Below are positions 1-64,000 of a DNA stretch of 64,000 bases, piece after piece. Every line of letters starts with the position of its first letter. Within the stretch, counting starts at the first letter, position 1. Location: NCBI GenBank assembly GCA_021298015.1, contig JAJTGY010000010.1:90800-154799 (forward strand), read 5' to 3'. The stretch comes from Flammeovirgaceae bacterium. Lineage in GTDB: Bacteria; Bacteroidota; Bacteroidia; Cytophagales; Cyclobacteriaceae. The notes beneath the pieces were generated by a model. The model did not search any database, had not been told where the DNA came from, and saw only the letters and a list, made by a program, of their open reading frames with translations. Position numbers and translations under genes: made by a program.

Positions 1-730
1 CTTTCTTGAAATAGGCGAGGCACCCACGCGAGTCCACCGTAACATAAACACACTTCACACCTATCTTTAGGCAATGCCGCGCAAACTCACGGAGCTTTAC
101 ACGATCGGGCTCCTCACTCAGCGCAAAATCATTTCCCTCATATTCCTTTTTGAACCAAGATGTTTGCGCCTCTTCCAAGTTCATCTTCAATACGTCAATA
201 TAAGGCAACCATTGATCGCGGTCGACCCAGAACTTTCGCTGTCGCTCGCCATTAGCCAGGCATGCCGTAGTTGGTCCATGCGCATCGAAAATAATGGCGC
301 CTTTACTTTTCTTTTTCAGGAACATCAGCGCATCAAGCGACACCTCGTAATCGCTGATGGGTATAAACACAAACGCTTTGCAGTCCGTGAGTCGGGTCAG
401 GTCAGCCGAAGTAATGGGGTCCATGAAACCCGTCTGGCGTTCTAACCGGTTGTTTTGGTCAACAAATTTCAGGCTAATGATATCCCCCTGATCCAGCTTC
501 GAAGTAATGTGTGCCAGGTTAATACCGCGGTACCCTTTAAACACCTCTTTCACTGCCTTTTGATCGCCCTTTCGGACGTGCGCAACGGGTACCACCTGCA
601 ATTGCCCAACACCCAACGTTGAAAGCGCGATTACAGGATGAGTAACGCAGCCCCACTTCTGAATTTCTTCGCCCTGGTGGGTCACGATGTGATCTTTAGG
701 AATAGGCCCGAGAATGGCAATCTTCTTCAT
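1..730 (-). CDS. PfkB-family carbohydrate kinase, partial (C-terminus beyond window)
   Basis: Not in ORF track. Reverse translation from ATG at 730 is open to the window edge: MKKIAILGPIPKDHIVTHQGEEIQKWGCVTHPVIALSTLGVGQLQVVPVAHV...KGAIIFDAHGPTTACLANGERQRKFWVDRDQWLPYIDVLKMNLEEA...; the IDVLKMNLEEA stretch resembles the PfkB 'NxxE' region. Confidence 0.8.
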   Translation of the reverse strand, partial: MKKIAILGPIPKDHIVTHQGEEIQKWGCVTHPVIALSTLGVGQLQVVPVAHVRKGDQKAVKEVFKGYRGINLAHITSKLDQGDIISLKFVDQNNRLERQTGFMDPITSADLTRLTDCKAFVFIPISDYEVSLDALMFLKKKSKGAIIFDAHGPTTACLANGERQRKFWVDRDQWLPYIDVLKMNLEEAQTSWFKKEYEGNDFALSEEPDRVKLREFARHCLKIGVKCVYVTVDSRGCLAYFKK

Positions 731-739
731 AGCACATGA

Positions 740-1660
740 TTAAGGGGCAACCAGGTAAGCCGCACCAAAGACACCGGCACTGTCGCCCAGCATCGGCTTG
801 ACTATGGGCGTATCGAGCACGCCATTGTTGAATGCAAATTTTCTCACTGACTCGACACCGTCTGTATAAATCTCCGGAATGTTGCCCACACCACCACCAA
901 TTACGATGACATCCGGATCAATAATGTTGACAATCACGCTCAAGGCTTTACCAAAATAGTGTGTAAGGCGTTGCATGGTTTCAACAGCCTTTGCATCGCC
1001 TGCGTTAAACAGTGAATAAATCTCCTTGAGGCTTTTTCGATCACCCGCAATACTGGCGTAGAATTTTTCGAGAGACGGGCCTGCCAGAACTTTCTCCACA
1101 CAACCCGACTTTCCGCAGTAACAGGAACCTCCGGAGTCATCCAGAAAGTTATGGCCCCATTCACCGGCTATTCCCTGAAGGCCGCCAATTGTACGACCAT
1201 CTACGACCAACCCACCGCCTACCCCGGTACCCATAATGACCCCAAACACCACGCGGGCATGGGGGAACTTTTGAGCGACCACACCCAGGCGAGCCTCGGC
1301 CAGTGCAAAACAATTGGCATCATTCGCAATGGCGATTTCCATGCCCAGCAGTTTTTCGAGATCATCCTTCATGGGCATGAAGTTCATACACTCCGAGTTG
1401 CAGCCTTTCATGGTACCCAGTTTAGGATCCAGCGTGCCGGGCGTACCAATGCCAAGCTTAGCGGGCCGGTAGCCCATCTTTTTTTCCATCAACCCAACCA
1501 GCGTTTTGATCTGGCCGAGGATGTGCTGATAGCCGTTCTCGGCACCCGTAGGCACCCGGTCGCGAAAAAGGATGTCGTTAACGCCCTTCGGACCCAAAAC
1601 AACTCCTTCGGCTTTGGTGCCGCCCAGGTCAATCCCCCAAAGATGTTTTTGGTCGCTCAT
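740..1660 (-). CDS. ROK family sugar kinase (glucokinase-like)
   Basis: WGIDLGGTKAEGVVL ATP-binding motif; GEWGHNFLD; CYCGKSGCVEKVLAGPSL zinc/ROK signature. Confidence 0.92.
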   Translation of the reverse strand: MSDQKHLWGIDLGGTKAEGVVLGPKGVNDILFRDRVPTGAENGYQHILGQIKTLVGLMEKKMGYRPAKLGIGTPGTLDPKLGTMKGCNSECMNFMPMKDDLEKLLGMEIAIANDANCFALAEARLGVVAQKFPHARVVFGVIMGTGVGGGLVVDGRTIGGLQGIAGEWGHNFLDDSGGSCYCGKSGCVEKVLAGPSLEKFYASIAGDRKSLKEIYSLFNAGDAKAVETMQRLTHYFGKALSVIVNIIDPDVIVIGGGVGNIPEIYTDGVESVRKFAFNNGVLDTPIVKPMLGDSAGVFGAAYLVAP

Positions 1661-3309
1661 AGCTGTTCAATCCTTGCTTCCCACGGGCGCAATCGATTCG
1701 GCAGGACATCGGAGTAGTTACTCATCAACCGCGACCGTGGCCCGGGTAGCAATGAATCGTCCAAAATAAGGGGATCGTTGGAAAAATTCAGCACAATCAA
1801 CAGTTTTTCTGAACCGATTTGGCGTGTATAGGCAAACAGTTGCTCCGGCAAGTGGGCAACAACCTCTACGGTACCCACCGAAAGGCAGGGGTGACTTTTG
1901 CGAAACTGCAACAACGAGCGGAAATACGACAGAATGGAATCGGGGTCACCCTTTTGCCGATCGGCATTAATCAGGGGCGCGTTGGGATTAACCGTGGTCC
2001 AGGGGTTACCCGTTGTAAATCCACCATTCCGGTCAGCCGACCATTGAAAAGGTGTGCGGGCATTATCCCGGCCACTATAGTTGGCCCGCGCCAGAAACTC
2101 CTGCTCGGTCATTCCTTTTTTCTGAGCCTCGCGCCAGCCATTCAACGTCTCAATGTCATGGGAATCAGTTACGCGCGAGAGCCATGTGTTGGTCATGCCG
2201 ATTTCATCGCCCGCAAAAATGAAGGGCGTGCCGCGTTGCGTCAGCAGCAGCGTTAGCAGCAGCGTGGCCGACTCGCGCCAAAACTCACCATCGTTACCCC
2301 AACGGGATACCATACGGGCAAAATCATGGTTCCCCAAAAAAACGCTACCCCAACCGTTTTCACCAAGCGCGCGGTTCCATGTGCTGAAGACACGTTTGAA
2401 ATCCGAACGTGACCAGGCAACAGGATCAAACCGACCGCCCGGCCCCTGATCCATGAACATGTGGCCAAAATGAAAGATCATGTTCAGCCCGTTTTGCTCA
2501 TCTAAATACTCCAAGGCATTTTCCGGGGTGATGCCGGGCCCCTCGCCCACCGTCATGCATGCGGGGTACCGGTTAAGGACCTGGTGGCGCATTTCGGTGA
2601 TAAACTCCTTCAGCCTCGGGCCGTTGGCATAATACTTTCGAATGGTCTCATTGAAATCATGGGTGTAGGTATCCGGAAAATCAGTGCGCTTGGAAATGGC
2701 AGAGATGACATCGAGTCGCAAACCATCAACACCCCGCTTCAACCAAAACTCCAGGACGTCATATAATTCCTGGCGTAGCCTCGGGTTTTCCCAATTGAGA
2801 TCAGGCTGCTTACGTGAGAACAGATGGAGATAGTATTCGTTCGATTGGGGATCAAACTCCCAGGCACTCCCACCAAAAAAGGAGGGCCAATTGTTGGGAG
2901 GTCCACTACCTCTTCCCTTTTTCCAAAAATAATAATCGCGGTAGGGATTTGTCGGGCTGCTGCGGGCCTCGACAAACCAGGGGTGCTCATCGGATGAATG
3001 ATTGAGCACCAGATCCATGATCAGGCGAATGCCGCGCTGGTGGAGCCCCTCCACCAGTTCATCAAAATCATGCAGCGTGCCAAACTCCGGTAAAATGTCG
3101 CGGTAGTTGCTGATGTCGTAACCGCCATCATCCAGGGGCGACTGGTAAATCGGGTTTAGCCACACCGCATCCACGCCTAGGTCGCGGATATAGTCGAGTT
3201 TACGGATAATGCCCCGAAGATCGCCAATGCCATCTCCGTTGCTGTCATAAAAACTACGCGGATAAATCTGATAGACTACCGCATGCTTCCACCAGGGGTT
3301 ATTGCTCAT
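1657..3309 (-). CDS. GH13 alpha-glucosidase (oligo-1,6-glucosidase-like)
   Basis: WWKHAVVYQIYPRSFYDSNGDGIGDLRGI; DLVLNHSSDEHPWF; GLRLDVIS; TVGEGPG; FLGNHDFAR. Start overlaps the PIN gene stop by 4 bp. Confidence 0.93.
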   Translation of the reverse strand: MSNNPWWKHAVVYQIYPRSFYDSNGDGIGDLRGIIRKLDYIRDLGVDAVWLNPIYQSPLDDGGYDISNYRDILPEFGTLHDFDELVEGLHQRGIRLIMDLVLNHSSDEHPWFVEARSSPTNPYRDYYFWKKGRGSGPPNNWPSFFGGSAWEFDPQSNEYYLHLFSRKQPDLNWENPRLRQELYDVLEFWLKRGVDGLRLDVISAISKRTDFPDTYTHDFNETIRKYYANGPRLKEFITEMRHQVLNRYPACMTVGEGPGITPENALEYLDEQNGLNMIFHFGHMFMDQGPGGRFDPVAWSRSDFKRVFSTWNRALGENGWGSVFLGNHDFARMVSRWGNDGEFWRESATLLLTLLLTQRGTPFIFAGDEIGMTNTWLSRVTDSHDIETLNGWREAQKKGMTEQEFLARANYSGRDNARTPFQWSADRNGGFTTGNPWTTVNPNAPLINADRQKGDPDSILSYFRSLLQFRKSHPCLSVGTVEVVAHLPEQLFAYTRQIGSEKLLIVLNFSNDPLILDDSLLPGPRSRLMSNYSDVLPNRLRPWEARIEQL

Positions 3310-3668
3310 GAAATTTTTTCATAAAATTCGATACCGAAATCAGCATCGCGGGTTACGATAGCGGTAGCCGAGCAGCATAATGCCAACTCCAGAAACATAT
3401 TGTCGCGTGCATCACGACACACCAACACGCACTCCATGGGTTCAAAAGACTTAGAAATTCTTAGGTAACTCGAGAGAAAATCAACCTTATCCTCCTCCCG
3501 GAGGTACTTCTGCAGCCTGGGACGCTCCAGAACCCGAACAAGTTCCAGAAACGTGTCCGTGCTAATCGCCAACTTTCCTATTCTTAATGCCGTTTGGAGG
3601 GCATCACGGCAATGACCATCGCCCAAGGCCGCGCTCACGAGCACATTGGTATCAAGGACAAATATCAT
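3306..3668 (-). CDS. PIN domain protein, putative type II toxin (PIN_3/COG1569-like)
   Basis: MIFVLDTNVLVSAAL...RDARDNMFLELALCCSATAIVTRDADF: acidic PIN residues and layout; paired with a small upstream ORF. Confidence 0.85.
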   Translation of the reverse strand: MIFVLDTNVLVSAALGDGHCRDALQTALRIGKLAISTDTFLELVRVLERPRLQKYLREEDKVDFLSSYLRISKSFEPMECVLVCRDARDNMFLELALCCSATAIVTRDADFGIEFYEKIS

Positions 3669-3874
3669 TCATCATGCTTCAACAAATCATCCAATTCATC
3701 TTGGGTTAGTCCTTTGCTGCGAGCATAGGCTGCCATATCATCCATAACCTGACCGATATTGCGTTGTGGAGCTAAAACAAAAGTGCGAATGAGCAGAGAA
3801 AGAGACTTCTTCTCGCTCTCAGGCAGCTTTTCGATCAAATGCTCGATGTCTTGGGTAAGGGGCAAGGAAATCAT
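3665..3874 (-). CDS. Putative antitoxin of the PIN toxin
   Basis: 69-aa ORF immediately upstream of the PIN ORF with 4-bp overlap; acidic C-terminus (LTQDELDDLLKHDE). Confidence 0.6.
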   Translation of the reverse strand: MISLPLTQDIEHLIEKLPESEKKSLSLLIRTFVLAPQRNIGQVMDDMAAYARSKGLTQDELDDLLKHDE

Positions 3875-3891
3875 AACCCAAATTTAAAACA

Positions 3892-5076
3892 TTAAGGTTT
3901 AGTATACACGGCAGTTCTGCCATGAAAAGTCCGCCAGGAATGCCAAAACTCCTGATACGCTTGCAGGTATTCTAACTTCGCACCCAGCAGTTGGCCTTCA
4001 ACGCATTGGCCACGCCAATTCCAACGTGAGCCGGTATTTGAATCGAATAGCTGATCGTCCTTCCACACAAAAAACAGAGAATCGCGCTGCCATGCATGGA
4101 AGGAGACACTGTCGGGCTCAAGCGTAACAAGAACCGGCATTTGACCCACTGTATCATTAATTACCCGCTGGGCGAGTAAGTCATTCCAATCGTATGCTTT
4201 GGAAGAAGTGCCGGCCTGCAAACCCACCACCCACGACTTTTCCTTCCAGCTCAAGCTATCGCGCCTTTCCAGTCCACCCTCTATCGTTCCCTCATCATAT
4301 TGTTCAAGTTCTTCATATGCGTCTAAAAACTTTTTGTCGGGCTGAAGAATGAGTGTATGGGGATAGCGATCAATCCACGCCAGCAAACTCATTTGTTGAG
4401 ATGGAATTTCTTCGAGCATCGCGCCCTTGAGTGGACCCGCTACGGCCTCTCCACTCACCTGGCGCCACCAACTGCCGGTGCGGCTGTCTTCAAACATGGC
4501 ATTAAAGTGATCCATCCCCACGAGCCTGAAGTTATCCAGTTCACCATCAACACGGGGTTTGAATACCCGACCGGTTCGGCACACCGTGCAATACGTAACC
4601 ATAATCGGCTCGCCCCCGAGCGTGTCGCGCACCTGATGATGGTAGCCAATAATCTCGATCGGATACGCCCGGGCTACACCCTGAAGTACCACACCCACCA
4701 CCAATTTTTTTCGGTCGACCCGGCTGCTGTCCACAGATGCCAGAACAACTTCAGTTGGCTGGAGAAACATCTGATCGGCCGACATTCGATAGTTCACCTG
4801 GTAATACACCATGAGGTAGAGGGCCAGACTGATACCGACCAACACCCGGGACGAAAGCGAACCTGCTTTAAATAATACAAAAACCGGGTAAGCAGCCAGC
4901 ACCGCCAGCAGGAGCCTGACGTAGCCTGCATACTGATGCAACCAATACGCGAGGTCAATCGACTCTTCGCGCTGACTGCCGGGGAAGGGCATGATGTAGT
5001 AGATGCGGCTTATCTCAAGCAAAATGAGAAGGAGAATAACGGCAACACTGGCCACATAAGACCATTTCACTTTCAT
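3892..5076 (-). CDS. DUF3179 domain-containing membrane-anchored protein
   Basis: N-terminal TM segments; VVGVVLQGVARAYPIEIIGYHHQVRDTLGGEPIMVTYCTVCRTGRVF is characteristic of DUF3179. Confidence 0.85.
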   Translation of the reverse strand: MKVKWSYVASVAVILLLILLEISRIYYIMPFPGSQREESIDLAYWLHQYAGYVRLLLAVLAAYPVFVLFKAGSLSSRVLVGISLALYLMVYYQVNYRMSADQMFLQPTEVVLASVDSSRVDRKKLVVGVVLQGVARAYPIEIIGYHHQVRDTLGGEPIMVTYCTVCRTGRVFKPRVDGELDNFRLVGMDHFNAMFEDSRTGSWWRQVSGEAVAGPLKGAMLEEIPSQQMSLLAWIDRYPHTLILQPDKKFLDAYEELEQYDEGTIEGGLERRDSLSWKEKSWVVGLQAGTSSKAYDWNDLLAQRVINDTVGQMPVLVTLEPDSVSFHAWQRDSLFFVWKDDQLFDSNTGSRWNWRGQCVEGQLLGAKLEYLQAYQEFWHSWRTFHGRTAVYTKP

Positions 5077-6725
5077 TTGGATTGATTAAAGTTTACCACG
5101 CGGTTCATTTCATTCAAAAGCAGTTCGCGCTGCTTGTCCACTTCCGAAGCGGGCCAGTGAAAATCATTTGCATAGAACTCCAGAACTGCCTCGGCATATC
5201 GAAGCGCCTTGGGATGATTGAAATACACCAAAGCACTTCGCCTGACGAAAAAATCAACGGGATATACAGCCATCTCAAAGTGGATTGCAAACCAGGCTTT
5301 GGCCAGCACCAAGGCCTGCTCCGGTTGATGATGCCAATCCGGGTTTACTTCAAGGTGGGCCACAATTTGCCAGGCTTGCCGGCCGTACAGGTGGACGAGG
5401 TTAGTCGCCTCGTTGCCGCGCATGTTAAGCTTGCCTAGTCTTTCGGCCAGCTCGGCCTGCATTCGGATCACATCCTCCACCGAATCGAAATCCCCACCGG
5501 GCAACTTATGCCGGCCGGTTTGACAGGACTTCAAATTGGCGCTCGGGAAATACAAATCCACCACCCGATCCACCACGCGCTCTGCCATCTTGCGGTAACC
5601 GGTAAGCTTGCCACCCGCAATTGAAATCAGCCCGGTTGGCGACTCAAAAATTTCATCCTTACGCGAAAGTTCTGACGCTGACTTACCTTCTTCATGAATG
5701 AGTGGTCGCAAACCTGCCCAACTCGATTCAACATCCGCGAAGGTGAGCAAAGCTGAAGGGAACGTATCATTGGCGGCATGAAGAAGGTATTCAACATCGG
5801 CATGACTGGCCTGCACCTCATCCATCTGCCCCGTATAGTCCGTGTCGGTAGTGCCGATATAGGTCACACGTCCGCGGGGGATCGCAAAAATCATGCGACC
5901 ATCCGGCACATCAAAATAGATTGCCTGACGGACCGGTAATCGGTGATAGGGCACCACAATGTGAACACCCTTGGTGAGGTGTAACTGCTTTCCCGTAAGC
6001 GACCGGTTGATTTCGCGCAACTCATCAACCCAGGGCCCTGCTGCAATAACCACGGCTGTCGCCTGAATGTCAATAGCCTCGCCCGTGACGATATTAATTG
6101 CCTTAACACCTGCCACCTTCTCCTGGTCAATACGGAAATCCGTAGCCTTTACATAATTTATAGCACAGGCCCCATGTTGCACGGCCAGCTTAATGATTTC
6201 TATGGTGAGGCGTGCGTCATCGGTTCGGTACTCCGCATAAAGCGCTCCGCCCTTGACCCCATCCGACTTCAGTAACGGCTCGGCCGCCAACGTCTGCAGA
6301 CGCGTAAGCATTTTGCGCTGATCTTCGGGCTTTACACCCGCCAGCCAGTCATAGATCTTCAGGCCTACCGAGGTGAGCCAATAGCCAAGGCCCCTTCGTT
6401 CATACAACGGGAGCAACATCTTTTCAGGAACCACCAGATGCGGTGCCAGGCGGTGCACGATGGCTCGTTCACTACCAACCTCTTTCACCAAAGCAAACTC
6501 CAATTGTTTAAGGTACCGCAGACCTCCGTGAATTAACTTGGTTGAGCGGCTACTGGTGCCGTAGGCAAAGTCATCTTTTTCAATCAAGGCAACTTTGAGA
6601 CCACGGGTGGCTGCATCCAGCGCAATGCCGGCCCCGGTAATACCACCGCCAATAACCAATAGGTCAAACGTCTCCGACTTGAGCCGATTGATAAAACTAT
6701 TGCGATGGTGAGCCGAAAACGTCAT
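5073..6725 (-). CDS. glpD: FAD-dependent glycerol-3-phosphate dehydrogenase
   Basis: FDLLVIGGGITGAGIALDAATRGLKVALIEKDDFAYGTSSRSTKLIHGGLRYL; SIAGGKLTGYRKMAERVVD. Confidence 0.95.
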   Translation of the reverse strand: MTFSAHHRNSFINRLKSETFDLLVIGGGITGAGIALDAATRGLKVALIEKDDFAYGTSSRSTKLIHGGLRYLKQLEFALVKEVGSERAIVHRLAPHLVVPEKMLLPLYERRGLGYWLTSVGLKIYDWLAGVKPEDQRKMLTRLQTLAAEPLLKSDGVKGGALYAEYRTDDARLTIEIIKLAVQHGACAINYVKATDFRIDQEKVAGVKAINIVTGEAIDIQATAVVIAAGPWVDELREINRSLTGKQLHLTKGVHIVVPYHRLPVRQAIYFDVPDGRMIFAIPRGRVTYIGTTDTDYTGQMDEVQASHADVEYLLHAANDTFPSALLTFADVESSWAGLRPLIHEEGKSASELSRKDEIFESPTGLISIAGGKLTGYRKMAERVVDRVVDLYFPSANLKSCQTGRHKLPGGDFDSVEDVIRMQAELAERLGKLNMRGNEATNLVHLYGRQAWQIVAHLEVNPDWHHQPEQALVLAKAWFAIHFEMAVYPVDFFVRRSALVYFNHPKALRYAEAVLEFYANDFHWPASEVDKQRELLLNEMNRVVNFNQSK

Positions 6726-6729
6726 GAGG

Positions 6730-8220
6730 TCATTCCACCCAATTCATTGAACGCTGCACCGCTTTCTTCCAGCCTTGGTATAGCCGGGCGCGATCTTCCT
6801 CTTTCATCTGAGGCGCGAAAGTTCGCTGCACGCGCCTGTTTTTCAATATGTCCCCTTTCCGCCATAACCCAATCTGAATACCGGCCAGGTAAGCGGCACC
6901 CTGTGCAGTTGATTCAATCACTTCCGGGCGTTCTACCGGGGTATTCAAAATATCCGCTTGGAATTGCATGAGGATGTTGTTGGCACACGCCCCTCCATCC
7001 ACTTTCAGAGCCGATAACTTCAGGCCAGCATCCTCCTCCATAGCCGTCAAAATATCTTTCGATTGATAGGCGAGTGATTCGAGAGTCGCTTTGATGATGT
7101 GGTCTTTGCCGGTATCAAGGGTAAGGCCAAAAATGGCGCCCCGGGCATACATATCCCAGTACGGAGCGCCCAGTCCGGCAAAAGCCGGCACTACGTATAC
7201 GTCATTTGATCCAAGCGCTTTGGCCGCAAAGTATTCCGAGTCTTTCGATTGATCAATCAGGTGCAGGCTGTCGCGAAGCCATTGCACGGCAGCACCTGCG
7301 ATAAAAACGCTTCCTTCCAGCGCGTATTCCACTTTGCCATCCAAACCCCAGGCAATCGTTGTGATCAAACCGTTCTTGGAATACTGGATGTTGGCTCCCG
7401 TATTCATCAGCATAAAACAACCCGTGCCGTAGGTATTTTTGGCCATACCAGGTTCGAAGCAAGCCTGACCAAAAAGGGCTGCTTGCTGATCGCCCGCAAT
7501 TCCACTGATCGGAATATCAACTCCATCATAGTGCCAGACACCGAAGTCAGATGCCGAGGGTTTCACCTCCGGCAAGAGGCTTCTTGAAATTTTGAGTTCA
7601 CCCAGCAGGTGCTCATCCCAAACCAGCTTCCGGATGTCGAACAGCATCGTGCGCGATGCATTGGAGTAGTCGGTTACATGTTGCCGGCCGTTGGTAAGCT
7701 TCCACACCAGCCACGTGTCAATTGTTCCAAACGCAAGCTCTCCCCTTTCCGCCCGCTCAGCTGCGCCTTTAACGTTACGCAATATCCAATGTAGTTTGGT
7801 AGCCGAGAAATACGAGTCGATGACCAGCCCGGTACTCTGGCGAACATGCTCCGATAAACCCCTTGCTTTCAGTTCTTCACAAATAACGGCCGTGCGCTTG
7901 TCCTGCCACACAATGGCGGGATAAACCGGTTCGCCTGTTTTTCGATCCCACACCACGGTAGTCTCACGCTGGTTGGTGATGCCGATGGCGGCAATGGAGC
8001 GAGCCGGCACCTGATTTTCCAATATTACACGAAGCAGAACACCCAACTGGGTTTTCCAGATTTCCATGGGATCATGTTCGACCCACCCCGGCTGCGGGAA
8101 GAATTGCGTGAACTCCTGCTGTGCCGTTCCGCAGATTTTTCCCTGCTCGTCAAACAAAATAGCGCGACAACTGGTCGTGCCCTGATCAAGTGCAATGATG
8201 TACTTCATGCGTTCAGCCAA
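6730..8220 (-). CDS. glpK: Glycerol kinase
   Basis: [72 protein letters not shown]. Confidence 0.97.
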
Positions 8221-8912
8221 GAGAAGACTGCTACCCCAACCAAACCACCAACCAGCGGCCCAAGTACCGGAATCCAGGCATAGCCCCAGTCGCTACTACC
8301 CTTCCCATGAATGGGGAGAAGCGCGTGTGCCAGCCGTGGCCCCAGATCGCGGGCCGGGTTGATCGCAAAGCCGGTGGTGCCGCCCAACCCCAAACCAATA
8401 ACCATGATCAACAGGCCGACCACGATCGGACTCAGGCCCTGTGTAAACTCATTTGTGCCTATAAACAAAAGACCCAGCACCAGGACAGCTGTGGCTAGAA
8501 TCTCGCTTAGCAGATTCGACCACGTGCTTCGGATGGCCGGGCCGGTGCAAAAAACACCAAGCTTTGCAGCCGGATCGCTGGTTCCCCGCCAGTGCGGCAA
8601 GTAGTGGAGCCAGACCAACACGGCACCCAGAAACGCCCCTGCGGTTTGGGCCAGGATGTATCCCAACGCGAGGCCAGAGTCAAAACTGCCGTGGACCACA
8701 AAAGCCAGAGTGACGGCAGGATTGAGATGTGCACCGCTCACATTTCCCACCGCATAAATGGCAAGTGTCACTGCCAAACCCCAGGTAAAACAAATGGCGA
8801 GCCAGCCGGAGTTTTCCGATTTGCTGCCTTTCAACAGCGCACCAGCCACCGCGCCATCGCTAATGAAAACGAGCAAAAGGGTTCCAAAAAATTCAGCGAG
8901 ATAAACATTCAT
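8205..8912 (-). CDS. glpF: Aquaglyceroporin / glycerol uptake facilitator
   Basis: MIP family: [12 protein letters not shown] (NPA), [20 protein letters not shown] (NPARD). Confidence 0.95.
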
Positions 8913-8929
8913 ATCTTACTCTTTTGATG

Positions 8930-10261
8930 TTAATGACCAGAAGACTCGAGCACAACTTCTCCATCAGCTGGTTTGTATTTGATCAATAATGTAGCGGCAG
9001 CGGCCAGCAGCAACAACACACCTGCAAAAACAATCGCGTAGCTCGAGTTATTCTGCAACCAATGCTCCATCACAAAACCAAATGTGAGGGTTTGCAACGT
9101 CATGGGGATTACGATCATCATGTTGATGATGCCCATATACACGCCATAGCGCTCTTTTGGAATGCTCGGGACAACCATCAGGTACGGAATACCCATCATG
9201 CTCGCCCACCCGATACCAAAACCGGTGATGGCCGGGAACAGTAAGTATTTATTCTCAATAAAGGCAAACAGAATGAATCCAATCCCCGCCAAAACCAGGC
9301 AAACAAAATGCACAATTTTCGGGGATGATTTCTTCACAAACCACACGAGGGCGAATGCCGAGAGAAACGTAACGATGTTGTACCAACCATTGACAAGACC
9401 GGTCCAGCCGACCGCTTCCTCATACAAAGTTGAATTCTCCACGGGTGTGGTTTTCCAAACAGAAAGCGCCACGCTTTTGGACGAGTTTTGCCAATAACAA
9501 AACAACGCATACCACTGAAAGAGGTAAACGAGGCCCAGTTGCCACATCACCTTCGGCATACTGCCGATGGCTCTGCCGATTTCAATAAAAGACGAGAACA
9601 GGTTGAGCGGTGAGGATCGCATGAGGCGCAGCTCATCTTCGGTGGGCGGTATTTCAGGCGTTGTACGCATGCTCCACCAAATAGTGCCGACTGAGCAAAT
9701 GGCGCCCAGGAAGAAGGAAGCAAAAACCCAGTTGGGAATAGCGCCTGTCTTGCCCAGAAAGAAAATTGGAAACACAAAAAGCGATACGTTAGCCAATGTC
9801 TGTCCCAGGCCGGTAAAAAAACTTTGGGTTTGAAAGCCGGTTGGGCGCTGGTCGTCATTCAATTTATCGGCAATAAAGGCCCGGTAAGGTTCCATGGCCG
9901 TATTGTTTCCTACATCCAAAATCCACAATAGCCCCACCGCCATCCACAACGCACTGCTGAACGGATAAAGAAAAAGAGCGAGGCTGCACAGCATGGCTCC
10001 AATGAAGAAGTACGGTTTTCTGCGGCCAAAGCGGGGGTGCCAGGTTTTGTCGCTAAGCGCGCCAATAATAGGTTGAACAATCAACCCGGTAACGGGTCCG
10101 GCCAGGTTGAGCAGTGGTATTTCATCCGGGCTGGCGCCCAGAAAATCGTAAATCGGATTGACGGCACTTTGCTGTAAGCCGAAGCTGTACTGTATTCCGA
10201 AAAACCCCACGTTCATATTGATGATCTGGGCGAACGTAAGACGGGGTTTTGCCGGCTGCAT
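8930..10261 (-). CDS. MFS sugar transporter, SLC45-like
   Basis: LNLAGPVTGLIVQPIIGALSDKTWHPRFGRRKPYFFIGA; multiple TM helices; paralogous to the 44433-45908 product. Confidence 0.88.
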   Translation of the reverse strand: MQPAKPRLTFAQIINMNVGFFGIQYSFGLQQSAVNPIYDFLGASPDEIPLLNLAGPVTGLIVQPIIGALSDKTWHPRFGRRKPYFFIGAMLCSLALFLYPFSSALWMAVGLLWILDVGNNTAMEPYRAFIADKLNDDQRPTGFQTQSFFTGLGQTLANVSLFVFPIFFLGKTGAIPNWVFASFFLGAICSVGTIWWSMRTTPEIPPTEDELRLMRSSPLNLFSSFIEIGRAIGSMPKVMWQLGLVYLFQWYALFCYWQNSSKSVALSVWKTTPVENSTLYEEAVGWTGLVNGWYNIVTFLSAFALVWFVKKSSPKIVHFVCLVLAGIGFILFAFIENKYLLFPAITGFGIGWASMMGIPYLMVVPSIPKERYGVYMGIINMMIVIPMTLQTLTFGFVMEHWLQNNSSYAIVFAGVLLLLAAAATLLIKYKPADGEVVLESSGH

Positions 10262-10617
10262 AGGGGTAAGTTTACGGAGTAAGGTAAGCAGCGCGGGTCA
10301 ATCCCACAACCCACGCTACGCTGATTCGGCAGGGTAATGCAAATACTTTTTAGCCTTACGATGGAAGCGTGATCGATCAACCGCCAACGTGCCCGGCATC
10401 ACATTTAAATTCCGCACCTCATTACCTGTTTGAAGTAAACCAGTTTTATTTCGCGATCCAACAGAATGTAATCCGCAACCGAAAAATCCCAAATCAGAAA
10501 ACGTTAGCGCACGAAAGGCACAAAACCGGCTGGTGTGAAAGAACGGCAGAAGTATTACCTGGCTTGAGAACAGACAAACATCCATTTGGTAAACCGATAA
10601 TCGTTCACAGCAAGAGT

Positions 10618-11955
10618 TCAAGCTGATCGCTTCCGGGTCTGCACCCGACTCCGGATGAACTCACCAATCATTTGGCCGGAAACGAGCCCCTCATCAACGG
10701 CTCTTCGGTAATGAATGCCTCCATAGAGGCGACTGATGGATGCCTCTTCGGCCGCATGAGCAAATGAGGAAAAGCTTCGCACGGTCATGCCGTATTGTAC
10801 CTCCGTTGAATCGGTAAAAGCAAATTTTTCACCGAACAGGCCTGCAAGGGCCACCGATGCGCTCCCCGAGATGGTGCTGTGTCCACTGGAGTATTCGGGG
10901 AAAGGCGGAGTCTGCAAGAGCGGAATCCAATCCTTATCGATATATTGGTTAATGTAGGTTTCCGGGCGAATCAACCGGCTGCGATACTTTTCATGCCAAC
11001 AACTGATGAACGCGTCAAAAAGTGAAATAGCAACACGAACGTACGCTTCTGCCGATGTGGCCATGTCCGCTTTGCTTTGCTCACAGGCTACCCGCGTGAT
11101 GTTCATCCAATGGCCGCCCGGTGAGATCTTTTTTGTGGCAAACATCACATGGCCCCGAACATTCATCACAAAGGGATTACAATCCCAAAACGCAGCAATC
11201 GTCTTCTGCTCGTCCGAGAGCTCCTTCCCGACCACGTGAACCTCCCTGGCTTCTTTAAAAAAATCGCTGGAGGGGGAAGTAGAAAATGGAAGAGGCGGTG
11301 CCGGCTTGAACTGGCCCGCTGAATCAATCGCCAGGGTGCGAATCTTGTTCCAGTGGGGTTCTACCCCATCCATATAGGCCGGAGGAGTCGGTTTCCAGGT
11401 AGACGGGTCGCTGCTGATGCTGTACTTTGGAAACGACCGACTTTGCTTATAGGTGTCCTGATCGGCCCATTTAAGAATATGGTCAGCCACCGATTCACCA
11501 AACGCCACCGAGCGGTCGAACACATCATCGGGAATTCCGGTAGCCCTGAATTCTGTCATGATCTGATCGTGGTAGGTATCCAATTCCGATTCAGAAAAAA
11601 TCAGTGCGCGCCCTACCTTCAGCAATGCTTTAACGGATGCCAGGGGGAAGCAATACGTCTTACCCACCTCCGGCTTTGGACCGGGAGAAAGCCCGTTCAA
11701 CTGGCCAGCTAGCGAAACCAGTGTAGAATCCGATGGAACCAGTGCTTCAAAAGCAGCGATGCTGCTGTAGGCATAAATCCGGCTTGCCACCGGGGGTGAA
11801 AATATATCGTGAACGATCCGGTCGGTTACCGCAGCAACGGAACGGTGAAGGAAAGCTGGATTGGCCGCCTTTTGTACATACTCCGTGTTCTGTTCGCCAC
11901 AGGCATGAACCGCGAACATGGCGAAAAGAAATAATACCACCCGAAGGGCTTTCAT
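10618..11955 (-). CDS. Vanadium-dependent haloperoxidase-like / PAP2 superfamily lipoprotein
   Basis: Lipobox-like FAVHACGEQ; PEYSSGHSTISGSA and SRLYGGIHYRRAVDEG match the PAP2/VHPO active-site layout. Confidence 0.85.
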   Translation of the reverse strand: MKALRVVLFLFAMFAVHACGEQNTEYVQKAANPAFLHRSVAAVTDRIVHDIFSPPVASRIYAYSSIAAFEALVPSDSTLVSLAGQLNGLSPGPKPEVGKTYCFPLASVKALLKVGRALIFSESELDTYHDQIMTEFRATGIPDDVFDRSVAFGESVADHILKWADQDTYKQSRSFPKYSISSDPSTWKPTPPAYMDGVEPHWNKIRTLAIDSAGQFKPAPPLPFSTSPSSDFFKEAREVHVVGKELSDEQKTIAAFWDCNPFVMNVRGHVMFATKKISPGGHWMNITRVACEQSKADMATSAEAYVRVAISLFDAFISCWHEKYRSRLIRPETYINQYIDKDWIPLLQTPPFPEYSSGHSTISGSASVALAGLFGEKFAFTDSTEVQYGMTVRSFSSFAHAAEEASISRLYGGIHYRRAVDEGLVSGQMIGEFIRSRVQTRKRSA

Positions 11956-12000
11956 GTCAGTCAGAATATTTTGCCTGAAATGTAGCCAATGTGAGGCAAA

Positions 12001-14064
12001 CTATTTCAACACAAAGGTTGACTTGTTAACGCCCACGCCCCGAACTTCAATTGACTTCCATTTGGATGGAAGTTTTGCTTTCACCTGGGTGACACCGGCA
12101 TCCGAAATTCTAAGTCCGGCAAATCCAAAGAGCAGCGCCTGTAGCGTACCGCCAGCGCCAGTGGCAAAGTATGGGTTCGTGCCTCCGGCTGTCTCGGCCA
12201 GAACACCAAATGGTGGCACCTGGTTGGGGCGGTAACTTTTGATCAACAGGTCATAAGCTCGATCCATGTTCCCCTGTCGGGCCGCAATGGCCGCAAGTAC
12301 CGAAAAACCCATAGCCGGACCATCAGGCGCATAACGCGGCTCATAATAGTTGAGGTCCTTCTCAATCTGGGTCCTATCGGTATAAAACTCAAGTGGAAAG
12401 GCCAACAAGTTTACATCCGCTTGTTTGATTCTGATGCCATCGTAGGTGGCATTCTCGCGTGTAACTCCATCCGGAAATTTGAGGATTGGAATGTTCTGTG
12501 CCACGTGGCTCCAATCGGGGTTAGCCGGTAGGCCCAATTCCGTAGCTGCTTGCGTAGCGTAGCGAAGAACGGTAATGGCCATGGCATTGGTGAAGGCATT
12601 GTTGTCAATGTTTTCCTCCCATTCATTAGCGCCAATCACATTCTTGATGTCATACTTTCCAGGCCCGTTGCGTTCCACCCGGCTTATCCAAAACTCCGCT
12701 ACTTCCTTCAGCATAGGATAACCCCTGTCACGAAGCCATTGCTTGTCTTTGGTCACCTGGTAGTACTTCCAGAACGCCCACCCTACGCACCCCGTAATGT
12801 GATGCTGAAAGGGACCCGTAAGCGCCCACACGGGTGTAGCCTCCTGCCCTTCGCTGGCTGACTCCCAGGGAAACATGGCTCCTTTAAACCCGTGACTAAA
12901 TGCATTTTGGCGAGCGGCCTCCAGGCGCTGGAAACGATACTCCAGCAACGAACGGGCCAACTCAGGCTTCAAAGCTAAAAGTGGCGGATACATCCAAAGC
13001 TCAGTGTCCCAAAAAACGTGACCATTATAACCAAGCCCCGAAAGTCCCATGGGCGACAAGCTGAACGCAGTTCCCTCACGCGCAAAGGAATACAGGTGAT
13101 ACAACATGAATCGCACATCGCGTTGCAACCCAGGATCTCCGTCAATCACAATATCACTCTTCCACAACTCCTCCCACTCCTTGACATGCCGGCCCCACAG
13201 CCGGTCGTATCCTTCCAGTGCAGCAAACACCGTCAATCGCTCCGCTTCATTATGCGCATCCGCTACGTGAGCCGAGGCAATCACCGAACCCACGATACAA
13301 AAACGAAACGTTTGACCGGCTTTTAAATCCTTACTGAACTTGGTGAGGTGCATGTTATAATCCCAATCCTCATGAATGAGGCTGACCTCCTCTCCCTTGT
13401 CAAAGATAAAACTTGTGGATGCCGCTACGGTGTGTCGGCCCGAGGGACTCTTGCCAACCGAAGTCATCAGCGGGATACGAACCTTATGTGGGTTTTTGGC
13501 GTAAGGATTCACCACCTCACGATCAATCACCGCGTAGAGGTTACGCACGTCACGCAGGATGTCGGGCGACTCGATCACACTGGCGGGCGTAATTCGGCAA
13601 TCCTGGCGGGCCTCGATTTCAATTACAGACAAGGCGGAATAGGGCAAATGACGCAACGCCAGCATGGTCTGCTTGACATGTACTTTGTTTCCAAAATCAA
13701 ACTCCGTTACCAGCGAAGCGGTCTTCATATCCAATGACTGTTTGAATCCGCTGATGTTGCCCGGCCCGATGCGCTGAAAATCCACATCGAGGTTTACATT
13801 CAGAAAATTAAACCCCTTGAGTATGTTATCGACACGGCCACGGCCGTAATTGTCGAAGGCTCCATTGAGCACAACATCTTTAACCCGCATCGGCTCGGGC
13901 GAAGATACCAGGCCAATCATGCCATTGCCGAGGGTGACTCCAAAATAGTTGGCATTGTCTGTCCCAAGTGCCGTAACTCGCCAAGAATCAGCCGATTGCG
14001 AAAAGCCCGGGAGATAGCCAAAAACGATCACGCAAAAAAAACAAATCCACTTTGTATTTTTCAT
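12001..14064 (-). CDS. GH65-family glycoside hydrolase/phosphorylase, exported
   Basis: Signal peptide; GHVFWDTELWMYPPLLALKPELARSLLEYR; IGANEWEENIDNNAFTNAMA (GH65 catalytic Glu region). Confidence 0.88.
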   Translation of the reverse strand: MKNTKWICFFCVIVFGYLPGFSQSADSWRVTALGTDNANYFGVTLGNGMIGLVSSPEPMRVKDVVLNGAFDNYGRGRVDNILKGFNFLNVNLDVDFQRIGPGNISGFKQSLDMKTASLVTEFDFGNKVHVKQTMLALRHLPYSALSVIEIEARQDCRITPASVIESPDILRDVRNLYAVIDREVVNPYAKNPHKVRIPLMTSVGKSPSGRHTVAASTSFIFDKGEEVSLIHEDWDYNMHLTKFSKDLKAGQTFRFCIVGSVIASAHVADAHNEAERLTVFAALEGYDRLWGRHVKEWEELWKSDIVIDGDPGLQRDVRFMLYHLYSFAREGTAFSLSPMGLSGLGYNGHVFWDTELWMYPPLLALKPELARSLLEYRFQRLEAARQNAFSHGFKGAMFPWESASEGQEATPVWALTGPFQHHITGCVGWAFWKYYQVTKDKQWLRDRGYPMLKEVAEFWISRVERNGPGKYDIKNVIGANEWEENIDNNAFTNAMAITVLRYATQAATELGLPANPDWSHVAQNIPILKFPDGVTRENATYDGIRIKQADVNLLAFPLEFYTDRTQIEKDLNYYEPRYAPDGPAMGFSVLAAIAARQGNMDRAYDLLIKSYRPNQVPPFGVLAETAGGTNPYFATGAGGTLQALLFGFAGLRISDAGVTQVKAKLPSKWKSIEVRGVGVNKSTFVLK

Positions 14065-14075
14065 TCATTCCATCG

Positions 14076-15770
14076 CTAGTCAACACGATCAATAAAACGA
14101 AACCCAAAAACCAAATTTAAACTAAAATAATTTTGGGTTGTATTCACAGACCAAAGGCCTACGTCATTAATACCTCCAATCGAGTAAGATGCCAAAAACT
14201 TAGTCTCACTCAGAGTCGTAAGTCGGATTTGCCCTTCAAGCCTCAAAAAAGCCTGATCCGAGAGGTTGACCATTGCCCCACCAGCAAGCAAAAATGACCA
14301 TGTGAACGGTTCATAGGATTCATTTAGCATTATAGACGGATCTGAAATCGTGTATTTACCGCTGGTATACCCCAACCCTGCTCCAAGATATGGTTTAAAC
14401 GTGCGCCAATCAAATAACACCTGATTATAGCGAACAAAGAGATCTACAAACTTTTCAGTACTACTCACAGAAAATGGCTCAGCAATACCGTCAACCCGGC
14501 CCGACTGAAAAGAAATCGAAAAAAAGCGCAAGCGGTTAGCCGGTGCGCGCTCCAGCGAAACACCGAAAATACCAAATGGTGAATCATTTATCACTCTTCC
14601 ATATGAAAAACTCAGCGCTGTTACACCTCTGGCAGTTCTAGCTCGAGAAATCACTGGGTTTGCAAGAATCGAATCACCCTTGCAGGCATTTATCTCACGC
14701 ACAATCATGTTAATACGACTCTCATCAAAACTATTTGTCCTTGATATCAACCTCCCAATGTCCTTACAGCCAGTTGAATATCTTCTCAAAACAGTCTTGT
14801 ATGCGGTGTCCTCAACATTGTACCTTTTGTTTTTGTAGGTAATGCTCCTCTTCAAATGCGGCAGTGGTGCAAGCTCCTGAGAAGTCTCGTACAAAAAATG
14901 CCGGGTTGTGCCAGGCATCTTTCTATTTAAAAAGCTGACGCGTGCACGAAGCAGAAACCGCAAAAACACCTTCGTGCCATCTAAATCAAACGACTCAAAA
15001 TACTCATCGTTCCCAATCTGAAACGCGCGAATCTCTCCAGGCAAAAATTCTTTAAACTCATTATCACTGTTAGCCTTGAAACTGACGCGTTCGTAAAGAA
15101 CATTTTCGGTCTGTGAGTAGAAAAAGCCTTCTACTTTCTGACCATCAAGGGTGACAATAAAGCCCTGAACATTATCTGCATAAATCGAGACGGTGGATAT
15201 CGAATCACCCCGGCAATAATTTATTTCCTCCACAATCTTTTTTATCCGATTCTCCTCGAACTTACTAGTACTCGTTATCAACCTGCCAATACTCCCGCAG
15301 CCATTCGAATATCTTCGCAAAACGCTCTTGTAGGCAGTGTCCTCAACATTGTACCTTTTGTTGTTATAGGTGAAGCTCCTCTTCAAATGCGGCAGTGGCG
15401 TAAGCTCTTGAGAGGTCTCGAACAAAAAATGTTGGGTTGTGCCAAGCATCTTTCTATTTAATAAGCTGAGGCGCGCACGAAGCAAAAACTTCAAAAACAC
15501 CTTCACACCGTTTAGTTCAAACGATTCAAAATACTCCGCGTTGCCAATCTGAAAGGCGCGAATCTCTCCAGGCAAAAACACCTTAAACTCATTTTCATTA
15601 TTAGCCTTGAAACTGACGCGTTCGTAAAACAAATGCTCAGCCTGTAGATAAAAAGAACCTCCTACTTTCTGACTATCGAGGGTAACGATAAAGCCCTGAA
15701 CATTATCTGCATAAACCGAGACGCTGGATAAGGCGATGAGAAAGCATACGAGTGCTCTAATTGATTTCAT
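14076..15770 (-). CDS. Outer-membrane beta-barrel protein with tandemly duplicated N-terminal domain
   Basis: Signal peptide from Met at 15770; two copies of YADNVQGFIVTLD...YERVSFKAN..NEFK.FLPGEIRAFQIGN...; C-terminal barrel-like strands ending FSLNLVFGFRFIDRVD. Confidence 0.75.
   Translation of the reverse strand: MKSIRALVCFLIALSSVSVYADNVQGFIVTLDSQKVGGSFYLQAEHLFYERVSFKANNENEFKVFLPGEIRAFQIGNAEYFESFELNGVKVFLKFLLRARLSLLNRKMLGTTQHFLFETSQELTPLPHLKRSFTYNNKRYNVEDTAYKSVLRRYSNGCGSIGRLITSTSKFEENRIKKIVEEINYCRGDSISTVSIYADNVQGFIVTLDGQKVEGFFYSQTENVLYERVSFKANSDNEFKEFLPGEIRAFQIGNDEYFESFDLDGTKVFLRFLLRARVSFLNRKMPGTTRHFLYETSQELAPLPHLKRSITYKNKRYNVEDTAYKTVLRRYSTGCKDIGRLISRTNSFDESRINMIVREINACKGDSILANPVISRARTARGVTALSFSYGRVINDSPFGIFGVSLERAPANRLRFFSISFQSGRVDGIAEPFSVSSTEKFVDLFVRYNQVLFDWRTFKPYLGAGLGYTSGKYTISDPSIMLNESYEPFTWSFLLAGGAMVNLSDQAFLRLEGQIRLTTLSETKFLASYSIGGINDVGLWSVNTTQNYFSLNLVFGFRFIDRVD
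14690..15725 (-). repeat. Intragenic direct tandem duplication, about 0.5 kb per unit
   Basis: Near-identical blocks, e.g. 'aaagccctgaacattatctgcataaa' and 'gtcctcaacattgtaccttttgtt.tt.taggt' recur about 530 bp apart; translated units align along their full length. Boundaries approximate. Confidence 0.85.
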
Positions 15771-15900
15771 TTTGATTGATTTTCGCTGCATAATTTAAAA
15801 GGATTCTGAAAAATAATGAATAGCTCATTTGAAAAAAGCGTAGCATCGTCTTTCTCAGGCGGGGCTACCTGGTCGGCCGACACCGTAAGATAACACGCTT

Positions 15901-16080
15901 CTACGCGTTAAACCTGATGTAACTCGCTCGTCCAACCTTATTGCCAAGGGTTACTGCAAAGTGGGGCGTGATACCGGCACTCAGCGCAGTCACATGCCAT
16001 GGTCCTGCATCTTGCGAAGACGCAACAGTATGTAGCCAGAAAACAAACGCGAGACAAAATTGAATTCTTAAGGACTTCAT
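15901..16080 (-). pseudogene. Truncated GH65-like N-terminal fragment (59 codons)
   Basis: Reading back from ATG at 16080: MKSLRIQFCLAFVFWLHTVASSQDAGPWHVTALSAGITPHFAVTLGNKVGRASYIRFNA*. The DAGPWHVTAL....PHFAVTLGN part aligns with SADSWRVTALGTDNANYFGVTLGN of the 12001-14064 protein. Confidence 0.7.
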
Positions 16081-16228
16081 CGTATCTGAAATTAGGGTTA
16101 GACTGTGGCTAATTAGAATGATGTTCCAACCACCAAATTAAATCAATCAAATTGAACATCAGCAGCAAAATCATTTGAAATATCTGGCGTGAATATCGGG
16201 GACTTTAGCTATTTACGGTTTTGGGCCG

Positions 16229-16236
16229 TACTTTTG
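16229..16236 (+). promoter_or_regulatory. Candidate Bacteroidota -7 box (TAnnTTTG)
   Basis: TACTTTTG upstream of the TonB receptor start at 16304; the -33 element is not clear. Confidence 0.35.
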
Positions 16237-16303
16237 TCTAACATCAATCAACAACCTTTTTTCGGTTTAAAACGTAGACAAGAAACGCTCATCTCTGTTT
16301 TTT

Positions 16304-18688
16304 TTGAAGAAACTCTTTGTCCTATTTTTGATTGGCTGTTCGTATTCAGCATCAAGTCAGCAAAGCCACATTTTTGGCGATCCCCGTGCTTCGCAACCAG
16401 CTCAGTGGTCTGTCACCGGCAAAGTAACACAGACCGAAAACGGCCTGCCCGTGGAAGGGGCTCATTTTTACGCTGACGGACTGACAACAGGCACCACCTC
16501 TGACTCAACCGGGCGTTATTTTTTATTACTGCCACCCGGAACACATCGCCTTACGGTGCGGCATATCAGTCGTGTACCCCAAACTGCCATTTTCGAACTG
16601 TTTGGACATGGTGTGATCCACTTTTCCCTGGAGGAAAAAGCAATGGCGCTGGAGGAAGTGGTGGTAGAATCGCGGGGTAACCAGTCTGTGCTGAAGGAAC
16701 CATTCAGTGGGGTCGTGTCACTGAATCGTCAACAGTTGAAGTCGATTCCCGCACTTTTAGGAGAGGCCGACATTGGCCGGTCTCTTCAATATCTGCCGGG
16801 CGTTACGTCAGCCGGGGAAGGTGCATCCGGAAACAACATACGAGGCGGCCGAACAGATCAAAATCTGATGCTAATCAACGATGCCCTGGTTCTCAGCGCA
16901 AACCACGCGGCTGGTTTTCTGTCACCGTTCAATGCCGAAGTCGCGGAGAGCTTTTTGCTATACAAAGGTGTAATGCCAAGCTACTACGGAGGTCGCTCCG
17001 CCTCTACTTTAGCCATTCGAATGCGCAAAGGAGACTTCGAAATCTGGAAGTCACAACTGTCGGGAGGAACGGCAGTTCAAAAAATTCTGATTGAAGGCCC
17101 ACTACGAAAAAATTCGGTTAGTATACTAAGCACCGGGCGTTTAAGCACCGTCAACTGGATGTTTAATCGCGCACGGAATACGGATGTCCAGTCCAGCAAA
17201 GTCAATTTTAGTGATTCTTACTCCAGCATCTCCGCTAAACTCAACTCAAAACACTTTCTTGATGTTGCACTCTTAACGACTCAGGATTTCCTGCAGGTTG
17301 GCGATCGCTTTGGATACGAATGGTCGAGTTATGTCGGATCGCTCGCGTGGAAGGGTGTGTTGACGGAAAAACTCTCAGCCTCCGCCCTATTCGCAACAGG
17401 CAGTTTCAAGAATGGTTTCTTTGAACTCAATAGTCCGCAGGCGGCCAAATTGAACAACGGCCTTGGTTACAACCAGTTCAAATTGACCATGTTCTGGAGC
17501 AATGCCCAACATGACGTAACGGCCGGTGGCGAGGCTATCCTCTACCAAACACTCCCTGAAATGCTGTCGCCCGCAGACCCCGAATCAGTTGTTGAACCTG
17601 ACCAAATCCAAAAAGGCCAAGGACTTGAGTCATCTTTTTTTCTATCTGACGACTGGACTTTGTCGCCCGGAATTACATTATCGATTGGGCTTCGGTATTC
17701 CCGCTTTCAAGGCCTCGGCCCAGAAAATGTGTATTCGTATTTGGATGGTGTGCCGCGCTCTATCAACTCAATTACGGATACTACCTATTACTCTGCCAAC
17801 AGTCGGACCAAGACATACGATGGATGGGAACCTCGGGCATCCATCAGTGTAAAACTATCAACAAATCACTCCGTAAAAGTTGGTTACTCGAGAGTGTTCC
17901 AATACATCCACTCATTGTCAAACACCGCTTCACCAACGCCCATTGACCTGTGGCAACTGAGTACCCCCCACATTTCGCCCCAGACATCTGACAACTTCTC
18001 GATTGGACACCACGCTAACCTAAAAGACAACAAATGGTCAACAACCCTTGAAGCTTTTTACCGGGCATCATCAAACCAACTGGAATACAAAGACTTTGCT
18101 GACCTGAATCTCAACCCGCATATTGAAACCGAAGTAGCGCAGGGTTTAGGCAAATCTTATGGCGTTGAAATACAGGTGAAACGCAATAGTGGCAAATGGA
18201 CAGGCTGGTTGTCGTATACTTTTTCCCGGAGCCTTGTCCAGCTCAACAGTCCCGATCCTGAATTCAACGTAAACCGGGGCCAGTGGTTTGCTGCGAATCA
18301 CGATCGCCCCCATGTTGCGGCCCTGGTGATCAATCGAAAATTGTGGCCAAAGGGCCTTATGGGCATCACCGCCAATTATGCCACCGGCAGGCCGTTGACT
18401 GCCGTTGATACCTATTACTTCCTCGATGGCGCCACCATCCCAAACTTTTCAGATCGGAATCAGTATCGCATCCCAAACTACTTCAGAATTGATTTTTCCG
18501 TCACGACCGGCAGTGTATTCAAAAAAATTGATGATAGTCTCACCTTCAGCCTGTATAACTTGTTGCACCGTGACAATGCCTTTTCCGTTTTCTTTCAACC
18601 TGCTCCCAATCAACCCCGCCCCCTGCCCTATCAACTTGCCCTGATCGGTGTGGCCGTTCCCGCGATTTCCTATACTGTTCGACTCTGA
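16304..18688 (+). CDS. TonB-dependent receptor with carboxypeptidase-regulatory-like N-terminal domain
   Basis: Signal peptide; WSVTGKVTQTENGLPVEGAHFYADGLTTGTTSDSTGRYFL; plug domain region; long beta-barrel. Confidence 0.9.
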   Translation: MKKLFVLFLIGCSYSASSQQSHIFGDPRASQPAQWSVTGKVTQTENGLPVEGAHFYADGLTTGTTSDSTGRYFLLLPPGTHRLTVRHISRVPQTAIFELFGHGVIHFSLEEKAMALEEVVVESRGNQSVLKEPFSGVVSLNRQQLKSIPALLGEADIGRSLQYLPGVTSAGEGASGNNIRGGRTDQNLMLINDALVLSANHAAGFLSPFNAEVAESFLLYKGVMPSYYGGRSASTLAIRMRKGDFEIWKSQLSGGTAVQKILIEGPLRKNSVSILSTGRLSTVNWMFNRARNTDVQSSKVNFSDSYSSISAKLNSKHFLDVALLTTQDFLQVGDRFGYEWSSYVGSLAWKGVLTEKLSASALFATGSFKNGFFELNSPQAAKLNNGLGYNQFKLTMFWSNAQHDVTAGGEAILYQTLPEMLSPADPESVVEPDQIQKGQGLESSFFLSDDWTLSPGITLSIGLRYSRFQGLGPENVYSYLDGVPRSINSITDTTYYSANSRTKTYDGWEPRASISVKLSTNHSVKVGYSRVFQYIHSLSNTASPTPIDLWQLSTPHISPQTSDNFSIGHHANLKDNKWSTTLEAFYRASSNQLEYKDFADLNLNPHIETEVAQGLGKSYGVEIQVKRNSGKWTGWLSYTFSRSLVQLNSPDPEFNVNRGQWFAANHDRPHVAALVINRKLWPKGLMGITANYATGRPLTAVDTYYFLDGATIPNFSDRNQYRIPNYFRIDFSVTTGSVFKKIDDSLTFSLYNLLHRDNAFSVFFQPAPNQPRPLPYQLALIGVAVPAISYTVRL

Positions 18689-18692
18689 GCTT

Positions 18693-19727
18693 ATGCGTGC
18701 ATCTTCCTTATCCCTACTCTTCCCCATAATTCTATTCAGCACCTGTATTGGCGTTATCGATTTTCCGGTGAACGAAGTAAGCTATGTGGTGATCTACGGA
18801 CAACTGACAAATCTGGATGAACCACAGCTGATTCAGGTAGGCCGATCGTCTTCGCGGGGCAAACCACCACAGCCGATCAGCGGGGCCCAAGTAGAGCTAA
18901 TCAGCAGTCAGGGCAATTTTAATGCCGTTGAAATCAAGCCCGGGCAATACCTCATTCAAGGTTTAATGGGTGGCGTCCCGGGGCAATCTTATTCGCTTAC
19001 CGTTCGGATCGGCAGTCGAACGTATCGGTCACAAGTTGAGACCATGCCCCTCTCTGTCGGTGTTGACTCCGCGTATCACACCTTTTCAGATGAATCGGTT
19101 ATCACCAGTGACGGAAAACGTCTTGTGCGGTTGATCTATGTACATTCGAAATCAACCCTTCCGAACTCGAACAACTTATTTCTGCGATGGGAAGTTGAAG
19201 AGAACTATTACTTTGATCTCACTGATTTTCCCGATCCTTTTAACACGCCTCCGCCTCCTTGCTATGCCTCGGACCGGGTAAACCCGCAGAAGATCAATCT
19301 GGTTAATACAGCTGCGCTCACTAAGAATCAAATAGATCAGCAACTGGCAACGCGTGAAGTCGACTTCACCTTCAAAAGCCGTCACTATTTCACCGTCCGG
19401 CAGCTGAGCATTACTGCTAACTGCCATTCCTATTGGGCAAGGATTCGAGATGTACTCGCAAACCGAGGTTCACCCTTCGACACACCACCCGCTACCGTTA
19501 TCGGAAACTTCACCAATCCGGATGATCCGGCTGAAAAAGTGCTGGGATACTTTGAGGTAGCCAACGTTTCGATCAATCGCTTTTTTCTTGTGCCTGGCTG
19601 GATTCCCTTTTACCTGGAGCCCTATTGCGAATACAATCCCGATAAGCCCTTTGACAGATATCCGGCTATCTGCCTGGACTGCAGCAAACTGCCGAACGGA
19701 TCGGGCGAGCCGCCACCGTGGTTTTAG
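18693..19727 (+). CDS. DUF4249 family lipoprotein
   Basis: Internal ATG at 18693 gives a lipoprotein signal (LFSTC); directly follows the TonB receptor, as DUF4249 genes usually do; YVVIYGQLTNLDEPQLIQV....ISGAQVELIS. Confidence 0.75.
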   Translation: MRASSLSLLFPIILFSTCIGVIDFPVNEVSYVVIYGQLTNLDEPQLIQVGRSSSRGKPPQPISGAQVELISSQGNFNAVEIKPGQYLIQGLMGGVPGQSYSLTVRIGSRTYRSQVETMPLSVGVDSAYHTFSDESVITSDGKRLVRLIYVHSKSTLPNSNNLFLRWEVEENYYFDLTDFPDPFNTPPPPCYASDRVNPQKINLVNTAALTKNQIDQQLATREVDFTFKSRHYFTVRQLSITANCHSYWARIRDVLANRGSPFDTPPATVIGNFTNPDDPAEKVLGYFEVANVSINRFFLVPGWIPFYLEPYCEYNPDKPFDRYPAICLDCSKLPNGSGEPPPWF

Positions 19728-19777
19728 ACGCACGGTCTAGATTGTCGTTACGGGCTGGTCGAAACCGGACACCGTCT

Positions 19778-22700
19778 CTATTCCACAGACCGGACGTAAT
19801 ACGCCCGTCTGCCTTGCACGGCCAAGATCCACGCAACTCCTGTTGGCGTCCGAATCGTGCTTATCTTGCGCACAACCGACCGGGCGAACGGAGCAATGAC
19901 TTCAACCGTCCCAAACTTTGTATCGTAGACCGCCAGCCCAAATGAATCCAACGCACCCAATCCGATAACCGTTGATTTTGTATTACCCGCAAGCAGCCAG
20001 TGATGCTGATCTTTCATTAAACTGATTTGATTGATACAGCTCAATTGTGCCGGCCCGGCAAATGGCTGAAAGACGTAGTCGCTACCTGTTGAAATCATAG
20101 CTCCGGATTCCATAATCTTCGAACGCTTTCGTTCCACTGTTGCCTCATCTTTAACATTTAGTACATCTGACGGGCCTTGATTCCGGGCGAAGCGTTCATT
20201 GGTCGGAAACAGTCTGTTTATAAAAGGCAATGCCTTACCCATTTGCTGCTTGCTTGACAAGGGGATCAATTGCCCCTTCTGCGGGTAAAACAAAACCGAC
20301 TCGGCATTCCCGTTCCGATCAAAGTCACTCCGCCACAACTCAACTGAAAGTTCTCCACTCGGGCGTAATTTTGTGTTAGATCCTAAATTCCCAAGTAAGA
20401 AATCAACTACACCGTCTTGGTTTAGATCGGCAACGGTTACGGTGCGCCACCATCCTTCAGTACCTGCAAAGCCATTAACAGTCGCAAGTTTAAGCTGACC
20501 CCCTTCATTTCGAAACAAACTTATCGGCATCCAATCGCCCACCACAATTAACTCGGGAAGCCTGCCTGCACCTGGCGAAAACCACTGGGCATCGGTCACC
20601 ATTCCGGGCGACAGATGCTGGGCGACTACAAATCTCAGGTTTCCATCATTTCGAAGCAGGTAACTAACGGGCGTCTGCCCGTACTGCCCTGGCACTGCAC
20701 GAGCACCAACAAAAATATCTTCATCTCCATCACCATCTACGTCTGCTGTTCGAACGCAGGAAGCATTCAAACGAACTGAAGGAAAGTGCGGTGATCGGAC
20801 AAAGCTGCCGTTCCCCACGTTGACGTATAGGCGCATATCCAACTCGTCAGACAGCTCATTGGTGAAATTTCCCCCGCTGACTACCAACAAATCCAGATCT
20901 CCATCTTTCTCTGCATCAAAGAAGACAGCATCAACATCCTCGGAATCGGAGTCCTGCTCAAAGGTGCCGCTCGGGTCGAATCGAACAAAACCCGAATGGG
21001 TGTGCAGATGCAGTTCGGCTGCCTGACCCTTTGCCCCTCCAAAAAAAATATCATCAAAACCATCTCCGTTTACGTCACCCACGGCAAGGGCGGGCCCCTC
21101 TCTCGATAACAAGTATGGAATAAGAGGCTCTCGATCATAGTCCCGGAATCCCGAATCCTCACGATGAAAAAAGGAAAGTGGACGAACTTCCCAAGGTGTA
21201 CCGGTCTCCACCAAAAAAACCTCCTCGACTGATTTACCGGAACCTTGTTCCAGGGTTATCTCGCCTCTAGGTGCCCCCCTGAACATTTCTTCCTGGCCGT
21301 CTGCCCAACGAACAAGAATGCTATCTACCGTCTCAGTGCCCAGGCCAATATGCAAGGTTGGTGACACCGAGGACAGGAATCCGCGTGTAGCAATATTTTC
21401 TCGCAGGTATTTTCCTGTACCTGAAAACACCTCCACGGTACTGCTCAAGCCGAATTGGCAACGAGTTGCTTTCAACCTTAACTTCAAAAAGTTTTTTGCA
21501 GATCCAGGCGATGTCTCATTGCGGTAAATAAAAGCCGGCATGTTAACATTATTGACAACCAGATCCAGGTCACCGTCATTATCAAGATCGGAATAGGCAG
21601 CCCCTGACGAGTACGAGGCATCGGCCAATCCCCATTGCGCCCCAACATCGTCAAACTTTAACTCATCCCGTGATTTTAAGCAATAGTTCGAAATCTTAAG
21701 TGACGGCATCTTTGCAATAAGCTCGCCATCGGCTATTTGACCACCTTTGCGGGCCATATTCGCCTGGTAGTGGATGTAATCCAGATCATTAGGCCGTTTG
21801 TAAATGCCGTTTGTAACAAAGATCTCGTGCCGGGTGTCATTATCGAGGTCAGCCATGAGGCAAGACCAACTCCAGTCGGTGGCCTCAATGCCTGACCACT
21901 GCGCAATCTCCTGAAAGAATGACTTCCGATTTAACTGTAATGCATTGCGCACGTTCTGCGGCCCATACCCAAATGCCAGTTTGATATCAGATACTTCCTG
22001 TGTATCCTCGGCAGCTGATTTTTGTAAGATGTAGGGGTCATCCGGAAGCATATCCAATGTCATAATTTCTGGATATCCATCCCGATTCAAATCAGCCGCA
22101 TCAACGCCCATGGAGTACCGGCTGGTGTGGCCTAGCCAGGCCGATGACGATTCGGTGAATGTCTTATTCTGATTATTGATATAGAGATAGTCAATTTCAT
22201 GAAAGTCATTTGCTACATATAAATCTAACCACCCATCCTGGTTAACATCGGTGGCCACCACCCCTAATCCATATCCAATCGAACTTGACCAAATTCCGGC
22301 TGACTGGGTGACATCACGAAAAAAAACTCTACCCCCCTCTTCAACCCGTTCAAAGAGCCGGTCGCCAGACTTGGGATCTACCTCCTGCCTGAGCGATGAT
22401 GGACCATAGTTGGCTACCTGGTGAACAGAGTGATTTAACAGGTACACATCCTGATCACCATCCCGGTCGTAATCAAAAAAAACCGCCTGAGTGGAGAACC
22501 CTGAAAAATCCAAGCCATACTGGGCGGATTGCTCCATAAAAGTTAAGTCGCCTTGATTAACATACAAGAGATTATGCCCCTTTACCCCCTTGTAATCTCC
22601 GACCTGGCACACGTAGAAGTCCACCCATCCATCCATGTTGACATCGCAAATGGTAACCCCGGTCGACCAGTCCCCTTTGTTTTGGTTTACACCTGCTGAG

Positions 22701-22999
22701 GCTGAAATGTCGTCAAATTGAAAATTGCCTTTGTTCAGGTACAAAAAGTGGCCTACCTCATTTCCAGTAAAGAATATATCCTCAAGTCCGTCACGATTAA
22801 CATCCGCAACAGCGACACCACCGCCATTGTAGTAATACAAGTACTGCACGATGTTGAGTTTGCGCTCATTAAGCTGATTTTGAAACGCAACGCCAGTGGC
22901 AGCAGGCGACATTAATTGGAAAAGCGGTTTATCTGCCGTATGGCGGCAGCCCGCCATCGCCAAGCAAGCCAACAGAAAGTAAAGCCCGTGGCTTTTCAT
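19778..22999 (-). CDS. FG-GAP/VCBS repeat, ASPIC/UnbV domain lipoprotein (CRTAC1-like), paralogue C
   Basis: LACLAMAGCRH lipobox; many D-x-[DN]-x-DG repeats (DVNRDGLEDIFFTGN, DVNMDGWVDFYVCQ); ASPIC-like stretch LHIGLGTETVDSILVRWADGQEE. Confidence 0.9.
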   Translation of the reverse strand: MKSHGLYFLLACLAMAGCRHTADKPLFQLMSPAATGVAFQNQLNERKLNIVQYLYYYNGGGVAVADVNRDGLEDIFFTGNEVGHFLYLNKGNFQFDDISASAGVNQNKGDWSTGVTICDVNMDGWVDFYVCQVGDYKGVKGHNLLYVNQGDLTFMEQSAQYGLDFSGFSTQAVFFDYDRDGDQDVYLLNHSVHQVANYGPSSLRQEVDPKSGDRLFERVEEGGRVFFRDVTQSAGIWSSSIGYGLGVVATDVNQDGWLDLYVANDFHEIDYLYINNQNKTFTESSSAWLGHTSRYSMGVDAADLNRDGYPEIMTLDMLPDDPYILQKSAAEDTQEVSDIKLAFGYGPQNVRNALQLNRKSFFQEIAQWSGIEATDWSWSCLMADLDNDTRHEIFVTNGIYKRPNDLDYIHYQANMARKGGQIADGELIAKMPSLKISNYCLKSRDELKFDDVGAQWGLADASYSSGAAYSDLDNDGDLDLVVNNVNMPAFIYRNETSPGSAKNFLKLRLKATRCQFGLSSTVEVFSGTGKYLRENIATRGFLSSVSPTLHIGLGTETVDSILVRWADGQEEMFRGAPRGEITLEQGSGKSVEEVFLVETGTPWEVRPLSFFHREDSGFRDYDREPLIPYLLSREGPALAVGDVNGDGFDDIFFGGAKGQAAELHLHTHSGFVRFDPSGTFEQDSDSEDVDAVFFDAEKDGDLDLLVVSGGNFTNELSDELDMRLYVNVGNGSFVRSPHFPSVRLNASCVRTADVDGDGDEDIFVGARAVPGQYGQTPVSYLLRNDGNLRFVVAQHLSPGMVTDAQWFSPGAGRLPELIVVGDWMPISLFRNEGGQLKLATVNGFAGTEGWWRTVTVADLNQDGVVDFLLGNLGSNTKLRPSGELSVELWRSDFDRNGNAESVLFYPQKGQLIPLSSKQQMGKALPFINRLFPTNERFARNQGPSDVLNVKDEATVERKRSKIMESGAMISTGSDYVFQPFAGPAQLSCINQISLMKDQHHWLLAGNTKSTVIGLGALDSFGLAVYDTKFGTVEVIAPFARSVVRKISTIRTPTGVAWILAVQGRRAYYVRSVE

Positions 23000-25900
23000 T
23001 CCGGTTGGGAATACAAGGTCAAGCTGTCCTGGTTGGCCGTTACCATCAGGAGTTTCTGTCCGGCAACATCTATTGTCCGAATCGCTCTCGCGGAAAGCAC
23101 TTTCGTCAACCCCGTCTGCAAGTAAGGAACCGCCTCAAATTGCATGTTACCCTTTCCCTGTAGAAGAACACCTCCGAGAAGGGCATCGTAGCGGCCGGCC
23201 TCGGGTTTAACCTCAAACAGGTTGCCCGCCAGAATTAGATCAGACACCCCATCTTTATTGTAGTCAAGAGACGAAATAGCGTAGACGGGAGCAAATTGAG
23301 CTTCCACCGGTAACGGCCGTAACTGCCACCGCCCGTTACCCTTATTCTCGACCACCGAAGTCGCCATGTAATTCGCTTCCAAACGAACCGATTTAGCCAA
23401 TGCCCCTTTACCAAATACATCGTGAAGAGCCAAATTGTTATAGTCGGCATACTTTAGAAACTTCTTTTTCAACCCGGGCATCTGGGCGATCAGATCGTGC
23501 CGTAACGCGAGAGGCGTCCAGTTGCCTTTTTGATTCAAAGCGTAAACAGGTTCTACTGAGCCATTGGAATCAAAATCACCGACAAACAGGCCGAGCTTTT
23601 GTTCCTCGTTGACTTTAAAACGTGAGTTTAAGCCATGGTTGCCCACTACCAAATCAGGATCACCATCCTGATCAATATCCGAGCAATACACGGTATTCCA
23701 CCAACCCCGATAACCGGAAAGTTCATTCTTAGAAAGCGAAAACACACCATCCTGGTTTTCCAAAATCAAAATTTCGGTCCAATCGCCCACTAAAACCAAA
23801 TCCTGGTCGCGATCCCCATCATAATCCAGTGCTGCCGCGTCTGTGATCATACCTAATCCGGATAACAAGGACGCGCGATCGGCAGTACGCTCAAGGAATC
23901 GTCCTGAACCATCATTCAGAAACAGGTGACTGCCTGGCGTCATGCCGTAGGCGAAGGGAACCATTCGAGATCCGGTGAAAAGATCAAGATCTCCATCATT
24001 ATCCCAATCAGCCAAAACCAGCGATGACGTTATTTCGTTAACCCGATCCAAATCAGTTCCCAATAGCCTGGTGAAATCGCCCTTTCCATTGTTGAGGTAG
24101 GCCCGATCACGAAGCGCGGGTGCCCCTAAGCCGAATTCACTTCCACCGCTCGCCACTACCGCGTCCAGGTCGCCATCTCCATCCAAATCACCTAGGACAA
24201 TATCGGTATCCTCACTGTCGCGATCGAGCGCCAACGCAGGTTGTTCACTACGCGTAAATGTGCCTGTTGAATTTTGGAAGAAGATGGTTCCAGGCGAACC
24301 CGCGGATCCACCCAACCAAACATCTTCAAGACCATCACCATTCAGATCGCCCACGGCTGCTGGCGGGCCGCTGGTCGATAACATCTGATAAACCAATCTC
24401 TCCCGATCAAAATCAACGAAGGTATTCTCCGTGTGTTGGTAGTCAAGTCGCCCCTCCACTTTCGCGAAAATAGTGGCTCCTTCCTGTCGGCCCGGCCCGG
24501 GTTCACGAGCATCAGCCTCACGTATGACCAGTGTCTGTTTACATGGAACATTAGCTAAGATGGAAACCTTGCCCGATGGCCAGGTCACACTTAGCGTGTC
24601 GGCAACAGCCACTTCACCTAATCCAATAACCATCACCGGGTCAACGGAGGACTGAAAGCCTCGTGTTGGCATCTGTTCGAGTGTCACCTTACGGCCCGCG
24701 GTGGAAACAACAACCCGGGCTCCGACACCAGCGGTGTTTCGAAGACCGCCTTGGAGGTTTATCCGCAGGTAGCCGGGCGGGGTTTGGCTTTGCTGCGCTG
24801 TATTTTCAAAAACAGCCACCTCGTTGTTTAGCTGGCTTACCACCAGATCCAAATCCCCATCACCATCCAAATCGCCATAGGCCGACCCATTTGAATGTGA
24901 CGGAGTTCCCAAACCCCAGTCATCAGCACGATTATCAAATCGAAGATCACCCGTATTCTTGAAAGCATAGTTAGGAACCGGGTTAACCGGTATCGGATCG
25001 ATCAATGCCCGATAATCAACGCCTTCCTTGGAGATAATTCTGCGTTTTGTTTCATCGCTATCGATAAAGTTAAGATAGTCAAGATCCGTGAGATCCTGAT
25101 AGATACCATTAGCGACAAAAATATCTTTTAGCCCATCGTTATCCATATCAAACATCAAGGCACCCCAACTCCAGTCGGTCGCTTCAACACCCGCCAGGCG
25201 GCCAATTTCACTAAACACACCGCCACCCCGATTCAGATGGAGCATATTGCGAGTGAGTTGATAATGGTAACCGTTCCGTTGATTGTAGTTGAATTTGTCC
25301 CAATTCTCAAACGTAGTGATTTGCTTCATTCGCCTGAGATCACCCGGCAACATATCCGTGACAAAGACATCCAGCCAGCCATCATTATTCACATCCGCCA
25401 TATCTGCCCCCATAGACGCTGCACTAATGGATTGCAGTCGGCTCGTAAGCTCCTCACGAAACGTTCCATTCTTCTGATTGATGTAGAGGTAGTCACGCTC
25501 AAAAAAATCATTGGAGATAAAAATATCAGGCCACGTATCATTGTTCACATCCCCCACCGTAACGCCCAATCCAAACCCAATTTCGCTACCGTAGATTCCA
25601 GCTTCTTCACTCACGTCTTGAAACCGGTCTCCATCGTTTCGAAAGAGCTTATCACCACCGCGCGGATCTCTCGTGTCACGAAGATTATTCATCAGATTAA
25701 ATGTACCGATGGCAGTAAACGAATTGTTGAGCAGGTACATATCCAAATCACCATCCTTATCAAAGTCAAAAAAAGCCGCATGGGTGGAAAGGCCCGGGTC
25801 TGCCAAACCGTAACGTTCGGCCTCCTCAGAAAAAGTAAGATCTCCCCGGTTGATGAATAGCTCATTTTGGCGGTTATCCCCGTCCACATCACCCGAATTA

Positions 25901-26304
25901 CAAACGTAAATATCCAGCCAACCATCACCATTGACATCGGCCATAGCAACGCCCGTACTCCAACCCCTCGAACCTTTTACCCCGGATGTAAGGGTTATGT
26001 CCTCAAACACAAAACTCCCCTTGTTCACATAGAGTTTGTTCTCGCCCAGATTTGAAGTAAGATAGACATCTGGCAATCCATCGTTGTTGATGTCGCCAAT
26101 TCCCACTCCTCCCCCATTATAAAAATTCCGGTAGGTAAAGATGTTGAACTCTTGTGAAAATGATAAATCATTTCGGAAACGCAACCCCGTTCGGGACGAT
26201 GGAAGTTGTTGAAAAAGTGGAGTACGATCCCCGGAGTCACCACAACCGACAAGGAGTGCAGCAAGCAAAACATTTACGCCACCGACTTTTCCCAATAACT
26301 TCAT
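22996..26304 (-). CDS. FG-GAP/VCBS repeat, ASPIC/UnbV domain lipoprotein (CRTAC1-like), paralogue B
   Basis: LLVGCGDSG lipobox; GVGIGDINNDGLPDVYLTSNLGENKLYVNKGSFVFEDIT; VIGLGEVAVADTLSVTWPSGK. Confidence 0.9.
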   Translation of the reverse strand: MKLLGKVGGVNVLLAALLVGCGDSGDRTPLFQQLPSSRTGLRFRNDLSFSQEFNIFTYRNFYNGGGVGIGDINNDGLPDVYLTSNLGENKLYVNKGSFVFEDITLTSGVKGSRGWSTGVAMADVNGDGWLDIYVCNSGDVDGDNRQNELFINRGDLTFSEEAERYGLADPGLSTHAAFFDFDKDGDLDMYLLNNSFTAIGTFNLMNNLRDTRDPRGGDKLFRNDGDRFQDVSEEAGIYGSEIGFGLGVTVGDVNNDTWPDIFISNDFFERDYLYINQKNGTFREELTSRLQSISAASMGADMADVNNDGWLDVFVTDMLPGDLRRMKQITTFENWDKFNYNQRNGYHYQLTRNMLHLNRGGGVFSEIGRLAGVEATDWSWGALMFDMDNDGLKDIFVANGIYQDLTDLDYLNFIDSDETKRRIISKEGVDYRALIDPIPVNPVPNYAFKNTGDLRFDNRADDWGLGTPSHSNGSAYGDLDGDGDLDLVVSQLNNEVAVFENTAQQSQTPPGYLRINLQGGLRNTAGVGARVVVSTAGRKVTLEQMPTRGFQSSVDPVMVIGLGEVAVADTLSVTWPSGKVSILANVPCKQTLVIREADAREPGPGRQEGATIFAKVEGRLDYQHTENTFVDFDRERLVYQMLSTSGPPAAVGDLNGDGLEDVWLGGSAGSPGTIFFQNSTGTFTRSEQPALALDRDSEDTDIVLGDLDGDGDLDAVVASGGSEFGLGAPALRDRAYLNNGKGDFTRLLGTDLDRVNEITSSLVLADWDNDGDLDLFTGSRMVPFAYGMTPGSHLFLNDGSGRFLERTADRASLLSGLGMITDAAALDYDGDRDQDLVLVGDWTEILILENQDGVFSLSKNELSGYRGWWNTVYCSDIDQDGDPDLVVGNHGLNSRFKVNEEQKLGLFVGDFDSNGSVEPVYALNQKGNWTPLALRHDLIAQMPGLKKKFLKYADYNNLALHDVFGKGALAKSVRLEANYMATSVVENKGNGRWQLRPLPVEAQFAPVYAISSLDYNKDGVSDLILAGNLFEVKPEAGRYDALLGGVLLQGKGNMQFEAVPYLQTGLTKVLSARAIRTIDVAGQKLLMVTANQDSLTLYSQPE

Positions 26305-26888
26305 TAATCGTTTCCTTTATCGTTGGCCAGGTTCATCAAGTCTACAAAATCTGCCCGCACCGTTGAAATATTCATTTTATAGATGCGGATTCTCCGGTTG
26401 CCATCCACCTTCACCCACACACGGGCGTTCCTGTCCTTATTCTCTACCAGCAAGAACTCCCCACCGTACCACTTCTCGAACAAATCTTTCACGCGCAACT
26501 CCAATGAATCAGCTGACATGTCGGGGTTCCAGGGTGCCCAAAAAACATAGGTAAACTCAACCGGCATCTTGCAAATCTTTTCTTCGGCAAATTCAGGATA
26601 GAACCGCATATACGATGGGTATGCCAAAAAGGAAGAGTCAAGTTCATGCTGAACAGACAATGGACCAGGTCCGTTGGTGACAACCTTTTGTTTGTTTAGG
26701 TTCCAACAATGTTCAAAAAAAGATTTCCTGGGCATATTAAACGAAAGCCCCAAAAACAAACTGTCATACCGCACGTTACGCGCCAACTCCGTCTTTACCA
26801 GTTGTTCGTATTTCGACTCACGGCACCCGGCAAAAACTACAGCCAGCACAAGACAAAAGAAAACAATCCTATTTCTTACCATACTCAT
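26304..26888 (-). CDS. Small lipoprotein of unknown function (194 aa)
   Basis: VVFAGCRES lipobox; overlaps both neighbouring ASPIC/UnbV ORFs, so likely co-transcribed. Confidence 0.7.
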   Translation of the reverse strand: MSMVRNRIVFFCLVLAVVFAGCRESKYEQLVKTELARNVRYDSLFLGLSFNMPRKSFFEHCWNLNKQKVVTNGPGPLSVQHELDSSFLAYPSYMRFYPEFAEEKICKMPVEFTYVFWAPWNPDMSADSLELRVKDLFEKWYGGEFLLVENKDRNARVWVKVDGNRRIRIYKMNISTVRADFVDLMNLANDKGND

Positions 26889-29800
26889 AAATGCTTATTC
26901 GCTCATTATTTCGCATAATCAAAATGTGTTGCCGGCCATCGCTACCGAGCTTTTTAATATCCCGGATTTCCCCTGGAACATGAACCCCGGAAATGCCAGG
27001 CAAAATCGGTTTGAAATGACCGGTTCCGGTGCCGAGCAACACCTGGCCATACCCCGCGCCCTGTGTCCCCATTTCCGGCTTGGCCCGGTATTGATTGCCA
27101 CCAACAATCAAATCTGCCAATCCATCCTGGTTAAAGTCTGCCACCTCAACTCCATACACACGGGTAATCTGCACGGCAGAAGGCAACGGGATTGCCGTAA
27201 ACCTCCGCCCTCCTTCATTGACTAAGGTTATCGACCGCGATTCATTAATCATTAGCTTCTGCGCCTTTGCCAACTGCTCAGGTAACAGCAGGTCTGTCAC
27301 ACGGGCCTGACTATACGAAGAAAAGGTCAGGAATCGCTTTCGAAGAGAAGGCATTTGTTTGATCAGGTCAGGAAGTAGCGGTATCGGCCAAACCTGATCG
27401 CCCACCTGGGTACACGGTAACTGCTCGACCGACCCATTCTGGTCAAAATCGCCTACAAAAAGCCACGAGGGATTTTCCGCGCTTGACGGATAACGGACAT
27501 TTAATCCTTCGTTACCCAGCACCAAATCCGGCCGGCCATCTTCGTTCAGATCAGCGACTTTTACACACATCCATTTGCCCCTGATATTCTGTAATCCGAG
27601 CTTTTCCGAACGATCGATGAACCGACCATCCTGATTCTCAAACAGGGTGACGCCCATCCACTCACCCGCAAACACCAGATCGTCATCGCCATCACTATCG
27701 AAGTCAATCGCTTCCACGCCAGTCAACAAACCCAGGCCTCTGAATCCGGGTGCCATGCGATCCGTGACTTCTTCAAAAAAGCCACCACGATTCAACAATA
27801 GATGGGCATCCGCAGAGCGTCCGTAAGCAAATGGTATCAGTCGACTCGCGGTCACAAGATCCGGCCGACCGTCTCGATTAAAGTCAACCACCGTTACAGC
27901 CGAGGTTGGCTCAAATAACAGTGAAGATCTGAGCCAGTCCCGCTTCCGTAAGAAGATCCCACTTCCGTTGTTGACGTATAAGCGGTCTTCGAGAAGGTTT
28001 GATCCAAAGCCGGGCTGATACCCTCCGCTGGCCATGAACAAATCTAGATCACCATCAGTATCGGCATCGAAGAAAACCGCGTCACGATCCTCGTAGTCTT
28101 TATCCTGATCAAACGCGGGCTGCACAGAACGTTCCCATTGAAAATTCTCTTTTTGCAACCACAATTCACCCGACTGCCCCGCTGCACCCCCCACAAACAA
28201 ATCACTAAGTCCATCTCCGTCCACATCACCGACTTCCATGCGCTGTCCTTCATTGCTCACCATATCAAAAATCAGCCGGTCACGATCGAAATCCTGAAAC
28301 TGAGTGGATATCCGCTCACGGACTGAGAACAGGGCGGTATCCGGCCAAAGCAAAGGGTCGAATTCACGTGAAACCGCTTCAATGGGAGATGTTGCTACCT
28401 GTCGAACTACCAGCATTTGATTGGCGGGTACATCCAAGTACCGCGATTTTGTACCGTCATTCCAAAGTACGACCAACGAATCAACTTTTTGATACCGCCC
28501 CAACCCTATGTGAAGGCGCTCATCTACGGTTGACAAATAACCTCTGACGGGCGATTGCTCAACATAAAACAATTTGCCAGCGCAGTAGGCGCTCACCTGG
28601 GCACCGATGGCCGAAGTGTTGCCTCCCCGTCCAACGAGTTTGATTTGAAGATAGTGACGGTCAAAATCAACCCCAGACGCTGTATTCTCATACAACGCAG
28701 CCACTTCATTGATTCGGTTTACCACCAAATCCAAGTCGCCATCGTTATCAAAATCCGCGTAGGCGGCTCCGTTTGAATAGTCCGGTGCCATGCCGGATTC
28801 GGAACTGGTATCCAGAAACGTACTATCCCCCTGATTCAAAAAAAGGGCATCGCGTTGCGGAGAAGATGGAATGGCATCAATCAGCTTTGTCGTCAAAGAA
28901 CTATCGCGCCTAAACTCGGCAGAGGCCAACATCGGGGGTGATGTATAGTGAATGTAATCCTGATCAAGCAGATCTTTTGGAATACCATTCGCCACATAAA
29001 TATCCTTTAAGCCATCGTGGTTGATATCGAAAATGAGAGCTCCCCAACTCCAATCGGTGGCATGAACCCGGCCAAATCGGGCAATTTCACTAAAAGCTAC
29101 CCGGCTATCTGAACCTGGTAACCAACGGTTATTCAGTTGAAGTACATTTCGTGAAAACTGATGTCCGTAGCCACTGCGAACATTCTCGCTGAACTTATTC
29201 CAATCCTCAAAAGACGCCTTCGTACGAATTCGCTCAAAGGTGCCGGGTAACATTTCCGTGACGTAGATTTCCGGAAATCCATCATTGGTCAGATCCGCAA
29301 TATCTGCCCCCATGGAGCCTAGGCTGGTTTCTAACAGCACCTCATTAAGGGACTCGCGGAAGGTCCCGTTTTTTTGGTTCAGGTATAAGTAATCACGCTC
29401 AAAAAAATCATTGGAAACAAAAAGATCCTGCCAACCATCCCGGTTGACATCCGCAGCTACAACCCCGAGTCCGAATCCGATGGAACTCGAGTAAATGCCG
29501 GCCTCGGCACTCACGTCACGAAACCGGTCACCGTCATTTCGGTACAGTTTATTGCCTCCAAACGGATCACGAATTTTGCGTTGCCCCCCCTGCAAATCAT
29601 AGATGCCAACCTGCCGGTTCGAGTTGTTCAACAAATACAAGTCCAAGTCATCGTCATAGTCAAAAAAAACACCATGCAACGATAGCCCCTCATCGGCAAC
29701 TCCCCACTTAGCCGCCTCTTCCCGAAAAGTCAGATCGCCATTATTGATAAACAATTCATTATGGCGAACCCCACCACGAGGTGGCCCCGATTTACAGACA

Positions 29801-30201
29801 AAAATATCAAGCCATCCATCCCCATTTACATCGGCCATACTAACCCCGGTAGACCATACATTTTGGCAAGCCACACCCGCCCGCCCGGTAATATCATCAA
29901 AGACAAATCCCCCTTTGTTCAGGTAAAGTTTGTTATCCACCTGATTACCCGAGAAGTAGATATCCACACGTCCGTCATTGTTAATATCCCCCACGGCTAC
30001 ACCCGCTCCTTTGTAGAAATTCCGATAGGTGTAGCAATTGAATGCCTCCGTATAGGTTAGCGTGTTCATGAAGCCAATACCGGTCCTGGCGGCCGGCTGA
30101 AGACGAAGCAAACCTTGTTCAGATTCAACCCGACTCCCGCAGGCGGCAGCCAGCAACACGACCGGCAGGATGAACACAACCCATCTCATATGAAGCGACA
30201 A
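26869..30201 (-). CDS. FG-GAP/VCBS repeat, ASPIC/UnbV domain lipoprotein (CRTAC1-like), paralogue A
   Basis: LLAAACGSR lipobox; GVAVGDINNDGRVDIYFSGNQVDNKLYLNKGGFVFDDIT; LHIGLGRYQKVDSLVVLWNDG. Confidence 0.9.
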   Translation of the reverse strand: MSLHMRWVVFILPVVLLAAACGSRVESEQGLLRLQPAARTGIGFMNTLTYTEAFNCYTYRNFYKGAGVAVGDINNDGRVDIYFSGNQVDNKLYLNKGGFVFDDITGRAGVACQNVWSTGVSMADVNGDGWLDIFVCKSGPPRGGVRHNELFINNGDLTFREEAAKWGVADEGLSLHGVFFDYDDDLDLYLLNNSNRQVGIYDLQGGQRKIRDPFGGNKLYRNDGDRFRDVSAEAGIYSSSIGFGLGVVAADVNRDGWQDLFVSNDFFERDYLYLNQKNGTFRESLNEVLLETSLGSMGADIADLTNDGFPEIYVTEMLPGTFERIRTKASFEDWNKFSENVRSGYGHQFSRNVLQLNNRWLPGSDSRVAFSEIARFGRVHATDWSWGALIFDINHDGLKDIYVANGIPKDLLDQDYIHYTSPPMLASAEFRRDSSLTTKLIDAIPSSPQRDALFLNQGDSTFLDTSSESGMAPDYSNGAAYADFDNDGDLDLVVNRINEVAALYENTASGVDFDRHYLQIKLVGRGGNTSAIGAQVSAYCAGKLFYVEQSPVRGYLSTVDERLHIGLGRYQKVDSLVVLWNDGTKSRYLDVPANQMLVVRQVATSPIEAVSREFDPLLWPDTALFSVRERISTQFQDFDRDRLIFDMVSNEGQRMEVGDVDGDGLSDLFVGGAAGQSGELWLQKENFQWERSVQPAFDQDKDYEDRDAVFFDADTDGDLDLFMASGGYQPGFGSNLLEDRLYVNNGSGIFLRKRDWLRSSLLFEPTSAVTVVDFNRDGRPDLVTASRLIPFAYGRSADAHLLLNRGGFFEEVTDRMAPGFRGLGLLTGVEAIDFDSDGDDDLVFAGEWMGVTLFENQDGRFIDRSEKLGLQNIRGKWMCVKVADLNEDGRPDLVLGNEGLNVRYPSSAENPSWLFVGDFDQNGSVEQLPCTQVGDQVWPIPLLPDLIKQMPSLRKRFLTFSSYSQARVTDLLLPEQLAKAQKLMINESRSITLVNEGGRRFTAIPLPSAVQITRVYGVEVADFNQDGLADLIVGGNQYRAKPEMGTQGAGYGQVLLGTGTGHFKPILPGISGVHVPGEIRDIKKLGSDGRQHILIMRNNERISIYEYGKK

Positions 30202-30216
30202 AAGTACGCTATCTGC

Positions 30217-30255
30217 AAAAAAAAAGAAGGCGACCCGCCACGGATCGCCTTCTTT
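30217..30255 (-). terminator. Rho-independent terminator downstream of susD-like gene
   Basis: On the minus strand AAAGAAGGCGATCC-GTGGC-GGGTCGCCTTCTTT followed by a T tract (poly-A 30217-30225 on plus). Confidence 0.85.
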
Positions 30256-30272
30256 ACAGAACTAAAATTCAA

Positions 30273-31814
30273 TTAATAACCCGGATTCTGAACAAGATCA
30301 GGATTAACCAGTATTTGCCCTTGCGGTATCGGGAACAAATTGCGGGTGGGGAGTGACGCGGTTTTTTCCCACCAGGCGTCATTATATTTACCAAAACGGA
30401 TCAAGTCCGATCTGCGATGACCTTCGGCAAACATCTCTCGACCACGCTCGGCCAGCAGGTTATCGGCTGTCATTTGAGCGGCCAGGAAGGCAGCCACGCC
30501 CGCGCGGCCACGCACCTGATTAACCAAGGTGAGTGCTTCTGCGCTGGCTGGGTTAATACGCCATAGGGCTTCGGCACGCATCAACAACACATCAGCATAC
30601 CGATAGATCGGAAAATCGTTACTCAAACTGGTGCGAGCACCCAAACGGAACTCCCACTTGCCCACACGGGCACCCGCCTGACGAAAACTGTTCGGTTCCA
30701 GCATGTTAATGCTGGGCGTAAACGTCAAATCCTCACCATCCGGATCGCCAGCTTCAGCGCTGATGTCCTTCAATCGCACACCTCCGGAGCTAAACTGCGG
30801 CCCCACGAGGAAGCTTGCACCCCTGCGGGCGTCAGCCGTCTCAAACGAGTTATAAAACGCCTCGAGCGAAGCATAACCGTTCCACGGTTGGTCGGTCAGG
30901 TTAAACGTTTGCTGAGTCAGGTAGTGACCCGTCATTTGGGGCAGGTTAAAACCTTCTGCATTATTCTCATCGTAGTTGATAACAAAGATGTTTTCTGGAG
31001 ACCCCGCGTTATTAGTCACAAAGTTATCTTTGAACGTAGGAGCTAACGAGTACAAACCAGACCCAATAACGACCTGGCATGCATCAGCGGCTTTCTGCCA
31101 CTCTTGTGTGCCTTTGTATACCTGCGCATTCAGGTACAACTTGGCCAAAACCACGTTAGCCACCCAACGGTTCATCGTGGCATACGTTTTTTGGGCGCTC
31201 AAGTTTGCCAGATTGTTGGCGAATACCGTGCCGCCAAAATTTCCGCCCACTATACTCTTTTCGATGAAGTCGTACACCTGGGCACGCGCAACGGTGGGTG
31301 GCGTTGTATCCGTGGTTTTCTCGGTTATCACCGGAACGTTGCCGTAGGCATCTACCAACCACAAATAAATCATGGCGCGTGTAACCTCAAGCTCTGATCT
31401 TAGAAGTGCATTGCTGCCAAAAGTCTTCAACAGGTTGTTAATGTTTCCTATTGCCGTAAAGCAATAACCCCAACCATTCCCAACAGCCGGCTCAGAAGGC
31501 AAATACTCGTGACGGTGCACCCGTATCCACTGCCCTCCATCATCCCAGTCTGCCCCTTTTCGGGCAATCACCATTTCATCGGAAGCTACTTCATGCAGCG
31601 ACCAAAGTGAGTTATGACCACCCCAGTTGCCCACCAGCTGTCGGTAAGCACTTGCCGCAAAAGCGGCCAACGCATCGGGGTTAGTCGTACCCAACGCATC
31701 ATCGCTGGGTACCTCATCAAATACTTCCTGATCCGGAGCTTCGCAGGCCGTCACGGACCCTATGAGAACTGCCAGCACGAGAAAAAATCTATTCATCTTA
31801 TTCATGACTCTCAT
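30273..31814 (-). CDS. RagB/SusD family nutrient-uptake lipoprotein
   Basis: Lipoprotein signal (GSVTACEAP); YLWLVDAYGNVPVI; PIYRYADVLLMRAEALWRINPASAEALTLVNQVRGRAG; ELLAERGREMFAEGHRRSDLIRFG-type SusD C-terminus. Confidence 0.95.
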   Translation of the reverse strand: MRVMNKMNRFFLVLAVLIGSVTACEAPDQEVFDEVPSDDALGTTNPDALAAFAASAYRQLVGNWGGHNSLWSLHEVASDEMVIARKGADWDDGGQWIRVHRHEYLPSEPAVGNGWGYCFTAIGNINNLLKTFGSNALLRSELEVTRAMIYLWLVDAYGNVPVITEKTTDTTPPTVARAQVYDFIEKSIVGGNFGGTVFANNLANLSAQKTYATMNRWVANVVLAKLYLNAQVYKGTQEWQKAADACQVVIGSGLYSLAPTFKDNFVTNNAGSPENIFVINYDENNAEGFNLPQMTGHYLTQQTFNLTDQPWNGYASLEAFYNSFETADARRGASFLVGPQFSSGGVRLKDISAEAGDPDGEDLTFTPSINMLEPNSFRQAGARVGKWEFRLGARTSLSNDFPIYRYADVLLMRAEALWRINPASAEALTLVNQVRGRAGVAAFLAAQMTADNLLAERGREMFAEGHRRSDLIRFGKYNDAWWEKTASLPTRNLFPIPQGQILVNPDLVQNPGY

Positions 31815-34783
31815 TATTTAATTTTAAAGCTAAGGCCTAACGTGAATGACCGAACGGTTGCATAAGTGTTGCGCCTTTCAAGGCCGGGAGCAAGACCAGC
31901 TTGGAAACGGTCGTTATTCTCGGAGTCCGTGTAGCGCACTTCCGGGTCAATGCCGGTGTAGTTGGTTATTGTAAACAGATTTTGACCGGTGAGGTAAAAA
32001 CGTACTGAAGAGAAAACGTTGCTCTTCGTTGGTAGGTTATAACCAACCGTAAAGTTGTCAAGGCGAATGAATGAGGCGTCTTCCACGTACAGCGAGGAGA
32101 ACGTAGGGCTTTGGGTTATAAATGGCGTCTTATCTGTTACAACACTATTCCATGTCTTAGACGCAGCATCCCGGTTTTCATAGAAACCCCGGTAGGAGTT
32201 GTACAAATCATGACCCCAGGCACCGCGCAACAGGAAGTTGACATCCCAGTTCTTGAACCGGAAGTCGTTGGTAAATCCGAATTCTCCCTCCGGCAAGCCG
32301 TTGCCTACCACCTCAAATTCATCGGGATTGGTCGTGGACAGCTTATATCGGCCATTTTCATCAATTCCCTGAAATACCGGGCCATACATATTACCAAGCG
32401 TCTGGCCTGGCAGGTTGCGAATAATTTCGTTGTTATTCTGGCCAGGAGCACCCGGGGTCGCCAGGCGCAGTTCACTTAGCCCCAGATCACCAACCTTGAA
32501 AGATTCGATAACGGCCTTGTCATAAATCGTGAAGTTGAAACTGGGCGTGTAGGTAATCCCGCCAAACTTCAATCCGTTATACGTGGCGCTAAACTCAAAG
32601 CCAGCTGAGCTGATACTTCCAATATTCGCCCACGCAAAGTTTGCGATGTTATTGACATCAGCTCCAAAAGGATTGGGGGCACCAGACGGCAGGTTCACCC
32701 CATAAAGCAGGTCGTCAATGTTACGCGTGTAGTATTCAATTGAGCCGGTTAGTTTGTTATCAAATAAGCCGTAATCAAAACCAACGTTAATTTCAGTCTT
32801 TTCCTCCCACTTCAGACCTGGATTCGGATCGCGAGCTAGCTGAATACGAACAAACTGGTCACTCGAAGTCAAAGGGTTTCCATCGAAATCAACAATACCG
32901 GCCGGGCCATAATTCGCCAAAGCCAGGTTGCTGAACGGAGGTAAATTTCCTGTGACCCCATACGAGGCGCGGAACTTCAACGAGCTTACCACTCCCAAAT
33001 CCACCAACTCGGTGATCTGCACACCACCGCTAACAGCGGGGAAGATACCTGTCTTTTCATCTTTACCGAATCCGCTAAAAGACTCGCTGCGGACCGTGGC
33101 GGAGAGGAAGTAGGTGTTTTTGTAGTTGAAATTGGCGCGTGCAAATACAGAACGCAACACGTCTTCGTTGTAGTAGCTGGAAACCTCGGTTCCCGGACCC
33201 TGCCGTATCGCGCCAAAGTCCAGACCATTGAATCCGGGGCCATCATACAAGAACTGCCGAACCTGAGCTGCAAAACCTTCAAAACTTCTGAGCTGGTCTC
33301 CAAATCCTACGAGAATTTCAGTGTTCAAATCACCAAATCTACGATCGTAACGAGCGGTAGCTTCAAAAAGACGGCTACGGTTGCTGTACGTGTCGCGTCT
33401 GGCCTGGCCTTTTGCACCAAAGCCCACAATGCGATCTTTGGTGCTCCAATATCCGCCATTCAAACCGTCTTCACGGTCGACTGCATAATTAACGGCAAGA
33501 GTCAAATTATCAATTAAATCATACTCCAAGCGGTAATTGGCGAGTGAGTTTTTGCGCTCACCTACGAATTGTTGCTGGTTAGCCAACGCCACCGGGTTAT
33601 AAAAATCAAAAAGATCACGTTGGAAATAACCTCCGTTTTGATCGTCCGGTGTGCCCTCAAAAATAGGCGCTGTCGGGTTATAGATAGTAGCATAGCGGAA
33701 CGCGCCCAAGTTTATCGACTCCTGGTCACGGTCGTTATATGCCAAAGATATCTTAGCCCGCAACTTACCGTCAATAAATGAATTGCCCACTTCCAGACGA
33801 GTATTCAGACGCTGAAAGTTAACACCCTTAACAATCCCCTGATTATCGCGGTAGTTAACCGCGGCTGAATACGTAAGATTGTTATTTGCACCATCAACAG
33901 AAATATTATTCGTGTGGGAATACCCCGTCTGCGTCAATTCGTTGAACCAATCCGTGCTGGAACCAAAATTTGTGCCCCCACGTGCAACATATTCTGATGC
34001 CGAGAGTACATCAATTCTATTGGCAACCTGATCCATCGTAACAAAACCGTTGTAGTTTATATTGGTATAAGAACCACCGCCCTTGCCAGATTTGGTCGTG
34101 ATGAGAATTACTCCACCAGAACCGCGGGCCCCGTATATCGCAGCTGCCGAACCGTCCTTGAGGATGTCCATGGAAGCAATATCATTTGGGTCAACGTTTT
34201 CGAGGGAAGCACCTACCACGCCATTGATAACAATGAGAGGTTCTGCATTACCACCGAAGGTCGTTATACCGCGGAGGCGGAGCGTAGGTGCTTGGTTGGG
34301 ATCACCACCGGGGCGCGTAACTGAAAGGCCGGGAACTTTACCCACTAACAAGCCGGCCGCAGTCGTTTGGTTACCACGGTTAAAGTTCTCTGCCGATACG
34401 CTGGCCACCGCGCTGGTAATCTCTTTCTTTTCCTGAGTGCCATAACCAACTACCACAACTTCGGAAAGAGCAGTTACATCCGGCTGTAATCCAATATCGA
34501 GAGTTGACTGGCTGCCAACCGTGGCTTCCTGGCTGGTGTACCCCACAAATGAGAACACCAGAACGGCATTGCTACCTACAGAAATTGAATAATTGCCATC
34601 GGCATCGGTAACGGTACCGTTACTGGTACCTTTTTCGAGCACGTTTACACCTGGGATGGGCGATCCGTCACCAGAGTCCGTTACTTTACCAGTCACCGTG
34701 CGGCTTTGGGCCATTGCCGAGACGGTAAAAACCATCAACAACAGCAACAGGCAACTGCGTATGCGCAGATAGAGTTTTGTCAT
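31814..34783 (-). CDS. SusC/RagA family TonB-linked outer membrane protein
   Basis: RTVTGKVTDSGDGSPIPGVNVLEKGTSNGTVTDADGNYSI; ALSEVVVVGYGTQEKKEITSAV; DPNDIASMDILKDGSAAAIYGARGSGGVILITTK. Confidence 0.97.
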   Translation of the reverse strand: MTKLYLRIRSCLLLLLMVFTVSAMAQSRTVTGKVTDSGDGSPIPGVNVLEKGTSNGTVTDADGNYSISVGSNAVLVFSFVGYTSQEATVGSQSTLDIGLQPDVTALSEVVVVGYGTQEKKEITSAVASVSAENFNRGNQTTAAGLLVGKVPGLSVTRPGGDPNQAPTLRLRGITTFGGNAEPLIVINGVVGASLENVDPNDIASMDILKDGSAAAIYGARGSGGVILITTKSGKGGGSYTNINYNGFVTMDQVANRIDVLSASEYVARGGTNFGSSTDWFNELTQTGYSHTNNISVDGANNNLTYSAAVNYRDNQGIVKGVNFQRLNTRLEVGNSFIDGKLRAKISLAYNDRDQESINLGAFRYATIYNPTAPIFEGTPDDQNGGYFQRDLFDFYNPVALANQQQFVGERKNSLANYRLEYDLIDNLTLAVNYAVDREDGLNGGYWSTKDRIVGFGAKGQARRDTYSNRSRLFEATARYDRRFGDLNTEILVGFGDQLRSFEGFAAQVRQFLYDGPGFNGLDFGAIRQGPGTEVSSYYNEDVLRSVFARANFNYKNTYFLSATVRSESFSGFGKDEKTGIFPAVSGGVQITELVDLGVVSSLKFRASYGVTGNLPPFSNLALANYGPAGIVDFDGNPLTSSDQFVRIQLARDPNPGLKWEEKTEINVGFDYGLFDNKLTGSIEYYTRNIDDLLYGVNLPSGAPNPFGADVNNIANFAWANIGSISSAGFEFSATYNGLKFGGITYTPSFNFTIYDKAVIESFKVGDLGLSELRLATPGAPGQNNNEIIRNLPGQTLGNMYGPVFQGIDENGRYKLSTTNPDEFEVVGNGLPEGEFGFTNDFRFKNWDVNFLLRGAWGHDLYNSYRGFYENRDAASKTWNSVVTDKTPFITQSPTFSSLYVEDASFIRLDNFTVGYNLPTKSNVFSSVRFYLTGQNLFTITNYTGIDPEVRYTDSENNDRFQAGLAPGLERRNTYATVRSFTLGLSFKIK

Positions 34784-34807
34784 AGTAATTGGATATTAGG
34801 TATAAAT

Positions 34808-35497
34808 TTAATTGAGTTTCGTAAAGGTGTACTCGCCCGAGGCTGAGTTAAATGTTACGTTATAGGTTCCTGCGCCAACCGGTATATCTGGGCCGCCAAA
34901 TGTGCCTTTGCCACTGGGAAAAGTTGAAGCCCCCCAATTGGTTGCCCAATCGTCATCTGCCCTGAATTTTGCAAAACCACTTGTCATAACAAAGTTACTG
35001 ATCGTGTAGACATCCGGGTCGCTGGCACTGCGCGTCAGGTTATGATCGGGACCGCCCCAACCATTTGGTGTGGCACTTCCAATCAATGCAACGGATGAAA
35101 CAACGCGGAAACTGGTTGTCACCGTGTCTCGATTATTGTTCGCATCGATTGCGATAACCTCTAACGCGTAATTGCCGGTATTAAGCGCCTGGATAGCGGT
35201 GGCCGTCTCCTGACTTACACCAGACAATGAAAGACTTCCTTCACGGACGGTGTTGGTACCTTGAGTGATTTTGTACGTAGCCGAAGCCAAAGCTGAACTA
35301 GAAATTGATGGATCTGCCCCATCGCTGAACTTCAATTTCATGTCGAAATTAACGTTGGCCGTAACTGCACCGGGACGGATCACCGAAACAGCTGGAGGTG
35401 AATCAAATACCGTAACATCGGCATTCCCATTGTCGCATGCCGCCAACGCTAGGCAGGCCGATGCTGACAAAACAAGGTTTCGTAAAAGTTTGGTCAT
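34808..35497 (-). CDS. SusE/SusF-like outer membrane lipoprotein
   Basis: ACLALAACDNGN lipobox from Met at 35497; C-terminal LIGSATPNGWGGPDHNLTRSASDPDVYTI...FRADDDWATNWGAS resembles SusE/F starch-binding modules. Confidence 0.7.
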   Translation of the reverse strand: MTKLLRNLVLSASACLALAACDNGNADVTVFDSPPAVSVIRPGAVTANVNFDMKLKFSDGADPSISSSALASATYKITQGTNTVREGSLSLSGVSQETATAIQALNTGNYALEVIAIDANNNRDTVTTSFRVVSSVALIGSATPNGWGGPDHNLTRSASDPDVYTISNFVMTSGFAKFRADDDWATNWGASTFPSGKGTFGGPDIPVGAGTYNVTFNSASGEYTFTKLN

Positions 35498-35595
35498 AGT
35501 TGGATAACATTTTGAATGAGGCAATTTAAACAAGTTTATGCCGGGTTAACACACAACTGATGGTAAAAACCCTGTTTTTTTTTCGGAATCGAACC

Positions 35596-35609
35596 CGCAA
35601 ACGTTTGCG
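35596..35609. promoter_or_regulatory. Candidate LacI-family operator, perfect 14-bp palindrome CGCAAACGTTTGCG
   Basis: Perfect inverted repeat with the central CG typical of LacI/GalR operators, about 100 bp upstream of the SusE-like start. Confidence 0.7.
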
Positions 35610-35635
35610 TTAGCTTCTGTTTAACTCAGTAGTCG

Positions 35636-38467
35636 TCAACGAACGACAACTTTCTTGTACGTACGCTTATCCTGGGCGATCACCTCCAACATAACCAGTC
35701 CCCGCGCGTTGCCAAGCAGCCAACGGCCGTCCCCGTCCGAAATCATAACCTCCACCCGACCATCGCTGTGAACCAAACGAACCGATTCTGGAACTACGCC
35801 CGAAAACGATACCCAGGTACCTGCCGGATTCGGAAACACGACTACATCTGGCCGAACCTCCTCCGTCAAACCAACCACAATTTCATTTTCAATGGCAACA
35901 TCGGTAAAGAGCCGATACTCCCCGGGGCCCAGGCTAATAGGCATTGGATTCACTGACACGTTCACGGCCGTGCCATACCCATAATAGTTATACCAAGTTC
36001 CCGTATGCGGGAATCCTACATTTACGGTCGTGGTCGTCAGCCCCAAATTCACCACAATAACCGCATTCATGTCTTCAGCGGTTACCGGATTGACCGTAAA
36101 GGGGGAGTTTCGCAAAACGATTGTTTTAACCAACCCGTTGCCGGGTGTCATCAGCGCATCTCCAGAGTGAAAGATATCATAGGTTTGATGAAGTCGGTTT
36201 AGATCCGCTACGTGATTAAAAAGGTCGGCACGCACAGGTTCATCCAGATAGTTCCAGCGCAACGGCTTGATATCCAAGCGGCAGTTGCTATTGACTGTTC
36301 CGTTGGTGCATTGGTTAATGCTCACATCGTAACCCAGTTCCCCAAATTGCCAGATCATCTTGGGTCCCGGAACACCGATCAAAGCCAAATGAGCTGCCTT
36401 CATTCGGGCCAGTGCCGTGTTTACATTCCGTGTGTTATAGCCGCTGGCAGCGGCACCCTCCGTCAAGGCGCGATACATCACGCGCTCTTCATCATGGCTC
36501 TCCATATAACCAATCAGGTGAGGTGAAGACCAGGCGCGGTTCTTATGGTATACTCCTGAAATGTCAGAACCATCAACCACTCCTTTTACCAACTGACTGT
36601 ATGAATGATTCAGATTTCCCCAAAACATCATCCCCTTCCCCTCACCTGACCGATAATCCGCCAACTCCTGCTCCTCCGAGTTCTGGGCAAAATGCTCCAG
36701 GATGACGTATGCATCCGGTGAGTGGGACCATATCTTATCCGCCATTCTTTTGAGAATCGCGATACGCGAAGCATCGTAGGCTGACCACGCGCCCACATCG
36801 TTCGGATTATTTGTTTGGGTAAATCCTTTAGACAAATCAAAACGGAAGCCATCAATCTTGTACTCGTTCAACCAGTAGTAATTTACTGTATCAAGGTATT
36901 TCTTGGTATATGCACTCTCGTGGTTCATATCAAAAAATACATTGAACGGGTGACGTGCCGTTTGATTAAACCACCGGTTGGTGGCGGCCGGCCCTCCCGT
37001 TACAGGATCGAGATCTTGAAGAATAAACGAGTTGGGCAGATCCTGGTGATTCATCGCGATATCCAAAATCACGGCAATGCCATTCTGATGGCATTTGTCA
37101 ATAAACTCTTTGAGTTTGTTTTTGGTACCGTAGTACTTGTCCGGGGCAAACATAAAGGTTGGGTTGTATCCCCAGCTTTCGTTGCCATTGAACTCCATGA
37201 TCGGCATTAATTGGACAGCATTGACCCCAAGTCTCTTGAAATAGCCAATGGTGTCAATCAGGTTTTGATAGTTCCGCTTGCCATTCTCGAAAAGATCCCG
37301 AATCAAGAGTTCATAGATGATCAGGGTAGGTTTGGCCGGTTTTGAAAAATTGGTGACCACCCACGGATACGCGGCTTGCCCTGTTTGAAAAACGGACACG
37401 CGGTTGAAGTACCACTGCGTGTTAAGAGCCTGGGGCGGGTAGGATTTGAGGCCGGGATAGGTCTCGGCATTGATGTACTGATCATCCGGATCAAGTATCT
37501 TATCGGCAAACGGATCGGCCAGTTTAACCGTTTCGTTTAACAGGTACTGATAGCCATACTCCAAACCACTGGTCAGGCCCGAAAGTTCAATCCAGAAGTA
37601 CTCACCATCGCGCTTCATAAGATTGGACGGTAAAACCTGCCAATTGCTGAAATCACCAAAAACATACGCGGAAGATTTTCCCGGTGCCCAGAGGCACAGA
37701 ATAACTTTAGTGGGATCACTTCGGTAGTTAATGCCGGCAATAACTCCGGCCGGCCGGGCCTGCACCGGGCTGGGCCCTGAAATGATATACTGAAACTGTT
37801 CGCTGTCAGACGAAGAAGCGGCCACAGCTGTAAGCTCCACTGTTGAGAACCCTGACAATTCCGTTACGACATGATCGTGAGAATAGCTGGACACCCCGGA
37901 AGCGGTGTGGATGACTGACCCATTCAAGCGCAACTCAAAACTAGCAGGAATGGGTGTGTTGGCGCGGATTTGAATGACTTGACCTGACGAGACGAAGATC
38001 GGTCGTGACGAGGGCGAGGTAAGCTGCAACTGAAATGAGCCATCCCAGAAATTCATCAGGTGATCCGTTGTCTGCCCGGCACTCCAATCAGTTCCCTTTA
38101 ACAGAACCCCCATCCGGGTTTGCGTGGCAATACTGGTGGCAAAAAAGGCCGCTGGCGTGAACGTAATGGTAAAAACGGTTCGCCCGGCTGAAACCGACTT
38201 TGTGAATTTGGCATTGTCGGTTAGACCTGGATTTGATGTTGCCGGATTGATGTTATACCGGGCATCAATATTCTGTCCCGGAATCCATACCCAGGCATAG
38301 GCATTCTGAAGACCCGCCAACGATGTGCCCGTAACGTCATACTCAACTGTAATCGGTGTATTGACGGTAAAAAACGCAGGGGTAACGGTGGGGGTCAAGT
38401 TTACCGTTTGAGCGACAGCTATGCCAGAGAAAACGACAATACAAACAAACCATCCAATTATTCTCAT
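35636..38467 (-). CDS. Secreted GH13 alpha-amylase with N-terminal Ig/CBM48-like domains and T9SS-type C-terminal sorting domain
   Basis: Signal peptide from Met at 38467; ILDIAMNHQDLPN, GFRFDLSKGF, YVILEHFAQN, YMESHDEERVMY; C-terminal VVFPNPAGTWVSFSG...KKVVVR. Confidence 0.85.
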   Translation of the reverse strand: MRIIGWFVCIVVFSGIAVAQTVNLTPTVTPAFFTVNTPITVEYDVTGTSLAGLQNAYAWVWIPGQNIDARYNINPATSNPGLTDNAKFTKSVSAGRTVFTITFTPAAFFATSIATQTRMGVLLKGTDWSAGQTTDHLMNFWDGSFQLQLTSPSSRPIFVSSGQVIQIRANTPIPASFELRLNGSVIHTASGVSSYSHDHVVTELSGFSTVELTAVAASSSDSEQFQYIISGPSPVQARPAGVIAGINYRSDPTKVILCLWAPGKSSAYVFGDFSNWQVLPSNLMKRDGEYFWIELSGLTSGLEYGYQYLLNETVKLADPFADKILDPDDQYINAETYPGLKSYPPQALNTQWYFNRVSVFQTGQAAYPWVVTNFSKPAKPTLIIYELLIRDLFENGKRNYQNLIDTIGYFKRLGVNAVQLMPIMEFNGNESWGYNPTFMFAPDKYYGTKNKLKEFIDKCHQNGIAVILDIAMNHQDLPNSFILQDLDPVTGGPAATNRWFNQTARHPFNVFFDMNHESAYTKKYLDTVNYYWLNEYKIDGFRFDLSKGFTQTNNPNDVGAWSAYDASRIAILKRMADKIWSHSPDAYVILEHFAQNSEEQELADYRSGEGKGMMFWGNLNHSYSQLVKGVVDGSDISGVYHKNRAWSSPHLIGYMESHDEERVMYRALTEGAAASGYNTRNVNTALARMKAAHLALIGVPGPKMIWQFGELGYDVSINQCTNGTVNSNCRLDIKPLRWNYLDEPVRADLFNHVADLNRLHQTYDIFHSGDALMTPGNGLVKTIVLRNSPFTVNPVTAEDMNAVIVVNLGLTTTTVNVGFPHTGTWYNYYGYGTAVNVSVNPMPISLGPGEYRLFTDVAIENEIVVGLTEEVRPDVVVFPNPAGTWVSFSGVVPESVRLVHSDGRVEVMISDGDGRWLLGNARGLVMLEVIAQDKRTYKKVVVR

Positions 38468-38615
38468 AGTGCCGTAAATGTCCCAAAAAAGCACATGAAA
38501 ACCGCCTTTCAAAGCGTACTGAATTACTGAAATCGTTTGTTCAATGGTTTGTATAAAATGATCAACAGACACAAAAGGAAGTTTCTCCGTATTGAACAAG
38601 AGTTTCAACCGTTAT

Positions 38616-38630
38616 CGCAAACAAGTTGCG
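38616..38630. promoter_or_regulatory. Second candidate LacI operator, CGCAA-N5-TTGCG
   Basis: CGCAAACAAGTTGCG between the divergent GH13 and lacI-type genes, shares both half-site edges with the 35596 palindrome. Confidence 0.5.
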
Positions 38631-38657
38631 GAATAGGTTCGTATCTTTAAGGTCGGT

Positions 38658-39695
38658 ATGAAATTCAACCAGGTAACCATCAAAGACATCGCCCGAGAAT
38701 TGGGCATTTCGCCCTCTACGGTCTCAAGGGCACTCAAAGACCATCCCGATATCAGTTCGGAAACCAAAAAGGCAGTCAATGCGCTGGCCGACAAACTGAA
38801 CTACCAGCCGAACATTGTGGCGCTCAGCCTGCGGCAAAAGAAAACCAATACGATTGGGGTTGTCATACCCGAATTGGTGCACTTTTTCTTCTCCACAGTT
38901 ATCTCGGGCATAGAGGACGTGGCCTACGAAGCCGGCTACAGTGTCATTATCACCCAATCGAACGAGTCATTCGATCGCGAGGTAACCGACCTGAAAGCGC
39001 TGTTCAACAGCCGTGTGGACGGCATGTTGCTATCCATCTCACGTGAAACCACCAACTACGACCACATCGAGTCAATCTTGTCGAAAGGAGTCCCGATCGT
39101 GTTTTACGACCGAATGTACAACAATCCGAACACGAGTAAAGTAATTGTGGATGACTATGTGGGGGCCAAAGAGGCGGTTGGTCACCTTATTGAACAGGGC
39201 TGCAAGCGCATAGCCCATCTGCAGGCTGCCCCTAACCTGCTAATCAGCGAAGATCGCCTTCGCGGCTATAAAGACGCGCTGCGGGAAGCCAATCTCCCCT
39301 ACCAGGAGAACTTTGTCTTGCAGTGCCCCAGCGGCACGCTGGAGGAAGCCGAAAAAGCCACGCGCAAATTATTGGCATTGACACCGCCACCGGATGCCAT
39401 CTTTGCCAACAACGACATGCTGGCGATGGGGGCCATGAAGGCCATCAAAGAAAAAGGCCTTAACATTCCAGGCGATGTTGCCCTGATGGGCTTCAGCAAT
39501 TGGTTCTTCAGCCAGTTGATGGACCCCCCGCTCAGTTCGGTTGATCAGCCAGGGTATGAAATGGGACAAGAGGCTGCGCGCCTGCTCATCCGGCACATCG
39601 AAATGAAAGACAAAGATCAGGGCGAGCCTCAGCCCGAAACCAAAGTTTTGAAAACCCGACTTATCGTCCGGCAGTCATCAATCAAGAAAAAGTAG
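38658..39695 (+). CDS. LacI family transcriptional regulator
   Basis: VTIKDIARELGISPSTVSRALKDHPDISSETKKAVNALADKLNYQPN HTH plus periplasmic-binding-like domain. Confidence 0.96.
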   Translation: MKFNQVTIKDIARELGISPSTVSRALKDHPDISSETKKAVNALADKLNYQPNIVALSLRQKKTNTIGVVIPELVHFFFSTVISGIEDVAYEAGYSVIITQSNESFDREVTDLKALFNSRVDGMLLSISRETTNYDHIESILSKGVPIVFYDRMYNNPNTSKVIVDDYVGAKEAVGHLIEQGCKRIAHLQAAPNLLISEDRLRGYKDALREANLPYQENFVLQCPSGTLEEAEKATRKLLALTPPPDAIFANNDMLAMGAMKAIKEKGLNIPGDVALMGFSNWFFSQLMDPPLSSVDQPGYEMGQEAARLLIRHIEMKDKDQGEPQPETKVLKTRLIVRQSSIKKK

Positions 39696-39707
39696 TTCAC
39701 CAGTTCC

Positions 39708-42122
39708 ATGTCGTCAAACCGCAATCATAAGCTCAGCCTAGGGTTGGGTGTCCTCTCGTCTTATACAAAAACTGCCAATGGTGTTGAGGGCAAAACGCCC
39801 ACCGGGAATTTCCAGGTCACCTTCTACTCACCATCGGTGGTACGCTTTTCGGTTGGCCCGCAAGACACGTGGCGGGCTTTTTCGTATGCCGTTGTTCAGC
39901 AACCTCAATCGGTTGAGTTCGATTTAACCGATAGCGACAAGCAACTTGTGCTATCAACCACGCAATTCCGCCTGGTGATTTCAAAATCTCCCGTGCGCTT
40001 TCGCTGCGAAACACCCGAAGGAGAAATAATTAATGAAGATGACCCCGGCCTAGGTACACAATGGATCGGTGAGCAACTCACTACGTACAAAAAACTCCAG
40101 CCCGGTGAACGCTTCGTTGGTTTAGGCGAAAAGAACGGGCCGCTGGATAAACGGGGGCGCGGGTATGTAAACTGGAACACCGATGCCTACGGCTACGGAC
40201 CCGATACCGACCCCCTCTACTGCACCATACCCTTTTATATTGGCATTCATGGCCATCACGTCTATGGCCTCTTCCTCGACAACAGCCATAAGACCCATTT
40301 CAACTTTGGAGCCTCCAACGACCGATTCGCCAGCTTCTCGGCCGATGCCGGTGAAATGAACTACTACTTCATTCAGGGTAAGTCGACCAAGGAAATCCTC
40401 AACCACTACACCTGGCTTACCGGTCGTATGCCGTTGCCCCCGCTCTGGAGCGTGGGGTATCAGCAATGCCGCTACAGCTACTACCCCGACAAAGAAGTAA
40501 TCGCCATTGCCGAAAACTTCCATCAACGTGATTTCCCGGGCGATGCCATCGTGCTGGACATCCACTACATGGAAGCGTACAAGATTTTCACCTGGGATAA
40601 AAAGCATTTTCCTGATCCGAAAGGAATGATTGACCGATTGAAGTCCATGGGGTTTGAAGTCGTGGTGATGTGTGACCCCGGCATCAAGATTGAGGAAGGC
40701 TATGGGCCCTACGAATCTGGCAAGATTGAAGATATTTTTATCAAGTACCCGGATGGCGGCATGTACAGCGGCCAGGTTTGGCCCGGCTGGTGCCACTTTC
40801 CGGATTTCACCAACCCACAAGCGCGGGATTGGTGGGCTCGCCAATTTGAATCGTATACCTCGCTGGGCGTAGAAGGTTTTTGGAACGACATGAATGAGAT
40901 CGCCACGTGGGGAAACTACCTGCCGGAACTCATGGAGTTTAATTTCGAAGGTGAAAAAACCTCTACGCGTGAAGGCCGCAACGTGTATGGCTTAATGATG
41001 GCCCGAAGCACCTACGAGGGCACCCGCCAACGGTTAAAAAACAAACGTCCTTTTAATCTTACCCGATCCGGATTCTCAGGCATTCAACGGTATGCTGCCG
41101 TGTGGACAGGCGATAACGTAGCGTACGATGCGCACATGATGACCGGGGTACGCTTGCTGAACAGCATGGGACTCTCAGGTCTGGCCTTTACCGGCTACGA
41201 CATTGGTGGTTTTGTGGGTAATGCAGATGAAAAACTGTTTGCTCGCTGGATGACGATCGGTACATTCTCACCGTTTTACCGCGGCCACTCCATGATCAAC
41301 AGCCGCGATTCCGAACCGTGGAGTTATGGCGAGCGGGTGGAGGAAATTTCACGCAACTATATGAAGTTGCGCTACCGGCTCCTCCCCTACATTTACTCGT
41401 TGTTTTACGAGGCCTCGCAAAACGGCATGCCGCTCAACCGCAGCCTGGCTTTTGACTATCCGTTCGATCAAAAAATATATGACGGCAAGTATCAAAATCA
41501 ATACTTCTTCGGGCCGGCCCTGTTGGTGATCCCGGCTGAGAGCAACAAAGACCTGGTAAAGACTTACCTGCCGGAAGGAAACTGGTTCGATTTCTACACG
41601 GACAAACCCTTTAGCGGCTCGCAGGAAATGGTAGCTGAAGCACCTATCGATGTGTTGCCGGTTTTTGTGCGCGGCTCATCGATTCTGCCCATGCGCCCCA
41701 ACGCGGGTCGTAACTCATCAGATACCGGTGACACTCTGGAACTGCACGTGTATGCCGGCCACACAACCAACCGATTTGAATTTTATGAAGATGACGGCCG
41801 CACCTTTGATTACGAGAAGGGCGCATACGCCCTTCGTAAAATTGAATTCGATCCTGCTGCGCGAACGTTGACGATTCGCCCGCAAGAAGGAACGTACTCA
41901 TCACCATATCGCTCGCTGCGTGTATTGTTCCACGGGTTTGAGGCACTCTCGTCATTGACGCTCAATTCGCGCGCGGTGTCCATCGAACGCAGCCGTTATC
42001 AGTTCCTGAATCCGATCAGCAATTTCGATCCCATCAACACGCAACCCGATGCACCTCACATTTCCTCACTGCCATCAACAGTCGTTCCGTATGACCAGCA
42101 AGCGATGGTTTTTCATTGGTAG
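39708..42122 (+). CDS. GH31 alpha-glucosidase
   Basis: PLPPLWSVGYQQCRYSYYPDKEVIAIAENF; GFWNDMNEIATWG nucleophile motif; LTRSGFSGIQRYAAVWTGDN; APIDVLPVFVRGSSILPM. Confidence 0.95.
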   Translation: MSSNRNHKLSLGLGVLSSYTKTANGVEGKTPTGNFQVTFYSPSVVRFSVGPQDTWRAFSYAVVQQPQSVEFDLTDSDKQLVLSTTQFRLVISKSPVRFRCETPEGEIINEDDPGLGTQWIGEQLTTYKKLQPGERFVGLGEKNGPLDKRGRGYVNWNTDAYGYGPDTDPLYCTIPFYIGIHGHHVYGLFLDNSHKTHFNFGASNDRFASFSADAGEMNYYFIQGKSTKEILNHYTWLTGRMPLPPLWSVGYQQCRYSYYPDKEVIAIAENFHQRDFPGDAIVLDIHYMEAYKIFTWDKKHFPDPKGMIDRLKSMGFEVVVMCDPGIKIEEGYGPYESGKIEDIFIKYPDGGMYSGQVWPGWCHFPDFTNPQARDWWARQFESYTSLGVEGFWNDMNEIATWGNYLPELMEFNFEGEKTSTREGRNVYGLMMARSTYEGTRQRLKNKRPFNLTRSGFSGIQRYAAVWTGDNVAYDAHMMTGVRLLNSMGLSGLAFTGYDIGGFVGNADEKLFARWMTIGTFSPFYRGHSMINSRDSEPWSYGERVEEISRNYMKLRYRLLPYIYSLFYEASQNGMPLNRSLAFDYPFDQKIYDGKYQNQYFFGPALLVIPAESNKDLVKTYLPEGNWFDFYTDKPFSGSQEMVAEAPIDVLPVFVRGSSILPMRPNAGRNSSDTGDTLELHVYAGHTTNRFEFYEDDGRTFDYEKGAYALRKIEFDPAARTLTIRPQEGTYSSPYRSLRVLFHGFEALSSLTLNSRAVSIERSRYQFLNPISNFDPINTQPDAPHISSLPSTVVPYDQQAMVFHW

Positions 42123-44427
42123 TCTGGCACTGCTCAGCGCCTGCCGCACCACACCCGAACTCCGGTTCAACGATCAGGAGCTCATTACCGGGCTGGCAAC
42201 ACCCGTTTTACTCGCGCCCGGGCCCAACGAACTGGTGCTGGAAGATTTTGTCACCGATGTAAGTCGCATCGATTCGATTCAAATACAACCCCGTGTACCA
42301 TTCACGCGGAATGAAAACCGGCTGGTGATTTCCGGTCCCCTGCCAACGGCTTTGGGCAATGTGCTGCTGTGGAGTGCGGGGCAGGCCTACGCCATTCCGC
42401 TGCAGCGCGCCTCCAAACTGCCGGTAACGTTGCGCTACCCGGCAACTGCCGGCACCGTCAAAGCAAAAGGTGAATTCAATTCGTGGAATCCGGAAGCCAC
42501 GGTGTTAACCAAAACAGAGAATGAGTTTACGATCGATCTTCAACTGAATCCCGGCACCTACCAATATCTCTTTGTAGCCGATGGGAAAGAAAAACGAGAT
42601 CCCGCCAACCGTGATTCGGTTGACAACGGCATGGGCGGTTGGAACTCCGTGTTACGCCTGCCACGTCCCGACCCCGCGAAACTGCCTTTGATCCGAACCG
42701 AGAAAACCGATGATGGCACGGTATCCCTGACGCTTTCAAACCCGGCCACGGAGGTAAATGTGTATTGGAAAAACTTTCGGCTGCCCGCCTCCCACGTCAC
42801 CCTCACCGATGATCGCATTGAATTTGAAATTCCAGCGCAAGCCCGTGAAAGCAAGCGTTCCTTTATTCGGGTATGGGCTGCGAATGAAGAAGGAATAAGT
42901 AACGATGTACTCATCCCGTTGCACGAAGGTGAAGTTGTGGTAACCAACGGCCAGCTGACACGGCACGATAAAGAGGCACAGATACTCTATTTTATGATGG
43001 TCGATCGGTTCGTCAACGGTCGCCTTGAAAATGACGAACCGGTTAAGGACAAAACGATTAACCCGAAAGCGAATTACTTTGGGGGCGACCTGGCGGGCAT
43101 CACGAAAAAAATCAAGGATGGCTATTTCGAAAAGCTGGGTATTAACACCCTGTGGCTGTCCCCCATCACACAAAACCCGAAAGGGGCTTACGGCAAATAC
43201 CCCACGCCACCCACCACGTTTTCCGGGTACCACGGTTATTGGCCGATCTCGCTTAAACAAATTGACTACCGTTACGGCAGCCGGCAGGAATTGGAGGAGC
43301 TGCTGAACGAGGCGCACACGAAGAACATCAATGTCATTCTCGACTATGTTGCTCATCATGTTCATCAGGAACATCCGCTCGTGCGGCAACATCCCGAATG
43401 GTTCACGTCACTTTACCTGCCGGATGGATCGCTGAATACCGAACGTTGGGAAGATCAACGCCTCACTACCTGGTTCGATGTCTTTTTGCCCACGCTGGAC
43501 CTGCGCAAACCCGAAGTGGTGGGGCCCATGACCGATACCGCGCTGTACTGGCTGACGTCCTATGAGCTGGATGGCTTCCGCCACGATGCCTCCAAACACA
43601 TCGACCTTTTGTTTTGGCGCGAGCTAACCAAAAAAATCAAGCGTGATGTGAAACGGCCGGTATACCAGATTGGCGAAACCTATGGCAGCCGCGAACTGGT
43701 GAGCAGTTATGTGAATACCGGGATGCTGGACGGTCAATTCGATTTCAACGTGTACGATGATGCGGTGAATACGTTCGCACGCGATGAGGTGCCGTTCACC
43801 CGGCTCGCGAATTCCGTCAAGGAAAGTTTATCGTGGTTTGGCGATCATCACCTCATGGGCAACATCACCGGCAACCAGGACCGCGCACGTTTTATCTCGT
43901 ATGCCGATGGCTCCGTGCGCTTTGACGAAGATGCCAAGAAAGCCGGATGGACGCGTACGATTGCCATTCAGGATACGTTGGGTTACCATAAGCTTCAATC
44001 GCTCACCGCGTTTATGATGACGATTCCAGGAGTGCCTGTTATCTACTATGGAGACGAAATTGGCGACCCCGGAGCCAACGACCCGGATAACCGAAGGATG
44101 ATGCGTTTTGAAAACCTGAACAAACACGAACTCATGACCCGCCAGATGACAAGTACGCTGACGGAGTTGCGCAGAGCCAATCTGGCGCTGCTGTATGGTG
44201 ACCTCGAGTGGCAGGAAATCAGCGACAAGCGGCTGGTGTTTAGCCGGAGTTATTTTAGTGACCAGGTGTGGGTGGTTTTCAACAAGTCGAGTGAACCGCA
44301 GCAGTACACCTTGCCGCTGGCAGAGGGTGCAGTTCCTCATTTTTCGGGAAAGGTGAAGTTTGAAAAAGGGCAGGCAACGCTTACCTTACCTCCGTATTCC
44401 TTTGAGATCATCACGGTAACCAACTAA
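42091..44427 (+). CDS. GH13 alpha-amylase/neopullulanase-like lipoprotein with CBM48-type domain
   Basis: LSACRTT lipobox from Met at 42091; VKAKGEFNSWNPEATVLTKTENEFTIDLQLNPGTYQYLFVADGK; GFRHDASKH; QIGETYGS; GNQDRARF. Confidence 0.92.
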   Translation: MTSKRWFFIGSLALLSACRTTPELRFNDQELITGLATPVLLAPGPNELVLEDFVTDVSRIDSIQIQPRVPFTRNENRLVISGPLPTALGNVLLWSAGQAYAIPLQRASKLPVTLRYPATAGTVKAKGEFNSWNPEATVLTKTENEFTIDLQLNPGTYQYLFVADGKEKRDPANRDSVDNGMGGWNSVLRLPRPDPAKLPLIRTEKTDDGTVSLTLSNPATEVNVYWKNFRLPASHVTLTDDRIEFEIPAQARESKRSFIRVWAANEEGISNDVLIPLHEGEVVVTNGQLTRHDKEAQILYFMMVDRFVNGRLENDEPVKDKTINPKANYFGGDLAGITKKIKDGYFEKLGINTLWLSPITQNPKGAYGKYPTPPTTFSGYHGYWPISLKQIDYRYGSRQELEELLNEAHTKNINVILDYVAHHVHQEHPLVRQHPEWFTSLYLPDGSLNTERWEDQRLTTWFDVFLPTLDLRKPEVVGPMTDTALYWLTSYELDGFRHDASKHIDLLFWRELTKKIKRDVKRPVYQIGETYGSRELVSSYVNTGMLDGQFDFNVYDDAVNTFARDEVPFTRLANSVKESLSWFGDHHLMGNITGNQDRARFISYADGSVRFDEDAKKAGWTRTIAIQDTLGYHKLQSLTAFMMTIPGVPVIYYGDEIGDPGANDPDNRRMMRFENLNKHELMTRQMTSTLTELRRANLALLYGDLEWQEISDKRLVFSRSYFSDQVWVVFNKSSEPQQYTLPLAEGAVPHFSGKVKFEKGQATLTLPPYSFEIITVTN

Positions 44428-44432
44428 TACCT

Positions 44433-45908
44433 ATGGCCGCTGGCAGTTCTTTCTCTTCTAAATCTGATTCAAACATTCAATCAACCAAACCGCAGCTTAG
44501 TTTTTGGCAGATCTGGAACATCAGCTTCGGGTTTCTGGGCGTACAGTTTGGATTTGCCTTGCAAAATGCCAACGTCAGCCGGATACTCGGTGACTTAGGT
44601 GCCGACTTACACTCACTCTCCCTGTTTTGGTTGGCGGCTCCGGTTACCGGCCTTATCGTTCAACCCATTATTGGCGGAGCTTCGGACAACACCTGGAATT
44701 TTCTCGGCAGGCGCGGGCCATTCATACTGGGCGGTGCCATTTTCGCAACACTAGGCATGGTGTTGATGCCTAATGCACCGCTTTTCATAAAGTTTGTTGC
44801 GCCCATGGTTTTTGGCGGTATCATGTTTGCCCTGATGGATGGCGCTTTCAATGTTACGATGCAACCGTTTCGGGCTCTGGTAGCCGACATGCTTCCGGTT
44901 AAGCAGCGTAACCTCGGCTATTCGGTACAATCGTTGCTCATCAACACAGGCGCTGTTATCGGTTCCATTCTTCCGTTTCTTCTCACGAACGTAGTGGGGC
45001 TGGAAAATGCCTCGAAAGCCGGTGAAGTAGCGCCAACCGTAGTGTGGTCGTTTTACATTGGCGGCACGGTGCTGCTGGGATCCGTACTCTGGACAATCAT
45101 CTCCACCAAAGAGTACCCACCGGATCAGTTTCACTCCTTTCAGGAAGAAGAAAAGACCGAGACAAAGCAGGAGGCTGCCCCGGAGGGCAGTTTCGTTTCG
45201 CGGGTTATCCAACTCATTAAAGATGCTCCCGTCACCATGAAGCAATTGGCTATCGTGCAGTTCTTCTCGTGGTTTGCGCTGTATCTGATGTGGGTGTACA
45301 CCACGCCCGCAGTAGGTCAGGCCCTTTGGGGGATTGATGCTGAGTTCTATAACATGGACAAGGCGCTCATTCCCGCAGACGTTTTAAAAAAGATGGGAAG
45401 TGCAGGCGACTGGGTTGGGATTTTGTTTGCCGCCTACTCGTTGTTTGCGGCCATCTATTCCGGTTTCCTCGGGCGGCTCGCAGACCGGTTTGGCCGGAAA
45501 ACAGTTTATGGTTTATCATTATTGGCCGGTGGCCTGGGTTATCTTTCCGTGCTGTTCATCAGTCCGGGCGAGATGGTTTCAGTCAATCTGCTGATCACCA
45601 CAGCCGAGGTGCCCGCTGGCGGACTGATCTGGATCTTCTCTATGGCCGGTATTGGTATTGCCTGGGCAGCCATTCTGGCGATGCCGTACGCCATTCTTTC
45701 GAACGCACTTCCCAAAACCAAAATGGGGATCTATATGGGCATTTTCAACTTTACCATCGCTGGGCCTCAGATCATCAGCGGCCTGCTGGGCGGCAGCATA
45801 ATTGCCTACCTGTTTGATGGCAATGCCGTGATGATGTTGATGATTGCCGGTGTGGCCATGTTGTTGGGTGCAGCCAGCGTTAATTTTGTAAAGGAAGCCG
45901 TTCGATGA
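44433..45908 (+). CDS. MFS sugar transporter, SLC45-like
   Basis: AAPVTGLIVQPIIGGASDNTWNFLGRRGPFILGGAI; 12-TM-like hydrophobicity; sits in a maltodextrin cluster. Confidence 0.88.
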   Translation: MAAGSSFSSKSDSNIQSTKPQLSFWQIWNISFGFLGVQFGFALQNANVSRILGDLGADLHSLSLFWLAAPVTGLIVQPIIGGASDNTWNFLGRRGPFILGGAIFATLGMVLMPNAPLFIKFVAPMVFGGIMFALMDGAFNVTMQPFRALVADMLPVKQRNLGYSVQSLLINTGAVIGSILPFLLTNVVGLENASKAGEVAPTVVWSFYIGGTVLLGSVLWTIISTKEYPPDQFHSFQEEEKTETKQEAAPEGSFVSRVIQLIKDAPVTMKQLAIVQFFSWFALYLMWVYTTPAVGQALWGIDAEFYNMDKALIPADVLKKMGSAGDWVGILFAAYSLFAAIYSGFLGRLADRFGRKTVYGLSLLAGGLGYLSVLFISPGEMVSVNLLITTAEVPAGGLIWIFSMAGIGIAWAAILAMPYAILSNALPKTKMGIYMGIFNFTIAGPQIISGLLGGSIIAYLFDGNAVMMLMIAGVAMLLGAASVNFVKEAVR

Positions 45909-45973
45909 TTTGATATCATGAAATCGCCAATAAGGTGCCCTACACCCGAAAACATGATCAATAGGGCGATTCC

Positions 45974-46012
45974 ATGCCTGCGTGGCGAAATGCCACTACG
46001 GCATGCAGGCAT
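45974..46012. repeat. Intergenic imperfect hairpin
   Basis: ATGCCTGC-GTGGC-gaaat-GCCAC-tacggcat-GCAGGCAT nested inverted repeat. Confidence 0.6.
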
Positions 46013-46040
46013 TTGACCTTTAGGAAAAAAATATTAACAC

Positions 46041-47243
46041 ATGAAAAGATTAATCTGGTTGGGCATATTCTCCGCGTGTTTCTTCGGAACGCCCACCGGG
46101 TTTGCGCAAGACTACAGCGAGTTCGTCTCCACGTTTCAGCAAATTCAGTCAATCGATTCCACAACCCGAGCGAACACCTGGAGTAAATTGACCCATTCGC
46201 AACAGGTGCCATTTGTCCGGCACGACTCGGTTGTGTTTTTTTTCAAAGGCGATGCGCGAAGTGTTTCCTGGATGGGCGACTTCAACGGTTGGGGATACGA
46301 CAAGAATTTCAACAACAAGGGCAAACGAATCTCCAACACCGATATATGGTATTTGAAAGCCTCCTTTCCCCGGGACGCACGCCTGGACTACAAGATTTTG
46401 ATCAACGACACGGACTGGATTATCGATCCTTACAATCCTCACCAGCAATGGTCAGGCGTGGGCGGAGGCAGCCCGAATTCGGAACTGCGCATGCCGGAGT
46501 GGAGGGAAGATCCGGTGTTAACTCCGCGGACCGAAGTGCCAAAAGGCTCAGTAACATCCGACTTACTTTTCACCAGCAAGGTACTCGGCTATCAAATCAC
46601 GTACAACGTATACGTGCCAGCCAATTACGCGAGCTTGGGCAAACTGCCCGTAATCTATGTTACCGATGGTTACGAATACATGCACCCGAAGATGGGTAAC
46701 ATGCTTACGGTTCTGGACAACCTGATTGCCGACAAAAAAATCAAGCCGGTTGCAGCTGTCTTCATCGATCACCGGGAGCCGATCAACCGGTCGAATAACA
46801 GACGCATGACCGAGTTGGCGATGAATCCGCGTTATGCTGATTTCATCACCCATGAATTCCTGCCGTTCATTGAAAAGAACTATCCGGTCGAAACCACACC
46901 CAACAGCCGGGCCATTCTGGGTACTTCTATGGGCGGCCTCACAGCAGCCTACCTGGCCTTTTCGCAAAATGCCCAATTTGGTATGGCCGGCATTCAGTCG
47001 CCCGCGTTTTGGACGAAACCTCAGATTTACGAACTCTGCAAAAACCCGGAAAATCCGACTTTGAAAGTGTATTTGTCTACCGGCACCGTGAACGATACCT
47101 TTCGCGAAACGGAAAAGATGAAAGAAATCTTAAGCGCTACCGCGTGCCAGTTTGAGTACAAACAGGTAAATGAAGGTCACAGTTGGGGAAACTGGCGCAA
47201 CTTGATCGATGATGTGCTTGTGAGTTTCTTCGGGCTGAAATGA
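46041..47243 (+). CDS. Exported alpha/beta-hydrolase (esterase D/enterochelin-esterase-like) with CBM48-like N-terminal domain
   Basis: Signal peptide; VSWMGDFNGWGYDKNF (CBM48-like); VIYVTDGYEYMHP; ILGTSMGGLTAAYLA (GxSxG). Confidence 0.85.
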   Translation: MKRLIWLGIFSACFFGTPTGFAQDYSEFVSTFQQIQSIDSTTRANTWSKLTHSQQVPFVRHDSVVFFFKGDARSVSWMGDFNGWGYDKNFNNKGKRISNTDIWYLKASFPRDARLDYKILINDTDWIIDPYNPHQQWSGVGGGSPNSELRMPEWREDPVLTPRTEVPKGSVTSDLLFTSKVLGYQITYNVYVPANYASLGKLPVIYVTDGYEYMHPKMGNMLTVLDNLIADKKIKPVAAVFIDHREPINRSNNRRMTELAMNPRYADFITHEFLPFIEKNYPVETTPNSRAILGTSMGGLTAAYLAFSQNAQFGMAGIQSPAFWTKPQIYELCKNPENPTLKVYLSTGTVNDTFRETEKMKEILSATACQFEYKQVNEGHSWGNWRNLIDDVLVSFFGLK

Positions 47244-47343
47244 TGCGTGAGATGTGCCCACCAGCCAGTTATCACGTAATTACCAAATTTCGGTATTTTC
47301 GCATGTTTCGAAGCTTGCCATATTGCTTGTTTTAGCTAAACCC

Positions 47344-48459
47344 ATGATTACGCGTTTACCCTCCTTTTTGCTATTCAGCCTGGCGCTTTTGTTAAGCGGT
47401 GCATGTTCTTCCGGCAAAAAAGCTTTTGAGCGAGGCGACTATTATGATGCCGTGTTACAGGCGGTGAATCGCCTGCGGCAAAAGCCCGATCACAAAAAAT
47501 CCATAGAAGTACTGAAACTGAGCTACATGGCCGCAGTGGAGTATCTGGAGAATGACGCACAAAACCAAATCACTTCCAACGCCAATTTCAAATGGCGAAA
47601 TGCGGTGAGCAACTATGAAAAGATCAACAACCTGTATGAGCAAATCCGCACGTCACCGGGCGCCCAGAAAGTGATTACCAACCCTGTCAACCGGTATAAA
47701 GAGTTGAATGACCTGAAACAAAAAGCAGCAGCCGAAACCTACGAAGCGGGCATTCAGTACATGATGAAAAATACTCGCCAGGATGCCAAGCAGGCGTACT
47801 TTTTGTTTACCGAAGCCAACGGCTACTCACCCGGTTATCGCGAATCTATTGAAATGCGGGATCAGGCTAAGTTCGATGCCACGCTACGCGTTGTGGTAGA
47901 ACCCATGCTCGATAACTCGCATGGTTGGGACTTTGAATCGGCTGTGTTTGGCGCACGACTCAATGAGTTTGTGAAGTTCTACACGCCCGACCAGGCGCAG
48001 CGCGACAGCCTTAAACGCATTGACCAATTTCTCCGCATCTCATTTAATGGCTATCAGGAAAGCAGGCCCAACGTAACCAAGAGATCCGAATCCTATGCGG
48101 ATAGCGTAAAGACAGGCGAAAAAACAGTGGGTGGTCAAAAAGTACCGGTTTATCAAAAGGTTTCCGGCCAGGCAACCATTTACGAGAAGACGATTACGAG
48201 CCGCGGTTCCGTGAGGCTGGAAGTGGTTGACGCGCAGAGCCGTACCAAGATCAGCAGTGATGAGGTAATGACCAACGAAGCCTGGCGCGACTCCTGGGCG
48301 CAGTGCGGTGGCGATGCGCGGGCCATTCCGCAGGGGATAAAACGACTTTGCGAGAAGCGTGAGCCGTACATGGAACGAAACTTCTTGCTGAATCAGGTTA
48401 AACGTGAGTTGGACAACAAGCTGGCCAACACGCTGAGTAACTTCTACGCACAATACTAA
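47344..48459 (+). CDS. Lipoprotein of unknown function
   Basis: Met at 47344 gives LLLSGACSSGKKAFERGDYYDAVLQAVNRLRQKPDHKKSIEVLK, a lipoprotein with a TPR-like start. Confidence 0.6.
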   Translation: MITRLPSFLLFSLALLLSGACSSGKKAFERGDYYDAVLQAVNRLRQKPDHKKSIEVLKLSYMAAVEYLENDAQNQITSNANFKWRNAVSNYEKINNLYEQIRTSPGAQKVITNPVNRYKELNDLKQKAAAETYEAGIQYMMKNTRQDAKQAYFLFTEANGYSPGYRESIEMRDQAKFDATLRVVVEPMLDNSHGWDFESAVFGARLNEFVKFYTPDQAQRDSLKRIDQFLRISFNGYQESRPNVTKRSESYADSVKTGEKTVGGQKVPVYQKVSGQATIYEKTITSRGSVRLEVVDAQSRTKISSDEVMTNEAWRDSWAQCGGDARAIPQGIKRLCEKREPYMERNFLLNQVKRELDNKLANTLSNFYAQY

Positions 48460-48555
48460 CCGGCCACCTCAGCCGCTAACCGGATTTTCGTCTGCGGGCC
48501 GACAAAATGCTCACTTGATAAAACTTTTGAGCGGAGAACCCGGTTATACACACGT

Positions 48556-49176
48556 ATGCAAAAATTGACTATCGGCCCGGTTCTTCTTATGCTTTTCGCA
48601 TCCACCGGGCTGTTCGCACAAGCTAATTCAACCAAAATGAAAGAGTTACAAACCGCCACGTTGGGCGGTGGTTGCTTCTGGTGTACGGAAGCCGTTTTCC
48701 TCGAACTAAAAGGAGTAGAATCGGTGGTATCCGGTTATTCAGGCGGCAAAGTAAAGAATCCCACCTATCGCGAAGTATGTTCGGGACTCACCGGCCATGC
48801 TGAGGTGATTCAGATTAAGTTCGACCCGGCCGTAGTAACCTACGAGGAAATCCTTGAGGTATTCTTCAACACCCACGACCCTACAACGTTAAACAAACAG
48901 GGGGCAGACGAGGGTACGCAATACCGTTCGGTGGTATTTTACCATAATGAAGAGCAGAAGCAGATCGCGGAAGCCTACAAAAAGCAACTGAATGCCAGCA
49001 AGTTATTCCGGCAACCCATTGTGACTGAAATTAGCTCATTTTCAGTGTTTTACCCGGCTGAAGACTACCACCGGAATTACTATGCGCTAAACCCCGAACA
49101 GGGTTACTGTCAGTACGTTGTGCGTCCTAAAGTGGAGAAGTTTCGCAAGCAGTACAGTGCCCGGTTGAAAAAATAG
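48556..49176 (+). CDS. msrA: Peptide-methionine (S)-S-oxide reductase MsrA, exported
   Basis: Signal peptide, then [43 protein letters not shown]. Confidence 0.96.
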
Positions 49177-49284
49177 GCATTAACAAATTTTTAATGATTT
49201 CGCCCGCAACTTCTGACCCCTCCGCCCGTTATATAAGCAAGAGTAGAGCAAATCTTCTCATAGGTTTAGGTTTAGGTAACAAAG

Positions 49285-49309
49285 AACCCCTCAGGCGGAG
49301 GGGTTTTTT
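49285..49309 (+). terminator. Intrinsic terminator / possible attenuator between msrA and msrB
   Basis: AACCCCTC-AGGCG-GAGGGGTT followed by TTTT. Confidence 0.8.
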
Positions 49310-49355
49310 GCTTTTCAGAGCTTTTGAATTCAACCGGTTCTCCTCCATCACTACC

Positions 49356-49841
49356 ATGAAGTATTCCACCCTACTCCTCCTTTTTGTTTTCGCACTCACT
49401 GCCTGCGGCCAGAACGGAAAAAACAAAACATCCGGTAGCGAACCCAAGTATCCGGTAAGCAAACCCGAAGCCGAATGGAAAAAGCAGTTAACACCCATGC
49501 AATTCTATATTCTTCGCCAGAAGGGCACGGAGCAGGCTTTTACGGGCGAGTACTGGGACAACCACGACAAAGGCATTTATCACTGTGCCGGTTGCCAGCA
49601 GCCGCTATTTGGCAGCGATACTAAGTTTGAATCGGGCACCGGGTGGCCTAGCTTTTTCCAACCCGTGCAGGCCGAAGTGGTCAAACTGGTGCCCGACACG
49701 AGCTATGGCATGGTGCGCGATGAAGTCGTGTGCAGCCGTTGTGGCGGCCACCTCGGCCACGTGTTCGATGACGGCCCCAAACCCACCGGCCTTCGGTACT
49801 GCCTGAACTCGGCCAGTCTTAGTTTTGTGAAGGCGAAATAA
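49356..49841 (+). CDS. msrB: Peptide-methionine (R)-S-oxide reductase MsrB, lipoprotein
   Basis: FALTACGQN lipobox from Met at 49356; [11 protein letters not shown]...[34 protein letters not shown]. Confidence 0.96.
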
Positions 49842-49891
49842 CACCCCGTTAACCAGTTGCGGGGGTAACCGTGTGGTGGTAAACTTGCTGC

Positions 49892-50560
49892 ATGAACATC
49901 CTCCGCGGCAAGTCGATTCGGCAACTGGTCGCCAATTTTCGAAACGAGTACATTACCCATGGCCTTGACGAAAGTCGAATGGCGGGCGATCCGATTGAGC
50001 AGTTTGAAACCTGGTTCCACGAAGCAGTGAAAGCCAGGCTGCCGGAGCCCAACGCGATGCATCTCGCAACCGTCAGTCCCCAGGGTGCACCCTCCGGGCG
50101 TTTTATGTTGCTCAAAGGATTTGACGACCAGGGATTTCAGTTTTACACCCATTACAACAGTCGCAAAGGCCATGAACTTGCGGAAAATCCCCAGGCAGCC
50201 ATAACCTTCTTGTGGATGGAGCTATTTCGCTCGGTGCGGATTGAGGGTACGATAGCCCCGCTGCCGGCCAGCCAATCGGACGAGTATTTCCAAAGCCGCC
50301 CGCGGTCAAGTCAGCTGGGTGCCTGGGCCTCGGCCCAAAGCCGACCACTAACCAGCCGCGCAGAACTGGATCAACGCTTTCGCGAACTGGAGAAGAAATT
50401 TGCAGGACAACCCATACCGCGCCCTGCCACGTGGGGCGGCTATTTACTAACACCATTGCGTATCGAATTCTGGCAGGGCCGCGCCAGCCGCTTGCACGAC
50501 CGCATTGTGTACACAAAGGGAACGGAGGGTGACTGGAAGCGCGAAAGGCTTAATCCATAG
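49892..50560 (+). CDS. pdxH: Pyridoxamine 5'-phosphate oxidase
   Basis: MHLATVSPQGAPSGRFMLLKGFDDQGFQFYTHYNSRKGHELAENPQAAITFLW; WGGYLLTPLRIEFWQGRASRLHDRI. Confidence 0.97.
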   Translation: MNILRGKSIRQLVANFRNEYITHGLDESRMAGDPIEQFETWFHEAVKARLPEPNAMHLATVSPQGAPSGRFMLLKGFDDQGFQFYTHYNSRKGHELAENPQAAITFLWMELFRSVRIEGTIAPLPASQSDEYFQSRPRSSQLGAWASAQSRPLTSRAELDQRFRELEKKFAGQPIPRPATWGGYLLTPLRIEFWQGRASRLHDRIVYTKGTEGDWKRERLNP

Positions 50561-50589
50561 TCGCGACAAACCAGCCAGATCGCCTATTT

Positions 50590-51807
50590 TTGAAAAATTT
50601 CTCAAACGTGAAGTACGATGCGCTCATAGTTGGCGGTGGTATTGTGGGACTGGCCACCGCACTGCAATTGCAAAAGGAAAAACCCGGCCTCAAACTGGCT
50701 GTTCTTGAAAAAGAAAACGAACTGGCCCGCCACCAAACCGGTAACAACAGCGGGGTCATTCACTCAGGTGTTTACTACAAACCCGGCAGCCTGAAGGCCA
50801 GGAACTGCATCCGCGGTTACGAACTACTCCTGGCTTTTTGCCGCGAACACCACGTGCCCTTCGAACTTTGCGGGAAGGTGATTGTGGCTACCGAACAGCA
50901 CGAACTGCCATTACTGGAAAACCTGTATCAACGCGGCCTGCAAAACGGCCTGAATCAGATCAGGCGCATAACTCCGGATGAAATAAAATCCTATGAGCCC
51001 TACGTGGCCGGACTTGCCGGCATTCATGTGCCGTATACCGGCATAGTGGACTACAAACGCGTGGCCGAAATGTATGGCGAGCTGATTCGGGCGCAGGGTG
51101 GCGAGATCTTCCTCGGACAAAAAGTGACGGGTCTGCAAGAATCCAGTAACACGCTGGAAGTTGTTACAGCCGACCGAACCTTCGCCACCCGTTTGCTCAT
51201 CAACTGTGCCGGACTTTACTCCGACAAAATTGCAGCCCTCTCCTTTCCGCAGCTCAACGTGCGTATTGTGCCGTTCCGCGGTGAGTATTACAAGTTGCGA
51301 CCTGAAAAAGAGTATCTGGTGCGCACGCTGATTTACCCGGTGCCCGACCCGAATTTTCCCTTTCTGGGTGTTCATTTTACCCGTATGGCCCGCGGTGGCG
51401 TAGAAGCCGGGCCCAATGCGGTTCTTGCGTTTAGCCGCGAGGGTTATACGAAATCCAACATCAACCTGCGCGAGTTGGGCGAAACGCTCGCCTGGCCGGG
51501 ATTTCAAAAAGTAGCGGCCAAATACTGGCGCACCGGGCTGGGCGAAATGTACCGGTCATTCAGCAAAGCTGCGTTTACCAAAGCGCTGCAAAAGCTCATT
51601 CCCGAAATACAGGAATCCGATTTGATCGAAGGTGGTGCAGGCGTTCGGGCGCAGGCTTGCGACAGCGAGGGCGGTCTGGTCGATGATTTTTTGATTCTGG
51701 AAGGGAAGAATGTAATCAACGTGTGCAACGCCCCGTCCCCCGCGGCCACTTCATCCCTGGCCATTGGCGAAACGGTCAGCAAGCTGGCGGTTGGGCGACT
51801 CAACTAG
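50590..51807 (+). CDS. lhgO: L-2-hydroxyglutarate oxidase
   Basis: YDALIVGGGIVGLATALQLQKEKPGLKLAVLEKENELARHQTGNNSGVIHSGVYYKPGSLKARNC; non-ATG (TTG/GTG) start. Confidence 0.93.
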   Translation: MKNFSNVKYDALIVGGGIVGLATALQLQKEKPGLKLAVLEKENELARHQTGNNSGVIHSGVYYKPGSLKARNCIRGYELLLAFCREHHVPFELCGKVIVATEQHELPLLENLYQRGLQNGLNQIRRITPDEIKSYEPYVAGLAGIHVPYTGIVDYKRVAEMYGELIRAQGGEIFLGQKVTGLQESSNTLEVVTADRTFATRLLINCAGLYSDKIAALSFPQLNVRIVPFRGEYYKLRPEKEYLVRTLIYPVPDPNFPFLGVHFTRMARGGVEAGPNAVLAFSREGYTKSNINLRELGETLAWPGFQKVAAKYWRTGLGEMYRSFSKAAFTKALQKLIPEIQESDLIEGGAGVRAQACDSEGGLVDDFLILEGKNVINVCNAPSPAATSSLAIGETVSKLAVGRLN

Positions 51808-51837
51808 GCGACAATGCGGGAGGACATGATTGTTTTC

Positions 51838-54800
51838 TTAGATAACAGCCACCCGAATGACTTTCGCCTCTCGACCACTTTCGAAGATCAAAAAATACAC
51901 GCCCCTTGGCAGATTGCTGACTTCAAAATCGAATTCATACACACTGCGGCCAAAACCCTCAATCATCCGAATTACGAGATTGCGTTCGGGGCTAACAAGT
52001 CGGATTGTGACTGCACTCTCTTGAGAGAGTTCAATCATACCTGAAATACGGTCTTTTGTGGGCACTGGAAATGCTGTAACCGACCTGATCAAGGGTTCCG
52101 ATTGGGTGCTCAGGCGGCCACCTGATTTTTTAGCCCGCTTTCGGATGTCAATTGTCCCCCGATAGTCATCCTGACATTGAGCCAGGCTGGCGGTCAGGAT
52201 CACTTCGTAGATGCCGGGTTCATCAAATACCATCGTTACATAGTCAGGCGTGCGTTCAATCACGCTAGCTTCTGAGGGTAAGGTCCACACAATACCTTCC
52301 GGCACCGGCCAGCTGATATCAATCACAATGATCGTATCCCCGGCCTCTGCTTGCGGGATCATCAGAAAGTCAGCGCTTAGCAAGTCGGTGGCCGTCGTTA
52401 AGGTAAAAGTATCTTCTGCCAAACAACCGTTGGCATTGACAATACGCAATGTGTAATCGCCAGCCTGTGTCAGCGTCACTTGTTTTAACGTACTGCTAAA
52501 ACCATTGGACGATGACCAGACATAAGAAGCTGCATTCTCGGGTGAAGCAATAGTCAAAATACCGCCTACGCAGATTTTCCGGTCTGGTCCCAGATCGAGA
52601 GACAACGGTGGTGGATCAGCAAACACAAAAGTCCGTTGAGACGTACAACCTAACACATCGGTAGCTGTCACTGTATAGGTTCCAGCACCAATCGATGCTA
52701 ACGTACTGCCCGTGGCACCCGTGTTCCAGGCATAGCTAAACGTGCCATTCCCTCCCATGGCATTTACGCTGATGCTACCATCACTGCGACCTGCACATGC
52801 CGGTGCCACTTCTGATACGGTTTGTACAGTGATGGCAGGCTTGTCCGAAAGGGTTATACTCTCGGTTATCGTACAATTATTTGCATCGCGGATGGTGAGG
52901 GAATAGGTACCAGCACCAATGTTATTCAAAAGAGACGTGGTCGCACCGGTATTCCACGCGTAGGTATAGGGCGCTGTCCCTCCCGCACCCAAAGTCTGAA
53001 TCGATCCGTTCGTGCCTGCCGGACAGGTTGCCTGTTGAATAACCGGTGGAGTGGCTTCCAGGGTCGGTGGTGAAGGAACATTTACTACCTGCGAGGTAAT
53101 ACATCCGGTGGCATCAGTGATCGTAACAATGTTAATGCCGATACCGGGACGAAGTGCCACAGGGTTCAAGCCTGTTTCCCCATTGTTCCACACAATCGTA
53201 TAAGGAGCCTGGCCTTGTGATACGGTGATCGTGGCGCGTCCATCGTTGCTATCCGAACATCTGGTGGGTGTGGTTGAATTGATCGTGGCTTGTGGGCCGT
53301 CCGGGCTGGGAATAGCGGCATCTTCAAAATCGGTACACCCGTTTTGATCGGTGACCGTAACGCTGTACGTTCCCCCTGGTACATTAACAAGCGTAGGTGC
53401 GGTTGATACCACCTGGTTGAGCCCATTGCGCCAGGCAAAACTGTAGGTTCCTGTGCCTCCGTTAGCCAAAGAGGAAGCCGAACCATTGGATTGACCACAG
53501 GTGGCCCCCTGGATGCTACCAACCGAGGCTGTTAATACAGGAGGCTGGGTAATCGTAACGATGATTTGATTGATGCACAGGTTTTGGTCGCGTACACGCA
53601 GCGTATGTGATGTCGCATTCAAGCTACTAATGGTGGACGAGGGCTGCCACGTAATGCCATCGCGTGAATATTCATAGACTCCTGTTCCGCCTGTAGCATT
53701 CAGGGTAACAGATCCGTTTGCCTGACCATTACACAAAACATGAGAGGAGGTGCCTTGAGAAAGCGTTAGCTGAGCGGGTTGTATAATGGTGGCCGAAGTG
53801 TTGGTCGTACATCCGTTCGCATCCGTAACTGTGACAGAATATAACCCCGGTGGCCGGCTGATCAGATCTTCCGTAGTGGCTCCATTGCTCCAGCTGTACA
53901 AATACGGTGAGGTGCCGCCCGTCACGGTCAGGTTAACTGAACCATTGCTGGCGCCAAAACAGGTAACATCGGTTTTAATCGCTGTGCTCACTAACTGAGC
54001 CGGTTGGATGATCACCGGGGTGGTACGGCTACCGATACAACCTCGGCTATCGGTAATCGTAACGGTATACGTATTGCTCAGCAGGCTGCCCAACGTAAAG
54101 GATGCATCTTCGGTGGTGGCAATTACTGCATTGGTGGTGTTGTCGCGCCAACTGTAACTAAACGGTGGTGTGCCGCCTGAGGGTGTCAGATTGATGGTGC
54201 CTCCGTTGCCTGGACTAAAGCAGGAAAAAGTGGGGAGGGTGGCGATGGTACCGCCTACAGGTGAGGGTTGTGTCAGATTTATTACTTGTGCCGAACTCTC
54301 ACATCCATTGGCACCTCTTGCCCGAAGGGTATATATGCCTGAGCTAAGTCCGGTGAAAACATTTGTCGTAAAATAGTTTGTACCGTTGTTGATCGAGTAT
54401 TCGAAGGGTGCCACCCCATCGGAGGCGGTAATAGTGATACTGCCATTTGCCAATCCAAAACAAGATGGTTCGACCAACGTACGCGTAACGGAAATGGCCG
54501 GGGGAACAGTTACCGTTACACTGGCAGCCAGTGCCACACATAAATTGATATCCCGAACACGAACGGTGTAATTCCCAGAGCCAAGACCTAAAAACACATT
54601 TGAAGCCTGATAAATTGATCCATCAAGAGAATACTGTAATACTCCTGTACCCCCTCCAGAACCGTTAACGGTGATCATGCCTGTTTGTCCAAAACACGTG
54701 GGCTGAGTTACGGTTGCCGTACCTGCGATTACCGGGGCTGGAACAAAAACATTCACTACACTGCTCTCGCATAAGTTTATATCTCGCACCTGGATTGCGT

Positions 54801-56175
54801 GGGCTATCCCGGTAGTCAATCCTGTAAATACGTTGGACATCTGGTACGCGCCTCCGTCTATCCGATATTGTTTTGCACCGGTGCCCCCGCTGGCCGTGAC
54901 GGTCACCTGGCCATTGTTCAATGTGTTACACAACGTGGATAGACCAGAAGCCGATACGATAGATGGCTCAGAAACGCTGACCGAATTTGTTGTAAGCACG
55001 GTATATGTTGCCGGGGTAGTGCAGTCATCACGTATGGTCACTTGATAACTGCCTGCGCCAACATCAAACGTTGGAGTCCCTTGAAAAGGCCCTCCATTGA
55101 GGCTATACTGATATGGCGAACGACCTCCAGAAACTCCGCTAACAGTTACCTGCCCATCTGTTGAACCCAGACAACTAACCTGTGAACCATTATAGTTGCT
55201 GGTAACAGATACATTTGCAACCAGCTGAGTGCGGGGACCCGGTGAGACGATAAAGGGTGTAAACTCAACTGCTCCACAATTACCTAAATTACTCTTGACA
55301 ATTAAGTAGTATTGGATACCTGCCATCAGTTGTCCGTTTGTTTTTAACGAGCTTAAGGGAAGTAAAGGATCGTTTGAGTCCCGTATCTCAAAGCTAAAAA
55401 CCTCACCTGTATCTGCTTCGCGGCTGTAAGAAACATCCGTCACGGAACCATCGTTGCCACCTAGACATGTGGGAGCAGATGTACTAATGCTTGATGCAAC
55501 AACTTGATCCGGATAAAATCGATAAGGGCTCGTTGGAACGCTTGGTGATCCACCGCATGGGACAGAATAACGAAACACTATGGGAGTATCGTAAAATGAT
55601 GCGTATCCAGTCCCAAAGATATCTTGCATACTGACGTTTATTGAAGACGAATTGGGGTTACCAGGTACAGAAAGCCAAACCCCAGTAGAAATACTATACT
55701 CCCAATCATAAGATGAATATACGGAAATACCCCTGAGATTAAGTACTTCACTAGAACAATAGTCTCCTGCTGGAGTAGTCCCCATTATAGGTGTAGGTAA
55801 CGGTTCCCAGCTTAGCGTCAAGTCAGTTGTAGCACAAGAACCGATTGTATAATTATTGGAAAAGCAATCTTGATTTGGAAGATTTATGGAATAGGAAAAA
55901 AGGCAGTTTTGATTTGGAAAGTCCGGAGGTATTTTGTCATCAAAAACACGACAACGGGAAGTGATATCTATCCTAATCGGCCTTCCATTTGAGTTCTTAA
56001 CCACATTGTAATTTACATAAGACTCGTAAATAGGTGCAGTTTCACCGGGGCATCCACTCAATGCACCTGAAGAAAACTCGTTCACAGAGTAGGCTATTTG
56101 AGCGTTTGCATCAAACGCTATTAAAGAACTACCAAGTAATACCAAGCCCATTAAAAATAAAACCCTTGCTTTCAT
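51838..56175 (-). CDS. Large secreted protein with about 11 SprB-type repeats and T9SS-type C-terminal domain
   Basis: Repeats such as VTCFGASNGSVNLTVTGGTSPYLYSWSNGATTEDLISRPPGLYSVTVTDANGC; C-terminus AFPVPTKDRISGMIEL...LPRGVYFLIFESGREAKVIRVAVI. Confidence 0.88.
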   Translation of the reverse strand: MKARVLFLMGLVLLGSSLIAFDANAQIAYSVNEFSSGALSGCPGETAPIYESYVNYNVVKNSNGRPIRIDITSRCRVFDDKIPPDFPNQNCLFSYSINLPNQDCFSNNYTIGSCATTDLTLSWEPLPTPIMGTTPAGDYCSSEVLNLRGISVYSSYDWEYSISTGVWLSVPGNPNSSSINVSMQDIFGTGYASFYDTPIVFRYSVPCGGSPSVPTSPYRFYPDQVVASSISTSAPTCLGGNDGSVTDVSYSREADTGEVFSFEIRDSNDPLLPLSSLKTNGQLMAGIQYYLIVKSNLGNCGAVEFTPFIVSPGPRTQLVANVSVTSNYNGSQVSCLGSTDGQVTVSGVSGGRSPYQYSLNGGPFQGTPTFDVGAGSYQVTIRDDCTTPATYTVLTTNSVSVSEPSIVSASGLSTLCNTLNNGQVTVTASGGTGAKQYRIDGGAYQMSNVFTGLTTGIAHAIQVRDINLCESSVVNVFVPAPVIAGTATVTQPTCFGQTGMITVNGSGGGTGVLQYSLDGSIYQASNVFLGLGSGNYTVRVRDINLCVALAASVTVTVPPAISVTRTLVEPSCFGLANGSITITASDGVAPFEYSINNGTNYFTTNVFTGLSSGIYTLRARGANGCESSAQVINLTQPSPVGGTIATLPTFSCFSPGNGGTINLTPSGGTPPFSYSWRDNTTNAVIATTEDASFTLGSLLSNTYTVTITDSRGCIGSRTTPVIIQPAQLVSTAIKTDVTCFGASNGSVNLTVTGGTSPYLYSWSNGATTEDLISRPPGLYSVTVTDANGCTTNTSATIIQPAQLTLSQGTSSHVLCNGQANGSVTLNATGGTGVYEYSRDGITWQPSSTISSLNATSHTLRVRDQNLCINQIIVTITQPPVLTASVGSIQGATCGQSNGSASSLANGGTGTYSFAWRNGLNQVVSTAPTLVNVPGGTYSVTVTDQNGCTDFEDAAIPSPDGPQATINSTTPTRCSDSNDGRATITVSQGQAPYTIVWNNGETGLNPVALRPGIGINIVTITDATGCITSQVVNVPSPPTLEATPPVIQQATCPAGTNGSIQTLGAGGTAPYTYAWNTGATTSLLNNIGAGTYSLTIRDANNCTITESITLSDKPAITVQTVSEVAPACAGRSDGSISVNAMGGNGTFSYAWNTGATGSTLASIGAGTYTVTATDVLGCTSQRTFVFADPPPLSLDLGPDRKICVGGILTIASPENAASYVWSSSNGFSSTLKQVTLTQAGDYTLRIVNANGCLAEDTFTLTTATDLLSADFLMIPQAEAGDTIIVIDISWPVPEGIVWTLPSEASVIERTPDYVTMVFDEPGIYEVILTASLAQCQDDYRGTIDIRKRAKKSGGRLSTQSEPLIRSVTAFPVPTKDRISGMIELSQESAVTIRLVSPERNLVIRMIEGFGRSVYEFDFEVSNLPRGVYFLIFESGREAKVIRVAVI

Positions 56176-56234
56176 AGCAAAATTTGCAATTTGATTCACA
56201 AGTCTATCTTCATTATCAAAAATTCACTTCTTAT

Positions 56235-58262
56235 TCAATATTTCACACTTATCTCCAAAGACTTTCCGACACTAGCTCCGTTTTGATTAACTACCAATAT
56301 ATGATACTTATAACTACTCTCTATTTTAACATTGCTATCCATAAACTGCCTCGAAGAATTTATAGTTTTAATTGTAAATGGCTGATCATCACCTTCTGAT
56401 CGGTAAATTATTGTTTTAACCGCACCCGGAATCTGATCCCATTCTAGCAGTATCTGTTTTTTATCCCGATCAACGGTTGCTTTAAGTAGCACCTGCGCGG
56501 ATTGTTTAACCCTTTCTTTTACCGTCAACTGAATGGTGGATCCTTCAGAAATATTTCCGGAACGATCATAGCTTTTCACGCTATACAATTGCGAGCCGAG
56601 CACTCCAGTAGAATCGACAAAGTGAAAAATGGAATCAGGCAGATTGGCAAGCTTCGATAAGTTCGTCCCGCCTAATGTTCTTCGTTCGATGAGATACCCT
56701 GCTGCATCCTTACTAGAACTAGGAAACCACGATAACTCCACTCCATGTTCCGTGTTCTTTACATTCTTGATCGAAGGAGGAACAGGAGGTATTTTATCTG
56801 GCAAAACAACAGTCAAGATTTCTGAGAATATGGAGGCATTAAACCGATTGTCAAGAGCTTTTAAACGATAGTAAATCCGACCGTCAAGAGATTGGGTTTT
56901 AAGGGAGTCGCGATACTGAGAAATGGACGATAACTCCTTTGAAATCTTACTGAACTCAGCATTTTGAAAATTGGATCGATATACTTCATATCCTTGCAAA
57001 TCATTTTCTGAATTAGCTCCCCATTGAAGGGTAATCACACCAGATGATGACACCTCATACCTGAGACCTTGAGGTGCTAGCGGAGGAACACTATCATACA
57101 ATTGAAGCAAATGCGGAAAGGTAGCGGTGCTGTCGCGCTCACCCATCAGTTTAATCCTATAATAGGCTGTAGCCAATGGTTTCTTATCTCTCCACTCGGT
57201 TTCGTTTACTGACATCCGATGCACGGTGAAATATGGACCCGATTCGCGGCTTCCTCGTTCTATTTTAACAGATCTTATTTGCTTTTTGTCTCCTGAAATC
57301 TGCCAGCGCAACCAGGCCTCGCTCTCCTTTGTTGGCTGAACGGAAAAACTGCTAACGATAGCTTTTAGAGCAGGAATACTTATGCCTTTCGCTTCCGCAG
57401 AAGCCGGACTTATTTCCCCAAACGCTGTAATACCTCGTATCCTATAGGCTACTTCACTTCCAGTAGAACTCAATGAATCGATATAACGGAAATAAGGGTC
57501 TTCTTCATTACCTGGATTTAAAAAAGGAGCATTGTTAACTTTTTTAAAATCTGGCTCCCCAGCCTGTTTCCGCTCAATTATATAAGATGTAAACGTCTTC
57601 TCCACTGCCGTCTTTGGCCACGTAAGCATTACTTGTTTATCCCCAAACTGCGCCCTTAGCTCAGCAGGTGGCAACACTTGAATGGTGTCAGCCAAGCTGA
57701 TATAAAATGTAGCAGGCACGGAGTTCGCACTATCGGCATTGGCTACGTGAATCCGGTACAGATATTTTTCATCAGGTTTGACCTGGGCATCCACCCATCC
57801 CAGTCCTGAGAGCAATGCGGTTTCAAAAGAGTGATCAGCAGCGAGCAAGGCAAATGAAAATCGCTGTTCCAATTGCCTTGACCTATTCACGACATCAAAG
57901 GGTGTCGCTTGGAGTGGTCCTACCTCAAAATCGGAACCATAAAGGGCCTCGGCTGCAATGGCGACATAATCATTGTTCTCGGAAGGACGCTCCCACTCGA
58001 CAAGCGGTCGAGGTTTTAGCGCTGGTGATAGAATTATCTTTGAAGGTGGTCGGAGTATTTGTTTCCCGCGGGTAATCGTATACCGCTCGATCACATATCC
58101 CGATTTATTAGCTGTTTGCCATTGGTTCGGATCGGTTGGTGCCCATCGCAATAAAATAGAGTTTTTCTTTGCTTTAGCTAATAGTAATACATCAGATGTC
58201 TGCCCCCACGCAAAGTATGGGAGAAGGAAACAGGACAAAGTTATGAATCGTATTATCTTCAC
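56235..58262 (-). CDS. Secreted fibronectin type III domain protein
   Basis: Signal peptide; repeated FN3-like patterns (PPLAPQGLRYEVSSSGVITLQWGANSENDLQGYEVYRS; PPVPPSIKNVKNTEHGVELSWFPSSSKDAAGYLIERR). Confidence 0.85.
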   Translation of the reverse strand: MKIIRFITLSCFLLPYFAWGQTSDVLLLAKAKKNSILLRWAPTDPNQWQTANKSGYVIERYTITRGKQILRPPSKIILSPALKPRPLVEWERPSENNDYVAIAAEALYGSDFEVGPLQATPFDVVNRSRQLEQRFSFALLAADHSFETALLSGLGWVDAQVKPDEKYLYRIHVANADSANSVPATFYISLADTIQVLPPAELRAQFGDKQVMLTWPKTAVEKTFTSYIIERKQAGEPDFKKVNNAPFLNPGNEEDPYFRYIDSLSSTGSEVAYRIRGITAFGEISPASAEAKGISIPALKAIVSSFSVQPTKESEAWLRWQISGDKKQIRSVKIERGSRESGPYFTVHRMSVNETEWRDKKPLATAYYRIKLMGERDSTATFPHLLQLYDSVPPLAPQGLRYEVSSSGVITLQWGANSENDLQGYEVYRSNFQNAEFSKISKELSSISQYRDSLKTQSLDGRIYYRLKALDNRFNASIFSEILTVVLPDKIPPVPPSIKNVKNTEHGVELSWFPSSSKDAAGYLIERRTLGGTNLSKLANLPDSIFHFVDSTGVLGSQLYSVKSYDRSGNISEGSTIQLTVKERVKQSAQVLLKATVDRDKKQILLEWDQIPGAVKTIIYRSEGDDQPFTIKTINSSRQFMDSNVKIESSYKYHILVVNQNGASVGKSLEISVKY

Positions 58263-61200
58263 TCACCAATCGGGTTAAAAAACACCAAGTCTTTTCCGGA
58301 AATAGGCTCTGCCTTTCCGGGTACAAACTTCTTTACTTTTATCTTATAATTACCTTTCAACATCTGTGGAAAAGCACTCCAGATAATATTCTCTGTCCGG
58401 GGCGTAATAATTCCTTGCGCCAGGTAATGATTCACCACCTTGCTTTGAATTTCCAGGAAGTCGTAGTAGTAGTAATATGCTAAATCATAGGCAAAAAAGG
58501 ATTGCAACTCCATCGTTGGAGACACCGGACTGGTTTGACTTAATTCCAGACCATCCGTGGCCTGAAATATATGCACCGCACCAATGGGGGGAAGACCCAA
58601 AGTGGCCAACGTTCGGTTACCGATCGTGATTCGATTATCAATCGGGTAACCTTCATAAACCAACGGATAAATCCGGGAATTATAATATTGATTATCGGAA
58701 AGGTCAGCTTCTATCTTTAGGAGGGGTTTGTTTCCGGTAAAAGATGTTCCTATCAACTCTGCTTTGTCAAAACCTTCTTGTGTGGAATAATTTGTCTTTA
58801 AAAACGAAACACGCCACGCCACCCGTAATCCATTAAGGGTTGGTTCAAGATTCAATGCATTAATCTTTCCTGATAGTGTTGAGTAGCGACTGGATCGGAA
58901 ATACGAACTAAAAATGGCCTTTTCTTCCAGATCTTTAATCGTACCCTCCGCTCTTTTAGATTTCACTTCGGTATCCAGCGTTTCACCATTGGTCTGAACT
59001 TTTGTGTTTACCTCGCTCACATTTCGGTCTACCGCACCAACCTGTGTTTTGGGTACATTCACCAGCTCAAACGCATAAACTTCTCCATTTTTGAGATTAG
59101 CAGATGGGATCGTAAAACTTACTCGACCGGAGGCATAACTAAATCCAAAATTTGATTTATTACCAGATACATCCGTAAATCTTCCCGTTTGTGTCCAATC
59201 AGCAGATGACTCAAATAGGTAAGGTTGTCCTTGCTTAAGCTTGATATACCCTTCGGTTGTTTCTCCTTTATAAAAATTCAACTGCCCAACCACAGGATAG
59301 GAATAATCAACATTTGATAAGGGAATATGATCAGGAGCATCACCTGTTGAAAATTTAGCTACGGACTTTTCGACAATCACTTGTCCATTTTCAACTACTT
59401 TTACCCAGGAGCCGGATTTCAACTCCTCAAACTGGACTTCTACAGAAGCCACTACTTCTTTGCGCGGAGGTAATACATCAAACGGATTGATGGCCAACAC
59501 ATCCTGTTCTTCATTCCACTCTTGTGTACCTGCCAATGGCTTTCCCTCGCTCGTAAGCCTATAAGACTGAAGTTGCATACGGAAAGATCGTTTTACGCCA
59601 TTATCATCTGTTATCTCAAAAACCTTGTTTACAGGCATATTGAACACAGCCTGTGGTCGGGTAAAGACACTAATACTTTTTTCCTGATCACCGGGAGTCA
59701 ATTGAGAAATTACTTTTAAGTCATCAGCCACACTATCCTCCTTCTTCACCATCTCACACTTCTTACCCAGCGTCACTTCAAATCTGCAATTTCCTCTCAC
59801 CAATCCGCCCAATACACTAAAATAGCCACCCACGGTGCCCTGTACCCAAATAGGGTTAGGCAACTGGGCTTGCAAAATCGCAGCCGCTCCTATACTCAGT
59901 ATTTCAATACTTCTCCGCTTTCCAAATACTTTCACCCGTATGCCTACAGCCCCTTCAAAATACGCATAGGCCTGCCCATTGGCATACCAACCATTGATCC
60001 CAATTCTTCTGCCCGTATTGCTACAGTAGGTCTCACCATAATTTTTAATCATGATGTCAAATCCAAGACCGGCTTCAAACTTGGCATAGAAGATCAAGAA
60101 GGTAAGATCGCCTGTGCTGATGCTAAAGGCGGAACCGAACGCCACACCCGCCCCATTGCCAATCGCATTCAGGTCTTTCATGTAATCAAGATCCTTACCG
60201 CCCAGGATACGAGACACAGCCTCTGGAGGTGGCGGACTGCCGGGTATCTTAGTGCCCACCATAAAGTAACTTCCCGATTGCGCGCTGACGGGCCCTACTC
60301 CTACTTTTAATCCGATCCGATCTTCCGGAGTACCGACATATACATACCATTCGCCTGGCGCAAAGTGCATCACGGCCCACCCGGCACGTCCTCCGGCTCC
60401 TACGCCTTGGATAACACCACCAGCCACATTCACAAAAGCATCAAAGTTTCCGTGGAGCACCCGATTCTCAAAATCGTAATCAATAAACGCCCGGAAGGTG
60501 ATCCCCTCCTTTCCTTCAATCTTTCCATGAATGTCTTCGATGGCCGCCTTATCGTCTTTGATGGTGTTGATCAACGTCTCTGCTCCTTTCGGTACCTTGC
60601 TTTCTATTTCCTTCATTTTCTGCGTCATCTTAGCCGTGGCGGCTGTCAACTTCCCGGAGATAGCAGCGTCTATTCCAGGAGTGAGCATGTTTCCGTTTCC
60701 AAGTAAACTCATATAACGAATGCCTCCTCCCTGAAAGAAGGAAATCTCAAACGTAACATCGGCATTAAACACCTTGTCGTTACCAGCCGAGGCAATTACC
60801 ATGGTGGCTTTTATGCCCAAACCCGCTTTTGAATCCGGAATGTAAAAAGCGCCCGAGGCAGTCTTTCCTAACGGACTGGATGAACTCTTGTCCATTTTCA
60901 TTTTATAGAAAGCACCCCCGCCAAACCCTACGGCATTCACACCCGGAAACATTAAAATGCCTGGCGAAAACTCAGCCAACGCATCGGCATACCAATAGCG
61001 GTCACCATTCACATTTCCAAAGATAGCCGAAGCGCGTGCCTTAAAATTGAGCTTGGTCATGGCCATTTCCACAGATCCATTAAATCCATTTCCATAAACT
61101 GCATCATCGCGGTAGAACGCAAGCGAGCCTTTCAACGAATAGGCCGCGCCCGTCATGTCGACTTCAATGGAGCTAACATCTACTCGTTTAAAACGCCAGC

Positions 61201-62887
61201 GCTGGCTGCCGTCTTTCTGATACATCTCCGCTACCAGCGAAAGCCCCGCATCCACAGAAAAAGAATTTGCCCCGGCATCATTGCCTGTGAGATTCAGAAT
61301 TAAATCAAAGTCGAGGGCGGTCTCGGTGTCAGACAATGAGCGCATGCCGATGTTGTTGATGCTGATGGGGAACTGCGCCATCTTTTGTTGCAAGGCTTCG
61401 GAGCCAAACGAAAAGTTGCCTACTTTGATATAAGGCCTTACAGTCTGGATTTCCAGATTCTCAAAGGAGATATCGGCTAACTCCACGCCTTTGCCTTTTT
61501 CCCCCTTGTTGCTCAACCTGGCCTGAATGTTCATGTTGCCATGCAACACTGCCTTGGGCAAGAACTTACCATCCGCTACCCGGATTTCAATGCGCGAAGC
61601 TTCATAGATTTCCACTTTGCTGGTCTGCCATAAGTTAAACTGTATATCCTGGGTAGATACCACATTAAAGAAATACTGGTCGTTCTCTTGCATGGTGGCC
61701 GTATACTTAAATGGCGTTTGTTCATCCGCCAACGGTACCACAATTTTTCCTTTCAGTCCCGCCTGCTGAATCTGATTAGCCATCAACGACACGGCAATGG
61801 AATCCAGCGAGAATGCCCAGCCGCTCATGTCTCCGTTGTTAAGCGGAATCAGGTTTTTACCTTCGAATAATCCGGATACACCTTGATTGTCAATAATCAT
61901 ATTGTAAGCATTCAGCGAGGTGCGTACGTTGTCCTTATTTTTAAATTGCTGAGGTAACCGCACCGACATCTGTCGCATATAAAACCCACGCCACAGATTG
62001 GTATTATCCGGTAACATTTGGTTGCTGGTATATCCTTGCGGGAACTCGACAGCCGGGGCATTGCGCACATCGCTAAAATCAAATACAGCCTGTTCTACCG
62101 TAAAGCCAAAGCCATTCAAGCCCTTCACCTGAAAGTTGGGCAGACTTAGTTGAACAATCAGGTCGTTCCAGTTGCTCAATACGGTTTTAAAAGAAGATGT
62201 TACGCGGCCTTCCGGTTGGATGGTCCCATTCAGGTTTTCTGGAATCAACAGATCGCGTGAGAAGATGACATTGGCATCCAGCGCCATTTCTTTGAATCCA
62301 TCGCAGTCGATGGTAACATAGGTGCCCGGTACTACTTCCGTCCCACCTTTGATGACCAGTTGAATTTTATCACCATTAAAATTGATTCCATAATCACCAA
62401 TCAATTGCAGCGTGGCATCGCCCACAATTCCGCCCGCGTTGGAGAGCTTAATGTTTCTGCCCATGAACGAAAGTTTCTTTCCGTTTTGCGGAATTTCAAA
62501 TTCCATCACCACATCCAACTCCGCGTGGGTGGGCTGCAACCGCACCGCATAAATCACCACATCATAGCTTAACCCCCCAACGGCTTTGGGAATACCCACC
62601 GGTAACTCAAATTTGGAATTCGCATCAATCGTTCTGATAAAATTTTGCGTCTCCTTCACTTTCGCCACCATCGATCGGACAAATGCAATTTTCTGCTCCT
62701 GCTCACCATTAATCATCTCATCAAAGAACATATCCTCTGATAAGATATCAGAAACTTCCGGAGAAAATTCGTAGGCTACTGGCATCTGAAATACCGAATC
62801 CAGCCGATGCACCACCAGCGTGCTATCCGAGGGACCGGCTGCGGCCAGGAAGGGAAGCAGGGATAATATGAGGAGTAAGTATTTCAT
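58259..62887 (-). CDS. Very large exported protein of unknown function (1542 aa)
   Basis: Signal peptide MKYLLLILSLLPFLAAAG; single 4.6-kb ORF overlapping the FN3 gene by 4 bp; no motif recognised. Confidence 0.8.
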   Translation of the reverse strand: MKYLLLILSLLPFLAAAGPSDSTLVVHRLDSVFQMPVAYEFSPEVSDILSEDMFFDEMINGEQEQKIAFVRSMVAKVKETQNFIRTIDANSKFELPVGIPKAVGGLSYDVVIYAVRLQPTHAELDVVMEFEIPQNGKKLSFMGRNIKLSNAGGIVGDATLQLIGDYGINFNGDKIQLVIKGGTEVVPGTYVTIDCDGFKEMALDANVIFSRDLLIPENLNGTIQPEGRVTSSFKTVLSNWNDLIVQLSLPNFQVKGLNGFGFTVEQAVFDFSDVRNAPAVEFPQGYTSNQMLPDNTNLWRGFYMRQMSVRLPQQFKNKDNVRTSLNAYNMIIDNQGVSGLFEGKNLIPLNNGDMSGWAFSLDSIAVSLMANQIQQAGLKGKIVVPLADEQTPFKYTATMQENDQYFFNVVSTQDIQFNLWQTSKVEIYEASRIEIRVADGKFLPKAVLHGNMNIQARLSNKGEKGKGVELADISFENLEIQTVRPYIKVGNFSFGSEALQQKMAQFPISINNIGMRSLSDTETALDFDLILNLTGNDAGANSFSVDAGLSLVAEMYQKDGSQRWRFKRVDVSSIEVDMTGAAYSLKGSLAFYRDDAVYGNGFNGSVEMAMTKLNFKARASAIFGNVNGDRYWYADALAEFSPGILMFPGVNAVGFGGGAFYKMKMDKSSSSPLGKTASGAFYIPDSKAGLGIKATMVIASAGNDKVFNADVTFEISFFQGGGIRYMSLLGNGNMLTPGIDAAISGKLTAATAKMTQKMKEIESKVPKGAETLINTIKDDKAAIEDIHGKIEGKEGITFRAFIDYDFENRVLHGNFDAFVNVAGGVIQGVGAGGRAGWAVMHFAPGEWYVYVGTPEDRIGLKVGVGPVSAQSGSYFMVGTKIPGSPPPPEAVSRILGGKDLDYMKDLNAIGNGAGVAFGSAFSISTGDLTFLIFYAKFEAGLGFDIMIKNYGETYCSNTGRRIGINGWYANGQAYAYFEGAVGIRVKVFGKRRSIEILSIGAAAILQAQLPNPIWVQGTVGGYFSVLGGLVRGNCRFEVTLGKKCEMVKKEDSVADDLKVISQLTPGDQEKSISVFTRPQAVFNMPVNKVFEITDDNGVKRSFRMQLQSYRLTSEGKPLAGTQEWNEEQDVLAINPFDVLPPRKEVVASVEVQFEELKSGSWVKVVENGQVIVEKSVAKFSTGDAPDHIPLSNVDYSYPVVGQLNFYKGETTEGYIKLKQGQPYLFESSADWTQTGRFTDVSGNKSNFGFSYASGRVSFTIPSANLKNGEVYAFELVNVPKTQVGAVDRNVSEVNTKVQTNGETLDTEVKSKRAEGTIKDLEEKAIFSSYFRSSRYSTLSGKINALNLEPTLNGLRVAWRVSFLKTNYSTQEGFDKAELIGTSFTGNKPLLKIEADLSDNQYYNSRIYPLVYEGYPIDNRITIGNRTLATLGLPPIGAVHIFQATDGLELSQTSPVSPTMELQSFFAYDLAYYYYYDFLEIQSKVVNHYLAQGIITPRTENIIWSAFPQMLKGNYKIKVKKFVPGKAEPISGKDLVFFNPIGE

Positions 62888-62896
62888 TCCATTATT

Positions 62897-63000
62897 TTAG
62901 GTATTAGGTATTAGGTATTAGGTATTAGGGGTTAGGTATTAGGTATTAGGTATTAGGTATTAGGGGTTGGGTATTGGGTATTAGGTATTAGGGGTTAGGT
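62897..63000. repeat. Heptanucleotide tandem array, 15 in-phase units of TTAGGTA/TTAGGGG/TTGGGTA
   Basis: Direct reading: four TTAGGTA, TTAGGGG, four TTAGGTA, TTAGGGG, two TTGGGTA, TTAGGTA, TTAGGGG, TTAGGT. Confidence 0.97.
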
Positions 63001-63397
63001 CGTTGGTACTGTAATGAGCTTCAGGTTCACTGACTCGATTTTCCATCGACTGGATATAGCCGTTAATCATTCGCCCAATCTCATCGATTTTGCGGATAAG
63101 CTCTGCACGTGTTTCGGTCGCAATCAGGTTTCGGCTGGCTGCTTTGGTGAGCCATGTTTTGGTTTCAAATGCAGAACCACGGGCGTAAAATGTAAAATTT
63201 CGCACATCTTTGGAATGATATCGGCCAAGCCCCTCGGATAAGTTAGCCGCGATGGAATCACAAGAGCGAACCAACTGCTTTCCGATCGTATCCTTTTCGA
63301 AGTATGACCACGTGGCAACAATCGACCAAACAGATTCACCCAGCTCCATCGCTTTGTTATACGTTTTAAAATCTTCCAACCCCTGAATCATATACAT
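62981..63397 (-). CDS. Four-helix-bundle protein of the 23S rRNA intervening-sequence (S23/IVP) family
   Basis: MIQGLEDFKTYNKAMELGESVWSIVATWSYFEKDTIGKQLVRSCDSIAANLSEGLGRYHSKDVRNFTFYARGSAFETKTWLTKAASR; likely ATG at 63397 or 63391. Confidence 0.93.
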   Translation of the reverse strand: MYMIQGLEDFKTYNKAMELGESVWSIVATWSYFEKDTIGKQLVRSCDSIAANLSEGLGRYHSKDVRNFTFYARGSAFETKTWLTKAASRNLIATETRAELIRKIDEIGRMINGYIQSMENRVSEPEAHYSTNDLTPNT

Positions 63398-63421
63398 CAA
63401 ATTAATTCCCAAACTTCTTTT

Positions 63422-63469
63422 CTAATACCTAACACCTAATGCCTAAGTCCCTAACCCCTAATACCTAGT
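63422..63469. repeat. Degenerate heptamer array, inverted relative to 62897-63000
   Basis: ctaatacctaacacctaatgcctaagtccctaacccctaatacctagta; minus strand reads TATTAGG GGTTAGG GACTTAGG CATTAGG TGTTAGG TATTAGA. Confidence 0.9.
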
Positions 63470-64000
63470 ATTTGTCATCCAATATCTTAAATTCTTTGTT
63501 CACTTGAAACCACTCTCTCACTTGTGTCAGCGCAGCAGGATAGTCTGATGTGACCACATCTCCACTATCACTTAACTTCAACGGATAGTTTCCGATAGCG
63601 GGAGCCAGCATCTCCATCACACGATAAGCGCACGGTATGCGCGAAGGCCGCTCGGGGTCTGCCGACTCACAATTCTTTGCATCACTATTAAGCGTTTCCA
63701 GCAAATAGCTGAAAGCTTCCCTCCTTCTCGTATACACCAAATCCGGGAACACTTCATACACCAACGCATCACTCACGGGCATGCGCTTCACTCGGTTCAT
63801 TACATCATTAATGGCTTGCTCATCACCCATGCGACTGAGCGCCAGCAGGGCGGCCCAGCGGTCTTTACGACCAGCCGCACCATCTTGCGACAAAGCAAAG
63901 AGCTCGTTTTTTGCTTTTTGTACGTTCAGATAACCAAGGAGCCGGATAAGGGTATTCATATTGCCCGACTTCCGTTGGAAGTAGGCATACAAGGAATCTT
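63465..64000 (-). CDS. HEAT-repeat-like protein, partial (N-terminus beyond window)
   Basis: Frame remains open to the window edge; helical repeat-like NVQKAKNELFALSQDGAAGRKDRWAALLALSRMGDEQAINDVMNR. Confidence 0.6.
   Translation of the reverse strand, partial: DSLYAYFQRKSGNMNTLIRLLGYLNVQKAKNELFALSQDGAAGRKDRWAALLALSRMGDEQAINDVMNRVKRMPVSDALVYEVFPDLVYTRRREAFSYLLETLNSDAKNCESADPERPSRIPCAYRVMEMLAPAIGNYPLKLSDSGDVVTSDYPAALTQVREWFQVNKEFKILDDKY

Follow-up and report, generated by a model that had tools for sequence, protein, structure and literature searches.

Intervening sequences (IVSs) of 23S rRNA were described over 25 years ago; those of Coxiella and Leptospira carry an S23 open reading frame (ORF). 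The S23/IVP proteins are widespread and structurally solved, without known function. The Coxiella IVS has complementary ends, which form a 28-bp stem, and an S23 ORF in the sense orientation, with three tandem GACAGAT heptamers before the ORF; RNase III cuts the stem and the IVS is excised, and S23 is probably not translated, its ORF being thought to be decaying (PMC4990558). Heptamer repeats with the unit TAACTGA are found in Beggiatoaceae, Cyanobacteria, and Bacteroidetes as direct intergenic repeats near start codons (PMC4679880), in a paper from which S23 is absent. Here we analyze a stretch of 64,000 nucleotides from a Flammeovirgaceae bacterium, hereafter the window, at one end of which an S23 gene lies between two heptamer arrays.

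Structure of the Window Locus

Sequence reading, TRF, and a pattern search all recover the arrangement that was originally predicted from the nucleotide sequence, an S23/IVP gene bracketed by two heptamer arrays of opposite orientation (table 1). Read along the minus strand, the HEAT-like ORF is followed by the decayed array, the S23 ORF, the 15-unit array, and the 1542-aa ORF. The heptamers of the left array are in phase and without breaks, their order being four TTAGGTA, TTAGGGG, four TTAGGTA, TTAGGGG, two TTGGGTA, TTAGGTA, TTAGGGG, and TTAGGTC; TRF also finds that this array repeats every 35 bp (2.9 copies, 94% matches), the higher-order pattern of the original prediction. The right array, likewise recognized there as decayed and opposite in orientation, is of the reverse-complement type, with a period of 7, 77% matches, and small indels. 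With up to two mismatches the pattern TTAGGTATTAGGTA occurs 16 times in the window, where 0.18 occurrences would be expected by chance, and 15 of the 16 fall within the two arrays, and a whole-genome search places TAGGnnTTAGGnnTTAGG at this locus only. The coordinates also confirm that the S23 and HEAT-like genes both run into repeat DNA: the terminus of the S23 ORF, GACCTAACCCCTAATACCTAA (DLTPNT*), consists of it, and the stop of the HEAT-like ORF (TAC TAG, 63465–63467) lies inside the right array.

Table 1. Features of the S23 Element and Its Neighbors, in Window Coordinates
Feature	Position	Strand	Remarks
S23/IVP four-helix-bundle ORF	62981..63397	-	ATG start, TTG alternative 63412; stop 62981–62983 in repeat DNA
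3' arm, downstream of S23: 15 phased heptamers	62897..63001	-	CCTAATA on S23 coding strand; predicted to pair with 5' arm in folded transcript
5' arm, upstream of S23: decayed heptamers	63422..63470	-	AGGTATT-type on S23 coding strand
Upstream neighbor: HEAT-like ORF	63465..63998	-	cut by window/contig end; stop codon inside 5' arm
Downstream neighbor: 1542-aa ORF	58259..62887	-	ATG 9 bp past 3' arm
Whole element as transcribed (predicted): 5' arm, S23 ORF, 3' arm	62890..63475	-	about 575 nt

Profile searches place the S23 protein in PF05635 (E 1.3e-26) and TIGR02436 (E 2.6e-27), and solved structures among its relatives include 2GSC and 2RLD; translation likely starts at the ATG at 63397 (or 63391) rather than at the TTG. 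The HEAT-like ORF has a weak match to HEAT_2 (21.5 bits, below the cut-off), and the 1542-aa ORF has no match in Pfam or NCBIfam. The latter ORF is conserved beside the HEAT-like gene across the genus. Two other accounts of the feature were rejected, namely an assembly artefact at the contig end, as an independent genome of the same genus (G062, locus L061) has gene and arrays, and a conserved repeat sequence, as TTAGG arrays are confined to one genomic locus and units vary by locus.

The comparison with G062 also bears on the insertion of the element. In this genome the HEAT-like protein is 96% identical and the S23 protein, found at the same place, 88% identical, with the arrays re-arranged. 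Three further relatives (G012, G063, and G057; 62–65% identical) have the flanking genes 32–38 bp apart, without arrays or S23. Given these three empty sites and the one occupied sister species, we conclude that the window element was inserted, and that it came as a unit between adjacent genes, as originally proposed. At the same junction G034 has an array hairpin of related heptamers, without S23. Neither a target duplication nor a TIR beyond the arrays was found at the window site. Between the window S23 and its G062 orthologue dN/dS is 0.12, that is, the protein is under purifying selection, as is S23 in several of the pairs compared (for the nearest G000/G007 pairs, too few changes stand behind the ratios). 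The selection seen in the window pair argues that S23 is presumably made and used at this locus.

Inverted Arrays Are General at Stand-Alone S23 Genes

S23 genes occur in 57 of the 59 genomes of our genus sample, nine of them in the genome of the window, and are flanked by inverted arrays of varying 7-bp or 8-bp units. Many of the genomes analyzed are metagenome assemblies. The arms are weak or short in about 40% of the same-genus genes, including at least three of these nine. Scored by a simple local alignment, the two arms of a gene match each other better than they match the arms of other genes: over 46 same-genus genes the diagonal mean is 30.6 and the off-diagonal mean 18.4 (0 of 10,000 permutations). 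The same holds (34.4 vs. 19.7) for 77 other loci, assigned by their record titles to Bacteroidota, Desulfobacterota, Planctomycetota, SAR324, Patescibacteria, Alphaproteobacteria, Omnitrophota, Chloroflexi, Nitrospirota, and archaea. An arm score of at least 28 is reached by 56% of the S23 genes of the genus (45 loci) and by 68% of those of other phyla (77 loci), whereas of control positions drawn at random from these loci only 1.2% and 0.65%, respectively, reach it. As the 80-locus sample was seeded with a narrow S23 alignment, it is weighted toward one part of the S23 family. The typical inward unit is AGnnnnn, the unit itself being locus-specific, and the arms are biased in base composition, the 5' arm containing little C (9%) and the 3' arm little G.

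By this sequence comparison, TTAGGTA is a local sequence and the inverted-array layout is general for stand-alone S23 genes. The expectation that TTAGGTA arrays would stand beside other S23 genes is therefore right about the arrays, which follow a general rule, and wrong about the heptamer, which differs at each locus. No Rfam family reached the gathering threshold in 12 S23 loci, which rules out a known structured RNA for these. In a literature covered in part, with few subscription journals, we found no earlier account of free-standing S23 genes flanked by inverted heptamer arrays.

The matching of own arms persists where the site is held constant. At two junctions, represented by 18 and 16 loci from several genera, units differ by genus but an arm still finds its best match in its own partner (0 of 5000 permutations at either junction). 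Such co-divergence is what would be expected if the arms had to pair, or if both arms were replaced jointly. The closest pairs (window/G062 and L021/L046) give no signal of compensatory change, own and cross scores being equal, and small same-site sets give no co-divergence signal either way.

Placement in Operons

The elements sit in housekeeping operons, at murE-mraY, murD-ftsW, sufB-sufC, grpE-dnaJ, and metH, all gene names being our reading of the flanking sequences. S23 and both its neighbors, the latter called by longest open frame, are co-directional at 43 of 44 loci of the genus, against a background of 47.6% taken from crude gene triples of a related genome (p 3e-13). Outside the genus most exceptions to co-direction come from Desulfobacterota. 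The upstream stop codon and the S23 start are separated by a median of 41 bases. One S23 gene (L025, G000:C32) is, together with its 3' heptamer arm, in frame with a NUDIX hydrolase, in an open frame of 339 residues.

Single junctions are found in several states. Among five species, murE-mraY is empty in two, with overlapping stop and start, has S23 in two, and has an array hairpin only in one. G000 and G007 differ in the element at this site despite flanks that are 98% identical; the G007 element is also present in G005, so the difference may reflect either gain or loss. A target duplication was sought at murE-mraY, and none was convincing. At the metH junction 10 of 30 loci contain S23, and G048 keeps a relic with only the arms and the last codons, for the C-terminus, of S23. 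Most of the genomes sampled in the genus encode MetH as two separate genes (loci L174–L203), and the gap between these is a frequent S23 site with relics of lost elements.

The S23 lineages at one junction differ between genera. In our S23 trees, quick ones built on few columns, sequences group mostly by site, and the two commonest junctions need six and seven changes, at least two of which in each case are forced by well-supported branches; the same junction has therefore been colonized more than once.

A Probable Free-Standing Relative of the rRNA IVS

We consider that the window feature is probably a complete, free-standing relative of the 23S rRNA IVS, residing in mRNA in the sense orientation, with pairing arms and S23 in the loop. 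The predicted RNA fold of the element has −187.9 kcal/mol and a z-score of −6.95 against dinucleotide shuffles, with the arms paired together, and that of the G062 element is similar (z −6.28), although good folding follows from the inverted repeat itself, and the z-score alone is no proof of RNA function. The 5' arm, S23 ORF, and 3' arm were inserted as one unit between co-directional genes. We infer that the element is co-transcribed with its operon, in whose transcript the arms would pair into a long imperfect stem. By analogy with rRNA IVSs this stem would probably be cut by RNase III, and such cleavage would separate the flanking messages, so that an insertion where a stop codon meets the next start would do almost no harm. 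The S23 protein, by binding either this stem or the RNA that encodes it, would help the element to spread.

Several observations speak against this reading. The window S23 is not basic (calculated pI 6.1), and the Coxiella S23 is itself probably untranslated (PMC4990558). To these add the large share of same-genus genes with weak or short arms and, in the Bacteroidota elements, the lack of a consistent target duplication. The orientation of Desulfobacterota copies with target duplications, described below, is mixed, as for a DNA transposon, so that selection alone may account for the sense bias of the other elements.

Transposition in Desulfobacterota

The S23 elements of Desulfobacterota have TIRs of the form GGWTCATCTCC...GGAGAAGAACC and 8-bp AT-rich target duplications. 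Of 28 rows, three of which are the same element on the other strand (about 25 distinct elements), 21 agree in at least seven of the eight positions, against 9 of 756 mismatched pairs. The copies that bear such duplications point in either direction. Single genomes contain up to 31 S23 matches (G071), many internally deleted. Taken together, TIRs, target duplications, and internally deleted copies indicate on sequence grounds that this branch has transposed. The mobility suggested for the window element thus holds for the Desulfobacterota; in the window's own branch it takes the form of presence and absence. In G071 (L234–L253) many copies retain only S23 residues 1–42 or 77–122, elements being about 310–385 bp long. 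Upstream of S23 in four other loci (L101, L103, L104, and L111), a leader some 110 nt long is conserved (GGATCATCTCCCGATTAGTTGTAGTTAATT...GTGTGATCCC); it resembles a structured RNA but has no match in Rfam.

These copies raise the question of a miniature DNA transposon, with the arrays as DNA ends, a host transposase acting in trans (ISL3-like in Desulfobacterota), S23 as a DNA-binding accessory or a passenger, and the sense bias resulting from selection. It would account for the TIRs, duplications, deletions, and mixed orientation just described, and an ISL3 remnant from one such genome has GGTTCTTCACC at its end, a partial match by which the ends of these copies may be of ISL3 type. However, these partial Desulfobacterota genomes yielded no ISL3 copy that shares the TIR and no ISL3 transposase whose ends match, and the Bacteroidota elements, without TIR beyond the arrays or clear duplication, are in sense at 43 of 44 loci. 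We therefore regard such a transposon as a rather unlikely origin of the window element.

Array Families Within Operons

Heptamer arrays also occur apart from S23, within the same operons. In a survey of 476 kb, comprising S23 loci and the window, arrays situated elsewhere in a locus resembled the S23 arms of that locus more than those of other loci (mean similarity 23.9 vs. 13.3), and array-only hairpins often share their unit with the S23 element of the same locus. Three such hairpins (L020 6555–6629, L045 6590–6662, and L055 6597–6670) occupy another gap of the S23 operon and are built of that element's heptamer; in the orthologous operon of G011 the unit differs, and does so likewise at both places. 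Genome-wide frequency, which rests on 400 kb of G007, is low outside the S23 operon. Arrays away from S23 are thus rare in this related genome, as the original prediction implied, but the array-only hairpins are exceptions to it.

This likeness within loci would also fit a domesticated operon regulator, in which S23 binds its own heptamer in mRNA, the array-only hairpins of the operon being further sites and the unit an operon-specific address. Purifying selection on several S23 pairs, and the retention of S23 at some junctions across many species, point in the same direction. Nevertheless, the presence of S23 is patchy among close species and orthologous operons exist without the element, and we think such a role quite improbable. 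A passive history, in which slippage-prone repeats came first and S23 landed there or is an unrelated neighbor, could explain arrays without S23 but is very improbable indeed, as arrays are rare in the 400 kb and yet flank the majority of S23 genes across many phyla, complementary in a way specific to the locus, and slippage does not give a gene a pair of inverted arms that match.

Returning to the free-standing relative of the rRNA IVS, we put forward a wider proposal, as a tentative one that we hold somewhat doubtful. Free-standing S23 might be the sole ORF of a pan-prokaryotic family of mRNA IVSs, spreading at the RNA level into stop/start junctions, each with its own heptamer code shared with the array-only hairpins of the same operon; the rRNA IVSs would then be a special case that hit rRNA. 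Most stand-alone S23 copies in any case gain a common anatomy, tied to rRNA IVSs, and an orphan protein family, at least one branch of which transposes, becomes a class of mobile elements that are open to testing and probably processed as RNA. Their position in housekeeping operons has consequences for operon expression and for the annotation of split genes.

Comparison with Known Systems

The TAACTGA repeats differ from the window arrays in being one fixed heptamer genome-wide and direct, not inverted. The DGR accessory protein Avd is a four-helix-bundle relative of S23, but by the bAvd profile (PF22296) the window S23 is not a member of the Avd family (20.2 bits, cut-off 40), and no DGR reverse transcriptase or template/variable repeats were seen among the ORFs at 55000–64000. 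With MITEs the Desulfobacterota copies share small size, inverted ends, the 8-bp AT-rich duplication, and internally deleted copies, and the S23 elements at the window site, murE-mraY, and metH show the presence and absence at orthologous sites typical of MITEs; unlike MITEs, S23 elements carry a conserved ORF, and the window element has neither a TIR beyond the arrays nor a duplication.

The closest likeness is to the 23S rRNA IVS, whose layout, upstream heptamers included, was absent from the original prediction, as was the sense placement in operons. Unlike the rRNA IVS, the window element lies between two protein-coding ORFs, outside any rRNA helix, and is bounded at either end by inverted arrays, the unit of which varies from locus to locus; purifying selection acts on its S23, in contrast to the presumably decaying ORF of Coxiella. 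Because rRNA location, a defining feature, is lacking, the window element is a variant of the IVS and not an rRNA IVS proper. With it the element shares a protein of the S23 family (PF05635), complementary ends able to fold into a stem with a sense ORF in its loop, and tandem heptamers directly upstream of that ORF.
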